In this document: positions 1-64,000 of the stretch, one piece after another
How the letters are laid out: each line of letters opens with the position of its first letter
How positions within the stretch are numbered: the first letter of the stretch is position 1
DNA from: Flavobacteriaceae bacterium MAR_2009_75
GTDB lineage: Bacteria > Bacteroidota > Bacteroidia > Flavobacteriales > Flavobacteriaceae
Assembly: GCA_002813285.1 (NCBI GenBank)
Contig: PHTZ01000001.1
Location: 1,983,501 to 2,047,500, forward strand
Direction: 5' to 3'
DNA: 64,000 nt
Position numbers and translations under genes: made by a program
Notes under the pieces: model-generated
Told to the model about the DNA's origin: nothing
Database searches by the model: none
The model's input: only the letters and a program-made list of their open reading frames with translations

Positions 1-2971
1 CAATACCACCGTTAACAACATAAGCTGTTTTGGTGCTCAAGACGGTAGTATTGAAGTGGCCGTAACTGGCGGTACAGAATACCAATACAAGCTGGACTTC
101 TATGACGATTGGCAAGATTTGACAGGAAATAGCATTTTAATTAACAATGGAGGAGTGTACGATCTTTACATTCGTGACAAAAACACCACCTGCGAGGCTA
201 ATCCTATGTTGGATATTGTGGTTGAAGAACCTGAACAAATAACCATTACCCCTACCGTTCAGGATGTTAGTACCAATGGGGGAAATGACGGGGCAATTAC
301 AATTTCTGTTTCCGGTGGGCTTCCTGAGATTGACACCGACAAAAATTACACTTTTAGTTGGGAAGGCAAAGGACCTAACAACACTTCCTTCAGTAGCTCT
401 AGCCAGAATATTGGGGGACTAATTGAGGGACGCTATGAAATTACCGTATCAGACGATAATGGATGTTCTTCCATCCCCTTGGAAATAGAAATTACTCAAC
501 CCGGCCCCTTATCCATTAACAGCATTACCGTGGTCAACCAAATGAGCTGTGTTGCTGCCAACGATGCCATCATTACCGCTGATGTAGAGGGTACCTCGCC
601 CGTTACTTTTGATTGGTACCGAGATGGCTCTTTGTTTGTTCAGACCATAGATGTAAACACCATAGAAAACTTACCTCCTGGAGAGTATCAACTATTTCTA
701 AACGATGGTTCCGCTCCCAATGCTCTGGAGAGTGCAATTGTGACAATTGATGATATTAACGCCATCACAGCCAATATTGTCGCAACCGGCACCTGCCCCA
801 ACGCCAACGAAGGCAGTATCGTTATAAACAATATCCAAGGTGGTACTCCCGGATATAGTTACAGCATTGATGGTAATAACTTTCAACCCTCAGGCAATTT
901 CAGCTCTTTGAACGCCGGAAATTACACGGTTACCGTTCGTGATAGCAATGGATGTGAAATGGTGCAAACCGATGTGGTGGTAGATAGTTATCCCGAGATT
1001 CTTTTGGATAACGAAAACACTATTGTGCTTTCGGTCAGTGCCGAAGGAAGAAGCGATGGAGCCGTCTCCCCTATTTTTGAAGGTGGCGTACCACCTTTTA
1101 CTTATGAATGGACAGGGCCGAATGTAAACGGAACTAATACACAAGATGTCAGTGGCCTAATGGAGGGAAACTATTCAATTTTAGTCACAGATGCCAATGG
1201 CTGTGTTTTAAACGAGTCTTTTACCATTACCGAACCAGGTGAACTCATAGTTACCGCCTCTCAAACAGAATTTATTCCTTGTAGCGGGGATACTTTTGGA
1301 GAAATTACAGCACAAGTAATTGGCGGCGTAGCACCCTATGTTCTAGAGTGGTTTCAACAAATAAATGGTTCGGACACTAAATTGGAGGAAAATTCCAACT
1401 TATTGGTCGATTTAGGTCCGGGAAGTTACTTTCTTCGGGCTACCGATGCCAATGGAATTAGTACAGATTCGGAAATAGTGGTCATCACCGAACCGGATTT
1501 GCTTACAGGTTCTGTACTGAGCACTACCCCTATCTTATGTAGTGGAGAAGCGACAGGGGCTGTAGAAATTGCTTTTTCGGGTGGAACGGCTCCCTATGAA
1601 TTTTCATGGAGTAATGGGGAAACTACCCAAAACCTATTTAATGTTCCTGCAGGGGAATACACCCTGTTTATTTCAGATATTAACGGTTGTTATACGGAAA
1701 TCACGGCTATAATAGAAGCAGCACCAGATGCCTTACAAATTAGCAATAGTAACGTCATCAATGTTTCGGAATACAATACCAATGACGGTAGTATTTCAAT
1801 GGAATTGACAGGAGGGGCTTTTCCTTTTGATATTGAATGGACTCAACTATCAAACGGACTGGTAATAGGAGGCGGGGAAAATATTACCGACCTAGCGGCA
1901 GGCAGCTATCAGGTTGCCATTTCAGATGATAATGGTTGTCAGCTGACGGAAATCTTTGAAATCACCCAACCCGATATTGTTGAAGAAACCATCGTACAAC
2001 CTGCATGTGAAGGAGATACAAATGGAAGTATTTCCCTACTCGTGAATCAAGGTAATGGTACCTTCACCTACGACTGGAGTACGGGTGATACCACCAATGC
2101 CATTACCGAACTGGCACCAGGCAGCTATTCCGTAACCGTAACAGGGCTGGAAAACGGACCCATTACACGAATCTACTTAATCGAATACCCAAAACCGGTA
2201 GAAGTCGATTTAGGAGAAGACCAAACCTTATGCGTAAGTCAAGAATTGGCTTTAGATGCCAGTGTAGAAGACGAGGGCGCCCTATATAGTTGGACATCAA
2301 GTAACGGATTTACAAGTAATTCCCCTAGCATAAATATTACCCAAAGTGGCACTTATATGGTCACTGTAACCTCTTCTTCAGGATGTAAGGCAGAGGGTTC
2401 CATATCAGTAGATATAAGTACAGCGGAAATTAATGCGGAGTTGGCCGCCTCTACGCAGGCATTTGTAAATGAAACAATTATTGCCGTAGACATAAGCTAT
2501 CCGCTTCCTGATAAAATAGAATGGATATTTCCCGATGAGGCCATAATTGTTTCTTCGGATAACGACGAAGCTCAATTGCAGTTTAGTAAAGCCGGTGAAT
2601 ATGAGATTGGAATAATAACCTATAGGGGGGATTGTATAGCACAACAAACCAAAAAGATAATTATCAACCAATCGGATCCTACCGTAAAAGAGGAAGCAAC
2701 GGCTAATGGAAGTAAATTAGTTGAAGATTTTCTTATCTACCCTAATCCTACCAATGGGCAATTCACCGCTGATGTAAATATGACCGAACGGGGGAATGTC
2801 AGTATAAAAGTGTTTAGTTTGGCGAATAACGCGCTGATAGCTTCCAAAAAAGAGCGAGGTGCCTCGTTATATCAGGTTCCTTTTGATATTTCAGGGCTAC
2901 CGGCCGGAGTATACGCTGTTTTATTGGAAACTCCTTATGGAAAGACTTTAAGGAAAATAATAAAGAAATAA
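1..2971 (+). CDS. SprB-repeat cell-surface protein with type IX secretion sorting domain (5' end outside window)
   Basis: The reading frame is open from the first bases of the window, so this is the C-terminal part (about 990 residues) of a larger protein. It is built from roughly eight or nine tandem SprB-like modules of about 75-80 residues, each ending in a pattern like YxxxVxDxNGC. A PKD/Ig-like module follows, and the last ~75 residues form a type A type IX secretion sorting domain (IYPNPTNGQF at its start, ending KTLRKIIKK). Proteins of this form are exported by the type IX system and anchored on or released from the cell surface; SprB itself is the gliding adhesin of Flavobacterium johnsoniae. 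An adhesin or surface-filament role is therefore likely, but a specific ligand cannot be deduced. A strong hairpin terminator follows the stop codon. Confidence 0.88.
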   Translation, partial: NTTVNNISCFGAQDGSIEVAVTGGTEYQYKLDFYDDWQDLTGNSILINNGGVYDLYIRDKNTTCEANPMLDIVVEEPEQITITPTVQDVSTNGGNDGAITISVSGGLPEIDTDKNYTFSWEGKGPNNTSFSSSSQNIGGLIEGRYEITVSDDNGCSSIPLEIEITQPGPLSINSITVVNQMSCVAANDAIITADVEGTSPVTFDWYRDGSLFVQTIDVNTIENLPPGEYQLFLNDGSAPNALESAIVTIDDINAITANIVATGTCPNANEGSIVINNIQGGTPGYSYSIDGNNFQPSGNFSSLNAGNYTVTVRDSNGCEMVQTDVVVDSYPEILLDNENTIVLSVSAEGRSDGAVSPIFEGGVPPFTYEWTGPNVNGTNTQDVSGLMEGNYSILVTDANGCVLNESFTITEPGELIVTASQTEFIPCSGDTFGEITAQVIGGVAPYVLEWFQQINGSDTKLEENSNLLVDLGPGSYFLRATDANGISTDSEIVVITEPDLLTGSVLSTTPILCSGEATGAVEIAFSGGTAPYEFSWSNGETTQNLFNVPAGEYTLFISDINGCYTEITAIIEAAPDALQISNSNVINVSEYNTNDGSISMELTGGAFPFDIEWTQLSNGLVIGGGENITDLAAGSYQVAISDDNGCQLTEIFEITQPDIVEETIVQPACEGDTNGSISLLVNQGNGTFTYDWSTGDTTNAITELAPGSYSVTVTGLENGPITRIYLIEYPKPVEVDLGEDQTLCVSQELALDASVEDEGALYSWTSSNGFTSNSPSINITQSGTYMVTVTSSSGCKAEGSISVDISTAEINAELAASTQAFVNETIIAVDISYPLPDKIEWIFPDEAIIVSSDNDEAQLQFSKAGEYEIGIITYRGDCIAQQTKKIIINQSDPTVKEEATANGSKLVEDFLIYPNPTNGQFTADVNMTERGNVSIKVFSLANNALIASKKERGASLYQVPFDISGLPAGVYAVLLETPYGKTLRKIIKK

Positions 2972-2993
2972 TTTTTGATTCATACTCAAAACT

Positions 2994-3026
2994 AAAAATG
3001 CCCGAAGTATTTCTTCGGGCATTTTT
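2994..3026. terminator. Bidirectional intrinsic terminator
   Basis: A perfect 14-bp inverted repeat (AAAAATGCCCGAAG and its complement) surrounds a five-base loop, with T-runs on both strands. It lies between the convergent SprB-repeat gene and atpC and can serve both. Confidence 0.85.
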
Positions 3027-3048
3027 TAATTCTATTATTGGATAACAA

Positions 3049-3327
3049 TTAATCGGCCAAAACAATAACCTTATTGTCTTTCATTTCTACCGTTCCGCTA
3101 GTAATCGGTAAGATGGTTTTGCCGTCTGCATCTTTAGAAAACTTAGAGGTATAAGCCTCTTCAATTACAACGTTACCATCTACCTTCACATTACCTTCTT
3201 GCAACAAAGAAATAATCGGTTCGTGATTGTTAAGCATCTGAAACTCGCCATTCACACCCGGAACGGTTACCGAGGTAACTTCTCCCGAGAACAAGGTGGC
3301 TTCTGGTGAAACAATTTCTAAATACAT
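3049..3327 (-). CDS. atpC: F1Fo ATP synthase subunit epsilon (short form)
   Basis: This is the epsilon subunit of the F1 central stalk, which links subunit gamma to the c-ring. The 92 residues match the N-terminal beta-sandwich domain: it starts MYLEIVSPEATLF and contains the family pattern PGVNGEFQMLNNHEP. Many bacterial epsilon subunits are about 135 residues because of a C-terminal helical hairpin that can inhibit ATP hydrolysis; here the protein stops after the sandwich. The gene lies 71 nt downstream of atpD and is probably cotranscribed from the promoter at 4980-4987. The other ATP synthase genes are not in this window, as expected for flavobacteria, where atpDC is separate from the main atp cluster. 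Confidence 0.93.
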   Translation of the reverse strand: MYLEIVSPEATLFSGEVTSVTVPGVNGEFQMLNNHEPIISLLQEGNVKVDGNVVIEEAYTSKFSKDADGKTILPITSGTVEMKDNKVIVLAD

Positions 3328-3398
3328 TTCTTTTTAGTTATAAGTTTTAAGTCAAAAGCCAAAGTATCCTAAACTTTGAACTAATAACTATTAACTAA

Positions 3399-4906
<1,508 letters not shown>

Positions 4907-4979
4907 TACCTTATCAGTTTAAAAATTCAATTGATTAACTATTGATAGACAGGTTTTTTCACCTGTGTTTTTCAGGGTG

Positions 4980-4987
4980 CAAAGGTA
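4980..4987 (-). promoter_or_regulatory. Putative -7 promoter element of atpD-atpC
   Basis: The minus strand reads TACCTTTGC, matching the Bacteroidota -7 consensus TAnnTTTG. It lies about 74 nt upstream of the atpD start codon. No convincing TTG -33 element is seen at the right distance, so the assignment rests on the -7 box alone. Confidence 0.5.
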
Positions 4988-5034
4988 GGTTTTTCAACTT
5001 TAATTGAAAACTACTTTGCACTCTTTTTTAAGCA

Positions 5035-5068
5035 TAAAAAACGGCGCTCTACAACAGCACCGTTTTTT
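5035..5068 (-). terminator. Intrinsic terminator downstream of the SGNH hydrolase gene
   Basis: An imperfect hairpin (AAAACGG.GCT paired with AGC.CCGTTTT) is flanked by an A-run on one side and a T-run on the other. It lies just after the SGNH hydrolase gene and upstream of the atpD promoter. Confidence 0.7.
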
Positions 5069-5088
5069 GTTGATTTTCAAACAATAAA

Positions 5089-6705
5089 CTATCTCAACAT
5101 GGGAGAATAATTTGTAGGATAATTACCTATATCGTACAAAGAGCCCGAAGTCTCAAAATTAGATTCGTAAGTGGCATCTATCGCTTTCATAAATTCATTG
5201 GCCAACAAAGCATAACCTCTAGCCGTGGGGTGTACACCATCTAATGAAAATGCCCCGCCCATAACCAAGTTAGAGGTTAGAGTGTAATCGCCATCGGTTA
5301 CACCACCATTGGCCAAATCTTGCATCAAGGCATTGGCATCAACAAATGCCAAACCTGCACTTGAAGCGGCTGCCGATATAGTTGCATTAAAACCGTCCGT
5401 AGCCGTTTTTATTTCCGCTTGTTCTTCTGGTGTCAATACCCATTTATCACCTAGAGGTAATGTAATACCATTGGTTGAAAATTGCGCGGCCATTGCTTCG
5501 GGGAACCCAAAACCTTTAAGAGCATTCAAAGAAAACTCATCAACTTCACCTATTACCCTTCGACTAGATAACACCAATAAGTCATTTTCATTGGCCAATC
5601 TAGCTTGGCCATAAGCATTACCCATGAGAGTGGCCACCGTGGGCGCTTGCTCGGCAGATAAACCTAATTGCTGTACGAAACCTGGGAAGGCAGGGTTGGC
5701 ATTTAAAACCCCGGTAATCTGTTCTGAAAGATTCACTAAATCCTCATCTAAAATTACTACAGCATTATTTACCGAATCATTAAAGGTAATGGCACGTTCT
5801 GGTTGGCCCAAAAAATCATAAACCTGGTTCAATGCACCAAAAAAGGCATTTAAGGTAGGCACTAAGTCGGCAAAATTATTTTCCGCTGGATTGATAGGAT
5901 CATGAGTAACAGTTGTAAAATGCGGTATGGTCGTTACGTAAGGAATATTGGCCATAACGCCCTTGGCTCCGGAAGATGTTAAAGTGGCTACCAATCCATT
6001 GACAACCTCATTAAACAGGGCTTGATCTGTAATCGGATTTGAACCATCACCACCAGAGGTTGCATAGCCCAACACATCATTGTTACCCGCCCAGAGGGTA
6101 AAAAAGGTAGGCGATTGTGCCATTGCCAATTCCAAAATACTCGCATTTGGGGTACTTCCGGTCATACGAACGAAATATGGATTAGCGAGTTTTGCTTCCA
6201 AGTTGCCTATATTACCGTATCCATTAAATAGCAAATGAAAACTTTTGGCCCCGGGAACTCCTAAATTATTAAAAGTCCCACTAGGGTTATTCAAAACAAT
6301 ATCGGTAGTCGGCTCGATAGGTCCTACGACATCTTCCAAATCTTCAGGTCCGGCACCGCCAAAAACCAAACGAGGGTCAAAACCATCTATTCGAGCACCA
6401 CCGGCGAGAAGTCCACCGATATTATCGCTAGCCAGTGGTTGTGCAAATTCACCACCGCCTGCTAGAGAAAACTTTGCTGCCAACAGATTTGGCATGGAGT
6501 TCTGTTGCCCCGCAATAAAAAGAGCATTATCGGTAAAGCCAGCGGTAAGCGAATTTCCTAAAGAGACGAAGGTTGAAAAATCAGCAGAACCTGAAGTAAG
6601 CTCAGGGGTTTCTTCGACCATTTCCACTTCCTCAAAATCTGATTCTTCATTACATGCCATAAAAAGGCATGAAACGGCCCAAAGGGCAATATATCTAATT
6701 TTCAT
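5089..6705 (-). CDS. SGNH/GDSL-family hydrolase, outer-membrane lipoprotein
   Basis: This is a predicted secreted lipase/esterase-type hydrolase of 538 residues. The chosen ATG at 6705 (a second ATG lies at 6708) gives a lipoprotein signal ending FMAC, with Cys18 as the lipidated residue; a longer upstream in-frame extension would overlap the TonB receptor gene and hide the signal. SGNH blocks are visible: GNSLT near residue 52 (nucleophile Ser), NLGVPG (Gly block), GNND (Asn block) and DGVHP near the C terminus (catalytic Asp/His). The start lies 7-10 nt after the stop of the upstream TonB receptor gene, so the two form an operon. A joint role in hydrolysing a lipid- or ester-containing substrate at the surface and importing the product is likely; the substrate is unknown. 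Confidence 0.85.
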   Translation of the reverse strand: MKIRYIALWAVSCLFMACNEESDFEEVEMVEETPELTSGSADFSTFVSLGNSLTAGFTDNALFIAGQQNSMPNLLAAKFSLAGGGEFAQPLASDNIGGLLAGGARIDGFDPRLVFGGAGPEDLEDVVGPIEPTTDIVLNNPSGTFNNLGVPGAKSFHLLFNGYGNIGNLEAKLANPYFVRMTGSTPNASILELAMAQSPTFFTLWAGNNDVLGYATSGGDGSNPITDQALFNEVVNGLVATLTSSGAKGVMANIPYVTTIPHFTTVTHDPINPAENNFADLVPTLNAFFGALNQVYDFLGQPERAITFNDSVNNAVVILDEDLVNLSEQITGVLNANPAFPGFVQQLGLSAEQAPTVATLMGNAYGQARLANENDLLVLSSRRVIGEVDEFSLNALKGFGFPEAMAAQFSTNGITLPLGDKWVLTPEEQAEIKTATDGFNATISAAASSAGLAFVDANALMQDLANGGVTDGDYTLTSNLVMGGAFSLDGVHPTARGYALLANEFMKAIDATYESNFETSGSLYDIGNYPTNYSPMLR

Positions 6706-6715
6706 CATCGTAATA

Positions 6716-9523
6716 TTATAAGTTATTGATTGTCCATGACAAGTAGTACATAGAGCCGATAAAACCGGTTCCGAATGCCGTGAAATACTCATCGCCCAAA
6801 AGATTGGTCGCTCCGGCTTTAAAGGCAGATTTGATACCAGGAATTCTATAACTGATCTGTGCATCTAACACATGAAATTCAGGAACCACACCATTACCAA
6901 ACGTAGCTTCCCAAAAATAATCATCACTAAAGCGGTAGGCCAGATTAAATCCGAAATTCTTGAAAAGATCAGTATTTCCTAAAGAAGCCTTGAATTTATG
7001 TTCTGGAGTATTGAAGTTACTCATGAAGTCTGGATTGGCTTCTTGGTCAAAATCTTGTTTGGCGAAGGTATAACTTCCGCTTAAGTCAAAGCCTCCAAAA
7101 ATTTGTGCTGTTAAACCCAAGGAAGCACCATAAGAACCTATGTTCACTTCAGAGTTGGTATAGGCACTGTACGCCTGAAAGTCATCATTGGCGATTGCCG
7201 CCACAGAAAGTGAGCCATCACCAACCGATCCGTAATAAGGTGCTATCACAACTTCTTGAGAAATAAAATCTTTATACTGGTTATAATAAGCACTAAAGTC
7301 AACCACCAGCTTATCAATCTTTCCGCGGTAACCCACTTCTACTGAAGTAACCTGTTCTGGCTTAACTATGCTCGGATTGGCAATTTCTAAATCTGCGGGA
7401 TTACCAGTTTCACCCAGTCGTTGAACCGAACTTAGCGTATAAGAATTCTCATAGGCCACCCTACCTGTCTGAGTAATCGTAGCCGGTTGTTGAAAATTCG
7501 CTTGAGCCGCCCCACTTACTTCAAATTCTCTAGAGTAACGATCAAGGTTATCAGGAGCAGAACCTATCAAAATTGCGCGACCTGCGTCTAGACCGATAAA
7601 CAAATCTTGCGTAGTCGGATTTCTAAACCCTGTTTGAACCGAAGCCCTAATATTATGGTCTCTATTCAAGGTCAAACCTGCAGAAAGTCTTGGAGAAAAG
7701 AATCCGTCAAAAAATTCAGACTTATCGTAACGAACTGATCCCGTCAACTTTAAGTTCATGTCTTCAGTGAAGTCAAAACCTTTTTGAATCTGAGTATATA
7801 TACCGAATTCTGAATAGTCTATAGCACCATCATAATCTGTATATATAGTTCCGAAAGAGTTCAAACTATATCTGCGATATGAACCACCCACCTGAATATC
7901 GGCAAAATCGGTTAAGTGACTGAAGTTATAATTACCATCGGCGTGATAGTACTTTGAGGCATCTCTAAATTGAGAACCGGTCGAAAGGTCAGGATCATTA
8001 ACACTTCTATTAAATGCCGCTTCAAATTCTGGAGTGCCCGGTTCGAAACGACCAGATTCAGCTTGGGCCCTGGCTACTGCATGGGCTTGTTCATTGCTTG
8101 CTCCACCTAATGTAGCCTGTACATAAGCCCCTGTATACTCACCGAACCACGTCTCATCATCTTTCCAAGCCCTATTGATGTTAATTCCGGTGAAAACCAT
8201 GTCATAAGAATCACCAGCCTTATCGGCAACGATATATCCTCTTAGAAAAAAATTATCATTTCTAAACTCTAACTTATGCTGTTCTTGAAAGAAATTAGCG
8301 ATACTGTATCGGTTTGTACCTTGGTAAATGGTAGACCCGGTACCTACCTTACCCACATACGACACTTCAAAGTCATTTTCCCATGGGCGATAGTATAGAC
8401 CCCAATCAGCTTTGACACTTTCTGCATTGTAATTAGTCAAGTGACGTTCGTTGTAGCCCGTTCGGCTCACTTCGACAGAGGGCACCAAGGCATTGGCACC
8501 TGCTGGCAAAAAGGGTGCGCCCGTATCAGGGTTAATAGTGGTTTCCAATGTTTCGGCTACACTTTTTATATCTGCGGAAACCTCATCACCATAGACATTG
8601 ATACCATCGTAGTTCAAATCGGCACGCGTACCACCTACAGTGGTTTTATCTACCTCACTAGTAGCTGCCCAATCAGTTCCTTTCAGATAACCGAAATTCA
8701 CTTTACCAGCAAATTTTTCACTGAACTTATAAGCTCCCCGTATTCCAAAATCGGTATAAGGATTATCACCGGCAGCTTCTTGGCTGGTCATACCTCTTTT
8801 TACATAACCGCTTAATCCCTGATGATCGAAAGGGTTTTTACTTCTCATGAAAAGGATTCCGTTAAAGGCGTTTGCGCCATACAATGCAGAAGATGCCCCG
8901 GGGAGCAATTCTACGCTCTGCACATCGGTTTCGATCATACCGACCAAGTTTCCTATAGGAAAGTTAAGCGCAGGCGTTGAGTTATCCATACCATCGACCA
9001 ATTGCATAAATCGTGCATTGGCAAATGTTGCAAAACCCCTAGTATTGACTGATTTAAATGTCAAACTATTGGTATTTACGTCTACACCCTTTAGGTTTTC
9101 CAATCCATCATAAAAATCTGCTGAAGCGGTATTCTTAATATCTTGAAGTCCGAAACGTTCAACCGTTACCGGAGATTCAAAAATACGCTCAGGAGTTCGA
9201 GAGGCCGAAATGACCACTTCATCTAAAAAAGTCTGGGCTTCTGCCAGAGTAATGGTAAGTGTTTGATTATTTGAAGTTACCTCTTCGGTAACCTCAGAAT
9301 ACCCAATACTTGTAATAGTTAACTGAAAAGGGGGGACTTCAGAAGTTTCTAGTGTAAAATTCCCATCGAAATCGGCGGTGGTTCCTATCGTTTTTCCTGT
9401 GATAATGATATTCGCACCGGGAATTGGCTCATTGTTCTGATCTACCACTTTTCCGTCCACCGTTGTTTGAGAGTAACTAAAGCCCCCAACCAACAGCAAT
9501 GCCAAAAATAGTACTGTCTTCAT
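6716..9523 (-). CDS. TonB-dependent outer-membrane receptor with carboxypeptidase-regulatory-like N-terminal domain
   Basis: This 935-residue outer-membrane transporter is energised by TonB-ExbBD. It has a signal peptide (residues 1-18, ending FSYS), a carboxypeptidase-regulatory-like beta-sandwich (about 20-105, with VVDQNNEPIPGANI and DFDGNFTL), a plug domain (about 115-230, with GFATFANARF and ALYGANAFNG) and a long 22-strand-type beta-barrel. It ends in an aromatic-rich strand (YYLSWTINNL). No SusD-like partner is adjacent; the partner gene is the SGNH hydrolase lipoprotein directly downstream. The receptor may import a lipid-derived or esterified nutrient. The ligand cannot be read from the sequence. 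Confidence 0.9.
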   Translation of the reverse strand: MKTVLFLALLLVGGFSYSQTTVDGKVVDQNNEPIPGANIIITGKTIGTTADFDGNFTLETSEVPPFQLTITSIGYSEVTEEVTSNNQTLTITLAEAQTFLDEVVISASRTPERIFESPVTVERFGLQDIKNTASADFYDGLENLKGVDVNTNSLTFKSVNTRGFATFANARFMQLVDGMDNSTPALNFPIGNLVGMIETDVQSVELLPGASSALYGANAFNGILFMRSKNPFDHQGLSGYVKRGMTSQEAAGDNPYTDFGIRGAYKFSEKFAGKVNFGYLKGTDWAATSEVDKTTVGGTRADLNYDGINVYGDEVSADIKSVAETLETTINPDTGAPFLPAGANALVPSVEVSRTGYNERHLTNYNAESVKADWGLYYRPWENDFEVSYVGKVGTGSTIYQGTNRYSIANFFQEQHKLEFRNDNFFLRGYIVADKAGDSYDMVFTGININRAWKDDETWFGEYTGAYVQATLGGASNEQAHAVARAQAESGRFEPGTPEFEAAFNRSVNDPDLSTGSQFRDASKYYHADGNYNFSHLTDFADIQVGGSYRRYSLNSFGTIYTDYDGAIDYSEFGIYTQIQKGFDFTEDMNLKLTGSVRYDKSEFFDGFFSPRLSAGLTLNRDHNIRASVQTGFRNPTTQDLFIGLDAGRAILIGSAPDNLDRYSREFEVSGAAQANFQQPATITQTGRVAYENSYTLSSVQRLGETGNPADLEIANPSIVKPEQVTSVEVGYRGKIDKLVVDFSAYYNQYKDFISQEVVIAPYYGSVGDGSLSVAAIANDDFQAYSAYTNSEVNIGSYGASLGLTAQIFGGFDLSGSYTFAKQDFDQEANPDFMSNFNTPEHKFKASLGNTDLFKNFGFNLAYRFSDDYFWEATFGNGVVPEFHVLDAQISYRIPGIKSAFKAGATNLLGDEYFTAFGTGFIGSMYYLSWTINNL

Positions 9524-9658
9524 GTTAAGTTTAAGTTAAAAAGGTTCGTATTGGCAAGTTACATTTTTTTTTATACCGAAAATCATAAAATGAAAAAAAT
9601 TATGCATGCATAATACATTTTTAATAAATGAACCTTTCTTTTTTTAGGAAATCACCAA

Positions 9659-9684
9659 TAAAAAAAGCCATGGATTTCCATGGC
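9659..9684 (-). terminator. Intrinsic terminator of glmS
   Basis: The perfect hairpin GCCATGG-N4-CCATGGC is followed on the minus strand by a run of seven T. It lies about 30 nt after the glmS stop codon. Confidence 0.8.
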
Positions 9685-9714
9685 CTGTATTTTAAAACTG
9701 TGATTTTGTAATTA

Positions 9715-11562
9715 TTATTCTACGGTTACCGATTTTGCTAGGTTTCGGGGTTGATCTACATTACAACCTCTCATTACGGCAATATGGTACGATAACAACT
9801 GTAATGGTATGGTCGTCAGCAAAGGCGTAAGACTTTCAAAGGTTTCCGGCACTTCGATCACGTGGTCGGCAAGCTCGGTAACCTGTTCATCCCCTTCTGT
9901 AACAATTGCAATAATTTTACCTTTTCTAGATTTAATCTCTTGAATATTACTTACCACTTTCTCGTAATGCCCTTTTTTTGTAGCTATAACAAAAACTGGC
10001 ATCTGATCATCAATCAAAGCGATAGGCCCATGCTTCATTTCTGCAGCCGGATATCCTTCTGCATGTATGTAACTAATTTCTTTTAATTTAAGAGCTCCCT
10101 CTAAGGCTACGGGGAAATTATATCCCCGACCTAAATAAAGACAATTTGTAGAGTCCTTATAGACATTGGAAATAATCTCAACTAAAGGATTAGACTCCAA
10201 GGCCTTTTCGACTTTGGAAGGAATAGCCTCCAACTCCGTTAAAAACTCGTGGAATTTCGACTCGGACAACTCTCCTTTCTCCTTAGCTAATTTTAGTGCA
10301 ATTAATGTTAGTACAGTTATTTGGGTAGTAAAGGCTTTAGTAGATGCCACCCCTATCTCTGGACCAGCATGGGTATAAGCTCCCGCATCCGTCTCTCTTG
10401 CAATTGATGAGCCGACGACGTTACAGACTCCAAAAACGAAAGCACCTTTCTCTTTAGCCAACTTAATAGCGGCCAAAGTATCGGCAGTTTCACCGGACTG
10501 AGAAATAGCAATGAGCACATCTTTATCGGTAATGACAGGATTTCTATACCGGAATTCAGAAGCGTACTCCACCTCTACGGGCACACGCACCAAATCTTCA
10601 AAAATATATTCCGCTACTAAACCTGCATGCCAAGATGTACCACAGGCAACTATAATTATACGATTAGCATTCAAAAACTTTTCTAGGTTATCGTCTATAC
10701 CAGCCATTTTAATAATACCCTGATTAGCACGCAACCTACCGCGATAAGTGTCTAAAATAGCTCGTGGTTGCTCGTAAATCTCCTTGAGCATAAAATGGTC
10801 GTATCCACCTTTCTCGATTTGTTCAATATTCATCTTAAGTTCGAGAATATTCGGGTACGCAATGGCATCATCTTTCACCTTGCGTAATTTTATTTCTTTC
10901 CCCAATCTAATAATGGCCATTTCTTCATCGGCCAAATAAACTGCATTATTCGTGTATTCTATGAATGGAGATGCATCGGAAGCGATAAAGAATTCGTTTT
11001 CGCCTACCCCGATTGCCAATGGACTTCCTAATTTTGCAACAACAATTTCATCTGGCTTCTTCTTATCAAAAACTGCAATCGCATAAGCGCCAACCACTTC
11101 GTTCAAGGCAATTTGAACTGCCTTTCCTAATTTAACATCTTCTTGCTTTTTTACCTCCTCTATTAAATTCACCAACACTTCTGTATCGGTATCGGACACA
11201 AAAGTATATCCCCTTTTTATGAGCTCTTTTTTAATAGACTCGTAATTCTCGATTATACCATTATGAATAATCACCAAATCACCTGAGTTCGAGTAATGCG
11301 GGTGTGAGTTGACATCGTTCGGCACACCGTGCGTTGCCCAACGAGTATGCCCCATACCTAAAGTTCCACTAGTAGAAATGTCATTGTCAGCTTTATTCTT
11401 AAGATCTTCAACCTTTCCTTTGGTTTTAGAAAGATTAATCTCATTACCATCGTAAAGAGCGATACCGGCACTGTCATAGCCACGGTATTCTAATCTTCTT
11501 AACCCCTTTATTATAATGGGATAAGCCTCCCTATGACCAATATAACCTACTATTCCACACAT
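9715..11562 (-). CDS. glmS: Glutamine--fructose-6-phosphate aminotransferase (isomerizing)
   Basis: GlmS converts fructose-6-phosphate and glutamine to glucosamine-6-phosphate, the first step to UDP-GlcNAc for peptidoglycan and lipopolysaccharide. The 615 residues have the standard layout. The N-terminal Ntn glutaminase domain starts MCGIVGYIG, with Cys2 the nucleophile after Met removal, and contains GHTRWATHG. Two SIS sugar-isomerase domains follow (about 285-425 and 455-600), with ACGTSWHAG, SQSGETADT and the C-terminal DQPRNLAKSVTVE. No glmS ribozyme-like structure was recognised in the 5' region, as expected outside Firmicutes. A -7-like box TAAATTTG lies 42-49 nt upstream of the start. 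Confidence 0.97.
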   Translation of the reverse strand: MCGIVGYIGHREAYPIIIKGLRRLEYRGYDSAGIALYDGNEINLSKTKGKVEDLKNKADNDISTSGTLGMGHTRWATHGVPNDVNSHPHYSNSGDLVIIHNGIIENYESIKKELIKRGYTFVSDTDTEVLVNLIEEVKKQEDVKLGKAVQIALNEVVGAYAIAVFDKKKPDEIVVAKLGSPLAIGVGENEFFIASDASPFIEYTNNAVYLADEEMAIIRLGKEIKLRKVKDDAIAYPNILELKMNIEQIEKGGYDHFMLKEIYEQPRAILDTYRGRLRANQGIIKMAGIDDNLEKFLNANRIIIVACGTSWHAGLVAEYIFEDLVRVPVEVEYASEFRYRNPVITDKDVLIAISQSGETADTLAAIKLAKEKGAFVFGVCNVVGSSIARETDAGAYTHAGPEIGVASTKAFTTQITVLTLIALKLAKEKGELSESKFHEFLTELEAIPSKVEKALESNPLVEIISNVYKDSTNCLYLGRGYNFPVALEGALKLKEISYIHAEGYPAAEMKHGPIALIDDQMPVFVIATKKGHYEKVVSNIQEIKSRKGKIIAIVTEGDEQVTELADHVIEVPETFESLTPLLTTIPLQLLSYHIAVMRGCNVDQPRNLAKSVTVE

Positions 11563-11603
11563 ATTCTAATATTTATAGCTAAAAAATTAAGTTAATGTTC
11601 AAA

Positions 11604-11611
11604 CAAATTTA
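11604..11611 (-). promoter_or_regulatory. Putative -7 promoter element of glmS
   Basis: The minus strand reads TAAATTTG, an exact TAnnTTTG match, about 42 nt before the glmS start. No good TTG is found at the usual spacing. Confidence 0.4.
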
Positions 11612-11727
11612 CAAGAACAAAGAGAAAATATATGTTCTTTAACTGGTTAAACGCTAATATAAATAGGATAGTATGCTGACCAACACCTAGATATCAGTCA
11701 AAAAAGTCGAAGAACAAATAATTTTGG

Positions 11728-13563
11728 TTAATCTACCTCGGTATAAAAAATCTCTAGCTGTAGTTTCTTATCGGCATTTTCATCCGCGACGTTACTACCA
11801 TAAAGCACCGTTCCTAAAGGGCTCAAAGAACTTGTAACCGGAAGCTCTTGCTCGGTATTATCAGAAAGCATAGCACTTCGAATTCCTGTTTGAAACAAAC
11901 TGGATGCAACTGTCAAACCTAGAGTGGCATTTTCGCCATTACGCAAGATTAAATCGTTTATATGTTCGGTTAGCTTTACAGTGTATTTTACAGCACGCCC
12001 ATCACTTGATCTTTCTAAACTACCATCATAGTCAAAGATTCTCGCAAGTTGATCGGTTGCCGAAACTGGTGAACCATAAACGGGAAGGCCTGTTTCAGTA
12101 TTGAAAAGATATAAACTTGGCGGTTGTTCTACATCACTTTCTTGGGCCACATAAAAAACCAAATTCGCTTCGTTCACTATCCAGTTATTCGATTGAATCT
12201 GTTCTATAGCCTCTCGACCATTTTCACTATCGAAAAGTTTAATTTCTGCATACGTACCGGCCCCGCCTTTTAAAAATATCCGTTCTGCATTAACTTCAGC
12301 GTCTAAATCACCTGAAATTACACTAGGGTAAGCATCTTTACTAATTGTATTCGCTGCATTACCTGTAACTTGCCCTGTTGCCACACCTTGACTTACAACA
12401 GGTGTCAATAAATTCAAAACAAACTCATTTTTTCCACCCTGTTCGGTAACATCCCCATCCGTATCTACCGTATCGTAACCATACGAAATGGTAATGTTGG
12501 CATTCTTTAAATCGAGCAAAAGCAATACCTCATCAGAAATCGACTCTAAAGATAAGTGGATGCCTCTAAAAAAATTCTTGAAATTCTCTTGGTTAGAAAG
12601 CTCAGGGCTTCCCTCCATATCTAAAATATTATGCTGAAAAAAATCAGCATCTAACGGAACTCGAATACCAGGGTTTAGATAAGTAAACTCCAATGACTCA
12701 TCTTCGTCCTCTGTACTAATATTGTCTCTACCTTTTAATGCTATTTGGGTTCGATTTATGACTGTCTCACCATCGAAAAGCAAACTATCTACAAAGTTCG
12801 GTGAAAACTCCTGATTTGAATAATATTCTTGGGCTTCCTGAAAGTTAGCTGAAGGATCCAAATCACGCAAATAGTAATTATTTCGCTCGACCTTTAAATT
12901 AAAGGATGTTTCTGGAGTGTTATTATTATATAGTTTCCCATTTATATAAACACTGTCTAAATCGAACGTTTTCTTGAACTGATTTGCCGTAAAGTCATCA
13001 TCATCGCCATCATCAACACCATCCCCATCCGTATCTCTATTATTGGGGTCTGTTCCCCTACTTATTTCTTGGGCGTCGCTAAGTCCATCGCCATCAGAAT
13101 CTTCAGTAGCATCGTCTGGGAAAGCATCCAATTCATCAACCAAACCATCTCCGTCGGAATCTCCACCCGGATTGGTCAAAAAAGGAATATATAAATATAC
13201 TGAATCGATTTTCTCATTTTCCTGAATTTGAGAACCTGTTGGGTTGTCTTCCAGCGATTGCGAGTACAACCCAAAAGGTGAAACCGAAGACAACTGTACC
13301 TGAGAGGTTATCGAAGCTTTTGTTTTTCCAAAAATAGGGTCTGTAAAATCTCCCAATTGATATATGGGAAGTTTATTCGTACTAACGGCCTCGACGTTCT
13401 TATTATAGGCAAAAACATCGAAGACAGCCTTGTCGGTTTCAAATGGTGAGCTGCCGATAACACCTGACCCTATTGTTGTAGGATCTTGTTCACATGCTAC
13501 GACTGCTACCAACAGAAAGAATACCGCCAGGGCAGAAAAATTGAATCTTTTCAAAAATGTCAT
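11728..13563 (-). CDS. DUF4270 family lipoprotein with inserted thrombospondin type 3-like calcium repeats
   Basis: This 611-residue outer-membrane lipoprotein of the DUF4270 family has a signal ending VVAC (Cys24), followed by the typical GSGVIGSSPF region. Its function is unknown. Residues about 134-190 form an acidic insertion of thrombospondin type 3-like repeats (three copies of D(S/T)DGDG), which usually bind Ca2+. The flanking sequence (YLYIPFL before, FKKTFDLDSVYING after) reads as one domain interrupted by the insertion. The gene starts 5 nt after the upstream starch-synthase-like gene, so the two are cotranscribed. Family membership is recognised from overall sequence and context. 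Confidence 0.8.
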   Translation of the reverse strand: MTFLKRFNFSALAVFFLLVAVVACEQDPTTIGSGVIGSSPFETDKAVFDVFAYNKNVEAVSTNKLPIYQLGDFTDPIFGKTKASITSQVQLSSVSPFGLYSQSLEDNPTGSQIQENEKIDSVYLYIPFLTNPGGDSDGDGLVDELDAFPDDATEDSDGDGLSDAQEISRGTDPNNRDTDGDGVDDGDDDDFTANQFKKTFDLDSVYINGKLYNNNTPETSFNLKVERNNYYLRDLDPSANFQEAQEYYSNQEFSPNFVDSLLFDGETVINRTQIALKGRDNISTEDEDESLEFTYLNPGIRVPLDADFFQHNILDMEGSPELSNQENFKNFFRGIHLSLESISDEVLLLLDLKNANITISYGYDTVDTDGDVTEQGGKNEFVLNLLTPVVSQGVATGQVTGNAANTISKDAYPSVISGDLDAEVNAERIFLKGGAGTYAEIKLFDSENGREAIEQIQSNNWIVNEANLVFYVAQESDVEQPPSLYLFNTETGLPVYGSPVSATDQLARIFDYDGSLERSSDGRAVKYTVKLTEHINDLILRNGENATLGLTVASSLFQTGIRSAMLSDNTEQELPVTSSLSPLGTVLYGSNVADENADKKLQLEIFYTEVD

Positions 13564-13568
13564 TCGGA

Positions 13569-14378
13569 CTATTTTAAAACTTCAGTGTTATAAAAATTAG
13601 CATAGGCTTCTTCGAATTCTTGCAAAGAAACATAAGGCAACACAGGTTTTTCAAGGTTGGAAATATGGTTCTGTAAATCTTCTGGAATTTCTTCCGCGGC
13701 TAAAATAACGGCATCGGAATGATCTACAGCGACTTTTAACAAATTATTATAGGAAGGGGTTTTAAGAGCGGCAATACTATCTTCTGGAATACCATCGAAA
13801 GCAATCTTCTTGATCATATCTTGATCCAGTTCACCATCGAACGACTTACCATAAACCGAGGTCACTATTTTACTAGTATCGAACAAAGGCTCATCTGAAT
13901 AATATTTCTTGAGGTACAATGGCAATAAAGAGGCCATCCACCCATGAACATGAATAATGTCGGGTGTCCAGTTTAATTTTTTAACAGTCTCAACGACTCC
14001 TTTGGCAAAAAAAATTGCTCTCTGATCGTTATCAGGAAAAAGATTACCATCAGTATCGGTGAAAGTAGCTTTTCTCTTGAAATACTCGTCATTATCGATA
14101 AAGTATACCTGTATACGCTCTCTAGGTATAGATGCTACCTTGATGATCAAAGGCATATCCATATCATTAATGACCAAGTTCATACCCGACAACCGAATAA
14201 CCTCATGCAATTGATGTCTACGCTCGTTGATATTGCCATATCTTGGCATAAAAATCCGAATTTGGCCGCCATTACTGTTCACCATTCTCGGAGTTTCGTA
14301 AGACATTAAGGAAACTTCGTTCTCCGGAAGGTAGGGTACCAATTCCGACGAAACGAACAATATCTTTTTACCATTCAT
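13569..14378 (-). CDS. Starch/glycogen synthase-like protein (GT5 N-terminal domain only)
   Basis: The 269 residues match the N-terminal Rossmann domain of GT5 starch/glycogen synthases: KILFVSSELVPYLP at the start, MPRYGNINERRHQLHEV, and PDIIHVHGWMASLLPLYLK. Full-length synthases have about 470-500 residues, with a second GT-B domain that binds most of the nucleotide-sugar; that half is absent here and no continuation is encoded nearby. The usual KxGGL acceptor loop is also not seen at the N terminus. Catalysis of glycogen synthesis is therefore doubtful, and it may be regulatory or act on another substrate. It is divergent from panC and leads into the DUF4270 gene. The start follows a -7-like box by about 38 nt. 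Confidence 0.78.
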   Translation of the reverse strand: MNGKKILFVSSELVPYLPENEVSLMSYETPRMVNSNGGQIRIFMPRYGNINERRHQLHEVIRLSGMNLVINDMDMPLIIKVASIPRERIQVYFIDNDEYFKRKATFTDTDGNLFPDNDQRAIFFAKGVVETVKKLNWTPDIIHVHGWMASLLPLYLKKYYSDEPLFDTSKIVTSVYGKSFDGELDQDMIKKIAFDGIPEDSIAALKTPSYNNLLKVAVDHSDAVILAAEEIPEDLQNHISNLEKPVLPYVSLQEFEEAYANFYNTEVLK

Positions 14379-14415
14379 GTATGCTATGTTTTATTTGTGG
14401 GTTGAAACGTGGCTG

Positions 14416-14462
14416 CAAAATTACAAAAATAATGCAGATTAGCCCTAATTATAGTAAGTTTG
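14416..14462. promoter_or_regulatory. Divergent promoter region between the starch-synthase-like gene and panC
   Basis: Two TAnnTTTG boxes followed by C point outward: TAATTTTG on the minus strand (14423 to 14416) toward the starch-synthase-like gene, and TAAGTTTG on the plus strand (14455-14462) toward panC, ending 20 nt before its ATG. Neither has a clear TTG at standard spacing. Confidence 0.5.
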
Positions 14463-14482
14463 CTCGCTTTTAAACGAAACCT

Positions 14483-15328
14483 ATGCCAATTGTACGTACA
14501 AAAGAAGAGCTTGCAAAGCAACTAAAAACATCTAACTATAGAAAGGGTATAGGCCTTGTACCTACAATGGGGGCACTACATAAGGGCCATGAATTTTTAG
14601 TGCAAAAAGCTGTTGAACAAAACGACCTTGTCGTAGTAAGTATTTTTGTCAATCCTACACAGTTCGACAAGCAAGAAGATCTAGAGAAATATCCTAAAAC
14701 TCTAGAAGCAGACGTTTCTTTGATTAAGAAAGTAGATGAGAACATCATTGTTTTCGCTCCTTCGGAACAAGAGGTTTATGGAGAAAACATCTCATCAAAA
14801 AACTATGATTTCGAAGGGCTCGACAAGGTTATGGAAGGTTCTTTCAGAGATGACCACTTTAATGGGGTCGGCACAATCGTTGAAGCTCTATTTCTATTAG
14901 TGAAGCCCGATCGGGCCTATTTCGGTGAAAAAGATTTTCAACAACTGCGTATTATTCAAAAATTGGTTGAAATAGAACGAATACCGGTCGAAATAGTAGC
15001 CTGCCCAATTGTCAGAGAACCCCATGGGCTGGCCATGAGTTCTAGAAATGAAAGGTTATCTACCGAAATACGACAAAAGGCAGCCTTTATTCATGAAACA
15101 CTGAAATCTGCCAAAAAGTTTTTTGGCACGAAAAGTGCATATTATGTAAAGGAAAAGGTGAAAGAAAGTTTTGATTCGCATTCTGAATTTGATTTGGAAT
15201 ATATTGAAATAACCGACGTTGAAACGCTAACACCTATAAAAGAAAAAAAGGAAGGTCAAAAATATAGGGCTTTTATTGCCGTTTATGCCGAAGGCGTTCG
15301 TCTTATAGATAACATTGCCCTTAACTGA
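14483..15328 (+). CDS. panC: Pantoate--beta-alanine ligase
   Basis: This cytosolic enzyme condenses D-pantoate with beta-alanine using ATP to give pantothenate, the precursor of coenzyme A. Its 281 residues are typical. The nucleotidyl-transferase signature is seen early (PTMGALHKGH, with the HxGH motif), then FVNPTQF, FGEKDFQQL and the SSRNERLS motif. panD follows 39 nt downstream, so the two genes supply both the beta-alanine and its ligation. Confidence 0.97.
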   Translation: MPIVRTKEELAKQLKTSNYRKGIGLVPTMGALHKGHEFLVQKAVEQNDLVVVSIFVNPTQFDKQEDLEKYPKTLEADVSLIKKVDENIIVFAPSEQEVYGENISSKNYDFEGLDKVMEGSFRDDHFNGVGTIVEALFLLVKPDRAYFGEKDFQQLRIIQKLVEIERIPVEIVACPIVREPHGLAMSSRNERLSTEIRQKAAFIHETLKSAKKFFGTKSAYYVKEKVKESFDSHSEFDLEYIEITDVETLTPIKEKKEGQKYRAFIAVYAEGVRLIDNIALN

Positions 15329-15367
15329 ATAACATTGCTTAGTAAAATTTATAATTAACTTTGTGCC

Positions 15368-15718
15368 ATGCAAATAGAAGTTGTAAAATCGAAAATACAT
15401 CGTGTAAAGGTTACAGGTGCCGATCTGAATTACATTGGCAGCATCACCATTGATGAAGATTTGATGGACGCCGCTAATATCATACGCGGTGAAAAGGTGC
15501 AAATAGTGAACAACAATAACGGAGAGCGGTTAGAAACTTATGCCATACCAGGCCCTAGAAATAGTGGCGAATTGACCCTTAACGGCGCTGCTGCCCGAAA
15601 GGTTGCCGTAGGTGACGTATTGATTTTGATTACCTATGGACGTATGGATATCGAAGAAGCAAAAAAATTCAACCCTGCGTTGGTATTTCCCAACGAAGAA
15701 AACAATTTGTTAAAGTAG
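15368..15718 (+). CDS. panD: Aspartate 1-decarboxylase
   Basis: PanD makes beta-alanine from L-aspartate with a pyruvoyl cofactor. The 116-residue precursor has the self-cleavage site Gly24-Ser25 (YIGSI), which yields a small beta chain and a pyruvoyl-bearing alpha chain. Other family patterns are visible: [19 protein letters not shown] and the DVLILITYG strand. It lies directly after panC, forming a pantothenate operon. The next gene begins 3 nt after the stop codon. Confidence 0.97.
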
Positions 15719-15721
15719 CTT

Positions 15722-16687
15722 TTGAAAAGTACACTTAAAAAATCTCTCAAAACTATACTCCCAATCGCATTGGGAGTTTTTTTGGTTTGGTACTGGTATC
15801 AATCAACTTCTAAAACCGAGAGAGATCAAATTTTATTCTACATCAAAAGCGCTGATTTATTTTGGGTTTCAGCCTCGATGCTTTTAGGGGTATTGGGCCA
15901 TATCTCAAGGGCCATTCGTTGGAATTACTTACTGCAACCCCTTGGGTACTCACCAAAAATAAGTAATAACACCTGTATTATTCTTATGGCCTATTTGACT
16001 AACTTGGGCATACCGAGAACCGGGGAAATTTTAAGGGCCACCGCGCTGACCACCTATGAAAAAGTACCTTTCGAAAAAGGCATAGGCACTATAATAACCG
16101 AGAGGGTAATAGACGTTATCGTATTGTTGGCCATCATCTTGACAACACTGTTACTACAAACGGAAATCATTTTAGGGTATCTTGATAATATCGGCATTCC
16201 AATAAGTAAGATATTGCTCATGTTAGGTTTGGCAATGATAACCTTCTTGCTGTTCTTGATTTTCATCAAGAAATCGACCAACACCATTGCCGTCAAAATA
16301 AAAAGCTTTTTAAAAGGATTGATGGAAGGGCTTTTGAGTATTTTCAAGATGAAGAACAAGTGGGCTTTCATTGGTCATACCCTATTTATATGGGCATGCT
16401 ATATAGGCATGCTTTGGGTCATCAAATACACCGTGCCGGAAACTCTTGATCTTACACTTAGTCAACTTTTAGTAGCATTCGTCGCCGGGTCTTTGGCAAT
16501 GATGTTCACCAATGGTGGTATTGGTCTTTACCCTATTGCAATAAGCACGGCTTTAGCCATCTTTGGCATAAGCAAGGTATCGGGAGATTCTTTCGGGTGG
16601 ATTATGTGGATTGCACAAACCCTCATGGTAGTTGTTTTTGGGGCAATATCTTTTCTGGTATTACCGTTATTGAACCGGGACCGTTAA
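15722..16687 (+). CDS. Lysylphosphatidylglycerol synthase TM-region/flippase-like membrane protein
   Basis: This 321-residue integral membrane protein has about eight predicted segments and resembles the membrane (flippase-like) part of MprF and the UPF0104/AglD family. Family patterns seen include SRAIRWNYLLQPLGY near residue 60, IPRTGEILRATAL, ITERVIDVIVLL and the glycine-rich FTNGGIGLYPIA near the C terminus. No soluble aminoacyl-transferase domain is attached. Its substrate is unknown; lipid-linked sugar or lipid flipping is suggested for relatives. The start is a TTG, 3 nt after the panD stop; no nearby in-frame ATG fits better. It is probably translated as part of the pan operon. Confidence 0.8.
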   Translation: MKSTLKKSLKTILPIALGVFLVWYWYQSTSKTERDQILFYIKSADLFWVSASMLLGVLGHISRAIRWNYLLQPLGYSPKISNNTCIILMAYLTNLGIPRTGEILRATALTTYEKVPFEKGIGTIITERVIDVIVLLAIILTTLLLQTEIILGYLDNIGIPISKILLMLGLAMITFLLFLIFIKKSTNTIAVKIKSFLKGLMEGLLSIFKMKNKWAFIGHTLFIWACYIGMLWVIKYTVPETLDLTLSQLLVAFVAGSLAMMFTNGGIGLYPIAISTALAIFGISKVSGDSFGWIMWIAQTLMVVVFGAISFLVLPLLNRDR

Positions 16688-16713
16688 GGTCTTTCTGTAC
16701 CAAATACTGATCC

Positions 16714-17856
16714 ATGCTACGCAATCTTACTTTATTTGCACTTCTCTTATGCGCAAGTGTCAATGCCCAAGTCACTCAAGAAATCTTTGAATCGTTCAAA
16801 CTTCAAGAACGTAGAGATGTTAAATATTACTTTCCAGAAGATTATGATGAAAAGAAGAAGTACCCTTTAATCGTTGTTCTCGATGCTGAATATCTTTTTG
16901 ATCAAGTGGTCGCCAATGCCAAATTTTATAATCAATTTCATGGCATGCCAGCAAGTATTATAGTGGGTGTCAATCAAAGCGAAAAGAGTATACGTCTTGA
17001 TGATTGTGCATGGAACGAAGAAAACGGACTACCCTCTGAAAAGGGAAAAAAATTCTTTGAGTTTTTAGGCATGGAAATCATTCCATATTTAGACCTTAAT
17101 TATAGTACTGCACCGTTCAAAATGGTCGTGGGCTATGATATTACGGCAAACTACACCAACTATTGGTTGTTCAAAGAAAATTCATTGTTCAATGCCTATA
17201 TCAATATTTCTCCAACTTTAGCTCCTGAAATGGAAAGCCGAGTACCGTCAAGATTGGCTGCTTTTGATAAACAAATGTTCTACGAATTGATTGTCGAGGG
17301 TGAAAAGAGCAAAGAGACTCCGAAAATAATGGCTATGGACAAGGCTATCAAGGCCATAGACAAAGAGACACTTCATTATAATTTTCAATTGTATGAGGGC
17401 GCAGACCACATTTCAATTGCGACTTACGGAATTGGTAAGGCATTCGACAATATTTTTGGAATGTTCAAACCTATTAGTCCGAAAGAATATAAAGAACAAA
17501 TTCTCACCTCAGAAGAACCGGTCTATCAATATTTAGAGAATAAGTACAAAGGTATAGAAGAGCTTTTCAGCATTAAAAAAACGGTAGACCTTAATGATAT
17601 TATGGCTATTTACGCTGCAAGTCGTAAAAAGGAAGATATAGAATCGCTTAAACCACTTTCTGATCTTTGTAAAGAAGAGTTTCCCGAAACTATGTTAGGT
17701 TTCTACTTCGAAGGTGAATATTATGAACAAATGGGAGAGCCAAAAAAGGCTTTAAAAACTTTTGAAAAAGCTTTTGGCATGAACGAAATAGATTTTTTGA
17801 CCAAAGAAATGGCGCTAGAGAAAATTGATGCCCTAAAAGCCGATTTCGGATACTAA
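16714..17856 (+). CDS. Secreted alpha/beta-hydrolase (esterase D/PF00756-like) with C-terminal TPR-like region
   Basis: This 380-residue protein has a signal peptide (about residues 1-19, ending VNA) and an esterase-D-type alpha/beta-hydrolase domain: YYFPEDYDEKKKYPLIVVLDAEY, then GVNQSEKSIRLDD, and a C-terminal His in GADHISIAT. The position of the nucleophile elbow reads VVGYDITAN, with no Ser in the canonical GxSxG, so the usual nucleophile appears to be missing and activity is uncertain. The last ~60 residues (YFEGEYYEQMGEPKKALKTF) look like a TPR. It lies 26 nt after the membrane-protein gene and may end the pan operon. Confidence 0.72.
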   Translation: MLRNLTLFALLLCASVNAQVTQEIFESFKLQERRDVKYYFPEDYDEKKKYPLIVVLDAEYLFDQVVANAKFYNQFHGMPASIIVGVNQSEKSIRLDDCAWNEENGLPSEKGKKFFEFLGMEIIPYLDLNYSTAPFKMVVGYDITANYTNYWLFKENSLFNAYINISPTLAPEMESRVPSRLAAFDKQMFYELIVEGEKSKETPKIMAMDKAIKAIDKETLHYNFQLYEGADHISIATYGIGKAFDNIFGMFKPISPKEYKEQILTSEEPVYQYLENKYKGIEELFSIKKTVDLNDIMAIYAASRKKEDIESLKPLSDLCKEEFPETMLGFYFEGEYYEQMGEPKKALKTFEKAFGMNEIDFLTKEMALEKIDALKADFGY

Positions 17857-18066
17857 TTCAAGTTGAAAATTACTTTTACCTATTACTTCTACAAAGTATA
17901 GATATCCTTATTTTAAAGAACCAATTGAACTCACAATTCATATCACTTCTATTGGAAAGTTAAGCTATACTCTCATATTTTGCAGTTGAACTATCGGATT
18001 TTTGTATATTCAAATAATGTTTGATTCATTTCCAAACATATGATTATCTCATCCTTTAGCTATCCA

Positions 18067-20286
18067 ATGAAAAAACTCTCGAACTGCTTATCTCTAAGTT
18101 TATTATTACTATTCATTTCCCCAGTTATAGCAAGTGAAACCGATTTAGATATCATAAAAGATAGGGTACTTGAAAAGATAATGACTCCGGTGGGTGACTA
18201 TACAATAGAAGGTCTTATAACAACCCTTAGAGATGACGGGACTTGGCCCGGCATCGACTACACAGATGTATCGCGAGAGGGTTTTCTTCATCGGGTACAT
18301 GCAGATAACTTGCTAAAAATTGCCAAGGCTTACCAAACCAAGTCATCAAAACTCTATAAAAGTGCAAGTGCTAAAAAGTCGGTTGAACTTGCCTTAAACA
18401 ATTGGCTGAAAAATGATTACATATGTGATAATTGGTGGTACAATCAGATAGGCATACCGAATACGATGGTACAATTGATGCTGGTCATAGGTAAAGATTT
18501 ACCAAAAGATTTGGTATTAAAAACGCAGCCCATTATCAACAGGGCAAATATCAATGCTCAAGGAGCCAGGCCCGGTGGCGATCGAGTAAAAATAGCAGGC
18601 ATAGAGGCTAAAAACATGCTGTTTCTTAATAATCACAAACATTTTAAGACTGTTCTTAAAGTAATTGAAAATGAAATCAAGCAAGTCGAATGGATCGGAA
18701 TGAACTATGGTTATGGATTTCGTGATGGAGAAGGAGGCTTTGCCACTAGAACTGCCGGTGGTCGAGGCATTCAGTACGACAACAGTTTTCACCACCGAGG
18801 AGATGGTGTTAATAATACGCTTTCTTATGGGCTAAACTATGCCAGTGCTTTTATCGAATGGGCTCTGTACGTTGTCGATACGGAATACTCCTTTTCAAAT
18901 AAAAAAACAGAAGCACTGATCGATTATTTTTTAGATGGAATCTGCAAGACCGCTATTTTTGGCAAATTTCCTGATCCAGGGGCAAAAAACCGAAGTATCA
19001 GTCGCCCGGGAACCCTAAAACCTTACAGCCCAGAAATGGCTCAAGAGTTATTAAAAGTATCGAGCCATAGAAAGGCAGAACTAGAGGAAATCGTTGCTAT
19101 TCGACAGAATAAAATGAACCCGACGAAATCGCACGCCACGTTTTTTAGACATACCGAACACTTCACCTTTCAAAGGCCTGAGTTTTTCACTTCGGTACGA
19201 ATGTACTCGACCCGAACCCACAATATGGAAGAACCATACAATAGCGAGGGATTACTGAACCACTACAGGGGCGATGGTGCCAACCATATATCTGTTAAAG
19301 GGGATGAATATTTTGACATTTGGCCTGTATATGATTTTCAGAAAATACCAGGAACAACAGTTGTTCAAAAAGATAAAATGCCAGCTCCGAAAGAGGTAGC
19401 AAAATTAGGGGTCACCGATTTTGTGGGGGCCGTAACCGATGGCCGATATGGCTCTGTTGCTTTTGATTTTAAGAGCCTAGCCGACACCTTGGTGGCCAGA
19501 AAATCGTGGTTCTTTTTTGATGATTCGTATGTATGCCTTGGTGCAGGTATCTCAAGTGACAAAGAAAAATTTTCGGTTTTTACCACTTTAAACCAATCAC
19601 TTTTAAGAAGCGAAGTAACTGTCTCTCAGAATACCACTACAACAAAAATCGGTAGAGGAGAAAAAACATTTGAAGATATCAATTGGGTCTTTCAAGATGG
19701 TATTGGCTATATATTCCCCAAACCAACTAAGGTCTATATCAAAAACGGGACAGAAACCGGTGATTGGTGGAGAATCAACAAACAGGTAACCTCTTCGAAA
19801 GAGAAGGTTTCGCGAGACGTGTTTACCATCGGCCTTGACCATGGCCTAAAACCTAAAAATGCATCCTATGAATACATTGTAGTACCTGCAACCTCTGTAA
19901 AAAGCATGGAGCAAATGAACACCGATGAATCTATTTCAATACTATCGAACTCCCCTTACCTTCAAGCCGTGGGTCAGAACGACTTAGGTATTTACCAAAT
20001 CGTCTTTTATAAAGCCGGTAATATAAAAATAACTGAAGGCCTAGAATTAATCTCACACGCACCAGGTATACTAATGATAAAATTAGACGGAGACAAAATC
20101 AAAGAAATTACGGTGGCGGATCCCAATAGAGAATTGGGTAAAATGCATATTTCAGTGTCTAACAAAATCAATAAAAGTTCCGATGAATTCAAGGCTACGT
20201 GGAATAAACATAAGCAAATGTCTGAAATAGCCATTGATATGCCCCAAGGTGTAAATGCCGGTGAAAGCGTCAACCTTTCATTTTAA
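18067..20286 (+). CDS. Polysaccharide lyase family 8 protein (chondroitin/hyaluronan/xanthan lyase-like)
   Basis: This secreted 739-residue lyase is predicted to cleave uronic-acid-containing polysaccharides by beta-elimination. The chosen ATG at 18067 gives a standard signal peptide (MKKLSN to VIAS). The (alpha/alpha) toroid domain holds the expected catalytic features: NWWYNQIGIPN near residue 120, NSFHHRGDG near residues 239-246, then SYGLNYA (Tyr), and SRPG for Arg. A beta-sandwich half follows (FRHTEHFTFQRPEFF onwards). PL8 substrates include chondroitin sulfate, hyaluronan and xanthan; specificity cannot be set here. It is not in a polysaccharide utilisation locus: no SusCD pair, sulfatase or glucuronyl hydrolase is adjacent. 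There is no sorting domain at the C terminus, so it is probably periplasmic or exported by another route. Confidence 0.88.
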   Translation: MKKLSNCLSLSLLLLFISPVIASETDLDIIKDRVLEKIMTPVGDYTIEGLITTLRDDGTWPGIDYTDVSREGFLHRVHADNLLKIAKAYQTKSSKLYKSASAKKSVELALNNWLKNDYICDNWWYNQIGIPNTMVQLMLVIGKDLPKDLVLKTQPIINRANINAQGARPGGDRVKIAGIEAKNMLFLNNHKHFKTVLKVIENEIKQVEWIGMNYGYGFRDGEGGFATRTAGGRGIQYDNSFHHRGDGVNNTLSYGLNYASAFIEWALYVVDTEYSFSNKKTEALIDYFLDGICKTAIFGKFPDPGAKNRSISRPGTLKPYSPEMAQELLKVSSHRKAELEEIVAIRQNKMNPTKSHATFFRHTEHFTFQRPEFFTSVRMYSTRTHNMEEPYNSEGLLNHYRGDGANHISVKGDEYFDIWPVYDFQKIPGTTVVQKDKMPAPKEVAKLGVTDFVGAVTDGRYGSVAFDFKSLADTLVARKSWFFFDDSYVCLGAGISSDKEKFSVFTTLNQSLLRSEVTVSQNTTTTKIGRGEKTFEDINWVFQDGIGYIFPKPTKVYIKNGTETGDWWRINKQVTSSKEKVSRDVFTIGLDHGLKPKNASYEYIVVPATSVKSMEQMNTDESISILSNSPYLQAVGQNDLGIYQIVFYKAGNIKITEGLELISHAPGILMIKLDGDKIKEITVADPNRELGKMHISVSNKINKSSDEFKATWNKHKQMSEIAIDMPQGVNAGESVNLSF

Positions 20287-20386
20287 ACCGAATATCACAG
20301 AAACAATTCTTCAAATCGACTACAGTTAGAAGCAAACGATTTGGTAAACTTCTTTTTACCTTTAACCCAAATCTTAGAAATCAAAA

Positions 20387-21748
20387 ATGGCCAAAACCAA
20401 AACAGCTTTTTTCTGCCAAAATTGTGGCACTCAGTACGCCAAATGGATAGGGCAATGTTCCGCTTGTAAAGAATGGAACACTGTCGTCGAAGAAGTAGTT
20501 CAAAAAGAAGAAAAGCAAAACTGGAAAAGCAGTACTGGACCGAATAAAAAAGCGGCAAGACCATTACGCATTAATGAAATCAGTACTGATAAAGAATTAC
20601 GGCTTAACACCTTTGACCTTGAATTTAACCGTGTTTTAGGTGGCGGACTCGTTCCTGGCGCATTAGTACTGATCGGAGGCGAACCTGGAGTGGGCAAAAG
20701 CACCCTTCTGTTACAAATCGCCTTAAAGCTACCCTATAAGACCCTTTATGTTTCTGGGGAAGAAAGTCAAAAGCAAATTAAAATGCGTGCCGACCGCATT
20801 CACCCTAATAGCGAGAATTGCTTTATTCTTACGGAAACCAAGACCCAAAATATTTTTAGGCAAATCGAAGCTACAGAACCTGATATTGTGGTTATCGATT
20901 CGATTCAAACCCTTCATTCCGACTATATAGAATCTGCTGCGGGAAGCATTTCTCAAATTCGTGAATGTACCGCAGAACTCATCAAATTTGCCAAAGAGAC
21001 GAACACCCCGGTAATTCTGATCGGACACATTACCAAAGATGGCTCTATTGCCGGCCCCAAGATTTTAGAACATATGGTCGATACCGTTTTACAGTTCGAA
21101 GGTGACCGCAACTATGTTTACCGTATTCTTAGATCACTAAAAAATCGATTTGGTTCTACGGCCGAACTTGGTATTTATGAAATGCAAGGCGGCGGATTAC
21201 GTCAGGTAAACAACCCCTCTGAAATTCTCATATCAAAAAATGACGAAAAACTAAGCGGCACTGCCATAGCCTCGACCATAGAGGGTATGCGCCCTCTAAT
21301 GATAGAAATTCAAGCGTTGGTGAGCACCGCGGTCTATGGTACACCCCAAAGATCGACCACTGGCTATAATGCGAAAAGACTTAATATGCTCTTGGCCGTT
21401 TTGGAAAAGCGGGCTGGCTTTAAATTAGGTGCAAAAGATGTGTTTTTGAATATTACTGGCGGTATTTCAGTTGATGACCCTGCAATAGACCTAGGGGTTA
21501 TTGCGGCAATACTATCAAGCAATGAAGACATCAACATAGAAAAAGGCATTTGCTTTGCCGCCGAAGTAGGCTTAGCCGGTGAAATACGCCCTGTACAAAG
21601 AGTTGATCAACGAATTTTAGAAGCCGAAAAGCTCGGATTTAGCTCTATCTATGTTTCAAAAAACAATAAAATAGGGCTAAAAGACACCAAAATAGACGTA
21701 CGCCTAGCCGCTCGAATTGAAGACGTTGTCAGCGATTTGTTCGGTTAA
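20387..21748 (+). CDS. radA: DNA repair protein RadA
   Basis: RadA is a RecA-like ATPase that promotes branch migration during recombination repair. The 453 residues show the full architecture. An N-terminal zinc finger uses Cys10, Cys13, Cys24 and Cys27; Walker A is GGEPGVGKST at about 97-106; the KNRFGST motif lies near residue 250; and a C-terminal Lon-protease-like domain includes NITGGISVDDPAIDLG. The length is normal. Its last four bases overlap the end of a small ORF on the opposite strand. Confidence 0.97.
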   Translation: MAKTKTAFFCQNCGTQYAKWIGQCSACKEWNTVVEEVVQKEEKQNWKSSTGPNKKAARPLRINEISTDKELRLNTFDLEFNRVLGGGLVPGALVLIGGEPGVGKSTLLLQIALKLPYKTLYVSGEESQKQIKMRADRIHPNSENCFILTETKTQNIFRQIEATEPDIVVIDSIQTLHSDYIESAAGSISQIRECTAELIKFAKETNTPVILIGHITKDGSIAGPKILEHMVDTVLQFEGDRNYVYRILRSLKNRFGSTAELGIYEMQGGGLRQVNNPSEILISKNDEKLSGTAIASTIEGMRPLMIEIQALVSTAVYGTPQRSTTGYNAKRLNMLLAVLEKRAGFKLGAKDVFLNITGGISVDDPAIDLGVIAAILSSNEDINIEKGICFAAEVGLAGEIRPVQRVDQRILEAEKLGFSSIYVSKNNKIGLKDTKIDVRLAARIEDVVSDLFG

Positions 21749-21843
21749 CGCCTATCTCTCATAATTCTCGAACATACTAATATCACAATAATTACGAGTA
21801 CAATTATGATAAGTTGGCCCAAGCCCACTTTTAAAAAATGCAT
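21745..21843 (-). CDS. Putative 32-residue single-pass membrane peptide
   Basis: A short ORF begins with ATG at 21843, 9 nt after the stop of the aldo/keto reductase gene, and ends at 21745. It encodes about 32 residues: a short polar start, a strongly hydrophobic stretch (GQLIIIVLVIIVILVC) and a basic tail (RIMRDRR). This is the pattern of a small single-span membrane protein with a cytosolic basic end. The hydrophobic segment loosely resembles a TatA transmembrane helix, but the FG hinge and amphipathic helix are missing, so I do not call it TatA. Coding status rests on composition and operon-like spacing only. Confidence 0.4.
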   Translation of the reverse strand: MHFLKVGLGQLIIIVLVIIVILVCSRIMRDRR

Positions 21844-21852
21844 ATTCAGTGT

Positions 21853-22893
21853 TTATGGAGCTGGGTTAGGTATTTGATTGTGAATTTCTTCGATTCCCTT
21901 GAGCACATCATCCGTCAAATCAATATTGATACTGTCGATATTTTCCTCTAGTTGCTTCATTGAAGTAGCGCCAATTATATTGCTAGTAACAAAGGGTCTG
22001 GTATTCACAAAAGCCAGGGCCATTTGAGCCAACGACAAATCGTTGTCTTGCGCTAACTTGTGGTATTTTTCCGTTGCCTTTACGGCATTATCGCCACTGT
22101 ACCTCGTGTATTGAGGAAAAAGGGTGATTCTACCATCCGCAGGTTTCATACCGCCAAGGTATTTACCCGACAAAGTGCCAAAGCCCAATGGAGAATAGGC
22201 CAATAACCCAACTTTCTCACGAATGGATATTTCCGAAAGACCGACTTCAAATAAACGATTCAGTAAACTGTATGGGTTTTGAATGGTGATTGTACGTGGC
22301 AAGCTCACATGCACCTTACTTTCCATTAAAAAGCGCATGGTACCCCAGGGCGATTCATTCGAAATGCCCACATGCCTTATCTTACCCTCGCGAATCAGGT
22401 CGCGTAAGGTTTCCAAAACTTGATGAATGTTGTCTTCCCAGTGGTCAGTAATCTCATGTTTATAACCTCTTTGCCCGAAATAATTGGTATTTCTTTCTGG
22501 CCAATGCAATTGATAGAGATCAATATAATCGGTCTGCAATCGCTCAAGACTTCCGTTTACAGCTTCGATTATAGAATCTTTTGAAAACCCGGTGGTACGT
22601 ATAAATTTGGTCATGTCTGCCTTACCGGCTATTTTCGATGCCAAGACAACCTTATCTCTGTTTCCATTTTTCTTGAACCATGTGCCGATTATTTTTTCGG
22701 TAACCGAATGCCTGTCAGGATGCGCGGGAATAGGATATAACTCTGCCGTATCAAAGAAGGTGATGCCTTGGTCTACGGCATAATCCATTTGCTTGTGACC
22801 TTCATCTTCAGTATTTTGATTGCCCCAGGTCATCGTGCCTAAGCAAATTTTACTTACTTCAATATCAGTATGGGGTAGGTTGCTGTACTTCAT
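21853..22893 (-). CDS. NADP(H)-dependent aldo/keto reductase, Tas-like
   Basis: This cytosolic oxidoreductase with a (beta/alpha)8 barrel has 346 residues, the same length as E. coli Tas, and the same N-terminal pattern (LGTMTWGNQN, ITFFDTAELYP). The catalytic tetrad is visible: Asp and Tyr in FFDTAELY, Lys in VVLASKIAG and His in LYQLHWPER. The C-terminal NADP-binding stretch includes NIIGATSMKQLEENI. The physiological substrate is unknown. It is preceded by the -7 box TAAATTTGC and followed by the tiny membrane-peptide ORF. Confidence 0.92.
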   Translation of the reverse strand: MKYSNLPHTDIEVSKICLGTMTWGNQNTEDEGHKQMDYAVDQGITFFDTAELYPIPAHPDRHSVTEKIIGTWFKKNGNRDKVVLASKIAGKADMTKFIRTTGFSKDSIIEAVNGSLERLQTDYIDLYQLHWPERNTNYFGQRGYKHEITDHWEDNIHQVLETLRDLIREGKIRHVGISNESPWGTMRFLMESKVHVSLPRTITIQNPYSLLNRLFEVGLSEISIREKVGLLAYSPLGFGTLSGKYLGGMKPADGRITLFPQYTRYSGDNAVKATEKYHKLAQDNDLSLAQMALAFVNTRPFVTSNIIGATSMKQLEENIDSINIDLTDDVLKGIEEIHNQIPNPAP

Positions 22894-22922
22894 GCTTCTT
22901 TGGGTATTGACTTAGAAAGGTG

Positions 22923-22930
22923 CAAATTTA
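22923..22930 (-). promoter_or_regulatory. Putative -7 promoter element of the aldo/keto reductase gene
   Basis: The minus strand reads TAAATTTGC, an exact TAnnTTTG match, about 30 nt before the start codon. No clear -33 TTG is seen. Confidence 0.45.
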
Positions 22931-22966
22931 CTAAATATGAATCGGTCTCTATTTAGAACGAAAACA

Positions 22967-23731
22967 TTAATTTTCAAGCTCTATTAAAATAGGGCAATGG
23001 TCACTATGTTTTGCCTCTGAAAGAATTACCGATCTCATCAATCGGTCTCTCAAAGTTTCAGCGACCATACCGTAATCTAACCTCCATCCTTTATTATTTA
23101 CCCGGGCATTGGCACGATAACTCCACCACGTATAGTTGTCAGGGGCCTCATTAAAATGCCTGAAGCTGTCAATGAAACCACTTTTAATAAAATTGCCGAT
23201 CCATTCTCGTTCGACAGGTAAAAATCCGGAGACATTCTTATTACGAACTGGATCGTGAATATCAATAGCTTTATGACAAACATTATAGTCGCCCAAAACA
23301 ATTAAATTCGGGTTCGTCATCCTTAGGGTATCTGCATACTTTTGAAAATCGGCCATGTAAGTCAGTTTATACTCGAGTCTTGCCAAGTTCGTGCCTGAAG
23401 GCAAGTACATACTCATTACAGAGATATCACCGAAATCTGCACGAATGTTACGTCCTTCAAAATCCATATAATCGATACCTGTACCGTAGACGACCTGATC
23501 AGGTTTTGTTTTCGATAAAATAGCAACTCCACTATATCCTTTTTTTTGGGCACTGAACCAATAATTATAAGGGTACCCTGCCGCTTCAAAAAGAGTTAGG
23601 TCTACTTGCTCTTTCATTGCCTTAATTTCTTGCAGACAGATTACATCAGGATCGGTAGCAATAAGCCAATCTATAAAACCTTTTTTCATGGCGGCCCTTA
23701 TACCATTTACATTATATGATACTACTTTCAT
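22967..23731 (-). CDS. xth: Exodeoxyribonuclease III / AP endonuclease
   Basis: This Mg2+-dependent AP endonuclease of base-excision repair has 254 residues of the endonuclease/exonuclease/phosphatase fold. Motifs in order: SYNVNGIRAA at the N terminus, CLQEIK (metal-binding Glu), YSGVAILSK, MYLPSG, GDYNVCH (Asp/Asn), WRLDYG and the C-terminal SDHCPI (catalytic His). It has no signal peptide, unlike the secreted relative at 40775-41842, so it is the cytosolic repair enzyme. Confidence 0.95.
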   Translation of the reverse strand: MKVVSYNVNGIRAAMKKGFIDWLIATDPDVICLQEIKAMKEQVDLTLFEAAGYPYNYWFSAQKKGYSGVAILSKTKPDQVVYGTGIDYMDFEGRNIRADFGDISVMSMYLPSGTNLARLEYKLTYMADFQKYADTLRMTNPNLIVLGDYNVCHKAIDIHDPVRNKNVSGFLPVEREWIGNFIKSGFIDSFRHFNEAPDNYTWWSYRANARVNNKGWRLDYGMVAETLRDRLMRSVILSEAKHSDHCPILIELEN

Positions 23732-23791
23732 TCACTGAATTTGTCCGAAAATAGAAAATGAATGAGGATAAAAAAAAGTTTGAAACCAGAA

Positions 23792-23825
23792 TTGAATTCA
23801 TGTTTTCAATTAAAGCCTATTTTTG
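23792..23825 (+). promoter_or_regulatory. Putative promoter of the TonB receptor gene at 23843
   Basis: TTG at 23792-23794 and TATTTTTG at 23818-23825 are separated by 23 nt, matching the Bacteroidota promoter form. The position just before ATG 23843 supports that start over an upstream in-frame ATG at 23762. Confidence 0.5.
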
Positions 23826-23842
23826 TGCCTCATGCCATTTCA

Positions 23843-25918
23843 ATGAAAAAATTTCTATTACTCTTTATATTGAGTAGTCCTTTATTCGGCTGGGCTCAAA
23901 ACAACGCGAAAAATGACAGCATTACCCAATTAGATGAAGTGATTCTATTGGATGCCCTCAAAACCAAGAATGCCAGCGGCATTGAACCTTCTACTACAAT
24001 TTCCGCGAAAACCTTCCAAAACTATAGTCCTATAGATATCGTATCATCGATCAACCAAATACCCGGGGTACAGATATTCTCGGGCGCCTTGAACACAAAT
24101 CGAATTACGGTTCGGGGTATCGGGTCTCGAACCGCCTTCGGTACTGATAAACTCAAATTATATTACAACGATATACCGGTTACCGATGGGTCAGGGTTTT
24201 CGACCATAGAGGCTTTCGATTTGGAAAACCTCAGCCAAATAGAAGTTATTAAAGGCCCCAAGGCTTCGGCATTCGGCGCTAATTTGGGTGGGGCAATTAT
24301 CTTGACCCCAAAAGAGGCTTTGGGTAAATCGACAAATTTTTCCAATAATCTTACGGTTGGCTCTTTCGGAATGACCAAAAACAACCTCTCTTTTAACCAT
24401 TTCGATGGCAAATTGAGACTAGGCCTTCAATATGGGCATCTAGAAACAGATGGGTATAGAGACAACAGTCAATTCGATCGTGATGGCCTTCTACTAAATA
24501 CGTCTTATCGTATCAATTCAAAAAATACTATCTCGCTACTAGTCAACCATATCGATTATACTGCACATATCGCAAGTTCATTAGGGGAAACAGCCTTTAA
24601 TGAAAACCCTCAACAAGCAGCAGCTAATTGGGGTGGTGTATCAGGGTTTGAAACCAATGACTATTCTCTGCTGGGGTTGAGCTATGCCCATAACTTTAGC
24701 GAAAAACTAGAAAATACAACAAGTATATTTTATAGTTATCTAGACCACTTTGAACAACGGCCCAGCCCCTTAGGCTTTTTAGATGAGTATACCAATGGTT
24801 ACGGATTTCGGACCAAATTCTCAGGAGATTTTAAGTTAGGTGGAAAAAATACTGAATATATTATAGGTGCCGAACTTTATAAAGACGAATACAACTGGCA
24901 ACTCTTTGAAACGCTGGAAACCCCAGTAGATGATAGTCTTCAAGGAGAGCTGTTCGCAGACAACAAAGAGTTTAGAACTCAAATGAATATTTTTAGCTCT
25001 TTGCTGTTCGATATTACTACCGATTTTAGTGCCCAACTCGGACTCAACATCAACAAAACCAAATATGATTTCAGAGATCAGTTCAATGCAGGCACAGATA
25101 ATAAAAGTGCTCAGCGTGATTTTGAAACAATTTTTCTGCCCAGTCTCAACCTTCGTTATGCTATTGCTGAATCGGTCGACCTATTTGCCAATGTGAGCCG
25201 AGGTTTTTCGAACCCGACCGTAGAGCAGACTTTAACTCCCGATGGAGTCATTAATCCTGATATAGCACAAGAAACGGGAACCAATTATGAAGTAGGAACA
25301 GATTTATATTTTCACGGAAGAAAGTTTCATATCAATTTTGTAGCCTACCAGATGGATGTTCGTAATCTATTGGTAGCCGAAAGGGTGGCAGAATACCAAT
25401 ACATTGGTAGAAATGCAGGGAAGACCAAACATCGCGGAATAGAAATAATGATGGACTACCTTTGGAACATTAGCCCAAAGGTGCAACTCTCTCCATTTTT
25501 AAGTTACACCTTGAACGACCATTCTTTTGTAGAATTTGTTGATGAGGATGAAAACTACTCTGGAAATCCATTGACCGGGGTGCCAAAACAGCAACGAACC
25601 GCAGGTATACAGCTTCGCCTGTTCAATGATTTTTATTGGAACATTACACACAGGCACATTTCAGAAATACCTTTGCGAGATGACAATAGCCTAGAAAGTG
25701 AGCCTTATACCGTTTTCACGACCCGATTGGGTTGGCATAAAAACCTTTCGACCAAGTTCACCCTTGGGATCGATTTTGGTGTTGATAATATCTTTGATGA
25801 AGATTATGCCTCTTCGGTATTGATCAATGCCGGAAGCTTCGGTGGTGAACCACGTTACTACTACCCGGGGAACCCTAGAAATTTTTATGGCAGTTTAAGA
25901 TTGGGGTATAAGCTTTAG
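23843..25918 (+). CDS. TonB-dependent outer-membrane receptor (siderophore/metal-type)
   Basis: This 691-residue receptor has a signal peptide (MKKFLLLFILSS to GWAQ), a plug (about 45-165, with INQIPGVQIFSG, RITVRGIGSRTAFG and GPKASAFGANLGGAIIL) and a 22-strand barrel (ending FYGSLRLGYKL). It lacks the carboxypeptidase-regulatory-like domain of the other receptors and is shorter, like siderophore and metal receptors. The ATG at 23843 was chosen because it begins the signal peptide and lies just after a promoter; the longer ORF from 23762 would add 27 non-signal residues. It is convergent with a MerC-like gene next to a Fur-family regulator, which fits a metal-uptake role, though the ligand is not known. 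Confidence 0.88.
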   Translation: MKKFLLLFILSSPLFGWAQNNAKNDSITQLDEVILLDALKTKNASGIEPSTTISAKTFQNYSPIDIVSSINQIPGVQIFSGALNTNRITVRGIGSRTAFGTDKLKLYYNDIPVTDGSGFSTIEAFDLENLSQIEVIKGPKASAFGANLGGAIILTPKEALGKSTNFSNNLTVGSFGMTKNNLSFNHFDGKLRLGLQYGHLETDGYRDNSQFDRDGLLLNTSYRINSKNTISLLVNHIDYTAHIASSLGETAFNENPQQAAANWGGVSGFETNDYSLLGLSYAHNFSEKLENTTSIFYSYLDHFEQRPSPLGFLDEYTNGYGFRTKFSGDFKLGGKNTEYIIGAELYKDEYNWQLFETLETPVDDSLQGELFADNKEFRTQMNIFSSLLFDITTDFSAQLGLNINKTKYDFRDQFNAGTDNKSAQRDFETIFLPSLNLRYAIAESVDLFANVSRGFSNPTVEQTLTPDGVINPDIAQETGTNYEVGTDLYFHGRKFHINFVAYQMDVRNLLVAERVAEYQYIGRNAGKTKHRGIEIMMDYLWNISPKVQLSPFLSYTLNDHSFVEFVDEDENYSGNPLTGVPKQQRTAGIQLRLFNDFYWNITHRHISEIPLRDDNSLESEPYTVFTTRLGWHKNLSTKFTLGIDFGVDNIFDEDYASSVLINAGSFGGEPRYYYPGNPRNFYGSLRLGYKL

Positions 25919-25943
25919 TAAAAATACTAGTGATATAGAGAAG

Positions 25944-26342
25944 CTAATTTGCACAACAGCTATCGGTTTTACATTTACAATATTTTCGATTATAAAGATG
26001 AAGTGTAATCAGCGATATAGAAGCCATAAACACTAAACTTTCCGGTAGGTGCGGGCCTTCATACTTCTCATTGATCAAAAGTGCACAAAGTATGAACCAA
26101 GTTAACCACATGGCCGGTTTTATAAATGATGAGGCAGATGCTTTGGTTGAACGATAGACCGCCCAAAAAGAAACGACCAAGAAAATAAAGTCCAATTGTT
26201 TCCACCAACTTGGGGCCATACTTTCACACTCGCCTATGCAAGTGGACATTGCAAACAAAAAAGGGGTAGCAATACAATGTACCAAACACAGACCGCTCGC
26301 AAATGCACCCCAGATATTCGGTCTTTTTAAGAGGATATCCAT
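25944..26342 (-). CDS. MerC-domain membrane protein
   Basis: This 132-residue inner-membrane protein has about four hydrophobic segments and the MerC signature CLVHC near the N terminus (Cys19, His22, Cys23), a second Cys pair (Cys35, Cys39) and a Cys-rich C terminus (CKCKTDSCC). MerC proteins carry mercuric ions in mer operons, but many flavobacterial homologues lie outside mer loci, beside Fur-family regulators. Here no merA or merR is seen, so a role in handling zinc or another thiophilic metal is more likely than mercury resistance. Its promoter (TTG-N19-TATTTTTG, minus strand) overlaps an operator-like palindrome shared with the divergent regulator gene. Confidence 0.82.
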   Translation of the reverse strand: MDILLKRPNIWGAFASGLCLVHCIATPFLFAMSTCIGECESMAPSWWKQLDFIFLVVSFWAVYRSTKASASSFIKPAMWLTWFILCALLINEKYEGPHLPESLVFMASISLITLHLYNRKYCKCKTDSCCAN

Positions 26343-26367
26343 ATCAATAATTAATGCAACTCAGTCG

Positions 26368-26397
26368 CAAAAATAAAATTAATTATTGTTAATGCAA
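26368..26397 (-). promoter_or_regulatory. Promoter of the merC-like gene
   Basis: On the minus strand TTG (26397 to 26395) is followed after exactly 19 nt by TATTTTTG (26375 to 26368). This is a full match to the Bacteroidota promoter consensus, ending about 25 nt before the start codon. Confidence 0.7.
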
Positions 26398-26416
26398 CTA
26401 TAATGCATTAATTTTG
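26386..26416 (+). promoter_or_regulatory. Promoter of the Fur-family regulator gene
   Basis: TTG (26386-26388), 20 nt, then TAATTTTG (26409-26416). The -7 box ends only 4 nt before ATG 26421, so the transcript probably starts at or very near the start codon (leaderless or nearly so). Confidence 0.65.
26389..26411. promoter_or_regulatory. Operator-like palindrome in the merC/fur-type intergenic region
   Basis: A perfect inverted repeat, TTAATGCA-N7-TGCATTAA, fills the spacer of the regulator promoter and overlaps its -7 box on one side and the -33 TTG of the merC-like promoter on the other. A degenerate copy with the same 8-7-8 spacing (TTAATGCA-N7-CGCAAAAA) lies at 26351-26373 and overlaps the -7 box of the merC-like gene. 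This layout fits autorepression and repression of merC by the Fur-family protein. Confidence 0.6.
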
Positions 26417-26420
26417 TTTT

Positions 26421-26801
26421 ATGGGAGTGGTAAGAAATACAAAATCAGTAAAACTGGTAGACAATTTATTCAATGAAATACACAGTGCTATAGGTGTTGT
26501 AGAACTAGTTGAAAAGTTCAGTGGACAAATGAACAAATCTACCATCTACCGGATTCTAGATCGCCTTGATGATGAGGGGCGAGTACATTCTTTTTTAGGA
26601 GCAAACGGATTGAAGCATTATGCTAAATGCCATGATTGTTCAAAATCGGAGCATGTAGACATACATCCTCATTTTCAATGCACCACATGTGGAAAGGTAG
26701 AGTGCGTATCTTACGAGATTAAAATTCCACGTTTGAGCAATAAAAAAATAGAGCAGGCACAACTTTTACTAACGGGTACCTGTGAGGTTTGCTTAGCTTA
26801 G
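26421..26801 (+). CDS. Fur/Zur-family transcriptional regulator
   Basis: This 126-residue metal-dependent repressor has an N-terminal winged helix (recognition region NKSTIYRILDRLDDEGRVH) and a C-terminal dimerisation and metal-binding part. The structural zinc pairs are Cys87/Cys90 (CTTC) and Cys121/Cys124 (CEVC); further potential ligands are Cys70, Cys73, Cys95, His82 and His84. Homology alone does not settle whether it senses iron or zinc. The neighbouring MerC protein and Cys-rich sensing region lean toward zinc. The gene is divergent from merC with shared operator sequences. The ATG lies 4 nt after the -7 box. Confidence 0.87.
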   Translation: MGVVRNTKSVKLVDNLFNEIHSAIGVVELVEKFSGQMNKSTIYRILDRLDDEGRVHSFLGANGLKHYAKCHDCSKSEHVDIHPHFQCTTCGKVECVSYEIKIPRLSNKKIEQAQLLLTGTCEVCLA

Positions 26802-26899
26802 ACAACTGCCCAAACTCAGCAATTACCTCATAGAGTCAACTTAACAAATGCTGGTATACCTATAGAAAAATGAAACCCTTCAGATAAAAGAAAATACTA

Positions 26900-28444
26900 C
26901 TAAATCATTTTCTTCAACCACGATTTCATATCGACCGCTTTGTGAATTATACCCTTAAGGTCATCGATAGCCACACGCTCTTGCTCCATAGAATCACGAT
27001 GACGAATAGTTACGGTTTTATCTTCTAATGTTTGATGGTCTACCGTGATACAGAATGGAGTTCCGTTCGCATCTTGTCTACGGTAACGACGGCCCACGGC
27101 ATCTTTTTCATCATAAAGCACATTAAAATCCCACTTGAGGTCTTCTATAATTTCATTGGCAATCTCTGGCAACCCATCTTTTTTAACCAAGGGGAAAACA
27201 GCAGCTTTTGTTGGCGCCAAGACCGCAGGTAATTTTAATACTGTTCTAAAGCTTCCGTTCTCTAATTCTTCTTCCTGAAGCGAATTGGCGAAAACGGCCA
27301 AGAACATTCTATCTAAACCAATTGAGGTTTCCAATACATAAGGCACGTAGCTTTCACGGGTCTCTGGATCGAAGTATTGTAATTTCTTACCCGAAAATTT
27401 TTCGTGGCTTCCCAAGTCAAAATCCGTACGGGAGTGAATACCCTCCAGTTCTTTGAACCCAAATGGAAAACGGAATTCAATATCAGCAGCGGCATCTGCA
27501 TAATGGGCTAATTTTTCATGGTCGTGAAAACGGTAGTTATCTTCGCCCATACCTAAAGAAAGGTGCCATTTCATTCGGGTTTCTTTCCACTTCTCGTACC
27601 ATTCTTGCTGTGTGCCCGGTTTGATGAAATATTGCATCTCCATCTGCTCGAACTCACGCATTCTAAAAATAAACTGACGTGCAACGATTTCGTTTCTAAA
27701 GGCTTTACCTGTCTGTGCTATACCGAAGGGTATCTTCATACGACCTGTCTTCTGAACGTTCAAGAAGTTCACAAAAATACCTTGCGCGGTTTCGGGTCTC
27801 AGGTAAAGGTCCATCGCACTTTCGGCCGAAGCTCCAAGCTTGGTGCCGAACATGAGGTTGAATTGCTTAACATCTGTCCAGTTTTTAGACCCCGACATCG
27901 GGCAAGCGATTTCAAGCTCCTCGATCAACTTTTTCACATCGGCCAAATCTTCTTTTTCCAAAGACTGCCCTAATCGTTTTAGAATCGATTTTGCCTGTTC
28001 TTGATAATCAACAACTCTTTGGTTCGTTGCTAAGAACTGTTCTTTATCAAATTTTTCACCAAAACGCTTTGCTGCCTTGGCTACTTCTTTTTCTATTTTA
28101 TTTTCGATTTTTGATACGTAATCTTCGACCAACACATCGGCACGGTATCTCTTTTTTGAATCTTTATTATCGATTAATGGGTCGTTAAAGGCATCAACAT
28201 GTCCTGAAGCTTTCCAAGTAGTCGGGTGCATAAATATCGCCGAATCGATGCCCACGATATTATCGTTGAGCTGAACCATGGCCTTCCACCAATACTCCCG
28301 TATATTCTTTTTTAATTCAGCACCGTTCTGTGCGTAATCGTAAACAGCACTTAAACCATCATAAATTTCACTTGATTGGAATACATAACCATATTCCTTA
28401 GCATGGGAAATTACCCGCTTAAAATCGTCTTCTTGTTTTGCCAT
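26900..28444 (-). CDS. glyS: Glycine--tRNA ligase (homodimeric type)
   Basis: This class II aminoacyl-tRNA synthetase charges tRNA-Gly. Its 514 residues are of the single-chain (alpha2) type rather than the GlyQ/GlyS tetramer. Visible features: the N-terminal FQSSEIYDGLSAVYDY, YLRPETAQGIFVNF (motif 2 region), FRNEI and RMREFEQMEMQYF, and the C-terminal anticodon-binding domain with YDEKDAVGRRYRRQDANGTPFCITVD. The N terminus MAKQEDDFKRVI begins only a few bases after a -7 box, which suggests a very short or absent 5' leader. Confidence 0.96.
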   Translation of the reverse strand: MAKQEDDFKRVISHAKEYGYVFQSSEIYDGLSAVYDYAQNGAELKKNIREYWWKAMVQLNDNIVGIDSAIFMHPTTWKASGHVDAFNDPLIDNKDSKKRYRADVLVEDYVSKIENKIEKEVAKAAKRFGEKFDKEQFLATNQRVVDYQEQAKSILKRLGQSLEKEDLADVKKLIEELEIACPMSGSKNWTDVKQFNLMFGTKLGASAESAMDLYLRPETAQGIFVNFLNVQKTGRMKIPFGIAQTGKAFRNEIVARQFIFRMREFEQMEMQYFIKPGTQQEWYEKWKETRMKWHLSLGMGEDNYRFHDHEKLAHYADAAADIEFRFPFGFKELEGIHSRTDFDLGSHEKFSGKKLQYFDPETRESYVPYVLETSIGLDRMFLAVFANSLQEEELENGSFRTVLKLPAVLAPTKAAVFPLVKKDGLPEIANEIIEDLKWDFNVLYDEKDAVGRRYRRQDANGTPFCITVDHQTLEDKTVTIRHRDSMEQERVAIDDLKGIIHKAVDMKSWLKKMI

Positions 28445-28448
28445 GCGG

Positions 28449-28475
28449 CAAAAATAGGATATTAAGGAAAGTCAA
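28449..28475 (-). promoter_or_regulatory. Putative promoter of glyS with very short leader
   Basis: The minus strand has TTG (28475 to 28473), 16 nt, then TATTTTTG (28456 to 28449). The -7 box ends 4 nt before the ATG at 28444, so transcription would start at about the first base of the start codon. The spacing is slightly shorter than usual. Confidence 0.5.
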
Positions 28476-28481
28476 AAAAAA

Positions 28482-29378
28482 TTATTTCAATTCAAATTCT
28501 GTAGAAGACATAAGTTTCTGGCCTTCGAAGATGTTCAGCCTATAGTCACCTTCTTTCAACGACCCTTGAGGTATAGTGATAAAATCACAGATAGTCATGT
28601 CTTCACCACTAAACTTAAACTCTACTCTTTTGCTGTAGACATTACCATTTACCGTAATTGTATTTGCGTTATCTTCGATCACCCGCATATCAGGATCCAA
28701 AAATTGATAATAGATAACCTTAGTGGTATTCATTTCTGCAATATCGGCAAGAACAGTTACACAGCCTCTCAACTTCTCAATAATTGAAGCTTTATTGGTA
28801 TTGATGGGCTTACCACTTCTCAACCTAAAGCCATTGGCCTCGGTATTTTGTAAACTAAGGTAGCTTTTAGACTTTAGCTCTTGGTTTAGTTCTTGAATCT
28901 TTCTGCGCTGTAAAGCTTCCGCCTCTGCTAAAGACATACTCTTACCCCTTAACTGCTCAAGCTCTTTTTTTGTCTTTTCATATTTGTTAGAAAGCAACAT
29001 ATTGTTGTACCTCAAGAAATTATTCTTAAGCTTAAGGCTATCGTTCTTTGACTCAAGTCGACGCAATTCCGTTTTGTACTCGCGAAGCTTTTCAACCGTA
29101 AAATTAAGCTGGCCTACAGAATCGAGAAGTTGTTGAATTCGGTATTTAGAACTCTCAAGTTCTATTTCGTTGACCTCATTTAACGCTGAAAGACGATCAA
29201 CGTCGGTCTTCATCAAGCTCAAGTCTTGCACTAAAATTCCCTTTTCACGCTCCAAAAAAGCAATTTCACTTCTTGATTGGGCATAGCTGTAGTAGAATGC
29301 AATCAAAATACCGATAATTACAGCGATCAGCGCTGCAAAAATTATCTTATTATTGATTTTATTATCTTGAACGTTCAT
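28482..29378 (-). CDS. Membrane-anchored coiled-coil protein of unknown function
   Basis: This 298-residue protein has one N-terminal transmembrane segment (about residues 12-32, IIFAALIAVIIGILIAFYY), then a long heptad-rich coiled coil (about 35-190), and a C-terminal globular part of about 100 residues. The C-terminal part contains KASIIEKLRGCVTVLADIAEMNTTKVIYYQF-like sequence and ends with a beta-rich region (TVNGNVYSKRVEFKF...STEFELK). I do not recognise the C-terminal domain with certainty. Its orientation suggests a periplasmic coil tethered to the inner membrane. It is upstream of glyS on the same strand and divergent from comF. Confidence 0.7.
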   Translation of the reverse strand: MNVQDNKINNKIIFAALIAVIIGILIAFYYSYAQSRSEIAFLEREKGILVQDLSLMKTDVDRLSALNEVNEIELESSKYRIQQLLDSVGQLNFTVEKLREYKTELRRLESKNDSLKLKNNFLRYNNMLLSNKYEKTKKELEQLRGKSMSLAEAEALQRRKIQELNQELKSKSYLSLQNTEANGFRLRSGKPINTNKASIIEKLRGCVTVLADIAEMNTTKVIYYQFLDPDMRVIEDNANTITVNGNVYSKRVEFKFSGEDMTICDFITIPQGSLKEGDYRLNIFEGQKLMSSTEFELK

Positions 29379-29425
29379 TGGGATCGAGTGGGTTTATGTA
29401 GGTTACACTCTAGCACTATAAAGTT

Positions 29426-30145
29426 TTGCTATACAAAAAGTTAACAAATATACTAATAGATATCAATTCCGTTTTGATACCCAAGGTATGTTTTGGATGT
29501 AATGCTCATTTAATCAGAGGAGAGGAACACTTGTGTACAACTTGTCGTAACAATTTACCCCTCACCGAATATAGCTTTAACGAAGAAAACCCGGTAGACC
29601 GTATATTTTATGGTAGAATTAACATCGAGAAAGCCAGTTCTTTCCTGTTTTTCACTGAAAATGGCATTGTTCAACAACTGATTCACAATCTCAAATATCG
29701 CAAACAGGAGCAGATCGGAAATTTTCTAGGTGATTGGTATGGTCTTCTTCTTAAAGATAATAGCGAACTCAAAGGTGCAATAGATATCGTGATTCCAGTT
29801 CCTTTACATCCAAAGAAAAAGAAGAAGAGGGGATATAACCAAGTATCGAATTTCGCAAAACGATTGGCGTATCATTTAGATGCAAAATACAGTGACACTT
29901 TATTAGTTAAAACGCTCAATACAAAAACGCAAACCAAAAAAAGTCGCATGGGCCGCTGGCAAAACAAGAAATCGCTATTTGCACTTACCGATATAGAATC
30001 TATAAAAAGTAAAAATATACTTCTTGTAGATGATGTTATCACCACAGGGGGTACCATGGAAATTTGTGCCGAAACACTATCTCAAGCAGAAGGCGTAAAC
30101 ATTTACATCGCCAGCATGGCAGTAGTGCCCAAATTATGGAATTGA
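29426..30145 (+). CDS. ComF family phosphoribosyltransferase-domain protein
   Basis: This 239-residue protein matches ComF/GntX: an N-terminal zinc finger with Cys22, Cys25, Cys37 and Cys40, and a C-terminal type I phosphoribosyltransferase domain with the PRPP-binding loop ILLVDDVITTGGT. Other family patterns are LIHNLKYRKQ, VPVPLHPKKKKKRGYNQ and KTKTQTKKSRMGRW-like sequence. ComF is required for DNA uptake in naturally competent bacteria and links to recombination in others; no other competence gene is seen here. The start is the TTG at 29426, which preserves the family N terminus; no closer ATG exists before the zinc finger. Confidence 0.9.
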   Translation: MLYKKLTNILIDINSVLIPKVCFGCNAHLIRGEEHLCTTCRNNLPLTEYSFNEENPVDRIFYGRINIEKASSFLFFTENGIVQQLIHNLKYRKQEQIGNFLGDWYGLLLKDNSELKGAIDIVIPVPLHPKKKKKRGYNQVSNFAKRLAYHLDAKYSDTLLVKTLNTKTQTKKSRMGRWQNKKSLFALTDIESIKSKNILLVDDVITTGGTMEICAETLSQAEGVNIYIASMAVVPKLWN

Positions 30146-30184
30146 ATAAAATTAGTTGTTTCTTTGTGCCTAGATTTTTAGATT

Positions 30185-31801
30185 ATGGCCCGTAGATTTC
30201 TGGCGTTTTTATTTCTATTTCTCATCGCTACCGTATTATGGCAGTGTGCCAGAAAAGGTAGCCCTTCCGGAGGCCCAAAAGACATTACTCCACCTGTCTT
30301 GACTAGAACCGAGCCGGATAGCATGACCACAAATTTCAAAGCCAAACGTATTCGAATGTATTTCGATGAGCTCATTAAGTTAGAAGACGTTCAAAATCAA
30401 TTAATAGTTAGTCCGCCCTTAAAATACCAACCCGACATTACTCCGCAAGGGGGAGCAAGCAAGTATGTTGAATTTAAATTTAAAGATACCCTTAGGGAGA
30501 GTACTACTTACACTCTTAATTTCGGTCAAAGCGTTCAAGACAATAATGAAGGTAACCCAAGTGCTTTTCTTACCTATGTTTTTTCGACTGGAGATTATAT
30601 TGACTCTCTCACCTTATCAGGGGCCATAAAAGATGCTTTTAAAAAGAAAGCGGATGATTTCATCTCGGTTATGCTCTACGAAATAGACACAGCATATACC
30701 GACTCTACCATATATCAAAAACCGCCTAATTACATTACCAATACTTTAGACAGTATGGTCATCTTTAAACTTAAGAACCTTAAAGAGGGCAAGTATAAGT
30801 TATTTGCCCTAAAGGATGCTGCCAAGAACAATATGTTTGATCAAAATGCCGATAAAATTGCTTTTCTTCAAGACACCATAACATTACCCACAGATTCTAC
30901 GTATGTTCTTACTTTATTTAAAGAAGTACCCGATTACAGTATGGCCGTGCCCAGTTTTGTTGCCAAAAACCGCATACAATTCGGTTATTACGGAGTAGCG
31001 GATAGTGTAAAGATAGAACCTCTTACGGTCTTACCTGATACGGTAAAAACAAAAATTCTAAAGGAACGTGACAAAGACACCATCAATTTCTGGTTCACAC
31101 CCTTTGAAAACGATTCAATAATTTTCACGGTCACCAATGAACGACTAAAGGTGAAAGATACCTTTAGTGTTAAGAGTAGAAAGGTCGGTATAGATTCGTT
31201 ACGATTAAACCCTAATCAAAGTGGCTCACTAAGTTTCAACGAACCTTTTTTTATACAGTCTAACACCCCATTAGTTAAATTGGATACGGCCAAAATAAGT
31301 ATGATGAACCAAGATTCTCTTTCGGTCGATTTCTCTGTAAGTTTAGATACTTTAAAAAATCAGGTCGATTTTGATTTTCCCGTAGAACCTAATCAAAGTT
31401 TTCAACTCGACCTGCTACCCGGTGCCATAACCGACTTTTTTGGGCAGGTGAACGATACCACGGCCTACTATTTATCAACAGGAAGTTATGCCGACTTTGG
31501 AAATTTAAGCTTTGAGGTCAAAGTTGATGAAAGTGCATACCCGTTAATCGTACAATTGACCGATGAACAAGGAGAGCTTGAGAGGGAGGTTATTGCGAAA
31601 GAAACACAGGTTTTTGAATTTAGCCATTTAGAGCCTGGTAATTATTTGATGCGTGTAATCTTTGATAATAACAATAACGGAAAATGGGACACTGGTAATT
31701 ATCTGAAAAAACTTCAACCTGAAAAAATCAGTTACTACCCTGATGTTATTGAGGTTCGTGCCAATTGGGAAAAAGTGGAAACCTTTACAATTCGAGACTA
31801 A
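30185..31801 (+). CDS. Big_5 (Ig-like) domain lipoprotein
   Basis: This 538-residue predicted outer-membrane lipoprotein has a signal ending LWQC (Cys21) and the following KGSPSGGPKDITPPVL pattern, then a Big_5-type Ig-like domain (about residues 37-130: TEPDSMTTNFKAKRIRMYFDE). The remaining ~400 residues are beta-rich repeats, ending in a region like carboxypeptidase-regulatory folds (DNNNNGKWDTGNYL). It is a common flavobacterial lipoprotein family with no known function. It lies 39 nt after comF. Its last 17 nt overlap the convergent amidase gene. Confidence 0.8.
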   Translation: MARRFLAFLFLFLIATVLWQCARKGSPSGGPKDITPPVLTRTEPDSMTTNFKAKRIRMYFDELIKLEDVQNQLIVSPPLKYQPDITPQGGASKYVEFKFKDTLRESTTYTLNFGQSVQDNNEGNPSAFLTYVFSTGDYIDSLTLSGAIKDAFKKKADDFISVMLYEIDTAYTDSTIYQKPPNYITNTLDSMVIFKLKNLKEGKYKLFALKDAAKNNMFDQNADKIAFLQDTITLPTDSTYVLTLFKEVPDYSMAVPSFVAKNRIQFGYYGVADSVKIEPLTVLPDTVKTKILKERDKDTINFWFTPFENDSIIFTVTNERLKVKDTFSVKSRKVGIDSLRLNPNQSGSLSFNEPFFIQSNTPLVKLDTAKISMMNQDSLSVDFSVSLDTLKNQVDFDFPVEPNQSFQLDLLPGAITDFFGQVNDTTAYYLSTGSYADFGNLSFEVKVDESAYPLIVQLTDEQGELEREVIAKETQVFEFSHLEPGNYLMRVIFDNNNNGKWDTGNYLKKLQPEKISYYPDVIEVRANWEKVETFTIRD

Positions 31802-32561
31802 AATCGTCTCTATCTTCTAGAAACCTTAATTTTTCTCGAGTAGAAACTATGTGCTCTCTCGATATAGTAGCATAAATTATTTCTTCTTGATCAGAATAAA
31901 CTTTCTCTTCACCTAGACAATCGTAAACAGCGGAATGTCCATTATATGAATGTCCTTTTTCATCCGTTCCAATTCGATTGACACCCAAACAATACGCCGT
32001 ATTCTCAATGGCCCTTGCTCTTAATAGCGCATCCCATGCATTAATTCTCGGTTGTGGCCAATTTGCCACGTACAACAATAGATCATAGCCTTCTACATTT
32101 CTAGCCCAAACCGGAAAACGAAGATCGTAACAGACCATAGGGCAAATTCGAAAACCTTTGTAATCGACAATCAGCTTTTTATTTCCTGCCTTGTAGACCT
32201 TGTCTTCCCCGGCCAAAGTAAACGTATGCCTCTTATCGTAGTGTAAAGCCTTACCATTGGGCTCAACAAAGTATAGACGGTTCGTATAAATACCATTGTC
32301 ATTATTAGCTACGCTACCGACGATGGCCGCACCATGCTTCTTCGACTCTTGTTGCATCCACTCAAGAGTTTTTTCACTTTCTCCTGGCGACACTTTTTCC
32401 GGAGACATCGTAAACCCGGTAGTGAACATTTCTGGTAAGACTATCAAGTCTACTTCAAAAGCTAGATCAGCTATTTTCTTGGAAATAATACGCCTATTCT
32501 CCTGAGGGTCTTCCCAGACCAAAGAGGTTTGTACCAGCGCCAAATTTAGTTGTTCATCCAT
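31785..32561 (-). CDS. Carbon-nitrogen hydrolase family protein (omega-amidase/YafV-like)
   Basis: This 258-residue nitrilase-superfamily amidase shows the three catalytic residues in context: Glu in VLPEMFTTGF, Lys in YDKRHTF and Cys in MVCYDLRFPVW. The short length and RFPVW pattern match the Nit2/YafV omega-amidases, which deaminate 2-oxoglutaramate or 2-oxosuccinamate in the methionine-salvage and glutamine-transaminase routes. It is probably cytosolic. The overlap of 17 nt with the convergent lipoprotein gene is small. Confidence 0.9.
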   Translation of the reverse strand: MDEQLNLALVQTSLVWEDPQENRRIISKKIADLAFEVDLIVLPEMFTTGFTMSPEKVSPGESEKTLEWMQQESKKHGAAIVGSVANNDNGIYTNRLYFVEPNGKALHYDKRHTFTLAGEDKVYKAGNKKLIVDYKGFRICPMVCYDLRFPVWARNVEGYDLLLYVANWPQPRINAWDALLRARAIENTAYCLGVNRIGTDEKGHSYNGHSAVYDCLGEEKVYSDQEEIIYATISREHIVSTREKLRFLEDRDDFSLEL

Positions 32562-32640
32562 CTTTAATTGAAAGAAACTACATTATTTTGATTACTGAAA
32601 ATTATGCCTGAATATTAAACCGTTCGTTTAAGTCAAATAC

Positions 32641-33120
32641 TCAGAACTTATTCTTGTTTTCCAACAAATTAATCAGTTCGTCAGCACCCTGTAATTTTGC
32701 GTGGTCAAGTGCTGTATTGCCACGATTATCTTTCACCTGGGTATCGGCACCCTTCGACATTAAAAGCTGTGCAATTTTCAGCTGATTAAAAGTTGCGGCA
32801 TAAATTAGGCAAGTACCACCCATAGTATTGCGAACATTCACATCTGCCCCTTTATCGACCAAACTTTTGGCAATTTCGGTATACCCTTTAAAACAGACAC
32901 CCATAAGTGCAGTATTACCAGCCCCATCAGCATCATCAATCTTCGCACCCTCTTCTAAAAACAAATCTACAATCTCTTTTTGGTTGTAGTATGCCGCCAA
33001 TATCAACGGGGTTGAACCTCGTTGATCTTTAATATTCAATAGGTCTTTATCTTTCGATAGCATCGCCGTAACCTCTTTAAGGTTACCGAGTCTAATTTCA
33101 TTAAAAAATGCCTCGTTCAT
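32641..33120 (-). CDS. Ankyrin repeat protein
   Basis: This 159-residue protein is made almost entirely of about four ankyrin repeats (RGSTPLILAAYYNQKEIVDLFLEEGAKI, GNTALMGVCFKGYTEIAKSLVDKGADV, GGTCLIYAATFNQLKIAQLLMSKGADT, RGNTALDHAKLQGADELINLL). It has no signal peptide. Ankyrin repeats mediate protein-protein contacts; a specific partner is not evident. In bacteria such short proteins often accompany catalases or oxidative-stress genes, but no such neighbour is present here. Confidence 0.9.
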   Translation of the reverse strand: MNEAFFNEIRLGNLKEVTAMLSKDKDLLNIKDQRGSTPLILAAYYNQKEIVDLFLEEGAKIDDADGAGNTALMGVCFKGYTEIAKSLVDKGADVNVRNTMGGTCLIYAATFNQLKIAQLLMSKGADTQVKDNRGNTALDHAKLQGADELINLLENKNKF

Positions 33121-33180
33121 ATAATTTAAGTTCGTGAATACTGTGCTACAACAGTAATTCTGATTAAATAACGAAATTTA

Positions 33181-33188
33181 CAAAAATA
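33181..33188 (-). promoter_or_regulatory. Putative -7 promoter element of the ankyrin gene
   Basis: The minus strand reads TATTTTTG about 60 nt before the start codon. No good TTG lies at the standard spacing. The remaining sequence up to the histidine kinase start at 33372 is AT-rich and shows no other feature. Confidence 0.35.
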
Positions 33189-33371
33189 CTAAGTTCAATA
33201 TTTTACTTCGAGTAGTTAAAACCAATAGCATTATTCACTTTACTTATACCTTTAAGGCTTAACATACAGGAATTTACATGTAATAATTGTTGAATTGAGT
33301 TAAAAAGTTTTTAGTTAATTTCCTACTTTTATGTTTTCAGAGTAATTTTATTTTTTTAAATCCCCTATTCT

Positions 33372-35579
33372 TTGGAAACATTGGCCCTTAATTCATTGCT
33401 CAAAGATTCACCTTTAGCCATAGCTGTTCTTGATAAGAATTATGCTTTTCAAACCTGCTCAAACGCTTGGTTAGAAGAATTTTGCCCCGAATATTCTGAC
33501 GTAACCGGTGAAAACTTTTTTGATGTATTGGAAGAATTACCTCCTGAGTTTCCCGAAATATTGGCTGCCTGTCTTGCAGGCCAATCAAATAATCATGACG
33601 GCAAAAAAATAATTAACGATGACGGAACTTTTAAATGGTTAAAGTGGAAAATTAATCCGGTCAAGAATGACACTGGTGAAATTACCGGCTTAACCTTGGT
33701 TCTAGAAGATGTAACGAGACAGAGTAGAAACCAAGAACTACAACAAAAGGCGATTGAGGTAGCACGCATTGGTGGTTGGGAAATCGATTTACTGTCCGGC
33801 GATTTATACTGGACCGATATCACAAAAGAGATTCATGAGGTACCTATGGATTTTGTGCCCAATGTGGCGCAGGGAATAAATTTTTATAAGGAAGGTCGAC
33901 ACCGTGACACCATATCAAAGATTGTCGAAAAAGCCATGAACGATGGTGTGCCATGGGATATTGAACTTGTGATAGTAACTGCCAAGGGCAAAGAACTTTG
34001 GGTACGTGCCATGGGAAATGTTGAGATGCTCAACGGAAAATGCATACGTATTTTTGGCACCTTTCAAGATATCGACGATAGAAAACGTTTCGAATTACAA
34101 TTTAACGAAGTTTCTAAAAGACTTGCCATTGCTACTTCAGGATCCAATATCGGAATTTGGGAATTTGATGTAAAAACAGGGCAAGTGGTTTGGGATGACA
34201 ACATGTACCGCCTGTATGGTGTAAAACGAAAAGAATTCGACCCGAACAACATGGATCAATGGCGATCCATAATGAGCCCCGATGATGTTGAACATGTTTT
34301 CAAAGTTCACCACGAGGCAGTAGAGGGAAAAAGGAATTATGAAATTGAGTTTAAGATAACTTGGCCCAATAAAAAACAAAAACATATAAGTGGCAAGGCT
34401 GTTCTTATAAAAGATGACTCGGGCAAACCCGTTAAAATGGTGGGTACCAATATCGACATAACTGAACTTACAAAAACAAGGTTATTACTTGAAAAGAGTG
34501 AAGAATCTTTTCAGGGCGCTTTCGAGAAATCGAATACGGGCATGGCACTGGTAAATCTTCAGGGCAACTGGATCAAGGTCAATAAAAGCCTTTGTAAAAG
34601 TTTAGGATACTCTGAAGAAGAACTTTTTCAAATGACCTTTCAAGAATTAACCTACTCAGAAGATCTTGATAAAGATTTAATATTTCTCGATAAAATTCTT
34701 AACGGAGAGAAGGAGAGTTACCAAATCGAAAAAAGATTTTTTCATAAAAAGGGTCATGTTGTGCATGCCATTTTGACCGTTACAGCTGTTAGAAATATCA
34801 ATGGCAAACTCGCTCATTTAATTTCTCAGGTAATGGATATTACCGAACGAAAAAATGCTGAAGTAGAACTTACTCGTTTGGTTGACATTACCCAATATCA
34901 AAATGAAAGTTTATTAAATTTTGCTCATATCGTTTCACATAACCTGAGGTCTCATGCGACTAACCTTTCGATGTTGACCGGTTTTCTAGAAGGTGAGAAA
35001 GATGAAGAAGAAATCACTGACATTTACGGCATGCTCGCCGATGCAGCCGAAAGTTTGAACGAAACCGTTCTTCATTTAAACGAGGTCGTACAACTCAAAG
35101 TGGGCGGCATTCAAAAATTAAAGCCAGTGAATATATATAGTACACTTAAAAATGTCAAAAAAAACCTAAATGTACTTATTCAAGAAAAAAATGTTAAGTG
35201 TATTACCAAGGTGCCAGAAGATTTAATGGTCATGGGCATACCGGCGTATATAGACAGTATTTTTTTAAATTTAATTACGAATAGTATTAAGTACTCATCG
35301 CCAGAGCGTGGGCCTGAGCTAACCATAACATCAAAGACATCAAATAAAAATGTAATTTTAAGCTTTGCCGACAATGGTGTCGGCATAAATCTTAAAAGGC
35401 ATGGCAAAAAAATATTTGGTATGTACAAGACTTTTCATAAAAACAAAGATGCAAAGGGTATAGGCCTTTTTATTACGAAGAATCAAATCGAGGCCATGAA
35501 TGGAAAAATTGAAGTGGAAAGCACCGTTAACGAAGGCACGACATTTAAACTCTATTTTGAACTTAACCAAACCGCTTAA
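33372..35579 (+). CDS. Multi-PAS sensor histidine kinase
   Basis: This 735-residue cytosolic kinase has no predicted transmembrane segment. About four PAS/PAC modules come first (about 10-115, 125-240, 245-365, 375-495; the later ones have typical endings such as GTNIDITELTKTR and SQVMDITERKNAE). A HisKA-type dimerisation helix follows, with phospho-acceptor His523 in VSHNLRSH, and then an ATPase domain with N-box NLITNSIKYSS, DNGVGI (G1) and GIGLFITKNQIEAMNG (G2). The start is a TTG because an in-frame stop lies 15 nt upstream and no earlier ATG exists. The first response regulator gene starts one base after its stop, so they are cotranscribed. The stimulus is unknown; PAS domains suggest small-molecule, redox or light sensing. 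Confidence 0.9.
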   Translation: METLALNSLLKDSPLAIAVLDKNYAFQTCSNAWLEEFCPEYSDVTGENFFDVLEELPPEFPEILAACLAGQSNNHDGKKIINDDGTFKWLKWKINPVKNDTGEITGLTLVLEDVTRQSRNQELQQKAIEVARIGGWEIDLLSGDLYWTDITKEIHEVPMDFVPNVAQGINFYKEGRHRDTISKIVEKAMNDGVPWDIELVIVTAKGKELWVRAMGNVEMLNGKCIRIFGTFQDIDDRKRFELQFNEVSKRLAIATSGSNIGIWEFDVKTGQVVWDDNMYRLYGVKRKEFDPNNMDQWRSIMSPDDVEHVFKVHHEAVEGKRNYEIEFKITWPNKKQKHISGKAVLIKDDSGKPVKMVGTNIDITELTKTRLLLEKSEESFQGAFEKSNTGMALVNLQGNWIKVNKSLCKSLGYSEEELFQMTFQELTYSEDLDKDLIFLDKILNGEKESYQIEKRFFHKKGHVVHAILTVTAVRNINGKLAHLISQVMDITERKNAEVELTRLVDITQYQNESLLNFAHIVSHNLRSHATNLSMLTGFLEGEKDEEEITDIYGMLADAAESLNETVLHLNEVVQLKVGGIQKLKPVNIYSTLKNVKKNLNVLIQEKNVKCITKVPEDLMVMGIPAYIDSIFLNLITNSIKYSSPERGPELTITSKTSNKNVILSFADNGVGINLKRHGKKIFGMYKTFHKNKDAKGIGLFITKNQIEAMNGKIEVESTVNEGTTFKLYFELNQTA

Positions 35580-35580
35580 C

Positions 35581-35988
35581 ATGCTTAAAATTAGCAGTAC
35601 ATGCATTATTGATGATGATCCCATTTTTGTATACAGTACAAAACGAATCATGAAAGATATAAACTTCAGTGATAATATTATAGTCTATACAAATGGGCAA
35701 GATGCTATTGATGGACTTAAAGAAATGATAAACAATGGTGATAAAATGCCACCTGTTATTTTTCTAGATTTAAATATGCCCATAATGAACGGCTGGGATT
35801 TTCTTAAAGACTTTATTCAGATTCCTCACAACAACAGAGAAGGAGTACTAATATATATCATCAGTTCATCGATTGACCCACGAGACCTAGAACAAATCAA
35901 ACGCTATGAGTTGGTAAACAATTATATATTAAAACCTGTCGTTAGAGAAGACTTGCATACAGTCTTAAGCGAAATGAACGCTGAATAG
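35581..35988 (+). CDS. Single-domain response regulator (CheY-like)
   Basis: This 135-residue receiver domain carries no output domain. The acidic pocket is IIDDD near residues 10-13, the phospho-acceptor is Asp63 in FLDLNMPIMNGWDF, the Thr/Ser position is in ISSSI and the conserved Lys is in ILKPV. The ATG at 35581 was chosen because it follows the kinase stop by one base and begins the receiver fold; a longer frame from 35500 would overlap the kinase. It is likely the direct phosphotransfer partner of the kinase. A close paralogue follows at 36052. Confidence 0.92.
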   Translation: MLKISSTCIIDDDPIFVYSTKRIMKDINFSDNIIVYTNGQDAIDGLKEMINNGDKMPPVIFLDLNMPIMNGWDFLKDFIQIPHNNREGVLIYIISSSIDPRDLEQIKRYELVNNYILKPVVREDLHTVLSEMNAE

Positions 35989-36051
35989 AGTTTCACTAAT
36001 AGCTTACAATAAAGTCCCAAATTAATTAAAGACCTAAGAACATTGAATCAA

Positions 36052-36453
36052 ATGAAGATTGATTTTTCGAACATTTGTATCATAGACGATGATGCTATAG
36101 CTATTTTTGGTATAAAGAGAGCCCTTGCAAAGCTGCACCCCTCAAATGAATTAAATATTGCCATCTTTGAAAATGGTGAAGATGCGCTAGAAGGTTTTGA
36201 ACTTAGATCTAATAATGGCGAAAAATTGCCCTCCCTGATTTTTGTCGATTTAAATATGCCGATTATGAACGGCTGGGATTTTTTAGATGAATTTACCGAA
36301 ACTTACCCCGAAAGGGAAACTTGGCCCGATATATTTATCATGAGTTCATCTATCAATCCTGAAGATTATGAAAAGGCGAAGACCTATAATCTTGAGAAAA
36401 ACTACCTCACCAAACCAGTGGACAAAAAGCTACTGGAAAAGGTTTTTTCTTAA
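36052..36453 (+). CDS. Single-domain response regulator (CheY-like), paralogue of the preceding gene
   Basis: This 133-residue receiver domain is closely similar to the one just upstream (both share DLNMPIMNGWDFL and a C-terminal KPV). The acidic pocket is IIDDD at about residues 10-14, with Asp66 as the acceptor. The ATG at 36052 was preferred over a TTG 9 nt earlier. It lies about 60 nt after the first regulator. The two genes look like a tandem duplication, which would let one kinase feed two outputs or form a phosphate sink. Confidence 0.9.
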   Translation: MKIDFSNICIIDDDAIAIFGIKRALAKLHPSNELNIAIFENGEDALEGFELRSNNGEKLPSLIFVDLNMPIMNGWDFLDEFTETYPERETWPDIFIMSSSINPEDYEKAKTYNLEKNYLTKPVDKKLLEKVFS

Positions 36454-36486
36454 GGCATCTTTTTAAAAATTTGTATTTTTTCAGCA

Positions 36487-37863
36487 TTAATTTCGAATGC
36501 CTGGCGTAAAATCGTTTGGAGCCAATTGCGGCTCGTTAGTGGTTTCTGCATCTCCGCTATCATTAAAAATAGACCACTCTTGATAGTCATAAATCGTGTT
36601 GCCTTCGACGACCTCAGGTTTACGAACTGCCTTACCATCTTCAAATTCATGATTTGTACTCGAGCCATCTTCACCTATAACTCCAAAAATATCGATTACC
36701 ACACCGAAAGGGTCGACCAATTCTAGATTATCATCGCCATTTGAATCAGCTGGGCTATTTGTTCCCACGCCCAGATCTGGAGCAAAGCCATACACCGCCT
36801 CAAATTCATTGGCGTTCGGAGATATAACAAATGTTGATTGAGAACTTATCTCATGCCCCGAAAGGTCTATACTAGAACTTACATCGGTATTGGCGTTGGT
36901 ATATCTACGAAGACTCCATCCTTTTAAACTTAGAGGCTCTGTTGAAGAATTAAAAAGCTCGACAAATCTTGCGCCGGTATTGTTATCGGGGTCGGCCAAT
37001 TCTGAGATGAATATTTGGGTCGAAGTAAACTCATCGACCAGTTCTTCACAACGGTCATTTTCAAGTTGCATATCATCCAAATTCCGAATTACTAGGCTAT
37101 AATCAGAATTTTCCTTTACAAGAACACCTTGTACAGTTCCATTCTGGGTTGGAAGCAACTCTGCTCGAAAATCGGAAAAACCGCTGTTAGTCAAATTAAT
37201 CTGTCTGTCTTCACAATCAATTAAGGTTCTCAAAGTCTCCTCTTGCTCCAAAGCAAAGAATAGACCAAGTTGATCTTCGATAATTTCCATATTATCAAAT
37301 CGCACCAAGGTGCTTAAGTATTGGTCTCCAATAGAATCAAGCGATATAGAGGTAGGTGTTAATTCCGCTGGCTGTTCACAAGAAACAAATATATGCCTGT
37401 CGACAACATTTGATGGCAATCTACCCACCGAAATATTACCGAACGATTCAAAAGTTGCCCCTAATTTGAAAGCACCACGTGTTTGACCGAGATACAAACC
37501 TTTCACTTTTATGAAAATTCTACTTCCCACAGGGTAGAACAAATGAGAATCTCGAACATCAATTTCAATTTGTAAACCTTGCGTTGCATTACCCCGTCTA
37601 TCTTGAAAATGAAGTACACTAAAAAAATTTCCTTCTTTATCAGACGATATAACGTATCCTTCGATTATAAGGTCTTCTTGAATTTGAATTGTCTGGCCTG
37701 AATAAAGGCTCTTTACGTCTTGAAAGCTTGCGTTCGAAATTAACTCATTGACGCAATTAGTGTTTGCACCCACATCAAAATCTCTGTTCTTTACACAAGA
37801 GTAGAATAGCGATACTGAAAGTACTACAATAAGCCCTACTCTAGTCTTATTAAGGCGTATCAT
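36487..37863 (-). CDS. DUF5689/OB-like and lamin-tail domain lipoprotein
   Basis: This 458-residue lipoprotein has a signal ending FYSC (Cys23), so the ATG at 37863 is chosen over an earlier one at 37893. Residues about 40-270 match DUF5689, whose pattern (IIEGYVISSDKEGNFFSVLHFQD) resembles an OB-fold seen in extracellular nucleases. Residues about 285-430 form a lamin-tail-like domain (FISELADPDNNTGARFVELFN, SLKGWSLRRY). The protein is probably at the outer-membrane surface. It is 61 nt downstream of a TonB receptor gene, with a secreted endonuclease-family gene divergent on the far side, which suggests a joint role in handling an extracellular nucleic acid or organophosphate. The OB assignment is inference. 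Confidence 0.78.
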   Translation of the reverse strand: MIRLNKTRVGLIVVLSVSLFYSCVKNRDFDVGANTNCVNELISNASFQDVKSLYSGQTIQIQEDLIIEGYVISSDKEGNFFSVLHFQDRRGNATQGLQIEIDVRDSHLFYPVGSRIFIKVKGLYLGQTRGAFKLGATFESFGNISVGRLPSNVVDRHIFVSCEQPAELTPTSISLDSIGDQYLSTLVRFDNMEIIEDQLGLFFALEQEETLRTLIDCEDRQINLTNSGFSDFRAELLPTQNGTVQGVLVKENSDYSLVIRNLDDMQLENDRCEELVDEFTSTQIFISELADPDNNTGARFVELFNSSTEPLSLKGWSLRRYTNANTDVSSSIDLSGHEISSQSTFVISPNANEFEAVYGFAPDLGVGTNSPADSNGDDNLELVDPFGVVIDIFGVIGEDGSSTNHEFEDGKAVRKPEVVEGNTIYDYQEWSIFNDSGDAETTNEPQLAPNDFTPGIRN

Positions 37864-37924
37864 ATTTTTATATAATGTTTTATTCGCTCTCATTGTTGAA
37901 TATTATAATCATAGAGTGCCACTT

Positions 37925-40654
37925 TTAAAAGCTATAGGCTAGATTTAAAAAATAGGTTCGCCCATAACCATACCAATACTTCGGTGCAAATGATGGACTA
38001 CCACTTAAATTATCTTGCTGTAGTTGACCAAAATTTCCGTTTCTGCTTTGTTCGTAGCCCCCAGTTCTAAAAACGGCATCAAATACATTATTGATACTTG
38101 CAAATACGCTTATATACTTCCCTTTTTTCAACCAAGATTTTCCTCCGACCAAATTCAGCAAGTAAAAATTATCTAATGGTGTTTGCTCTAATAATCTGGT
38201 AACATTTTCGGAAGTAGCTTCTGGAAAATTCTTACCGGTCTCCGGATTTAAATAAAAACTCTTTGTTCTCGTTATAGCAGAAATATTGGCGTAATTCTTC
38301 GTCAAATAGTTTGCAGTCGCCCCAATCCACCAATATTTAGGAGCACGATATTCTATACCCAAGGCATAAGCTTGCTGAGGACCCTGAGCTAATTTATAAT
38401 CTTTGATTTGAGAAGCTCCCAAATCGAGATTACCATCTAAATTGATAAGGTCTTCTTCGCGACCAGCAGTGTCAAAATTTATCACCAAATTCGGGTTACT
38501 GGCATATACATATTTTCCGATTGCAGCTACCGCATTTAATTTCACTGAGGAAGAGAGTTGATACTCAAGACCCATCTCTAAACCCATGTGCAATTTGTCT
38601 AAATCAGTTAACACCTCTTGCACAAAGTCTGAACCCACCCCCGTATCTACAAAAAAGAAATTGATATCCGTAGTGTTTTGAAATCTTGAGTAAAAAGAAC
38701 TGAGTCTGCCCGTAAGATTGGGTAATCGAAAATTATAGTTCACATCTACCGATGATATGCGTTCACTTTCAATATCTGAAACCACTACATTATTCTCACG
38801 TGGGTTTACAAATACATTTTGCAATACGGGTGGGCGACTTATATATGCCCCATGAAAATCGACCCAATGTCTCCCATTGATTTTATAGGTGAGTCCGGCC
38901 TTAAAACCGTAATCGTTAAAACTGACAAGGTTACTTTCGCCGAATGAACTGATAGGAAATCGCTCGTTTTGAAAAAGACCTTCTCGTTGGTAAGTGGTGA
39001 CTGAATATTTTGCAGATAGAAAAAAATTTAGTTTATCCAAATTGTATTTGAACTGGGCAAACCCTTCAAATTGCGAAGCATCAATATTGTAATTGTAGTT
39101 GAAAATTTGATTTTCCGTTTTCTGTGTTTCGCCGGTTACATCGTTTAAAGTATCTGAAAAAGGATCGATGTCTATATGAAAATCTGCCCCCAACATATCA
39201 TTTATTTTCGCATAATTGTGAGATTGGAAAATTCTATAGGAAGCACCAAAATCTAATTGGGCCCTATTGCTCAAATAAGCATTGCCAATCGAATTGAGAA
39301 CCAATTGTTCGTCTTGGGCTATATCATCATAAAGAATATAGGCCGCATTATCGGTTGAATTGGCCGTATAAATCTGTTCCCAGTTTATTTGTGGTGCTTC
39401 TAGAAAACCTTCTCTGGCCAGGTTTGCACTTCTGAAGTTGGCCCCGATTGGGCTATTGATATAGAAACTTGGCAAATACCTATAGTAGGTAGGGTCAGGG
39501 TTGGGGGCATTGTAGTACCCCAATCGACTTCTTGAATTTATACCTGTTTGGTAAGCTATACCGGTATTAAGGTTAAATTTAGAAGATTCAAACCTATGGT
39601 TCAGCATGAAAATAGGTTCTGCTATCTTACGTTCTCTAGCGTTTCTTATTTCACCATCTTGCTCACCCCAATACGGGTTATATCTTTTACCTACCAATTC
39701 AAAGACCTCTTGGGTCAGGGCAGAAGAGCGACCGCGCCGATTCGAAGCTAAGATACCGGTTAAATTCAACGAATGCTTTTTGTTCAACTGATATTCTATA
39801 GCGCCATACACACTGAAGGCATCGTAAAGTGTGCCGTCAATATAACCTTGTTTTGCCCATCTTCGAGAAGCTGAAACTGTATATGCAAATCCGTTCTCAC
39901 TGAGTCCTGAATTATGCGTGGCCATCAATCGACCGGCATAAGTGCGATTTGACGCCGAAACGGACAACCTTGTACCTGGTCTCAAACCGGACGGTCTAGT
40001 ATCAATATTCGTGTTGCCCAAAATACCACCGAAAGCAAATTCAGAAGCTTCTAGCCCATTTGTGAACTGTTGATTTCGGGTTATATCGTTAAGCCCTCCC
40101 CAATTATTCCATTGTGGTCTTCCGTCAAAGAACTTGTTCATCGAAATACCGTTTATAGAAACGCGACCATTTTGAGAATCGTAGCCCCTCACCCTAAAAA
40201 ATGCCTGGCCAAAATCAAATGCTGCACGATTAAGAAAAACATCACGAGTGGCCTGTAAAATTCCGGAGGAGTTTGAATTTGCTTCATCATCAAGCAATTC
40301 AGAATCGGTCAGGGTTATGAGATTATCGGTTTGCTCTGTTTGAATATCACGGGCAAGATAAATAGCTCCCAAATCAACTTGATTACTAACTACTTTCACC
40401 ATCAACCGCTTACTCAAATAATCACGAGCCTTTATCAAAATGATATAATCACCTTTCTCGGAAATTGAAAAGGAAAATTCACCTTCGCTTTTTGAAGTTG
40501 TAGAAATTAGAAGATTCTCTATGCTGATTTCCGACCCAACCAAAGGTTTTTTTGAAACCAAATCTATTATACTTCCTTTAACCTGATGAAGCTCTTGAGC
40601 TAAAATCTTCTGTGGGCAAAAAAGTACAAATATCAATACTGCAAATACTCGCAT
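37925..40654 (-). CDS. TonB-dependent receptor with carboxypeptidase-regulatory-like domain
   Basis: This 909-residue outer-membrane receptor has a signal peptide (MRVFAVLIFVLF to ILAQ), a carboxypeptidase-regulatory-like domain (about 25-100: GSIIDLVSKKPLVGSEISI, GEFSFSISEKG), a plug (about 120-240, with AFFRVRGYDSQNG and GLEASEFAFGGILGNTNI) and a long barrel ending YFLNLAYSF. No SusD-like gene is adjacent; the downstream gene is the DUF5689/lamin-tail lipoprotein. It is divergent from a secreted endonuclease-family gene. The substrate is unknown, but the neighbours hint at nucleic-acid fragments or phosphate compounds. Confidence 0.9.
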   Translation of the reverse strand: MRVFAVLIFVLFCPQKILAQELHQVKGSIIDLVSKKPLVGSEISIENLLISTTSKSEGEFSFSISEKGDYIILIKARDYLSKRLMVKVVSNQVDLGAIYLARDIQTEQTDNLITLTDSELLDDEANSNSSGILQATRDVFLNRAAFDFGQAFFRVRGYDSQNGRVSINGISMNKFFDGRPQWNNWGGLNDITRNQQFTNGLEASEFAFGGILGNTNIDTRPSGLRPGTRLSVSASNRTYAGRLMATHNSGLSENGFAYTVSASRRWAKQGYIDGTLYDAFSVYGAIEYQLNKKHSLNLTGILASNRRGRSSALTQEVFELVGKRYNPYWGEQDGEIRNARERKIAEPIFMLNHRFESSKFNLNTGIAYQTGINSRSRLGYYNAPNPDPTYYRYLPSFYINSPIGANFRSANLAREGFLEAPQINWEQIYTANSTDNAAYILYDDIAQDEQLVLNSIGNAYLSNRAQLDFGASYRIFQSHNYAKINDMLGADFHIDIDPFSDTLNDVTGETQKTENQIFNYNYNIDASQFEGFAQFKYNLDKLNFFLSAKYSVTTYQREGLFQNERFPISSFGESNLVSFNDYGFKAGLTYKINGRHWVDFHGAYISRPPVLQNVFVNPRENNVVVSDIESERISSVDVNYNFRLPNLTGRLSSFYSRFQNTTDINFFFVDTGVGSDFVQEVLTDLDKLHMGLEMGLEYQLSSSVKLNAVAAIGKYVYASNPNLVINFDTAGREEDLINLDGNLDLGASQIKDYKLAQGPQQAYALGIEYRAPKYWWIGATANYLTKNYANISAITRTKSFYLNPETGKNFPEATSENVTRLLEQTPLDNFYLLNLVGGKSWLKKGKYISVFASINNVFDAVFRTGGYEQSRNGNFGQLQQDNLSGSPSFAPKYWYGYGRTYFLNLAYSF

Positions 40655-40774
40655 TAATCGGGTTTAATGGTCGTTGAATACCATCAAGATATCGAAAAAT
40701 TAAAAAATCCTACAAATAAGACCTACAAAATTCATGGTTTTTTCGTTAATTAACCATTGTATCCCACTAATCGC

Positions 40775-41842
40775 ATGAATTTTAGAATCACAACTTTCCT
40801 CTTGCTCTTTGTTCTTATCGCCCACGGCCAAGAAAGTTCATCGTATAGAATACGAACGATTGCCTTTTATAATGTAGAAAACCTATTTGATACTACAAAT
40901 GACTCATTGATTTTCGATGATGACCGTACGCCAGAGGGTAAAGACAACTGGACAACAGAACGTTATAATAAAAAACTCGATAATTCAAGCAATGTGATAT
41001 CTGAGATAGGGTTCGGTAGAACTAACTCTTCCCCAGATATTGTTGGCATTTGTGAAGTAGAGAATCTTGCAGTTATCGAAGACCTGATTTACCATCATCA
41101 CCTAAAATCAAAAGGTTATGGCATTGTTCATTATGACTCACCTGATGAGCGGGGAATCGATGTTGCCCTACTCTACAAAAAATCAGCCTTTCTACCGACT
41201 TCATACGCTAGCCATAGGTTATTGTTAATCGATGATGAAGATGAGCGCAACTATACCAGAGACCAATTAGTCGTCGGTGGCATGTTAGATGCCGAGCAGT
41301 TTTATTTTATAGTAAATCATTGGCCGTCTAGAAGTGGTGGCGAAGCACGTAGCAGACCCAATCGAATAGCCGCCGCAAAACTCAACAAACGAATAATCGA
41401 CTCGATTCAGCGACTAGATTTTCAGGCGAAAATTATAAGCATGGGAGATTTTAACGATGACCCGACAAACGATAGTTTCAAGAAAATTCTTAAAACTCAG
41501 GGCAAGTTAAATCACTTGGAAGATGGACAACTGTACAACCCAATGGAAAAACTTTACCGAAAAGGAATAGGCTCACTGGCGTATCGTGACAAATGGAATT
41601 TATTCGACCAAATCTTCTTTACAAAAGCCCTAATTGACAATAAAACTAAGGGATACAGATTTTGGAAAGCAGATGTCTTCAACCCTAAGTACTTAATCAC
41701 AAAAAAAGGAAAATATAAGGGCTACCCTTATCGTACATATGCAGGTGGTAGTTATGCCGGTGGTTATTCAGATCATTTTCCGGTTTACATTCACCTACTA
41801 AAAAAAGAAACAAAAAAAACCCCTCTAAAAGAGGGGTTTTGA
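40775..41842 (+). CDS. Secreted endonuclease/exonuclease/phosphatase-family protein
   Basis: This 355-residue protein has a signal peptide when started at ATG 40775 (MNFRITTFLLLFVLIAHGQ); an ATG 18 nt earlier would spoil it. The DNase I-like fold motifs are FYNVENLFD, GICEVEN (metal Glu), DERGIDVALLY, FIVNHWPSRSGG (catalytic His), GDFNDDP and YSDHFPVYIH. The pattern NHWPSR with surrounding Arg residues is like extracellular nucleases and phosphodiesterases. It lies across a 120-nt divergent spacer from a TonB receptor. Its last codons overlap a hairpin terminator at 41816-41840. Nucleic acid is the likely substrate; phosphatase action on another compound remains possible. Confidence 0.85.
   Translation: MNFRITTFLLLFVLIAHGQESSSYRIRTIAFYNVENLFDTTNDSLIFDDDRTPEGKDNWTTERYNKKLDNSSNVISEIGFGRTNSSPDIVGICEVENLAVIEDLIYHHHLKSKGYGIVHYDSPDERGIDVALLYKKSAFLPTSYASHRLLLIDDEDERNYTRDQLVVGGMLDAEQFYFIVNHWPSRSGGEARSRPNRIAAAKLNKRIIDSIQRLDFQAKIISMGDFNDDPTNDSFKKILKTQGKLNHLEDGQLYNPMEKLYRKGIGSLAYRDKWNLFDQIFFTKALIDNKTKGYRFWKADVFNPKYLITKKGKYKGYPYRTYAGGSYAGGYSDHFPVYIHLLKKETKKTPLKEGF
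41816..41840. terminator. Bidirectional terminator inside the 3' end of a coding gene
   Basis: A perfect 11-bp stem (AAAACCCCTCT with AGAGGGGTTTT) has a 3-nt loop. On the plus strand it overlaps the last codons of the endonuclease-family gene (stop at 41840-41842); on the minus strand it is followed by eight T and serves the DUF1080 gene that ends at 41865. Confidence 0.85.
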
Positions 41843-41864
41843 TACTTTAAATTATAGAACAGGT

Positions 41865-42452
41865 TTATAACTCGGTCAATTTAATATTACGCCAGTTGAC
41901 CTTGATTCCCCCACCATCATGAATCTGTAGGGCGATGGAGCCATTTCCTTCACCAATTTTTTCATCTTCAAAGGTTATCATTTCAGTGCCATTAAGCCAT
42001 GAAGTAATCTTGTCGCCGTTTACACGGATCTTCATCGTATTCCACTCTCCCATTTTCAAGGCCTTATCTTTAGCAGGCTCAGGCTTGATCAACCAGCCTC
42101 TACCATACGATTCGTATACACCTCCTGTATCGTGCCCCGGGGGTGCAACTTCGACTTGCCAACCACTAATTTTAGTACCTTCAATGGTCGACCGAATGAA
42201 AACTCCACTATTGCCATTGGCCTCTTGCTTAAATTCTAATGTCAGTTCAAAATTCTTGTAATGTTCATCGGTGGCAAGGTATCCGTAACCTTTGTCCGGT
42301 CCACTTTCACATATTAATAGTCCATCTTCTACGTACCACTTTTCAGTTCCGTAGATAGACCATCCATCAAGATTCTTTCCGTTAAATAATTCTTTCTGAC
42401 CAAAAGTTAAGGTCGAAACTAATACTGCGGTTAAAAAAAATAATTTTTTCAT
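41865..42452 (-). CDS. Secreted DUF1080 (3-keto-disaccharide hydrolase-like) protein
   Basis: This 195-residue protein has a signal peptide (MKKLFFLTAVLVSTLTFGQ) and a DUF1080 beta-jelly-roll domain: LFNGKNLDGWSIYG, WYVEDGLLIC, NFELTLEFKQEANGNSGVFIRS, GWQVEVAPPGHDTGGVY and WNTMKIRVNGDKITSWLNG. Related proteins hydrolyse 3-keto-glucosides or bind polysaccharides; others are extra domains on oxidoreductases. No 3-keto-sugar oxidoreductase is adjacent, so substrate assignment is not supported by context. Confidence 0.88.
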   Translation of the reverse strand: MKKLFFLTAVLVSTLTFGQKELFNGKNLDGWSIYGTEKWYVEDGLLICESGPDKGYGYLATDEHYKNFELTLEFKQEANGNSGVFIRSTIEGTKISGWQVEVAPPGHDTGGVYESYGRGWLIKPEPAKDKALKMGEWNTMKIRVNGDKITSWLNGTEMITFEDEKIGEGNGSIALQIHDGGGIKVNWRNIKLTEL

Positions 42453-42519
42453 TGGTAATAACAGGTTATAATTAAAGTTAGTTTGCTTACTATAATCTAA
42501 AAGTGTTCAATTAAAGGTT

Positions 42520-42960
42520 TTAATTGAACCACTGCCCCCATGGAATACGGCTTAGTATTAAGACCAATCCGAGTCCGTAGAAAATGGCAATGCTTTTGAA
42601 TTTTTTGTTTCCTTCCATAAATTTTTTATGCCTTGACCAGCCTATAGTAATGAAAGCAATGGCTATAATATTTATTAGAGGATGCTCCAATGCCAACAAA
42701 CGGGAGGCCGAATTTAAACCGCCCATGCCCAGCGTTTGAATTGCCTTTATACCGCTCGGAGAAACAAAATAGAGAATTAGCCCCACGAGAAGTTGAATAT
42801 GGGAAAGGATAAGGGCGAACAGGCTAAGGCGCAAATCTTTTTGCATGGTAAACATCTTATTGCCTACCCAGCCCATCATAGCGTTTGCTACGGCCATAAA
42901 CAACAATACTAAAACGATGTAGGCCAAATAAGAATGAAGCACCTGAATTAATTCGTACAT
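42520..42960 (-). CDS. Small four-helix membrane protein (cytochrome b561-like)
   Basis: This 146-residue integral membrane protein has four predicted helices and conserved His residues in or near them (LHSYLAY, LILSHIQLLVG, LEHPLIN, GWSRHKKF). The layout suggests a haem-b-binding cytochrome-like fold, but haem binding is not proven by the sequence. It is widespread in flavobacteria, where it has also been mislabelled in databases. No clear electron-transfer partner is adjacent. Confidence 0.65.
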   Translation of the reverse strand: MYELIQVLHSYLAYIVLVLLFMAVANAMMGWVGNKMFTMQKDLRLSLFALILSHIQLLVGLILYFVSPSGIKAIQTLGMGGLNSASRLLALEHPLINIIAIAFITIGWSRHKKFMEGNKKFKSIAIFYGLGLVLILSRIPWGQWFN

Positions 42961-43003
42961 AATATAATTTTTTGAAGCCTTAAATGTACAGTTTTTTGAG
43001 CAT

Positions 43004-43031
43004 AAAAAAACCCCGCTAATCGGCGGGGTTT
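43004..43031 (-). terminator. Intrinsic terminator of the TonB receptor gene at 43053
   Basis: A 9-bp stem (AAACCCCGC with GCGGGGTTT) and 6-nt loop are followed on the minus strand by seven T. It lies about 22 nt after the stop codon. Confidence 0.85.
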
Positions 43032-43052
43032 CATAATGATTATAATTAATTC

Positions 43053-45608
43053 TTAGAAACTATAGCGTAAGCTTAAATTCCAGGTTCTTCCAAGACCGAA
43101 ATAAGCGAAGTTTGATACGGCCAAACCATCATAAGTTTCCTCTCCGGCTGCAGGTAGGTTAGCCGAGGTAAGCTCAGATATGTAAATTTTATGCAATGCA
43201 TTATTCACGTTGAACCTTAAGCTTAAATTGTTCGCCCCAGCGATAGGTATATTATAAGTTGCACCTAAATCAAGAATTCCAAAACTAGGCAATTCAAGGT
43301 TTTCTTTGATTGCTCCTACATCTGCGTAAAGATTATCATAGAACCTGTAATCTGCATCGGCAGATAGGTTTTCAAATATTTGATAATCAGCACCTAATCC
43401 GAAAGTAAATTGAGCGGCATCGCCTACTTTACCTCCATCAACATCTTCCGTTTCTTCCGACAGTATGTTTCTGTCTTCATCTCTAACTAGCGTTCTAGCA
43501 TCACCAGAATACTCCCAATTACCGATAGATAAGAAACCGCGTAGCATTAATTGATTAATGCGACCCTTTGCATCAATTTCAAGACCTGAGTGCAATTGTT
43601 TGACACCAAAGTTCGATGTGAATATTTCTTGACCAGTTACGTCATCAGTTGTTGAAGAGGTCACTACCCTATCTTCCCAAGAGGTGCGATAAAGATTCAG
43701 ATTAGCAGAGAAGTTATTTAATCGAAGACCATAACCTGCCTCTAAGCCGAATATCTTCTCATTCTCCGTTAGTGGGTTGACATCATTAGTAAAGTTCAAA
43801 TAGATATTATCGTGGTAAGGTTGTCTAGAATAGTAACCTGTATTTGCATAAATAGTGTGTGCTTCGCTTAATTTATAACTGGCACCACCTTTAATATTAT
43901 AACCTCCGTTGGAAATTTTTTCAGACTCCTCATTTGCTTCTGTATATTGATATCTATCCCATCTAATGTGCGATTGAGATGAAACCGACCCTTGCATAAA
44001 TGCTGAGAAATTATCGACTGCGTACTCTAATTGGGTGAACATACCACCATAGTTGATTCTTTCATCATAATCCCAAGCATATCTTTCGCTCTCATCTGCA
44101 AAACCTCCTAGAGCACTCCAAGGGTTTGCTTTAAAGGTCGCTGAAATCTGATTACCGGATGGGTATCTTATGTGACCATTATCCTGAAAGTAATCAGCGC
44201 CTAGTAGATCATGAATCTGTCTAAAGTGAGTTCCCTTATACGAACGTAAATCAAAGCCCACGTTCCAATCAAGATTATCAGTTAATTCAAGCTTGTAATT
44301 CGTTACTAAACCATACCACGCATGGTTATTAACTGAGTTACGTAAGGCATAAGTGGCAGAACCATCGGCACTTGCCTCATTATTGGCAATAATCGCACTC
44401 CAATTGATATACCCATCGTCTGTACGCACACTACTTCCGACAGGGCCTACACTACCACCTCGGCCCCAAGATGCATAAAGAACCGAAGAAAGTTGAGACT
44501 TATCATTAATATTGAAATCCCAGTTAAGGTTAGCGACAGGCTTGTGGTAATAATTACCACGCTCTGAAATAAATTCATCACCCAAATAGCCATTATTATT
44601 ATTATACTTTCGGCCGTACTCTAAATACGTAGAAATGCGCTTAGAAAAGTTTTGATCGTGATACTGAGGCGCACCGGTAATCAAAAAGTTAAAATTATGA
44701 CGGTCATTAGGGGAATAACCCAAAGAGATGAAATAATTCTGACCATACCCCTCGGTACCATCATTATAACCATTTCCTTGCCAGTGACTGAGCATTACAC
44801 TAGCACCGAATCCGTTCTCATTCATTCCGGTATTATAGCCTAATGTACCCTTATAATAGCTATCATTTGCCATACCATAATAAGCAAAGCCACCTTCTTT
44901 TTTATCGGTAGCCTTTGTCACAAAATTGACAGTACCACCAACTGAAGAAATGGCTAATTTAGACGAACCTAGACCTCTTTGTATCTGAATTCCATTTGCA
45001 ATATCTGCCATACCAGACCAGTTTGACCAATACATTAAACCATCTTCCATACCGTTAATCGGTTGACCGTTCAATAAGAAAGCCGTATTATCTTGACCAA
45101 AGCCACGAACCGACATTCTTGAATCTCCATAACCACTTGATTGGCCGGCTACGTACACAGAGGGTGTATTAACCAAAGTCATAGTAATGTCTTGAGTACC
45201 AATTTTTTCTTGAATTTGTTTTGCACCAATAGAAGAAACTGCAATCGGCGTCTCTCTATCGCGAGCCAAATCAATAATTCCGGTACCTACAACAACAACA
45301 CCATCCAACTCATCTGCATTAGGTTCCAAAACGATTTGCGGAAGGCTCCCTGTGCTTGAAAAAGGTATGCTTTTAGGTGTGTAACCGATGTAAGATATAA
45401 TTAAGGTTCCTGCAGACTGAGGAACTTCTATCGTAAAGTTACCATCAAAATCTGTAGAGGTACCTACCGTTGTACCTTGAACTACTACACTTGCCCCTGG
45501 CAGTGGCTCATTAATCTCACCGTCAATAACAGTACCGGTAATCGTACCTTGTGAAAATGCTACGGCCGCGATGAAGAAGGCGACCATTGTAAAATAAATT
45601 TTTCTCAT
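43053..45608 (-). CDS. TonB-dependent receptor with carboxypeptidase-regulatory-like domain
   Basis: This 851-residue receptor is read from ATG 45608, which starts a clean signal peptide (MRKIYFTMVAFFIAAVAFS); a frame start 36 nt earlier adds a non-signal extension. A carboxypeptidase-regulatory-like domain (about 20-95: GTVIDGEINEPLPGASVVV, DFDGNFTIEVP), a plug (about 105-225, with MSVRGFGQDNTAFLLNGQPINGMEDG and GLGSSKLAISSVGGTVNF) and a barrel (ending TWNLSLRYSF) follow. No adjacent SusD-like or enzyme gene indicates its substrate. An AT-rich 170-nt spacer separates it from pgi. Confidence 0.9.
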   Translation of the reverse strand: MRKIYFTMVAFFIAAVAFSQGTITGTVIDGEINEPLPGASVVVQGTTVGTSTDFDGNFTIEVPQSAGTLIISYIGYTPKSIPFSSTGSLPQIVLEPNADELDGVVVVGTGIIDLARDRETPIAVSSIGAKQIQEKIGTQDITMTLVNTPSVYVAGQSSGYGDSRMSVRGFGQDNTAFLLNGQPINGMEDGLMYWSNWSGMADIANGIQIQRGLGSSKLAISSVGGTVNFVTKATDKKEGGFAYYGMANDSYYKGTLGYNTGMNENGFGASVMLSHWQGNGYNDGTEGYGQNYFISLGYSPNDRHNFNFLITGAPQYHDQNFSKRISTYLEYGRKYNNNNGYLGDEFISERGNYYHKPVANLNWDFNINDKSQLSSVLYASWGRGGSVGPVGSSVRTDDGYINWSAIIANNEASADGSATYALRNSVNNHAWYGLVTNYKLELTDNLDWNVGFDLRSYKGTHFRQIHDLLGADYFQDNGHIRYPSGNQISATFKANPWSALGGFADESERYAWDYDERINYGGMFTQLEYAVDNFSAFMQGSVSSQSHIRWDRYQYTEANEESEKISNGGYNIKGGASYKLSEAHTIYANTGYYSRQPYHDNIYLNFTNDVNPLTENEKIFGLEAGYGLRLNNFSANLNLYRTSWEDRVVTSSTTDDVTGQEIFTSNFGVKQLHSGLEIDAKGRINQLMLRGFLSIGNWEYSGDARTLVRDEDRNILSEETEDVDGGKVGDAAQFTFGLGADYQIFENLSADADYRFYDNLYADVGAIKENLELPSFGILDLGATYNIPIAGANNLSLRFNVNNALHKIYISELTSANLPAAGEETYDGLAVSNFAYFGLGRTWNLSLRYSF

Positions 45609-45780
45609 TTGTTTGTATATGTTAGTCTTCAAATTTCGCTGCAAAAATGCTCCATTTTATACTCACAAACATTAACACAACGTTAAATTACTTCACACAA
45701 AATTAACAAGAAATAAACATAAAATGAATTGACTAACAGTTAATTATGGAATCTTACAGAATTTATAAGAAAATGTTAAC

Positions 45781-47418
45781 TCAACTCTTAAAAGACTGCA
45801 ATAATCGAAGTGTAGAGGCGTCATGACTGCTAATTTCAGAACCTTCGATATCTTTTAAAATTTTACCTGCCAATTGTTTGCCAAGTTCTACGCCCCATTG
45901 ATCATAACTAAAAATATTCCAGATTATGCCCTGCGCAAATATTTTATGTTCGTAGAGCGCTATTAGGCTACCTAAACTTTTCGGAGTTAGTTTGTCGATC
46001 AATATAGTGTTAGTCGGCTTGTTACCTTCAAATACTTTAAAAGGAACCAATTTATTAATTGCATCTTCGTTCATACCTTTCTCTTCCAACTCACTACGCA
46101 CCTCCTCCGCGGTCTTACCGTTCATCAAGGCCTCAGTTTGAGCAAAGAAATTTGCCATTAACTTATTGTGATGGTCAACATCTCCATGCAATGATTTTTT
46201 AAACCCAATGAAATCAGCAGGAATAAGTTTTGTGCCTTGATGTATCAACTGAAAAAAGGCATGTTGAGAATTTGTACCCGGTTCTCCCCAAATAATCGTA
46301 CCCGTCTCATAGCTCACCTTGTTGCCGTTTCGGTCGACACTTTTACCATTACTCTCCATAATTCCCTGCTGTAGATAGGCTGAAAATCTACTTAAATACT
46401 GGGTGTAAGGTATTATCGCTTCGGTCTCCGCACCATAGAAATTGTTGTACCAAACACTGATCAATGCAAGCAAAACTGGAATGTTCTCTTTAAAATCAGC
46501 TGTTTTAAAATGCTCATCCATTTCATTGGCACCATCTAAAAGAGCATCAAAATTTTCAAAGCCTACAGCGAGGGCAATAGAAAGACCTACGGCGCTCCAT
46601 AACGAAAAACGACCTCCGACCCAATCCCACATCGGGAAAACATTTTCGGCATCAATGCCAAAGTCTGATATAGCTTTGGTATTAGTAGATACCGCAGCAA
46701 AATGCTTGGCAATATCTTCTTGAGTAGCATGTTTTAAAAACCATTTTTTTATGGTTGTTGCGTTGCTCAAGGTCTCTTGAGTAGTGAATGTCTTAGAAAC
46801 AACCACAAAGAGCGTAGTCTCAGGGTTAAGTTCTTTTAGAATTTCATGAACATGGTCGCCATCAACATTACTAACAAAATGTGTTTTGAGCTGATTCTTG
46901 TAAAACTTAAGTGCTTCGGTAACCATAGCCGGACCTAAATCTGACCCGCCTATTCCTATGTTAACTACATCGGTAAAAGCCTTACCAGAATACCCTTTTC
47001 TTTGTCCATTAATAACCTCATCGGTAAATGATTTGATGTGCTCTTTTACCTCATAAACTTCAGGAACTACACTATGGCCATCAACTTCAATTTCGTCATT
47101 GCTTTTGGCTCTTAGGGCAGTGTGAAGAACAGCCCTATCCTCAGTTTGATTGATGTGTTGACCAGAAAACTGTTTTGAAATAGCTTCTTTCAATTTAACT
47201 TCATCGGCAAGTTCGAAAAGTAGTTGAAGCGTTTCTTCAGAAATTCGATTTTTAGAGAAATCGACCAGAAAATCATTCCATTCCAAGCTAAAACCTTCAG
47301 CTCTTGCCTTATCGTTGGCAAAAAAATCTTTTAAGTGGAGTTCTTTTGTTTTACTGAAATGTTTCGAAAGCTTATCCCAAACAGGTAAGCTGGTTGGATC
47401 TATATTATGTAAGGCCAT
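45781..47418 (-). CDS. pgi: Glucose-6-phosphate isomerase
   Basis: Pgi interconverts glucose-6-phosphate and fructose-6-phosphate in glycolysis and gluconeogenesis. The 545 residues include the signature regions [65 protein letters not shown] and the C-terminal [13 protein letters not shown]-like pattern ([12 protein letters not shown]). Product supply connects with glmS elsewhere in the window, which uses fructose-6-phosphate. It follows the M23 peptidase on the same strand with a 68-nt spacer. Confidence 0.97.
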
Positions 47419-47486
47419 ATGGGTATTTTAGTGATAGATGGCTAAATTAAACCATATAGCAACTAATAACAACCCATAAAATGTGA

Positions 47487-48785
47487 TTATTCCGTTAAGG
47501 AAGCCAGATCTGGAGCTTGAATATCTTCCTCTTCTTGTTTTTCAGGATAAGCTATACAATCAAGCTGCTCTTTTAACGGATTGATATAGGAGAAGTATTC
47601 TGGCTGTAATGTTTCAGCTAACGGCTCGGCCTTGGGCAATTCTTCACGAAGTGGGTCTACCTGTCGACCGTTCTTCCAAAAACGATAGCAGACATGAGGC
47701 CCGCTAGTATTACCGGTCATACCGACCCAGCCAATTACATCGCCCTGGCGCACAAACTCACCCCGCTTTACCTTTTGCTTCTTCATATGCAGGTACTGGG
47801 TCGAATAAGTACCGTTGTGACGTATTTTTACATATTTTCCGTTACCACCTCGTCGGGTAGATTCAGTTACCGTACCATCTGCCGTGGCCATAATGGGGGT
47901 TCCCACTGGTGCCGCATAGTCGGTACCTTTATGCGGCCTAATCTTATTACCGTAATAGCGTATTCTTCTTTTGAGATTATATCTTGAAGATAAACGGCCG
48001 AATTCAACTGGCATTCTTAAAAAAGTTCTACGAAGATTATTGGCCTCATCATCAAAATAATCTACAATACTTTTTAAAGAATCATTCTCGTAAGCAAATG
48101 CGTAAATAGGCTTGCCATTATGTTCAAAATAAGCTGCTTCTATTTGTTCCGAGCCCGCATAGATTGAATCGTTGATAAATTTTTCTTTGTAAATAATCTT
48201 GAATCGGTCCCCTTTTTGAAGCATAGAAAAATCAATCGTCCAAGCATAAACATTAGCTAAATTATGGGTTACCATATAATCAATACCCTGTTCTAATAAT
48301 GACTCTGAAAGGTTGGTCGTAATTACGCCTGAAACTTCTTTTTCTAAATACTTAACCTGCTTCTTTTCTTTATATGCCTTTACCGAATCTCTTAAATCGA
48401 CCACGGTATAATTAATTGGGTCATTTTCGTATATAAAAACTTGTGCCGTGGCCGTAGTGTCTTTAGATTTCAAAATGAGGTAAGGTTTACCGACCCTAAT
48501 CTTACGAACATCGAAAGTATCTCTATACTCTTCGGTAATCTTGGCGATTTTCGGATAATCGACCTTGTGATCCATCATCAATTTACCAAAACTATCTCCG
48601 TTTTTTATAGTATCGAGCTGAACTTCAAATTCTTCTAAATTAAAGCCGAAGTGCTTAACAATAGGCTTTTCAAGAACTTCTATTGATGCAATTTCCAACG
48701 ATTGTTTTTCAACAGTTGTCTTACCGCTCTCCTTACAAGAAAAAGATAGTAGTAATGTGAAAATAAGGCCCCAGTATTTTTGCAT
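47487..48785 (-). CDS. M23-family peptidoglycan metallopeptidase, lipoprotein
   Basis: This 432-residue protein is read from ATG 48785, giving a lipoprotein signal ending SFSC (Cys17); an earlier frame start would overlap the tryptophan dioxygenase gene. A long N-terminal region is followed by a C-terminal LytM/M23 domain (about 275-400): HKGTDYAAPVG (zinc His and Asp), YLHM (catalytic His) and SGPHVCYRFW. The usual HxH zinc/catalytic pair at the last motif is HxC here: the first His is kept but the second ligand is Cys. It may still bind zinc or be an inactive activator of other hydrolases. It starts 1 nt after the upstream gene. Confidence 0.88.
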   Translation of the reverse strand: MQKYWGLIFTLLLSFSCKESGKTTVEKQSLEIASIEVLEKPIVKHFGFNLEEFEVQLDTIKNGDSFGKLMMDHKVDYPKIAKITEEYRDTFDVRKIRVGKPYLILKSKDTTATAQVFIYENDPINYTVVDLRDSVKAYKEKKQVKYLEKEVSGVITTNLSESLLEQGIDYMVTHNLANVYAWTIDFSMLQKGDRFKIIYKEKFINDSIYAGSEQIEAAYFEHNGKPIYAFAYENDSLKSIVDYFDDEANNLRRTFLRMPVEFGRLSSRYNLKRRIRYYGNKIRPHKGTDYAAPVGTPIMATADGTVTESTRRGGNGKYVKIRHNGTYSTQYLHMKKQKVKRGEFVRQGDVIGWVGMTGNTSGPHVCYRFWKNGRQVDPLREELPKAEPLAETLQPEYFSYINPLKEQLDCIAYPEKQEEEDIQAPDLASLTE

Positions 48786-48786
48786 T

Positions 48787-49755
48787 TTAATTATTCGATT
48801 TTTCAGGATTAAAGATATGGTCGACCCACTGTTTACCCCAATCATTTAACTCTTGTTTAGTATATATCTCTGGAAAGAATATAACTTTTTGAAAACTTGG
48901 TGGCAAATAATCTTTCCAATTGGTGCCTCCGGTAGCATCTACTTGACCGCCATCTTTAGCTAAATACCTATGGGCAGAGCCCATATGCATCAACGGCCAA
49001 TTGACGTTCGCATTGACATCCATAGTTTTTAACGCATCAATCAGATCTTTATTATACCTTTTGGTTTCGGGCAATTGCAAGTATTTATGGTAAATGGTGT
49101 TATTCTTCACCTGCTTGGCTATACGTACCAATCTAGGGGTGTAGCGATATTCAAATTGCTTGAGGGTCAAAGTCTTTTCTCCAGTAGCCATATCGGTGGC
49201 CCCTTTTTTCCAATATATTTCTTCGTATAGTTCTTCTATTGTATTTTTTACCGACAACTGCTCTCTTTTAGAATGGTGCACCAAATTTTCTAACGGAGTG
49301 GAATATATTTCGATCATTCGAAATTGAGCCGATTGAAAACCACTTGCTGGCAATAAAGCCATTCTATATTGCAAGAATTGCTGCCGCTCCATACCCTTTA
49401 TCATTATACTAAAAGAAGAAATAAGAACCTTATAATAGCTATTTATTCTTCTCACCTTTTCAATAAAAAAATCAAGGTTTTGCGACTTATCATCTACCAA
49501 CTGTTTCTGTTCATGAAGAATCAGTTTAAAATAAAGCTCGGTAATCTGATGATACATGATGAAGATTTCCTCATCGGGGAAATAAGTTCTTGGTTGCTGA
49601 AGACTTAATAATGTATCAAGATTAATATAGTCCCAATAGGTAAGGTATCTTTGATGAAGAAGACCGTCGAGATAAGAGCTTAAATCTTGGCCAGAATCTT
49701 TATATTTTTCCTCAAGCTTTGAAATTTGTGCACCTATCCGCTCTTTATCCTTCAT
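48787..49755 (-). CDS. kynA: Tryptophan 2,3-dioxygenase
   Basis: This haem enzyme opens the indole ring of L-tryptophan to N-formylkynurenine, the first step of the kynurenine pathway. The 322 residues contain YWDYINLDTLLSLQ, FIMYHQITELYFKLILHE, FQSAQFRMIEI and the C-terminal MHMGSAHRYLAKDGGQVDATGGTNWKDYLP. Together with hppD at 50991-52133 it marks a small aromatic amino-acid degradation region. The order DUF3108 protein, this gene and M23 peptidase is tightly spaced (5 nt, then 1 nt), so they are cotranscribed although the outer two act at the envelope. Confidence 0.95.
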   Translation of the reverse strand: MKDKERIGAQISKLEEKYKDSGQDLSSYLDGLLHQRYLTYWDYINLDTLLSLQQPRTYFPDEEIFIMYHQITELYFKLILHEQKQLVDDKSQNLDFFIEKVRRINSYYKVLISSFSIMIKGMERQQFLQYRMALLPASGFQSAQFRMIEIYSTPLENLVHHSKREQLSVKNTIEELYEEIYWKKGATDMATGEKTLTLKQFEYRYTPRLVRIAKQVKNNTIYHKYLQLPETKRYNKDLIDALKTMDVNANVNWPLMHMGSAHRYLAKDGGQVDATGGTNWKDYLPPSFQKVIFFPEIYTKQELNDWGKQWVDHIFNPEKSNN

Positions 49756-49760
49756 TTACT

Positions 49761-50540
49761 TTAATCCATTATAATTTTGAACTGGTGCTTTAGCCCGTTA
49801 TACCCATCAAGATCCGCTTTAATAGCACCGACCGCCAAGTCTGCCTGAATTCGAATAGGAATTCTATTTTTATCAGCTGAAACCCAAAGAGAAAGACTTT
49901 CTTTTTCTTTAAAAACACGACCTGACTGCACCAGGGGCCTAAATTTATAACATTCTACTTTACCGAACTTGGTTTTAAGTACTTCAGTACCCAAATATTT
50001 CAACTGAAAGTTGAATATACCATCATCGTCGTATAACATTTTCAATTTTACCGCTTCGCCTTTTACTAATTCATCGGGGTCGTAGTTGTTTCTCAAATAA
50101 TAAAAAGCTGATATTAAATCTTGAACACCGTCTTGAAGTTCAAAATTATATTTTTTCTTGTTCTTTTTATCATTCAATACCGCAGTATCTTTTTCGTGGT
50201 CAAAGTTGATTTCGATATCCTTGGTATATCCTCCTTCATCAATATTGCGTATGAATTTGTAAGGCTTGCCGTCGCTTTTACCGAAATAACTTTCGTAAGT
50301 ATCATCGACCTTGAAAAAGAGACTGGCCAAACCTGTAGTTTGGCCTTTGCCCACCACATGGTAAACGGGCACATCGTTAATTTTATCAGATTTTAAATGA
50401 AGTGTGGCATAACTAGCATTCAAAAAGCCATAGTGCATTCTAAATTTCAACCATTCCCCTGGCTCAAAAGTCGAACTTTCATATTGGGCCTGAACAATAA
50501 AGCCAAATAATAGCATAAGTATTGTAAAGACCTTTTTCAT
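49761..50540 (-). CDS. DUF3108 family envelope protein
   Basis: This 259-residue protein is read from ATG 50540, giving a signal peptide (MKKVFTILMLLFGFIVQAQ). The DUF3108 pattern is clear: FEPGEWLKFRMHYGFLNASYATLHL, YHVVGKGQTTGLASLFFKVDD, VQDLISAFYYLRN and the C-terminal LWVSADKNRIPIRIQADLAVGAIKADL. The family is periplasmic or outer-membrane-associated with unknown function. It is the first gene of an apparent operon with tryptophan dioxygenase and the M23 peptidase. Confidence 0.85.
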   Translation of the reverse strand: MKKVFTILMLLFGFIVQAQYESSTFEPGEWLKFRMHYGFLNASYATLHLKSDKINDVPVYHVVGKGQTTGLASLFFKVDDTYESYFGKSDGKPYKFIRNIDEGGYTKDIEINFDHEKDTAVLNDKKNKKKYNFELQDGVQDLISAFYYLRNNYDPDELVKGEAVKLKMLYDDDGIFNFQLKYLGTEVLKTKFGKVECYKFRPLVQSGRVFKEKESLSLWVSADKNRIPIRIQADLAVGAIKADLDGYNGLKHQFKIIMD

Positions 50541-50671
50541 AGCTTTTATTTTAATGGTAAAATTAAAAAATGCCAAGTGGATTAGTTTAGGATTACAATA
50601 ACTTAAACAAAATTTATTCCAAAGTATTGTCTGACTTTAAAACCTGAGTTATTAAGGAAGGAAAGTTAATC

Positions 50672-50777
50672 AAAAAAAAAGCCCCAACATTACTGTCAGG
50701 GCTTTTCCTAAATAACCAACCAAACTTTAAATTATGAAAAACCAATACTTAAAGTTGTAAGGGAACCACCCCTTACA
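50672..50777 (-). ncRNA. Candidate small RNA gene (~105 nt, three hairpins)
   Basis: The minus strand shows a complete small transcription unit. Promoter: TTG (50811 to 50809), exactly 19 nt, then TAAATTTG (50789 to 50782). About 5-7 nt later a perfect 8-bp hairpin begins (TGTAAGGG-N6-CCCTTACA, 50756-50777). It abuts a second perfect 8-bp stem (AACTTTAA-N18-TTAAAGTT, 50723-50756). The unit ends with an 8-bp terminator stem (50677-50706) and nine T. No coding frame fits. It lies between hppD and the DUF3108 gene. It could instead be a structured 3' region of hppD mRNA, but its own promoter argues for an independent RNA. I do not recognise it as 6S, tmRNA or SRP RNA; Flavo-1 cannot be excluded without a covariance search. 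Confidence 0.6.
50677..50706 (-). terminator. Intrinsic terminator of the candidate small RNA (and of hppD read-through)
   Basis: The stem AAAAGCCC/GGGCTTTT with a 14-nt loop is followed on the minus strand by nine T. No better terminator is seen between it and the hppD stop codon at 50991. Confidence 0.8.
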
Positions 50778-50781
50778 CCAA

Positions 50782-50811
50782 CAAATTTACTGCTTACTTT
50801 CAGACCACCAA
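50782..50811 (-). promoter_or_regulatory. Promoter of the candidate small RNA
   Basis: TTG-N19-TAAATTTG on the minus strand is an exact match to the Bacteroidota housekeeping promoter form, one of the two best in the window. There is no start codon and reading frame immediately after it. Confidence 0.65.
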
Positions 50812-50835
50812 CGTATTTAACTTACTTTAACTATT

Positions 50836-50990
50836 ACGTTAACAGTAATTTTTACTTACAAATGTAAAATTGGCGATTTCTTAAGAAATACCGTTATTAT
50901 GGGCACAAAGAACTAATCGGCCTGAGTATATTCCTACACAACAAAGCAGTTCTATTACCACAATGTTATTTTTTCAATTTCTCTTAGTTT
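50836..50990. other. Non-coding spacer with short palindromes after hppD
   Basis: This stretch has no gene. It holds a perfect 14-nt palindrome (ATTTCTTAAGAAAT, 50876-50889) and two short inverted repeats just before it (TTTTAC/GTAAAA and ATTAC/GTAAT). On the minus strand these lie in the 3' flank of hppD, upstream of the small RNA promoter, and might be part of a 3' untranslated region or a binding site. Confidence 0.4.
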
Positions 50991-52133
50991 TTAAAGAGTG
51001 CCTCTTGATTCTTGCTCTCTCTCAATCGCTTCGAACAGCGCTTTAAAATTACCTTTACCAAACGATTTAGCACCCTTTCTCTGTATTATCTCTATGAACA
51101 TAGTAGGCCGATCGAGAATAGGTTTGGTAAAAATCTGAAGTAGATAGCCTTCATCATCCCTGTCTATTAGAATACCTAATTCACTCAGCGGGGATAACTC
51201 TTCGTCTATTTCACCCACGCGATCGAGCACATCATCATAATAACTTGATGGAACGGTCAAAAATTCTACTCCTCGATTTTTTAATGAAGTTACAGTTTCA
51301 ATGATATTATCTGTAGCTAGCGCCATATGCTGTACTCCTGCACCATTATAGAATTCGATATATTCCTCTATTTGAGATTTTTTACGGCCGTCGGCAGGTT
51401 CGTTTATAGGAAACTTAATCCTACCATTACCATTGCTCATAACTTTACTCATGAGAGCGGTATACTCTGTAGATATATCTTTGTCATCGAAAGATACAAG
51501 TTGGGCAAAACCCATTACTTTGGCATAGAACTCGCACCATTTGTTCATTTCGTTCCAACCTACGTTACCAACGATATGATCCACATACTTAAGGCCACTT
51601 GAAGACGGTTGATAATGCGGTTGCCAGGCACGAAAACCAGGCATAAATACACCCTTGTAATCTTTACGCTCTACAAATACGTGAACTGTTTCGCCATAGG
51701 TATGAATTCCGGAAAGTACCACTTCACCATCGTCATCACTTATTGTTTTAGGCTCCATATAACTTTCCGCGCCCCTTTTAAGCGTTTCATTATAACTTTT
51801 GGCCGCATTATCGACCCATAAAGCAATGGTCTTCACCCCGTCGCCATGAGAATCTATATGTCTGTTTATTTCACCACCGGGTTTCAAAGGAGAGGTGAGC
51901 ACCAACCTTATTTTATCTTGCTGTAATACATAAGAGACCCTGTCTTTTAAACCTGTCTCTAGCCCTGCGTAAGCGAGAGGCTGAAAGCCCCAAGCAGACA
52001 TATAGTAGTGTGCTGATTGTTTGGCATTGCCCACGTATAGTTCAATATAGTCAGTGCCTAATAACGGGAGGAAATCTTCAGCTTCAAGATTCTCTTTAGG
52101 CAGGTGTAACGAGGTATTATCAAATGTTGACAT
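50991..52133 (-). CDS. hppD: 4-hydroxyphenylpyruvate dioxygenase
   Basis: This Fe(II) enzyme converts 4-hydroxyphenylpyruvate to homogentisate in tyrosine breakdown. The 380 residues contain two vicinal-oxygen-chelate domains. The iron ligands sit in KYVDHIVGN (His), GVQHMALATD (His) and FIEIIQRKG (Glu), and the C-terminal lid carries QESRGTL. It is followed, after a spacer with a candidate small RNA, by an operon that includes tryptophan dioxygenase. A TATTTTTG box lies about 170 nt upstream of the start; no better promoter was found. Confidence 0.96.
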   Translation of the reverse strand: MSTFDNTSLHLPKENLEAEDFLPLLGTDYIELYVGNAKQSAHYYMSAWGFQPLAYAGLETGLKDRVSYVLQQDKIRLVLTSPLKPGGEINRHIDSHGDGVKTIALWVDNAAKSYNETLKRGAESYMEPKTISDDDGEVVLSGIHTYGETVHVFVERKDYKGVFMPGFRAWQPHYQPSSSGLKYVDHIVGNVGWNEMNKWCEFYAKVMGFAQLVSFDDKDISTEYTALMSKVMSNGNGRIKFPINEPADGRKKSQIEEYIEFYNGAGVQHMALATDNIIETVTSLKNRGVEFLTVPSSYYDDVLDRVGEIDEELSPLSELGILIDRDDEGYLLQIFTKPILDRPTMFIEIIQRKGAKSFGKGNFKALFEAIEREQESRGTL

Positions 52134-52304
52134 AGTGTAGTTTTTGAGTGAAAATTAAATACTTGGTGGAAATCGGGAATGATCTATTATTTAGACCATA
52201 CAAAAGACCGGAAAACGGTAAATGCAGTAGCAATGCCGCTACCACATGGCTCGAAGATGTGGAGTTATATCAATTCTGTATCGTAACATCTCTCACAAAT
52301 ATCG

Positions 52305-52312
52305 CAAAAATA
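52305..52312 (-). promoter_or_regulatory. Possible -7 element upstream of hppD
   Basis: The minus strand reads TATTTTTGC within the 202-nt spacer between the patatin gene and hppD, about 170 nt before the hppD start. There is no TTG at the right distance, so support is weak. Confidence 0.3.
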
Positions 52313-52335
52313 AGTGAAACAGAAATATAAGTCTC

Positions 52336-54597
52336 TTAAAACCAATAACCCAGACTAAAAAAGAAATTACTGTTCTTGCCTTCAGGAGACCATGAATAAT
52401 GAACTTGCAATGGGCCAAGAAAAGATTCCCAACCATAACCTAAGCCGTAACCGGAAAAACTTGGCATAGTGAACCACTCTCCCGTTCGAAAGAGATCATC
52501 TTCGACATTAGCATAATTGGCAGTGAACATAAGATGATTTTTTGGGGCAAATTCATAATCGAGACGACTATATACTTTGACAAAACTATTGCCGGGCAGC
52601 GATAAAAAGTCGTACCCAAAAAATGGTACCATATTATTGATATCGACCGTACCGTACCCCCCAAGAACAAAATCATAAGAGGTAACATTAGATGTGCCCA
52701 ATTTAAAACCACCCTCGGTCTCTATATTTATCGAGAGATTCTCAAAAATTGGCACTGCCGTACCTATCTGCGCCTTGGCGACGGAGAATTCCTTGAAATT
52801 GTCATTAAAATCAGAAGAAAGTAAATAGAGGTGGAAATCACCATTAAAATAAAGCCCTCTAGAAGGGAAATATTTATCATCGTAGGTATCAAGTTTAAGC
52901 CCTCCGAATACACTATAAAAATGGCTCTTTTCAAAAAAAGTGCGTCCGTCTTGAATTCTAAAATCATTAGGGGTTTGCGCCTCTTGATTTCTACCCAATG
53001 TTCTTGTGCTAAACTTCAATAGATTATGTTCGATACCCGTTCTAAATGAAAATTCTTCACGCAGCACTGTCTCAATATAAATTTGATTCATAAAATCGGT
53101 CATGTCAAGATTTATAGTACTTATGTTTGCCGATACCGGAATATCATAGTTACCCCGTATCAAATCAAAATCAATTTCCTTATTGGTTTCACGAAAACTC
53201 GAATTGATTCCGAAACTCCAATACGATCCTTTATCTACATAATATTGAAGGTTGTATCGTATGTTATCGCCAATTATAAAATCTAACGAAGTAACATCGT
53301 CACGGGTTATCAGGTTTTTCTGGGTCAAGTTTACGATAGCACCAGTTTGATAAAGATTGTCGTAATGAGCTCCTAACCTTAGAAAGGTCTTATTACGGCT
53401 TTCTATTAAATTCAATAAAAGTTCTTGGTCCGAACCCGTAGTTAAAATTTTATAATGAATAGTTTGAAAATTGCCCGTTGCGGATAAGTTACTCACCCCT
53501 TGTCTAAGTTCGTTAAATGTTGGTGCCCTATCGGTATCAAATCTCAGTTTACCCTTCACATAACCCCGAGAATAGTTTTCGCTTCCGGCAATCGTGAGCC
53601 TATCGATTTGAAGCGTATCTTGAGGCTCGACCATATTAAATTTAAACCGTTCTTTCGTATTATTTTCTCTTAATTTTTCGAGCTCACTTATTTTTTCCCG
53701 GGCCGCCTCTTCCCCTTTCTCAATTATGGTATTGAACAGGTTAAAATCAATGACCGAAATACCTGAAATATCCGGTTTTATATAAATATCGGTGAGTTCC
53801 GATTTTTCTTGCATGTCTAAGGCGGTCCGATAATTATTGATTTGCAAAAGTATCTCCGTAGCCGACAAAAGAGATTCGCGATCTTTAAGACCATATTGAA
53901 CATCAACCCCTATGATAATATCCGCCCCCATTTTCTTAACCTCCATAATCGGATAATTGTTGACCACCCCTCCATCAATAAGCAGGTCTCCATCAATTTG
54001 TGCAGGAGCGAACAAAGACGGCAAGGCTCCACTGGCCATAACGGCCTCCGGCAGATAACCGCTATCTAAAAGAACCTCTTCCCCCGTCTCTACATTCGTA
54101 GCTATGCAAAGAAAAGGGATAGGCAGCTTGCTGAAATCAACTATATCTTTCACAGGATATAATAATCTTACCAGTTCATTATATATATTTTGCCCCCCCG
54201 ATAGCGCTGACGGTACAGACACCTTGAATTTGTTGAAGGGCAATGTAATGGAGTACCTTTCTGAATCTTCCTTTTCATAAAAGGTTTTTGCACTTCTAGG
54301 AAGATTATCCTCTATAAGACTTGTAAAATCTATAGTTCGAAAAATTGAATCAAGTTCTACCGCCGAATAACCGGCAGCGTAGAGCGAACCAACAATTGCC
54401 CCCATACTTGTTCCCCCAATATAATCGATTTCTATACCAGCTTCTTCGATAACTTTTAAAGCCCCTATATGGGCCATACCCTTTGCCCCGCCCCCACTAA
54501 GCACAAGACCGATTCTTACATCTTTGTCACCGGAATTCTGGGCCATGCCCGAAACTCCCAACAACAGAAAAAAACATAATACGCTTATTCGAAGCAT
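52336..54597 (-). CDS. Patatin-like phospholipase with POTRA and beta-barrel (type Vd autotransporter-like)
   Basis: This 753-residue protein has a signal peptide (about residues 1-19, ending SGMA), an N-terminal patatin domain and a C-terminal outer-membrane barrel. The patatin site is intact: glycine loop SGGGAKGMAHIG, nucleophile Ser64 in GGTSMGA and catalytic Asp in DGGVVNNYP. A POTRA-like region follows (about 318-385: LQIDRLTIAGSENYSRGYVKGKLRF), then a BamA/TamA-like barrel (about 400-753) ending FFFSLGYWF. This matches the type Vd secretion class (PlpD, FplA), in which the barrel exposes or releases a lipase. The start lies 21 nt after the uvrC stop, so they probably share a transcript. 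Confidence 0.92.
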   Translation of the reverse strand: MLRISVLCFFLLLGVSGMAQNSGDKDVRIGLVLSGGGAKGMAHIGALKVIEEAGIEIDYIGGTSMGAIVGSLYAAGYSAVELDSIFRTIDFTSLIEDNLPRSAKTFYEKEDSERYSITLPFNKFKVSVPSALSGGQNIYNELVRLLYPVKDIVDFSKLPIPFLCIATNVETGEEVLLDSGYLPEAVMASGALPSLFAPAQIDGDLLIDGGVVNNYPIMEVKKMGADIIIGVDVQYGLKDRESLLSATEILLQINNYRTALDMQEKSELTDIYIKPDISGISVIDFNLFNTIIEKGEEAAREKISELEKLRENNTKERFKFNMVEPQDTLQIDRLTIAGSENYSRGYVKGKLRFDTDRAPTFNELRQGVSNLSATGNFQTIHYKILTTGSDQELLLNLIESRNKTFLRLGAHYDNLYQTGAIVNLTQKNLITRDDVTSLDFIIGDNIRYNLQYYVDKGSYWSFGINSSFRETNKEIDFDLIRGNYDIPVSANISTINLDMTDFMNQIYIETVLREEFSFRTGIEHNLLKFSTRTLGRNQEAQTPNDFRIQDGRTFFEKSHFYSVFGGLKLDTYDDKYFPSRGLYFNGDFHLYLLSSDFNDNFKEFSVAKAQIGTAVPIFENLSINIETEGGFKLGTSNVTSYDFVLGGYGTVDINNMVPFFGYDFLSLPGNSFVKVYSRLDYEFAPKNHLMFTANYANVEDDLFRTGEWFTMPSFSGYGLGYGWESFLGPLQVHYSWSPEGKNSNFFFSLGYWF

Positions 54598-54618
54598 AAT
54601 TCAGAAGGTATCTTAATG

Positions 54619-56406
54619 CTAATGAAAGGTTTCATAAATTTTTTGTGCCCTGGCCATTCCTACCGTTTTCGCCAAATTCTCGATAGACGCTTCTTTTATT
54701 CTTTTGACCGACTTAAAACTCTTCAACAAATCTTGTGCGGTCTTCTCACCTACGCCCTCGATACTTTCCAATTCAGAATTAATAGCCGCCTTGCTTCTTT
54801 TTCTTCTATGAAAAGTTATGCCGAACCTGTGCGCTTCGTTTCTTAACTGTTGAATAATTTTTAAAGACTCGGATCGCTTATCTAAATATAACGGCACGGG
54901 GTCTTCAGGAAAGTAAATTTCTTCTAACCGTTTGGCTATGCCGATTATAGCTATCTTACCTCGTAAGCCCAAAACATCTAGACTTCTTAGAGCAGAAGAC
55001 AATTGACCTTTTCCGCCGTCAATCACAATTAACTGTGGTAACGGCTCATCTTCTGCCAACAGTCGTTTGTATCGCCTAAAAACCACCTCTTCCATCGATG
55101 CAAAATCATCAGGACCCTCGACCGTTTTAATATTATAATGACGGTATTCTTTCTTTGAAGGCTTTCCGTTCTTAAAAACCACACAAGCCGCAACAGGGTT
55201 TGATCCCTGAATATTACTATTATCGAAACATTCGATGTGTCGAGGCTCTTCAGACAAGCGTAAGTCTTTTTGCATTTGGGCCATTATACGGTTAGTATGC
55301 CTATCTGGGTCGACGATTTTTATTTGCTTGAATCTTTCCTGTCTAAAAAATCTAGCGTTTCTTTCCGATAAATCTAATATCTTCTTTTTATCGCCCAATT
55401 TCGGCAAACTAATTCGTAACCCCTCTTCAACCGTCACTTCAAAAGGTAGGTAAAGTTCTTTTGATTGCGAATTAAAGCGTTGTCTAATTTCAATTATAGC
55501 AAGAGTTAAAAGTTCTTCATTAGTTTCATCAAGTTTCTTTTTGATCTCTAGTGTATGCGAACGAATAATCGAGCCATGAGAGAGCTGCAAAAAATTAACA
55601 TAGGCATGCGACTCATCTGATATTATCGAGAAGACATCAACATTATTGATTTTCGGATTTACAATTGTTGACTTTACTTGGTAATTTTCAAGCACTTCAA
55701 CTTTATCCTTAATACTTTGAGCCTCTTCAAATCTCATCTCTTCAGCTAAAGATTTCATTTCTTTCTTGAAATACTGTAAAGAAGATTTAAAATTACCCTT
55801 TATAATTTCTCTTATATCCGCTATTTGCGCGTGATAATCGTCTGCACTCTGTTTATCTTCACATGGGCCTTTGCAATTGCCCAAATGATATTCTAAGCAT
55901 ACTTTATACTTTCCATTTTCTATTTTTTCTTGGGATAAATCGTAATTACAAGTGCGCAATGGATAGACACTTTTTATAAGTTCTAGCAATGTGCGTACAG
56001 TCTTCATACTTGTATAAGGTCCGTAATATTCAGACCCGTCTTTAATTAATTTTCGGGTTGGAAATATTCTAGGAAAGCGTTCATTTTTAATACATATCCA
56101 CGGATATGATTTGTCGTCTTTCAACAATACATTATACCTAGGTCGATACTTTTTGATCAAGTTGTTTTCAAGTAGAAGGGCGTCAGATTCAGTTGGTACA
56201 ACTATATGCTTTATACGCTTTATCTTTTTTACCATTACCCTGGTCTTGCCGTACTCATGATTTTTAGTAAAATATGAACTGACCCTTTTCTTCAGGTCTT
56301 TAGCCTTACCAACATAAAGTATTTTTTCGTCCGCGTCATAAAACTGATATACACCAGGGCTTTTAGGCAAGGTACTTAGCTGAATTTCTATGGGAACTTG
56401 GGGCAT
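54619..56406 (-). CDS. uvrC: UvrABC excinuclease subunit C
   Basis: UvrC makes the dual incisions in nucleotide-excision repair. The 595 residues contain the GIY-YIG nuclease domain (SPGVYQFYDADEKILYVGKAK at the N terminus), Cys residues in the NCKGPC region, a UVR motif (about 195-230), the RNase H-like 3'-incision domain (ECFDNSNIQG, GKGQLSSA-like GGKGQLS) and a C-terminal helix-hairpin-helix pair (IEGVGEKTAQDLL, LAKTVGMARAQKI). The ATG at 56406 is preferred over a TTG 9 nt upstream. It is followed by the patatin/barrel gene. Confidence 0.96.
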   Translation of the reverse strand: MPQVPIEIQLSTLPKSPGVYQFYDADEKILYVGKAKDLKKRVSSYFTKNHEYGKTRVMVKKIKRIKHIVVPTESDALLLENNLIKKYRPRYNVLLKDDKSYPWICIKNERFPRIFPTRKLIKDGSEYYGPYTSMKTVRTLLELIKSVYPLRTCNYDLSQEKIENGKYKVCLEYHLGNCKGPCEDKQSADDYHAQIADIREIIKGNFKSSLQYFKKEMKSLAEEMRFEEAQSIKDKVEVLENYQVKSTIVNPKINNVDVFSIISDESHAYVNFLQLSHGSIIRSHTLEIKKKLDETNEELLTLAIIEIRQRFNSQSKELYLPFEVTVEEGLRISLPKLGDKKKILDLSERNARFFRQERFKQIKIVDPDRHTNRIMAQMQKDLRLSEEPRHIECFDNSNIQGSNPVAACVVFKNGKPSKKEYRHYNIKTVEGPDDFASMEEVVFRRYKRLLAEDEPLPQLIVIDGGKGQLSSALRSLDVLGLRGKIAIIGIAKRLEEIYFPEDPVPLYLDKRSESLKIIQQLRNEAHRFGITFHRRKRSKAAINSELESIEGVGEKTAQDLLKSFKSVKRIKEASIENLAKTVGMARAQKIYETFH

Positions 56407-56775
56407 CGGCAACAACGATTATTGAAGATTGGCTTTAATGAATTGTAATAAGTTAGCGCAGTTAAATTACTATGTTTCGCTTTAAATAGGTGTGGTTTTA
56501 AACTATTTTAACTATCTCGATAGAATTGACCTGTATAAAATTCAAGCTATATGAATGATCAACAATATTATCATATCACTAAGAATTTAAATATCTTTTT
56601 TGAAGATTAGCACTTGTAAAATTTTTCAATTATGATTTTTATTAAAAAATTATTCAAACTTCACGAAAACGTTAAAATTGAATTAAAATGTGCATTTCAT
56701 CGATAAAAACTTGCATTTAAAAGTGATGGTAAAATTAATTTTACTTAATTTTAAAGTATCAAAATCATTTACCGC
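56407..56775. other. AT-rich intergenic region upstream of uvrC and of a small ORF
   Basis: These ~370 bases are AT-rich and contain no convincing gene, repeat or exact promoter box. Near-consensus boxes (TAATTTTA) occur at the right-hand end, ahead of the small ORF at 56776. Confidence 0.4.
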
Positions 56776-56862
56776 ATGGATAAGTATATAATAACCTTAG
56801 GTCTTTACCTAATCTTGATGATTTCTTTCAAGATATATTACCTTGTGAACGCAAAAGAATAA
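56776..56862 (+). CDS. Putative 28-residue membrane peptide
   Basis: A short ORF starting ATG at 56776 encodes about 28 residues with a hydrophobic core (IITLGLYLILMISF) between charged ends (MDKY and NAKE), the pattern of a small single-span membrane protein. It lies 45 nt before the 5-formyl-THF cyclo-ligase gene on the same strand and could be its upstream partner or a leader peptide. Evidence is composition and position only. Confidence 0.35.
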   Translation: MDKYIITLGLYLILMISFKIYYLVNAKE

Positions 56863-56907
56863 GTTCGACCTAAGTTCCCCAGATTTCTAGAGTTTGATCC
56901 TGAATCA

Positions 56908-57483
56908 ATGCTAAAAAAAGATTTACGATCTCACTACATGACTCTTAGAGACACTGTTACCAGTGAATCTTTGTTAGACTCAAGCTTAAGCATCGCCAAT
57001 CGAGTGCTTCAGTTGCCCCTATTTATTTGGCAACTAGATTACTTTCATATTTTCTTGCCTATAGTCGAAAAAAAAGAGATAGATACCTCTTTTATATTAT
57101 CTATTCTTCAAGGTAAGGATAAACATGTTGTTTTGCCCAAGATGTTAGATAACCGGCAACTCACTCATTATCTTTTGACAGACGGTACTAGGCTCAAAAA
57201 AAACCAATGGAACGTATCTGAACCCCTAGATGGTATCGAAATACAGCCATCGAGCATCGATGTTATCTTTCTACCTCTATTAGCTTATGACAAAAAAGGA
57301 AATCGAGTTGGTTACGGGAAAGGGTTTTATGATGAATTTTTAGCTCAATGCAGACCTGACACTATAAAAATCGGTTTATCTCTTTTTGAGCCCGAGGAAA
57401 GAATTGATGATTTAGATGAACATGATATTCCACTTGATTATTGCGTAACCCCTGAAAATGTTTATTCATTTTCTGATGACTGA
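56908..57483 (+). CDS. 5-formyltetrahydrofolate cyclo-ligase
   Basis: This cytosolic enzyme converts 5-formyl-THF to 5,10-methenyl-THF with ATP, recycling an inhibitory folate form. The 191 residues show the family motifs: LRSHYMTLRD at the N terminus and DVIFLPLLAYDKKGNRVGYGKGFYD, with the GYGKGFYD nucleotide-binding pattern. Its last 22 nt overlap the convergent lspA gene. Confidence 0.93.
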   Translation: MLKKDLRSHYMTLRDTVTSESLLDSSLSIANRVLQLPLFIWQLDYFHIFLPIVEKKEIDTSFILSILQGKDKHVVLPKMLDNRQLTHYLLTDGTRLKKNQWNVSEPLDGIEIQPSSIDVIFLPLLAYDKKGNRVGYGKGFYDEFLAQCRPDTIKIGLSLFEPEERIDDLDEHDIPLDYCVTPENVYSFSDD

Positions 57484-58124
57484 TTATCATTGTCTTCACC
57501 GGTTTCATCGTCTAACTTACCAAAAGCTTTTTTATTGAAAACAATAAGTATACCGACCCCCGTACTGATGGCCATATCGGCTATATTGAAAACAGGCTCA
57601 AAAAAACGAAAATCGTTTCCGCCAAAATAGGGCACCCATTCGGGCCACGTAGTATCTATCAATGGAAAGTAAAGCATATCTACAACTTTACCGTAAAAAA
57701 AGCCTCCGTACGGCTCTTCTGAAAAAGCAGTGGCCACTTGCTGGTAACTGTCGTTAAATATCACTCCGTAAAAAACGGAATCGATAATATTACCCAAAGC
57801 ACCCGCAAAGATTAAAGACACAGCTAAAATAAGAATCTTTGAACTCTGTTTTTTAATAGTGTCGTATAACCAATAACCGATACCAGCAACCGCAAAAAGT
57901 CTAAAAACTGTTAGAATTAATTTACCGACAGGCTCTGAAAGGGGTAAAAAATCGCTTAGCTTGGCACCCCAGGCTGCACCAGAATTTTCTATGAACAATA
58001 TTTTGAACCAACTAAAAACCTCGATTGATTCACCGAGAACAAAATGTGTCTTTATATAAACTTTGCTTATTTGATCTATAAGAAGAACGGCAATAATAAG
58101 CAATAACGATTTTTTTAGACCCAT
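57462..58124 (-). CDS. lspA: Lipoprotein signal peptidase
   Basis: LspA is the inner-membrane aspartyl protease that removes the signal peptide from prolipoproteins. The 220 residues have four transmembrane segments and the two catalytic Asp motifs, GNIIDSVFYG and FNIADMAIS, plus the ENSGAAWGAKL region. The periplasmic loop is longer than in E. coli, and a hydrophilic C-terminal tail extends past the last helix. Many lipoproteins in this window are its predicted substrates. In related genomes lspA usually follows a dksA-like gene and ileS; here a DUF4097-like gene lies between. Confidence 0.95.
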   Translation of the reverse strand: MGLKKSLLLIIAVLLIDQISKVYIKTHFVLGESIEVFSWFKILFIENSGAAWGAKLSDFLPLSEPVGKLILTVFRLFAVAGIGYWLYDTIKKQSSKILILAVSLIFAGALGNIIDSVFYGVIFNDSYQQVATAFSEEPYGGFFYGKVVDMLYFPLIDTTWPEWVPYFGGNDFRFFEPVFNIADMAISTGVGILIVFNKKAFGKLDDETGEDNDNQSSENE

Positions 58125-58160
58125 GTTTCTTTATGGTTTGAAGTGGCAAAAATAGACATA

Positions 58161-58781
58161 TTATTCGGTTTTTTTAACGTTGATATTGCCTGTGATACTA
58201 GTAAGATTATAATGATTACTTCCTATAGCAATTTTATCTTCATATAATTTTCCGTATTTGGTATCGGTCTTTACCTCTCCCCCTTTAGCATAAAGATTAA
58301 TGGTTCCACTTTGGGTCAACACGGTCACCTCTTCACCGACTTGCCTTAATGTACAATCGCCATCACTTAGGGCAATCGACAAGTATCGATAGCTACCTGA
58401 AGCTGAAACATTGCAGCTACTCCCGTAGACCGAAGCCGATAAATACTCAGGTATCAAAACTTTTAAAAAAACGGAAACCACTTTGTGAGCACTTAATTTG
58501 TCGTTCGGGTTTTCGAAAACCGGCTGAAAAACACTACTTAAATAATAGGTATCACCCATTTGCTTAAGATTAACCAATAATTCTTTTTTATATTCCCCCT
58601 CAATTGTAGCCTCAACCGATATTTCATTACCCTCAGTAGTATCGAGGATCAATCCATAGCATTTGTCTACATCGATATTTATTGATGTTATTTCATCATT
58701 GACAATAGATTTCTTGACTACCTTTTGAGCATATGAAATCTGAAATATCAAAAAAAGAATAAAAAACAGCTTACCCATCAA
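58161..58781 (-). CDS. Secreted DUF4097-like beta-helix protein
   Basis: This 206-residue protein has a signal peptide (MMGKLFFILFLIFQISYAQ) and a repetitive beta-rich body of the kind in DUF4097 putative auto-adhesins: EYLSASVYGSSCNVSASGSYRYLSIALSDGDCTL and TVLTQSGTINLYAKGGEVKTDTKYGKL. Each turn has short alternating strands with S/G-rich turns. It probably acts in the periplasm or outer surface; the function is unknown. It is 36 nt upstream of lspA. Assignment is by pattern, with moderate confidence. Confidence 0.6.
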   Translation of the reverse strand: MMGKLFFILFLIFQISYAQKVVKKSIVNDEITSINIDVDKCYGLILDTTEGNEISVEATIEGEYKKELLVNLKQMGDTYYLSSVFQPVFENPNDKLSAHKVVSVFLKVLIPEYLSASVYGSSCNVSASGSYRYLSIALSDGDCTLRQVGEEVTVLTQSGTINLYAKGGEVKTDTKYGKLYEDKIAIGSNHYNLTSITGNINVKKTE

Positions 58782-58792
58782 TCAGACTTTAA

Positions 58793-58826
58793 CCAAAAAG
58801 ACCTGCAAGGTAAAACCTTGCAGGTC
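58793..58826 (-). terminator. Intrinsic terminator of the ileS-dksA-like operon
   Basis: A perfect 11-bp stem (GACCTGCAAGG with CCTTGCAGGTC) is followed on the minus strand by a T-run. It lies about 30 nt after the dksA-like gene, so the DUF4097-like and lspA genes probably use a different promoter or read-through. Confidence 0.85.
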
Positions 58827-58854
58827 GAATATTTTGTACATCGTTTGAAGACGT

Positions 58855-59238
58855 TTATTTCTGCATGTTTTTAGCCTCGATGCTTAGTGTAGCATGCGGA
58901 ACCAACTTCAATCGCTCTTTGGCGATAAGCTTACCGGTAACACGGCAGATACCGTAAGTTTTGTTTTCAATACGAAGTATAGCATTCTTCAGGTCTCTAA
59001 TAAATTTCTCTTGCCTGATCGCCAACTGCGTATTTGCTTCTTTACTCATGGTTTCTGAACCTTCTTCAAAAGCTTTGAACGTGGGTGAGGTATCATCGGT
59101 ACCATTATTGCCATCGTTCATATACGAGCTTTTGAGCAAGTCTAAATGACTCTTGGCCTTTTCTATTTTTTCTTCGATCAATTCTTTAAATTCGGCCAGA
59201 TCCTTGTCCGAATATCTAACTTTTAAATCTTCTGCCAT
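58855..59238 (-). CDS. DksA/TraR-family protein with degenerate zinc finger
   Basis: This 127-residue protein resembles DksA-type regulators that act in the RNA polymerase secondary channel. An N-terminal coiled coil (FKELIEEKIEKAKSHLDLL onwards) is followed by a C-terminal zinc-finger-like part (ENKTYGICRVTGKLIAKERLKLVPHATLS). Only the first of the four zinc Cys residues is kept (CRVT instead of CxxC; ATLS instead of the second CxxC), so the finger must fold without zinc or with other ligands. It starts 4 nt after ileS, a conserved arrangement in this group, and is followed by a terminator. Confidence 0.88.
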   Translation of the reverse strand: MAEDLKVRYSDKDLAEFKELIEEKIEKAKSHLDLLKSSYMNDGNNGTDDTSPTFKAFEEGSETMSKEANTQLAIRQEKFIRDLKNAILRIENKTYGICRVTGKLIAKERLKLVPHATLSIEAKNMQK

Positions 59239-59242
59239 TTTA

Positions 59243-62200
59243 CTAATGTTTTTCTATAAATAATCTTGTGTTCACCTCATCAAAGGCAACCTCGGTTCCC
59301 TTCTCAAGTTTCTCTTCAAAATCAAGCTCGGCGGTCAATGTCTCGGTCTTGATATAGTTTATATTACTTTCGACGGCTTTCTCAACGTGTCCGTCTTTTA
59401 AAATCTTAACATCGATTTTGTCAGTAACCTCAAAACCAGAATCTTTTCTAATGTTTTGAATGCGGTTGACAAGCTCGCGAGCAATACCCTCTTGTCTTAG
59501 GTCATCGTTGATCGTTATATCTAGCGCTACTGTGATTGCACCTGCGCTTGCCACTAACCAACCTTCTATATCTTGAGAGGTTATCTCTACATCTTGTAAC
59601 TGTAATGTAATACTTTTATTATCAATGTCAAGTGATAATTCGCCCTTCTGCTCAATTTTCTGGATGTCTTCTTGATTTAAGGTCGATACAGCTTGGGCTA
59701 TCTTCTTCATATCTTTACCAAATTTAGGTCCTAAAGTTTTAAAATTTGGTTTGATTTTTTTGATCAACACACCAGATGCATCATCAAGCAACTCAATTTC
59801 TTTTACATTGACTTCAGATTTAATCAGGTCTGCAACTGCTTCTATTTCTTGTCTTTGAATATCATCTAAAATGGGTATCATCACTTTTTGCAAAGGCTGA
59901 CGCACTTTTATTTTTTCTTTCTGACGAATAGACAACACCAATGATGATATGGTCTGCGCTTTTTCCATCTTGCTTTCTAAATCTTTGTCAACAAATGACT
60001 CATCGTACACCGGAAAATCTGCTAAATGTACACTCTCAAAAGATTCGGTTTTGGTGGTATCAGTTAAATCTTTGTAAAGTCGATCCATAAAAAACGGAGC
60101 AACCGGAGCAGATAACTTGGCTACCGTTTCAAGACAGGTATAAAGGGTTTGATAAGCCGAAATCTTATCTTTTTGGTACTCCCCTTTCCAGAAGCGTCTT
60201 CTACATAAGCGCACATACCAATTACTCAAATTTTCTTGAACATAATCTGAAATAGCCCTTGTAGCTCTGGTAGGTTCATACTCGGCATAAGCTTCATCGA
60301 CTATTTTGATTAGCGAATGAAGTTCAGATAAGATCCACCTATCGATTTCGGGCCTCTCATCCAATGGCAAATTATCTTCAGAGTAATCGAAATTATCAAT
60401 GTTTGCATACAGGCCAAAGAACGAATAAGTATTGTATAACGTGCCAAAGAACTTACGTTTTACCTCAACGATACCATCGATATCGAATTTAAGATTATCC
60501 CAAGGGTTGGCATTCGAAATCATATACCAGCGTGTAGCATCGGCACCATGTTCGCTCATGGTTTCAAAAGGGTCGACAGCATTACCAAGTCTCTTTGACA
60601 TTTTTTTGCCCTCTTTGTCGAGAACTAGTCCATTAGAAACAACATTTTTATACGCTACCGAGTCAAAAACCATTGTTGCAATTGCATGTAGTGTATAGAA
60701 CCAACCTCTGGTCTGGTCAACACCTTCAGCAATAAAATCGGCCGGATAAGTTTTTCCCTTATCAATCAGCTCTTTATTTTCAAAAGGGTAATGCCATTGC
60801 GCATAGGGCATCGAACCACTATCGAACCAAACATCGATTAAATCACTTTCTCGTTTCATCGGTTTTCCTGATTCGGAAACCAATGTAATACCATCAACAA
60901 TATTCTTGTGAAGGTCTATTTTATCATAATTATCTTCGGATAGGTCGCCCACAACGAACTCATCGAAAATATCTTTTTCCATTAAGCCTGCGGAAACCGA
61001 CTTGGCCATTTCTTCTTTCAATTCTGAAACCGAGCCTATTATTTTCACCTCTTGGCCATCTTCGGTACGCCAAATAGGAAGTGGAATACCCCAATATCTA
61101 GATCGGGATAGATTCCAATCGTTGGCATTCGCCAACCAGTTGCCAAACCTGCCTTCACCTGTCGATTTAGGCTTCCAGTTTATGGTCTGGTTCAATTGGA
61201 ACATTTTATCTTTTACATCGGTTATCTTAATAAACCAAGAATCGAGGGGGTAATACAATATTGGCTTATCGGTACGCCAGCAGTTCGGGTAACTGTGCAC
61301 ATACTTCTCTACTTTGAACGCCCGATTCTCTTCTTTAAGCCGTATGGCAATCTCAACGTCGACCGATCTCTCAGGCACCTCACCTAAGTTATAGTATTCG
61401 TTTTTCACATATTTACCGGCCAATTCTTTCATCTCAGGCCTGAATTTACCCTGTAAATCTACTAACGGCACAGGATTCTTATTTTCATCAAGCACCAAAA
61501 GAGGCGGTACCGCCGGCTCAGCCTGCTTGGCAACCAAGGCATCGTCAGCGCCAAAAGTAGGCGCCGTATGAACTATACCGGTACCATCTTCGGTCGTAAC
61601 AAAGTCACCTGTGATTACCCTAAATGCATTTTCAGGGTTTTCGTATGGAAGCGCATAGTCTAACAATTGCTCGTATTTGATACCGACCAAATCATTACCG
61701 CTGAACTCTTTTACTACATAAAAGGGTATTTTTTTATCGCCAGAGGCATATTCGAGTAATTCAGGTTTCGACTTGACTTCCTGAAACTTTCCGGAAAATT
61801 GCTTCCCTATCAACTTTTTAGCCAAAACTACATTCATGGGCTTGAATGTGTATTGATTGTAAGTTTCGACCAAGACATACTCAATCTTTGGGCCAACGGT
61901 CAAGGCTGTATTCGAGGGCAGTGTCCATGGCGTAGTTGTCCAGGCCAAGAAAAAGATATCTCCTTCATCCTTTAAAAAATCGGGAAGAGTAGATTCAACG
62001 GCCTTGAACTGGGCAACAATTGTTGTATCGGTTACATCTTGATACGTTCCCGGTTGATTCAATTCATGTGAACTAAGCCCAGTACCGGCTTTCGGGGAAT
62101 AGGGCTGAATCGTATAACCCTTGTAGATCAGGCCTTTATCATAAATTTGCTTCAACAACCACCATACAGATTCCATATATTTTGACTTGTAGGTTATATA

Positions 62201-62641
62201 AGGGTCATTCATGTCTACCCAATAACCTACCTGCTCGGTCATCCTGTTCCAAACATCGGTGTATCTCATGACCGCTTTTTTACACGCGGCATTATAGTCT
62301 TCAACAGATATCTTCTGACCAATATCTTCTTTAGTGATGCCCAATTCTTTTTCGACCCCTAACTCAATGGGTAGACCATGGGTATCCCAACCGGCTTTTC
62401 TTTTTACTTGAAACCCCTTCATAGTTTTATAGCGCGGAAAAATATCTTTAATAGTACGCGCCATTACGTGGTGTATGCCGGGCATACCATTCGCTGATGG
62501 TGGACCTTCATAAAAGACATAACTGGGTTTACCTTCTCGGGTAGAAATACTTTTCTCGAAAATTCCGTTTTCCTTCCAATAAGCTAGTATTTCCTCCGCC
62601 ACTTTTGGCAAATCCAATCCTTTATATTCCGCAAACTTCAT
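59243..62641 (-). CDS. ileS: Isoleucine--tRNA ligase (long form)
   Basis: This class I synthetase charges tRNA-Ile. The 1132 residues include the HIGH-region variant PGIHHV after PPSANG, KAGWDTHGLPIELGVEK, the editing domain with WTTTPWTLPSNTAL, the KMSKR loop (EGKKMSKRLGNA) and a C-terminal extension. E. coli IleRS has about 940 residues and a C-terminal zinc motif; this protein is about 200 residues longer and no CxxC pair is seen at its end, which places it with the long type-2 group (inference). It is followed at 4 nt by the dksA-like gene. A TAATTTTGC box lies about 53 nt upstream. Confidence 0.96.
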   Translation of the reverse strand: MKFAEYKGLDLPKVAEEILAYWKENGIFEKSISTREGKPSYVFYEGPPSANGMPGIHHVMARTIKDIFPRYKTMKGFQVKRKAGWDTHGLPIELGVEKELGITKEDIGQKISVEDYNAACKKAVMRYTDVWNRMTEQVGYWVDMNDPYITYKSKYMESVWWLLKQIYDKGLIYKGYTIQPYSPKAGTGLSSHELNQPGTYQDVTDTTIVAQFKAVESTLPDFLKDEGDIFFLAWTTTPWTLPSNTALTVGPKIEYVLVETYNQYTFKPMNVVLAKKLIGKQFSGKFQEVKSKPELLEYASGDKKIPFYVVKEFSGNDLVGIKYEQLLDYALPYENPENAFRVITGDFVTTEDGTGIVHTAPTFGADDALVAKQAEPAVPPLLVLDENKNPVPLVDLQGKFRPEMKELAGKYVKNEYYNLGEVPERSVDVEIAIRLKEENRAFKVEKYVHSYPNCWRTDKPILYYPLDSWFIKITDVKDKMFQLNQTINWKPKSTGEGRFGNWLANANDWNLSRSRYWGIPLPIWRTEDGQEVKIIGSVSELKEEMAKSVSAGLMEKDIFDEFVVGDLSEDNYDKIDLHKNIVDGITLVSESGKPMKRESDLIDVWFDSGSMPYAQWHYPFENKELIDKGKTYPADFIAEGVDQTRGWFYTLHAIATMVFDSVAYKNVVSNGLVLDKEGKKMSKRLGNAVDPFETMSEHGADATRWYMISNANPWDNLKFDIDGIVEVKRKFFGTLYNTYSFFGLYANIDNFDYSEDNLPLDERPEIDRWILSELHSLIKIVDEAYAEYEPTRATRAISDYVQENLSNWYVRLCRRRFWKGEYQKDKISAYQTLYTCLETVAKLSAPVAPFFMDRLYKDLTDTTKTESFESVHLADFPVYDESFVDKDLESKMEKAQTISSLVLSIRQKEKIKVRQPLQKVMIPILDDIQRQEIEAVADLIKSEVNVKEIELLDDASGVLIKKIKPNFKTLGPKFGKDMKKIAQAVSTLNQEDIQKIEQKGELSLDIDNKSITLQLQDVEITSQDIEGWLVASAGAITVALDITINDDLRQEGIARELVNRIQNIRKDSGFEVTDKIDVKILKDGHVEKAVESNINYIKTETLTAELDFEEKLEKGTEVAFDEVNTRLFIEKH

Positions 62642-62693
62642 AACAAGGCTTTCAATTGTTAAAACTCGCTTGAGTTCTATTATTTTAAGGCAG

Positions 62694-62701
62694 CAAAATT
62701 A
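62694..62701 (-). promoter_or_regulatory. Putative -7 promoter element of ileS
   Basis: The minus strand reads TAATTTTGC about 53 nt before the ileS start. No TTG is found at 17-23 nt upstream. Confidence 0.4.
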
Positions 62702-62905
62702 ACGATTTTTAAGCAATTTATAGGGACAGTTAACAAAATGAAACCTTTTATTATCGGTGTTCTATCTACCAGTTTACTCCTTTTTCTTGCTCTCTAATAG
62801 ATTCATACTTTTCTGGCCCCGGGAGATTTAACAAAACAGCATCCAAAAAAGTTATTCCTGCGTATATTATTCCAACAACTATTAACTAATATTAAATTTA
62901 AAATC

Positions 62906-63268
62906 ATGAAAAAAGTAGTTCTAAGTTCAATCTTAATGCTTGCCCTAAGTACATCTTTTATTTCTTGTAGAGAAAGTGCAGATAAGGCGAAAAGCTCGGC
63001 CGAACAAGCTGGAGAATCTATGGAAGAGGCCGGTGAAGATTTCAAAGAAGCTGGTAGAGAAGTAGGCGAAGAAATGAAAGAGATGGGCGAAGAAGCAGCC
63101 GATAAAGCAAAAGAGGCTGGTGAAGATGTTAAGGAAGCTGGCAACGACGCACTCAATGAAGCTAAAGAAGCCGGAGAAAATATGAAGGAAGGCGCCAAAG
63201 ATGCGGCTAACGACGTTAAAAATGCTGCCAATAAAGTGGCAAATGATGCAAAAGACGCGGTAAACTAG
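62906..63268 (+). CDS. Small LEA-like/amphipathic-helix lipoprotein
   Basis: This 120-residue predicted lipoprotein has a signal ending FISC (Cys21). The mature part is almost only A, E, K, G, D and N in short repeats based on EAG and KEAG (for example GEDVKEAGNDA, NEAKEAGEN), changing from acidic near the N terminus to more basic and Asn-rich at the C terminus. Such composition is typical of LEA-like or YtxH-like helical stress proteins; it is probably intrinsically disordered and helical on contact with membrane or drying. The function is not established. Long antisense ORFs on the minus strand are shadows of the repeats. A strong terminator follows. Confidence 0.78.
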   Translation: MKKVVLSSILMLALSTSFISCRESADKAKSSAEQAGESMEEAGEDFKEAGREVGEEMKEMGEEAADKAKEAGEDVKEAGNDALNEAKEAGENMKEGAKDAANDVKNAANKVANDAKDAVN

Positions 63269-63291
63269 TTGCCTTTGTAGAAAAAATAGAC

Positions 63292-63321
63292 AAGCCTCGA
63301 CCATAGGTCGAGGCTTTTTTT
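63292..63321 (+). terminator. Intrinsic terminator of the LEA-like lipoprotein gene
   Basis: A perfect 11-bp stem (AAGCCTCGACC with GGTCGAGGCTT) and 3-nt loop are followed by a run of T. Confidence 0.9.
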
Positions 63322-63577
63322 ATACCATACATGTCAATTCTTAACAGACTTCGACCTACCGTTCACCGAGAAAAAGAGCGTCTCATATCTTTCACAACAT
63401 CATAAGGCCAGTTCACAACAAAAATTTACAAATTCGCTGAAAACCAAGTAGTTTTACATTGTAATTAAGTGATAGTGTTGACCCCAAATCGTTCTTGAAC
63501 TTAACCGAAAAAGTTTTGATCCCAAATCGAAACTAAACCTATAAAAGCGAAATTATACCAAACCTACTTTGATAAAA
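63322..63577. other. Gene-free spacer with a diverged repeat pair
   Basis: These ~255 bases contain no convincing gene. They include a near-identical direct repeat (see the separate repeat entry). Confidence 0.5.
63478..63529 (+). repeat. Near-identical direct repeat pair
   Basis: TTGACCCCAAATCG (63478-63491) and TTGATCCCAAATCG (63516-63529) differ at one of 14 positions and are 38 nt apart. Spaced repeats with a 5' TG like this resemble the ends of some insertion sequences, but no transposase is nearby, so it may be a relic or a coincidence. Confidence 0.4.
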
Positions 63578-63604
63578 AAACCCTCTTCTTTAGAGGGTTT
63601 TTTT
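63578..63604. terminator. Bidirectional intrinsic terminator
   Basis: The stem AAACCCTCT/AGAGGGTTT with a 5-nt loop has runs of seven A and seven T on its two sides. It serves the TonB receptor gene that ends at 63643 on the minus strand. Confidence 0.8.
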
Positions 63605-63642
63605 ATACTTGAAAAATATAGGTTGTAATTAACAAACCCGTT

Positions 63643-64000
63643 CTAGAAATTATAGCCTAACCCAAATATAAAATTAGTTCCGGGCGCCGCGATACCCGAA
63701 GAATATGGCCTATAACGTTCATTTGTAATATTTTCAAGACTTAACGAAGCCTCAAAATTTTGGGTAATAGCATACTGAGACCTAAAATTTAAGGTATGCC
63801 ATGAGGGCGAATATGGGTTGCCATCCACATCAACCGCATAAATATAATCTTTACTGCGTTCAGAAGCCGCTAAATCATCATAGGGTATGCTACCATTATA
63901 ATTCATGAACAAATCGGCTTTTAGTCTTTGATTTTTCCATTTTAGATGAAAATCACCAAAAGTGGGCGCTACATGACGGCCCGGTGAATCAGTACCATCT
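63643..64000 (-). CDS. TonB-dependent receptor, C-terminal end (5' part outside window)
   Basis: The frame stays open to the end of the window, so this is only the last ~118 residues of a larger protein. It shows the end of a TonB-dependent receptor barrel: WHTLNFRSQYAITQNFEASLSLENITNERYRPYSSGIAAPGTNFIFGLGYNF, with the LENITNERYR pattern and a final aromatic residue. The substrate cannot be judged from this fragment. Confidence 0.85.
   Translation of the reverse strand, partial: DGTDSPGRHVAPTFGDFHLKWKNQRLKADLFMNYNGSIPYDDLAASERSKDYIYAVDVDGNPYSPSWHTLNFRSQYAITQNFEASLSLENITNERYRPYSSGIAAPGTNFIFGLGYNF

What the first reader, a model, noticed from the sequence alone, without database searches (positions are those of the whole stretch)
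50672..50811. Candidate new small RNA gene with its own promoter, two perfect hairpins and a terminator
On the minus strand the spacer between hppD and the DUF3108 operon reads as a self-contained unit. It has TTG-N19-TAAATTTG at 50811 to 50782, then, 5-7 nt on, a perfect 8-bp hairpin (50756-50777). A second perfect 8-bp stem abuts it (50723-50756), and an 8-bp terminator stem with nine T follows (50677-50706, ending 50672). Exact -33/-7 spacing, stacked perfect stems and a terminator in about 140 bases are unlikely by chance. No protein frame explains it. It sits between two aromatic amino-acid degradation genes (hppD and the kynA operon), so a regulatory link is conceivable.
Basis: partly seen in the sequence, partly recalled or inferred. 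Interest (0 to 1): 0.75.

Follow-up and report, generated by a model that had tools for sequence, protein, structure and literature searches.

The report
Conserved Flavobacteriaceae small regulatory RNA
The spacer holds what looks like a genuine small RNA gene whose core is almost letter-for-letter the same in many genera of a large bacterial family and which the public RNA-family library does not contain; it probably controls other genes by pairing with the start of their messages.

Summary
In detail: every coordinate checks, and the RNA folds far better than shuffles (z -5.19). It is almost certainly a gene. Its core, UUUUCAUAAUUUAAAGUUUGGUUGGUUA (50740-50713, minus strand), with one base and one gap left free, is exact in 99 of 397 family genomes (reversed control 0). 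A divergent form is in 25 of 25 sampled genomes of a large genus, inferred to be Flavobacterium from named records. Hairpin 1 and the terminator covary. The -7 box and an upstream GTTAAAGTAAGTTAAA box are conserved; the spacers between them are not.

No Rfam family matches. The aromatic amino-acid link is not supported: the RNA persists without hppD or kynA and at other loci. Five loci without DUF3108 argue against a cis leader.

Best mechanism (inferred): a trans-acting sRNA whose UUUUUCAUAA pairs with AUGAAAAA starts, like Bacteroides FopS, whose seed shares GUUUUUCAUA. It is not FopS (17.8 against 56 bits). My target searches gave no reliable statistical support.

Whether it is F. psychrophilum Rfp18 (published, functional) could not be settled. 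Related 3' modules lie in hsp20 3' UTRs.

The parts
50813..50845 (-). Conserved box TGTTAA-N7-GTTAAAGTAAGTTAAA just upstream of the promoter: probable activator-binding site of direct GTTAA repeats
   Evidence: Mean pairwise identity 0.81 between spacers at 0.44 and 0.43 (alignment). GTTAAAGTAMGTTAAA with at most 1 mismatch is at the sRNA in 8 of 8 chosen genomes with window-like copies; 4 other hits (3 in a coding frame that reads by eye as transketolase, 1 elsewhere) against 10 of the reversed control. More distant groups keep mainly one GTTAAA.
50782..50811 (-). Promoter: weakly conserved -33 TTG (50811-50809) and strong -7 box TAAATTTG (50789-50782)
   Evidence: Read. The -7 box has identity 0.92. 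TAnnTTTG is the sigmaA consensus at -12 to -5 in F. psychrophilum, which puts +1 near 50777.
50672..50777 (-). sRNA transcript, about 106 nt, start inferred from the promoter
   Evidence: Folding z -5.19; hit of covariance model R2 in the own genome at 118.3 bits (this sequence is in the model). No transcript data were available.
50756..50777 (-). Hairpin 1 with a GUGGU-bearing loop
   Evidence: 8 of 9 pairs have changes on both sides, but the four outer pairs are formed in only 65.5% of cells (inner five 90.4%). GUGGU is in 47 of 48 rows of A1.
50723..50756 (-). Hairpin 2; its apical part holds the proposed seed UUUUUCAUAA
   Evidence: 95.5% of cells paired but nearly invariant; left arm lost in L008 and L057-L061; in the Flavobacterium type a small AUAAAUU-UCAU-AAUUUAU hairpin instead (read by eye).
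50713..50740 (-). Core TTTTCATAATTTAAAGTTTGGTTGGTTA: proposed anti-start-codon seed plus single-stranded GUUGGUUA
   Evidence: Pattern TTTTCATNATTTAARKTTTN{0,3}GTTGGTTA exact in 99 of 397 family genomes, reversed control 0; one match in the window, none in 100 shuffles.
50672..50708 (-). Intrinsic terminator with nine T
   Evidence: 15 of 15 pairs of its main helix show changes on both sides, 97.1% of cells paired.

Best explanation
An independent, trans-acting small RNA of about 106 nt, conserved through much of the family Flavobacteriaceae. A sigmaA promoter, probably helped by an activator on the GTTAA box, makes a transcript with a covarying 5' hairpin, a hairpin whose apical part presents UUUUUCAUAA, a single-stranded GUUGGUUA stretch and a terminator. 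The seed is complementary to UUAUGAAAAA, a common kind of message start for exported proteins (Met-Lys-...; frequency recalled, not counted) in bacteria that lack Shine-Dalgarno sequences. Pairing there would block ribosome binding, as shown for Bacteroides FopS, whose seed shares GUUUUUCAUA. Shown here: gene, conservation, structure, independence from neighbours. Inferred: transcription, start-codon pairing, class of targets, direction of regulation.
For: Core exact in 99 of 397 family genomes, 0 in the reversed control. 25 of 25 sampled genomes of genus g136 match model R2 at E <= 0.01 (taking the unlisted misses to be more distant genomes, as the sort order suggests); that core type is found in named Flavobacterium, Myroides and Paenimyroides. 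Covariation score 0.400 against 0.164 shuffled, 0 of 500 shuffles as high, slid controls at most 0.091. Identity 0.99-1.00 from hairpin 2 to the terminator against 0.27-0.44 in spacers. Tandem copies (L020, L055, L056); copies at loci with no DUF3108 downstream (L039, L040, L047, L048, L055). Precedent: FopS R1' pairs with the susC translation start and blocks translation in vitro; GibS, which carries R1, binds two start regions (PMC11697453, PMC7366714, passages). F. johnsoniae messages lack Shine-Dalgarno sequences and depend on bases near the AUG (PMC6847099, passages).
Against: No transcript was seen. The 10-nt match to the FopS seed arises in 37 of 2000 shuffles. In 46 window genes the seed pairs with start regions no better than shuffled seeds: mean -11.88 against -11.24 kcal/mol, 8 of 40 shuffles as low, and a similar gap in mid-gene. 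About 5 of 21 TTATGAAAAAC sites in the genome look like true starts, and the count equals the reversed control, 21 against 22. The complement of the 3' half is rarer than its control, 83 against 130 sites in 7 genomes. The own genome has no RRM_1 protein, the partner of FopS. The outer pairs of hairpin 1 form in only 65.5% of cells.
Confidence: 0.6

Rival explanations
1. A cis-acting 5' leader or attenuator of the DUF3108-kynA operon: the terminator is conditional and the hairpins sense a signal.
For: DUF3108 lies downstream on the same strand in 61 of 67 unnamed-genome loci and 99 of 101 named stretches with enough flank, of 120 held; hppD is less constant among the former.
Against: Five core-bearing loci (L039, L040, L047, L048, L055) have no DUF3108 gene downstream; in four of them (not L039) the next sizeable gene is on the other strand. 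Whole units including the terminator are duplicated in tandem. A separate promoter-like element lies between the terminator and DUF3108 in about half of the loci. The seed and single-stranded stretch are at least as conserved as the stems.
Confidence: 0.07
2. It is the F. psychrophilum sRNA Rfp18 (or Rfp13 or Rfp15) seen from another genus, so already described: deletion of rfp18 lowers the mRNA of two metalloproteases in stationary phase.
For: Rfp18 is conserved in the genus and strongly folded, one of four the paper names as both (Rfp11, 13, 15, 18) (PMC9723704, passages); our RNA is in 25 of 25 sampled genomes of the genus inferred to be Flavobacterium. Rfp11 is unlikely because it is listed with an SM6, not a sigmaA, promoter.
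Against: The pairing site of Rfp18 is given as its third stem-loop, whereas the third stem-loop here is the terminator. Supplementary tables could not be read.
Confidence: 0.3
3. The RNA works by titrating an RNA-binding protein through its repeated GGU/GUUGGU motifs (hairpin-1 loop GGUGGU, single-stranded GGUUGGUUA), not by pairing with messages.
For: The GUUURGUURGUUA module or a close variant is also found, without the CAU seed, before the terminators of hsp20 messages (L303, L302, L273), so it has a role of its own.
Against: The CAU-bearing stretch is just as conserved, which titration by GGU motifs would not need; no candidate protein was found (no RRM_1 protein in the own genome; no other protein class was searched).
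Confidence: 0.12

Closest known systems
FopS sRNA family of Bacteroides thetaiotaomicron (Rfam RF04319, BTncRNA_FopS)
   Same: Shares the 10-nt seed segment GUUUUUCAUA aimed at a translation start; ends in an intrinsic terminator; one FopS member is 3'-UTR derived, as the hsp20-linked copies here may be.
   Different: FopS is 65-70 nt, has 14 copies in B. thetaiotaomicron and a single-stranded 5' seed, and binds RbpB. Ours has one main copy, two hairpins before the terminator and the seed in the second, and the own genome has no RRM_1 protein. The FopS model gives 17.8 bits against a cut-off of 56, and 0 of 10 family genomes pass the cut-off.
GibS of Bacteroides thetaiotaomicron
   Same: Intergenic, conserved; pairs with translation initiation regions through a 5' seed; carries the R1 seed that FopS extends. 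The letters of GibS R1 were not seen.
   Different: 145 nt, unstructured 5' end with two seeds R1 and R2, PM2 promoter.
Rfp18 of Flavobacterium psychrophilum
   Same: Strongly folded, conserved sRNA of the same bacterial family.
   Different: Sequence and position were not readable here; its reported pairing site is a third stem-loop. Identity neither shown nor excluded.
Flavo-1 and 6S-Flavo RNA motifs (Rfam; recalled as members of the library)
   Different: No match at gathering thresholds in the whole window, and neither is among the 21 weak matches around the locus.

Membership tests
Trans-acting intergenic sRNA (general kind) | Own promoter and intrinsic terminator delimiting a short unit | tested here: met
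   By sequence only: -7 box identity 0.92; terminator helix has changes on both sides in 15 of 15 pairs.
Trans-acting intergenic sRNA (general kind) | Conserved RNA structure with compensatory changes, no reading frame | tested here: met
   29 of 33 pairs with a change on both sides against 15.7 shuffled (A2 is fitted to the structure); no overlapping ORF of 60 aa or more; indels inside the transcript shift any frame.
Trans-acting intergenic sRNA (general kind) | Independent of neighbouring genes | tested here: met
   L039, L040, L047, L048, L055 lack DUF3108 downstream; tandem copies.
Trans-acting intergenic sRNA (general kind) | Discrete transcript detected | not testable with these tools
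   No RNA-seq held.
Trans-acting intergenic sRNA (general kind) | Base-pairs with target messages | tested here: inconclusive
   No enrichment over controls; one pattern gave 51 sites against 20 control sites in 7 genomes, confounded by natural start contexts.
FopS (RF04319) | Score above the Rfam gathering threshold | tested here: not met
   17.8 against 56 bits; 0 of 10 family genomes over the cut-off.
FopS (RF04319) | R1' seed GTGTTTTTCATAGTATTAGATTTAAGG... | tested here: inconclusive
   10 of 35 nt shared in one block; 37 of 2000 shuffles do as well.
[quoted passage not shown]
   Here two hairpins precede the terminator and the seed is in the second. Short copies in genus g183 (L307-L310) come closer.
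FopS (RF04319) | Partner RRM-1 protein RbpB | tested here: not met
   No PF00076 hit in the own genome or G183; one in G136.
Rfp18 | Same sequence at the orthologous locus in F. psychrophilum | not testable with these tools
Flavo-1 / 6S-Flavo | Match to the Rfam covariance model | tested here: not met
   No gathering-level match in the window and neither family.
cis leader / attenuator of the DUF3108 operon | Always 5' of the same regulated gene | tested here: not met
   6 of 67 loci lack DUF3108 downstream; one of the six (L062) is an hsp20 3' UTR copy.

The most novel reading that the evidence does not exclude
This RNA, the short multicopy RNAs of genus g183, the copies in hsp20 3' UTRs, the copies with sigma54-like promoters (L311, L314) and Bacteroides FopS/GibS are branches of one ancient Bacteroidota superfamily. 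Its UUUUUCAUA seed is a generic anti-start-codon device suited to Shine-Dalgarno-free messages, and it couples heat or envelope stress to repression of exported-protein synthesis, the phylum's counterpart of the sigmaE-dependent porin-repressing sRNAs of E. coli (comparison recalled).
Probability: 0.15. Interest if true: 0.85.

Novelty: new member of a known kind. Interest (0 to 1): 0.62.

Why it matters
Few sRNAs of the Flavobacteriaceae, a family important in polymer degradation in the sea, have a described function (recalled; my searches showed one, Rfp18), and the window's RNA matches nothing in Rfam. An RNA whose core is kept in a hundred-odd species is likely to have a broad, old role. 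Its usual position upstream of DUF3108 makes it easy to find and delete in a model flavobacterium, and the seed similarity to FopS makes start-codon pairing in bacteria without Shine-Dalgarno sequences directly testable outside Bacteroides.

Tried and rejected
Chance: rejected. Known Rfam family: rejected; the weak hits (MicC 27.3 bits against 90, FopS 17.8 against 56) are far below their cut-offs. Aromatic amino-acid regulator: not supported, since hppD or kynA is absent or elsewhere while the RNA stays. Cis leader: see rivals. Small protein: the 8-codon antisense frame MKNQYLKL at the core is altered in other groups; no sense frame survives the indels.

Targets: pattern searches for complementary sites and a duplex test on 46 window genes gave no reliable target list. 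Starts with the exact complement UUAUGAAAAAC are L330 (SusD-like by eye from its N-terminus, not scanned), L337, L338, L343 and L344; leads only. Promoter-box regulon: none found.

Limits of the structure evidence: RNAalifold on the sequence-based alignment A1 found only 9 pairs, probably because the hairpin-1 arms were out of register. The covariation count is from the model-fitted alignment A2, which leans to the structure; shuffled and slid controls do not reproduce it. A1 used 48 of the 72 core-bearing sequences listed; the search that made A2 was given 66 of the 77 loci then held, and A2 includes the A1 sequences. Model R1 was built with a mistyped stem 2 and not used; R2 replaced it. In one search the first count of the downstream element used a wrong gap length and a wrong core pattern (0 of 67); one search corrected it. 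Rows dropped: L001-L003 and L007 (duplicates); L010 also; L028. One search covered 80 of the 120 named stretches; one search repeated it on all 120.

Range: E-values of R2 are rough, and searches over 40 genomes use stricter filters. In one search, 34 genomes outside the family pass E 0.01 (best 1.4e-4); the one inspected (L323) looked like chance. Of the 42 same-family matches several are weak (G128 0.002, G586 0.008, G142 4e-4), and L313 (G142) and L322 (G128) looked like chance. In one search three genomes outside the family pass 0.001 (best 8.6e-5), not inspected. Of the 20 second loci, L313, L315-L317 and L320-L323 looked like chance or terminator-only matches.

Literature: six searches (one search listed 20 of 165). 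Among the listings Rfp18 is the only named Flavobacteriaceae sRNA I saw; DUF3108 together with small RNA gave no paper. PMC11697453, PMC7366714, PMC6847099, PMC5395568 and PMC5069720 (nothing useful) were seen as passages only; of PMC9723704 also the abstract and part 1 of section 15. No supplementary file was read.

Full report
WHAT IS THERE. On the minus strand between the hppD gene (stop at 50991) and the DUF3108 gene (ATG at 50540) the stated elements are all present at the stated places. Pfam confirms the neighbours: DUF3108 (PF11306, 199.9 bits), HPPD-type glyoxalase domains and tryptophan dioxygenase. The predicted RNA 50780-50672 folds at -39.8 kcal/mol, z -5.19, with none of 200 shuffles as good. 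In F. psychrophilum the TAnnTTTG box lies at -12 to -5 (PMC9723704, section 15 part 1), so the first base should be near 50777, where hairpin 1 begins.

CONSERVATION. A DNA search of 397 genomes of the family found matches in 154 at E <= 0.001. Many weak ones cover only the terminator, so I use a stricter count: TTTTCATNATTTAARKTTTN{0,3}GTTGGTTA is exact in 99 of 397 genomes (97 of 330 good-quality ones; 58 of 237 genera), with 0 matches of the reversed control. In 30 of the 31 rows of the alignment of the closest loci the mean pairwise identity is 0.44 in the upstream spacer, 0.81 in a box TGTTAA-N7-GTTAAAGTAAGTTAAA, 0.43 between the -33 and -7 boxes, 0.92 in the -7 box, 0.40 in the five bases after it, 0.93 in hairpin 1, 0.99-1.00 from hairpin 2 to the terminator, 0.74 in the terminator and 0.27 downstream. 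This is the profile of an RNA gene.

STRUCTURE. I built a covariance model from 48 sequences (A1; R2) and aligned 69 matches (A2). 91.8% of cells pair (79.0% shuffled); 29 of 33 pairs have changes on both sides (15.7 shuffled); 280 cells have such changes (73.9); the covariation score is 0.400 (0.164), with 0 of 500 shuffles as high and slid controls at most 0.091. The alignment is fitted to the structure, which favours it; the four outer pairs of hairpin 1 form in only 65.5% of cells. By eye hairpin 1 changes wholesale: GTAAGGG/CCCTTAC, CAAAAGGG/CCCTTTTG, CAATGAG/CTCATTG, GGAAGG/CCTTCC, around GUGGU in 47 of 48 rows of A1. Hairpin 2 is mostly invariant, so covariation says little about it, and its left arm is missing in L008 and L057-L061. 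There the sequence of the loop and right arm is still kept, which says that the sequence itself, not only the stem, is under selection.

RANGE. With R2, 42 of 50 same-family genomes in an order-wide sample match at E <= 0.01, counting the eight listed same-family misses and assuming that the unlisted misses are more distant, as the sort order suggests; at least two of the 42 (G128, G142) looked like chance on inspection. All 25 sampled genomes of genus g136 match. Twenty g136 loci were read, and all 20 lie next to DUF3108. From this I infer that g136 is Flavobacterium. Outside the family nothing was better than 8.6e-5 in a sample of 198 genomes of the phylum or 1.4e-4 in the order sample. I take the range to be Flavobacteriaceae.

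INDEPENDENCE FROM NEIGHBOURS. DUF3108 follows in 61 of 67 loci, and hppD directly precedes in 40 of 67. In the named stretches with enough flank it is 99 of 101 and 86 of 91 (120 held). The RNA remains where hppD and kynA are missing (for example L046: uvrC - RNA - DUF3108 - M23). In L040, L047, L048 and L055 the next sizeable gene downstream is on the opposite strand and DUF3108 is not there; L039 and L040 (G032, which has three core copies) lie away from all the window's neighbour genes. Tandem duplicates occur in L020, L055 and L056. A conditional leader of one operon does not behave like this, and a specific link to aromatic amino acids is not supported. Why DUF3108 stays so close is unexplained; inheritance of gene order may suffice.

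MECHANISM. The invariant UUUUUCAUAAUUUAAAG is the exact complement of CUUUAAAUUAUGAAAAA, which reads as a plausible flavobacterial message start. F. johnsoniae initiates without Shine-Dalgarno sequences and relies on bases just before the AUG (PMC6847099, passages). The precedent: the FopS seed in Bacteroides, whose published query sequence contains GTTTTTCATA, pairs with the susC translation start and blocks translation in vitro; GibS, which carries the R1 part of that seed, pairs with two start regions (PMC11697453 and PMC7366714, passages). Our RNA contains the same 10 letters; 37 of 2000 shuffles of our RNA share as long a block, so this alone is suggestive only. Membership in FopS fails on the model score, on architecture and on the partner protein. 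It may work like FopS without being FopS.

RESULTS AGAINST THE MECHANISM. My own target tests were negative or confounded. TAACCAACCAAACTTTAA with 3 mismatches is rarer than its reversed control in 7 genomes, 83 against 130 after removing the RNA itself. TTTAAATTATGAAAAACCAA is commoner, 51 against 20, but natural start contexts could cause that. TTATGAAAAAC occurs 21 times in the genome (once in the RNA gene) against 22 for the control, and about five sites are plausible starts. In 46 window genes the seed is not significantly better than shuffled seeds. So the step from seed to targets is inference.

RELATED COPIES. A conserved non-coding hit led to a second finding. The 3' UTR of hsp20-type genes carries the 3' half of the RNA, TTTAAGTTTRGTTRGTTA or a one-letter variant, followed by a terminator, in G181, G012, G000 and G395; in G264 it carries the whole core TTTTTCATAATGTTAAGTTTGGTTAGTTA, and in G173 and G002 a TTTCAT plus the module. 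PF00011 was tested and found in four of these proteins (L304, L305, L062, L273); the others were matched by their C-terminal sequence. In genus g183 short copies such as GATGAAGTTTTTTCATAATAGATTGGTTAGTTAAG with a sigmaA-like box stand alone, two of them in tandem (L307-L310), close to the FopS plan. In G134 and G168 copies of low score (41.6 and 36.3 bits) follow TTTGGCACGGAGATTGC and TTTGGCATGAGTATTGC, the sigma54 pattern GG-N10-GC (recalled); predicted sigma54 promoters drive chaperone genes in F. psychrophilum. These point to heat or envelope stress as the setting, but no expression data were available.

IS IT KNOWN? The window's RNA matches nothing in Rfam 15. In six literature searches the only named Flavobacteriaceae sRNA I saw was Rfp18 of F. 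psychrophilum, a conserved, strongly folded sRNA whose deletion lowers two metalloprotease messages (PMC9723704, passages). That paper's sRNA table, and that of the F. columnare RNA-seq paper (PMC5395568, passages), were not readable here. Since the gene is in every sampled genome of the inferred Flavobacterium genus, an orthologue is probably in those tables; I give about 0.3 that it is Rfp18, Rfp13 or Rfp15. The RNA itself may have been seen, then; the family, its covarying structure, its core, its promoter box and its hsp20-linked relatives were not described in what I could read.

VERDICT. A widely conserved, almost certainly real trans-acting sRNA family, absent from Rfam, of a known kind. 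Gene status is close to certain; the start-codon mechanism is plausible by precedent and unproven.

Noticed in passing
window 50623-50608 (minus strand): TTTGGAATAAATTTTG between the terminator and DUF3108; such an element (TTTGGWW-N4-6-TTTG) is in 34 of 67 and 53 of 94 loci against 97 of 3440 control segments. The Flavobacterium form TTTGGAATAGAATTTGC fits GG-N10-GC, so DUF3108 may have a sigma54-type promoter.
   Followed up: partly
L273 (G000:C1:815265), L303, L292, L302, L062, L304, L305: 3' UTRs of hsp20-type genes end in the same GTTTRGTTRGTTA module (or a close variant) plus terminator as the sRNA; some include a CAU seed: likely 3'-UTR-derived relatives of the sRNA (PF00011 tested in four).
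   Followed up: partly
L307-L310 (genomes G183, G357): Short stand-alone copies of the core directly before a terminator, two in tandem, resembling Bacteroides FopS in layout.
   Followed up: partly
L311, L314 (G134, G168): Intergenic core-like copies of low score preceded by sigma54-like TTTGGCACGGAGATTGC / TTTGGCATGAGTATTGC.
   Followed up: no
L306:393-1433, L318:560-1489: Similar genes in two related genomes carry GTTTAGTTGGTTAGTTAGTTAG plus a terminator in the 3' UTR; the L306 protein has no Pfam match, L318 was not scanned.
   Followed up: no
window 50845-50813 (minus strand): Direct-repeat box TGTTAA-N7-GTTAAAGTAAGTTAAA upstream of the promoter, nearly private to this gene in the 8 genomes searched; its regulator is unknown.
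   Followed up: partly
L165: A contig titled Limnohabitans (a betaproteobacterium, recalled) carries the Flavobacterium-type core: probably a misbinned metagenome contig.
   Followed up: no
L055, L056, L088-L107: A gene only 38-45% identical to the window's kynA lies near the RNA in these loci, so more than one tryptophan-dioxygenase-like lineage seems to occupy the region.
   Followed up: no
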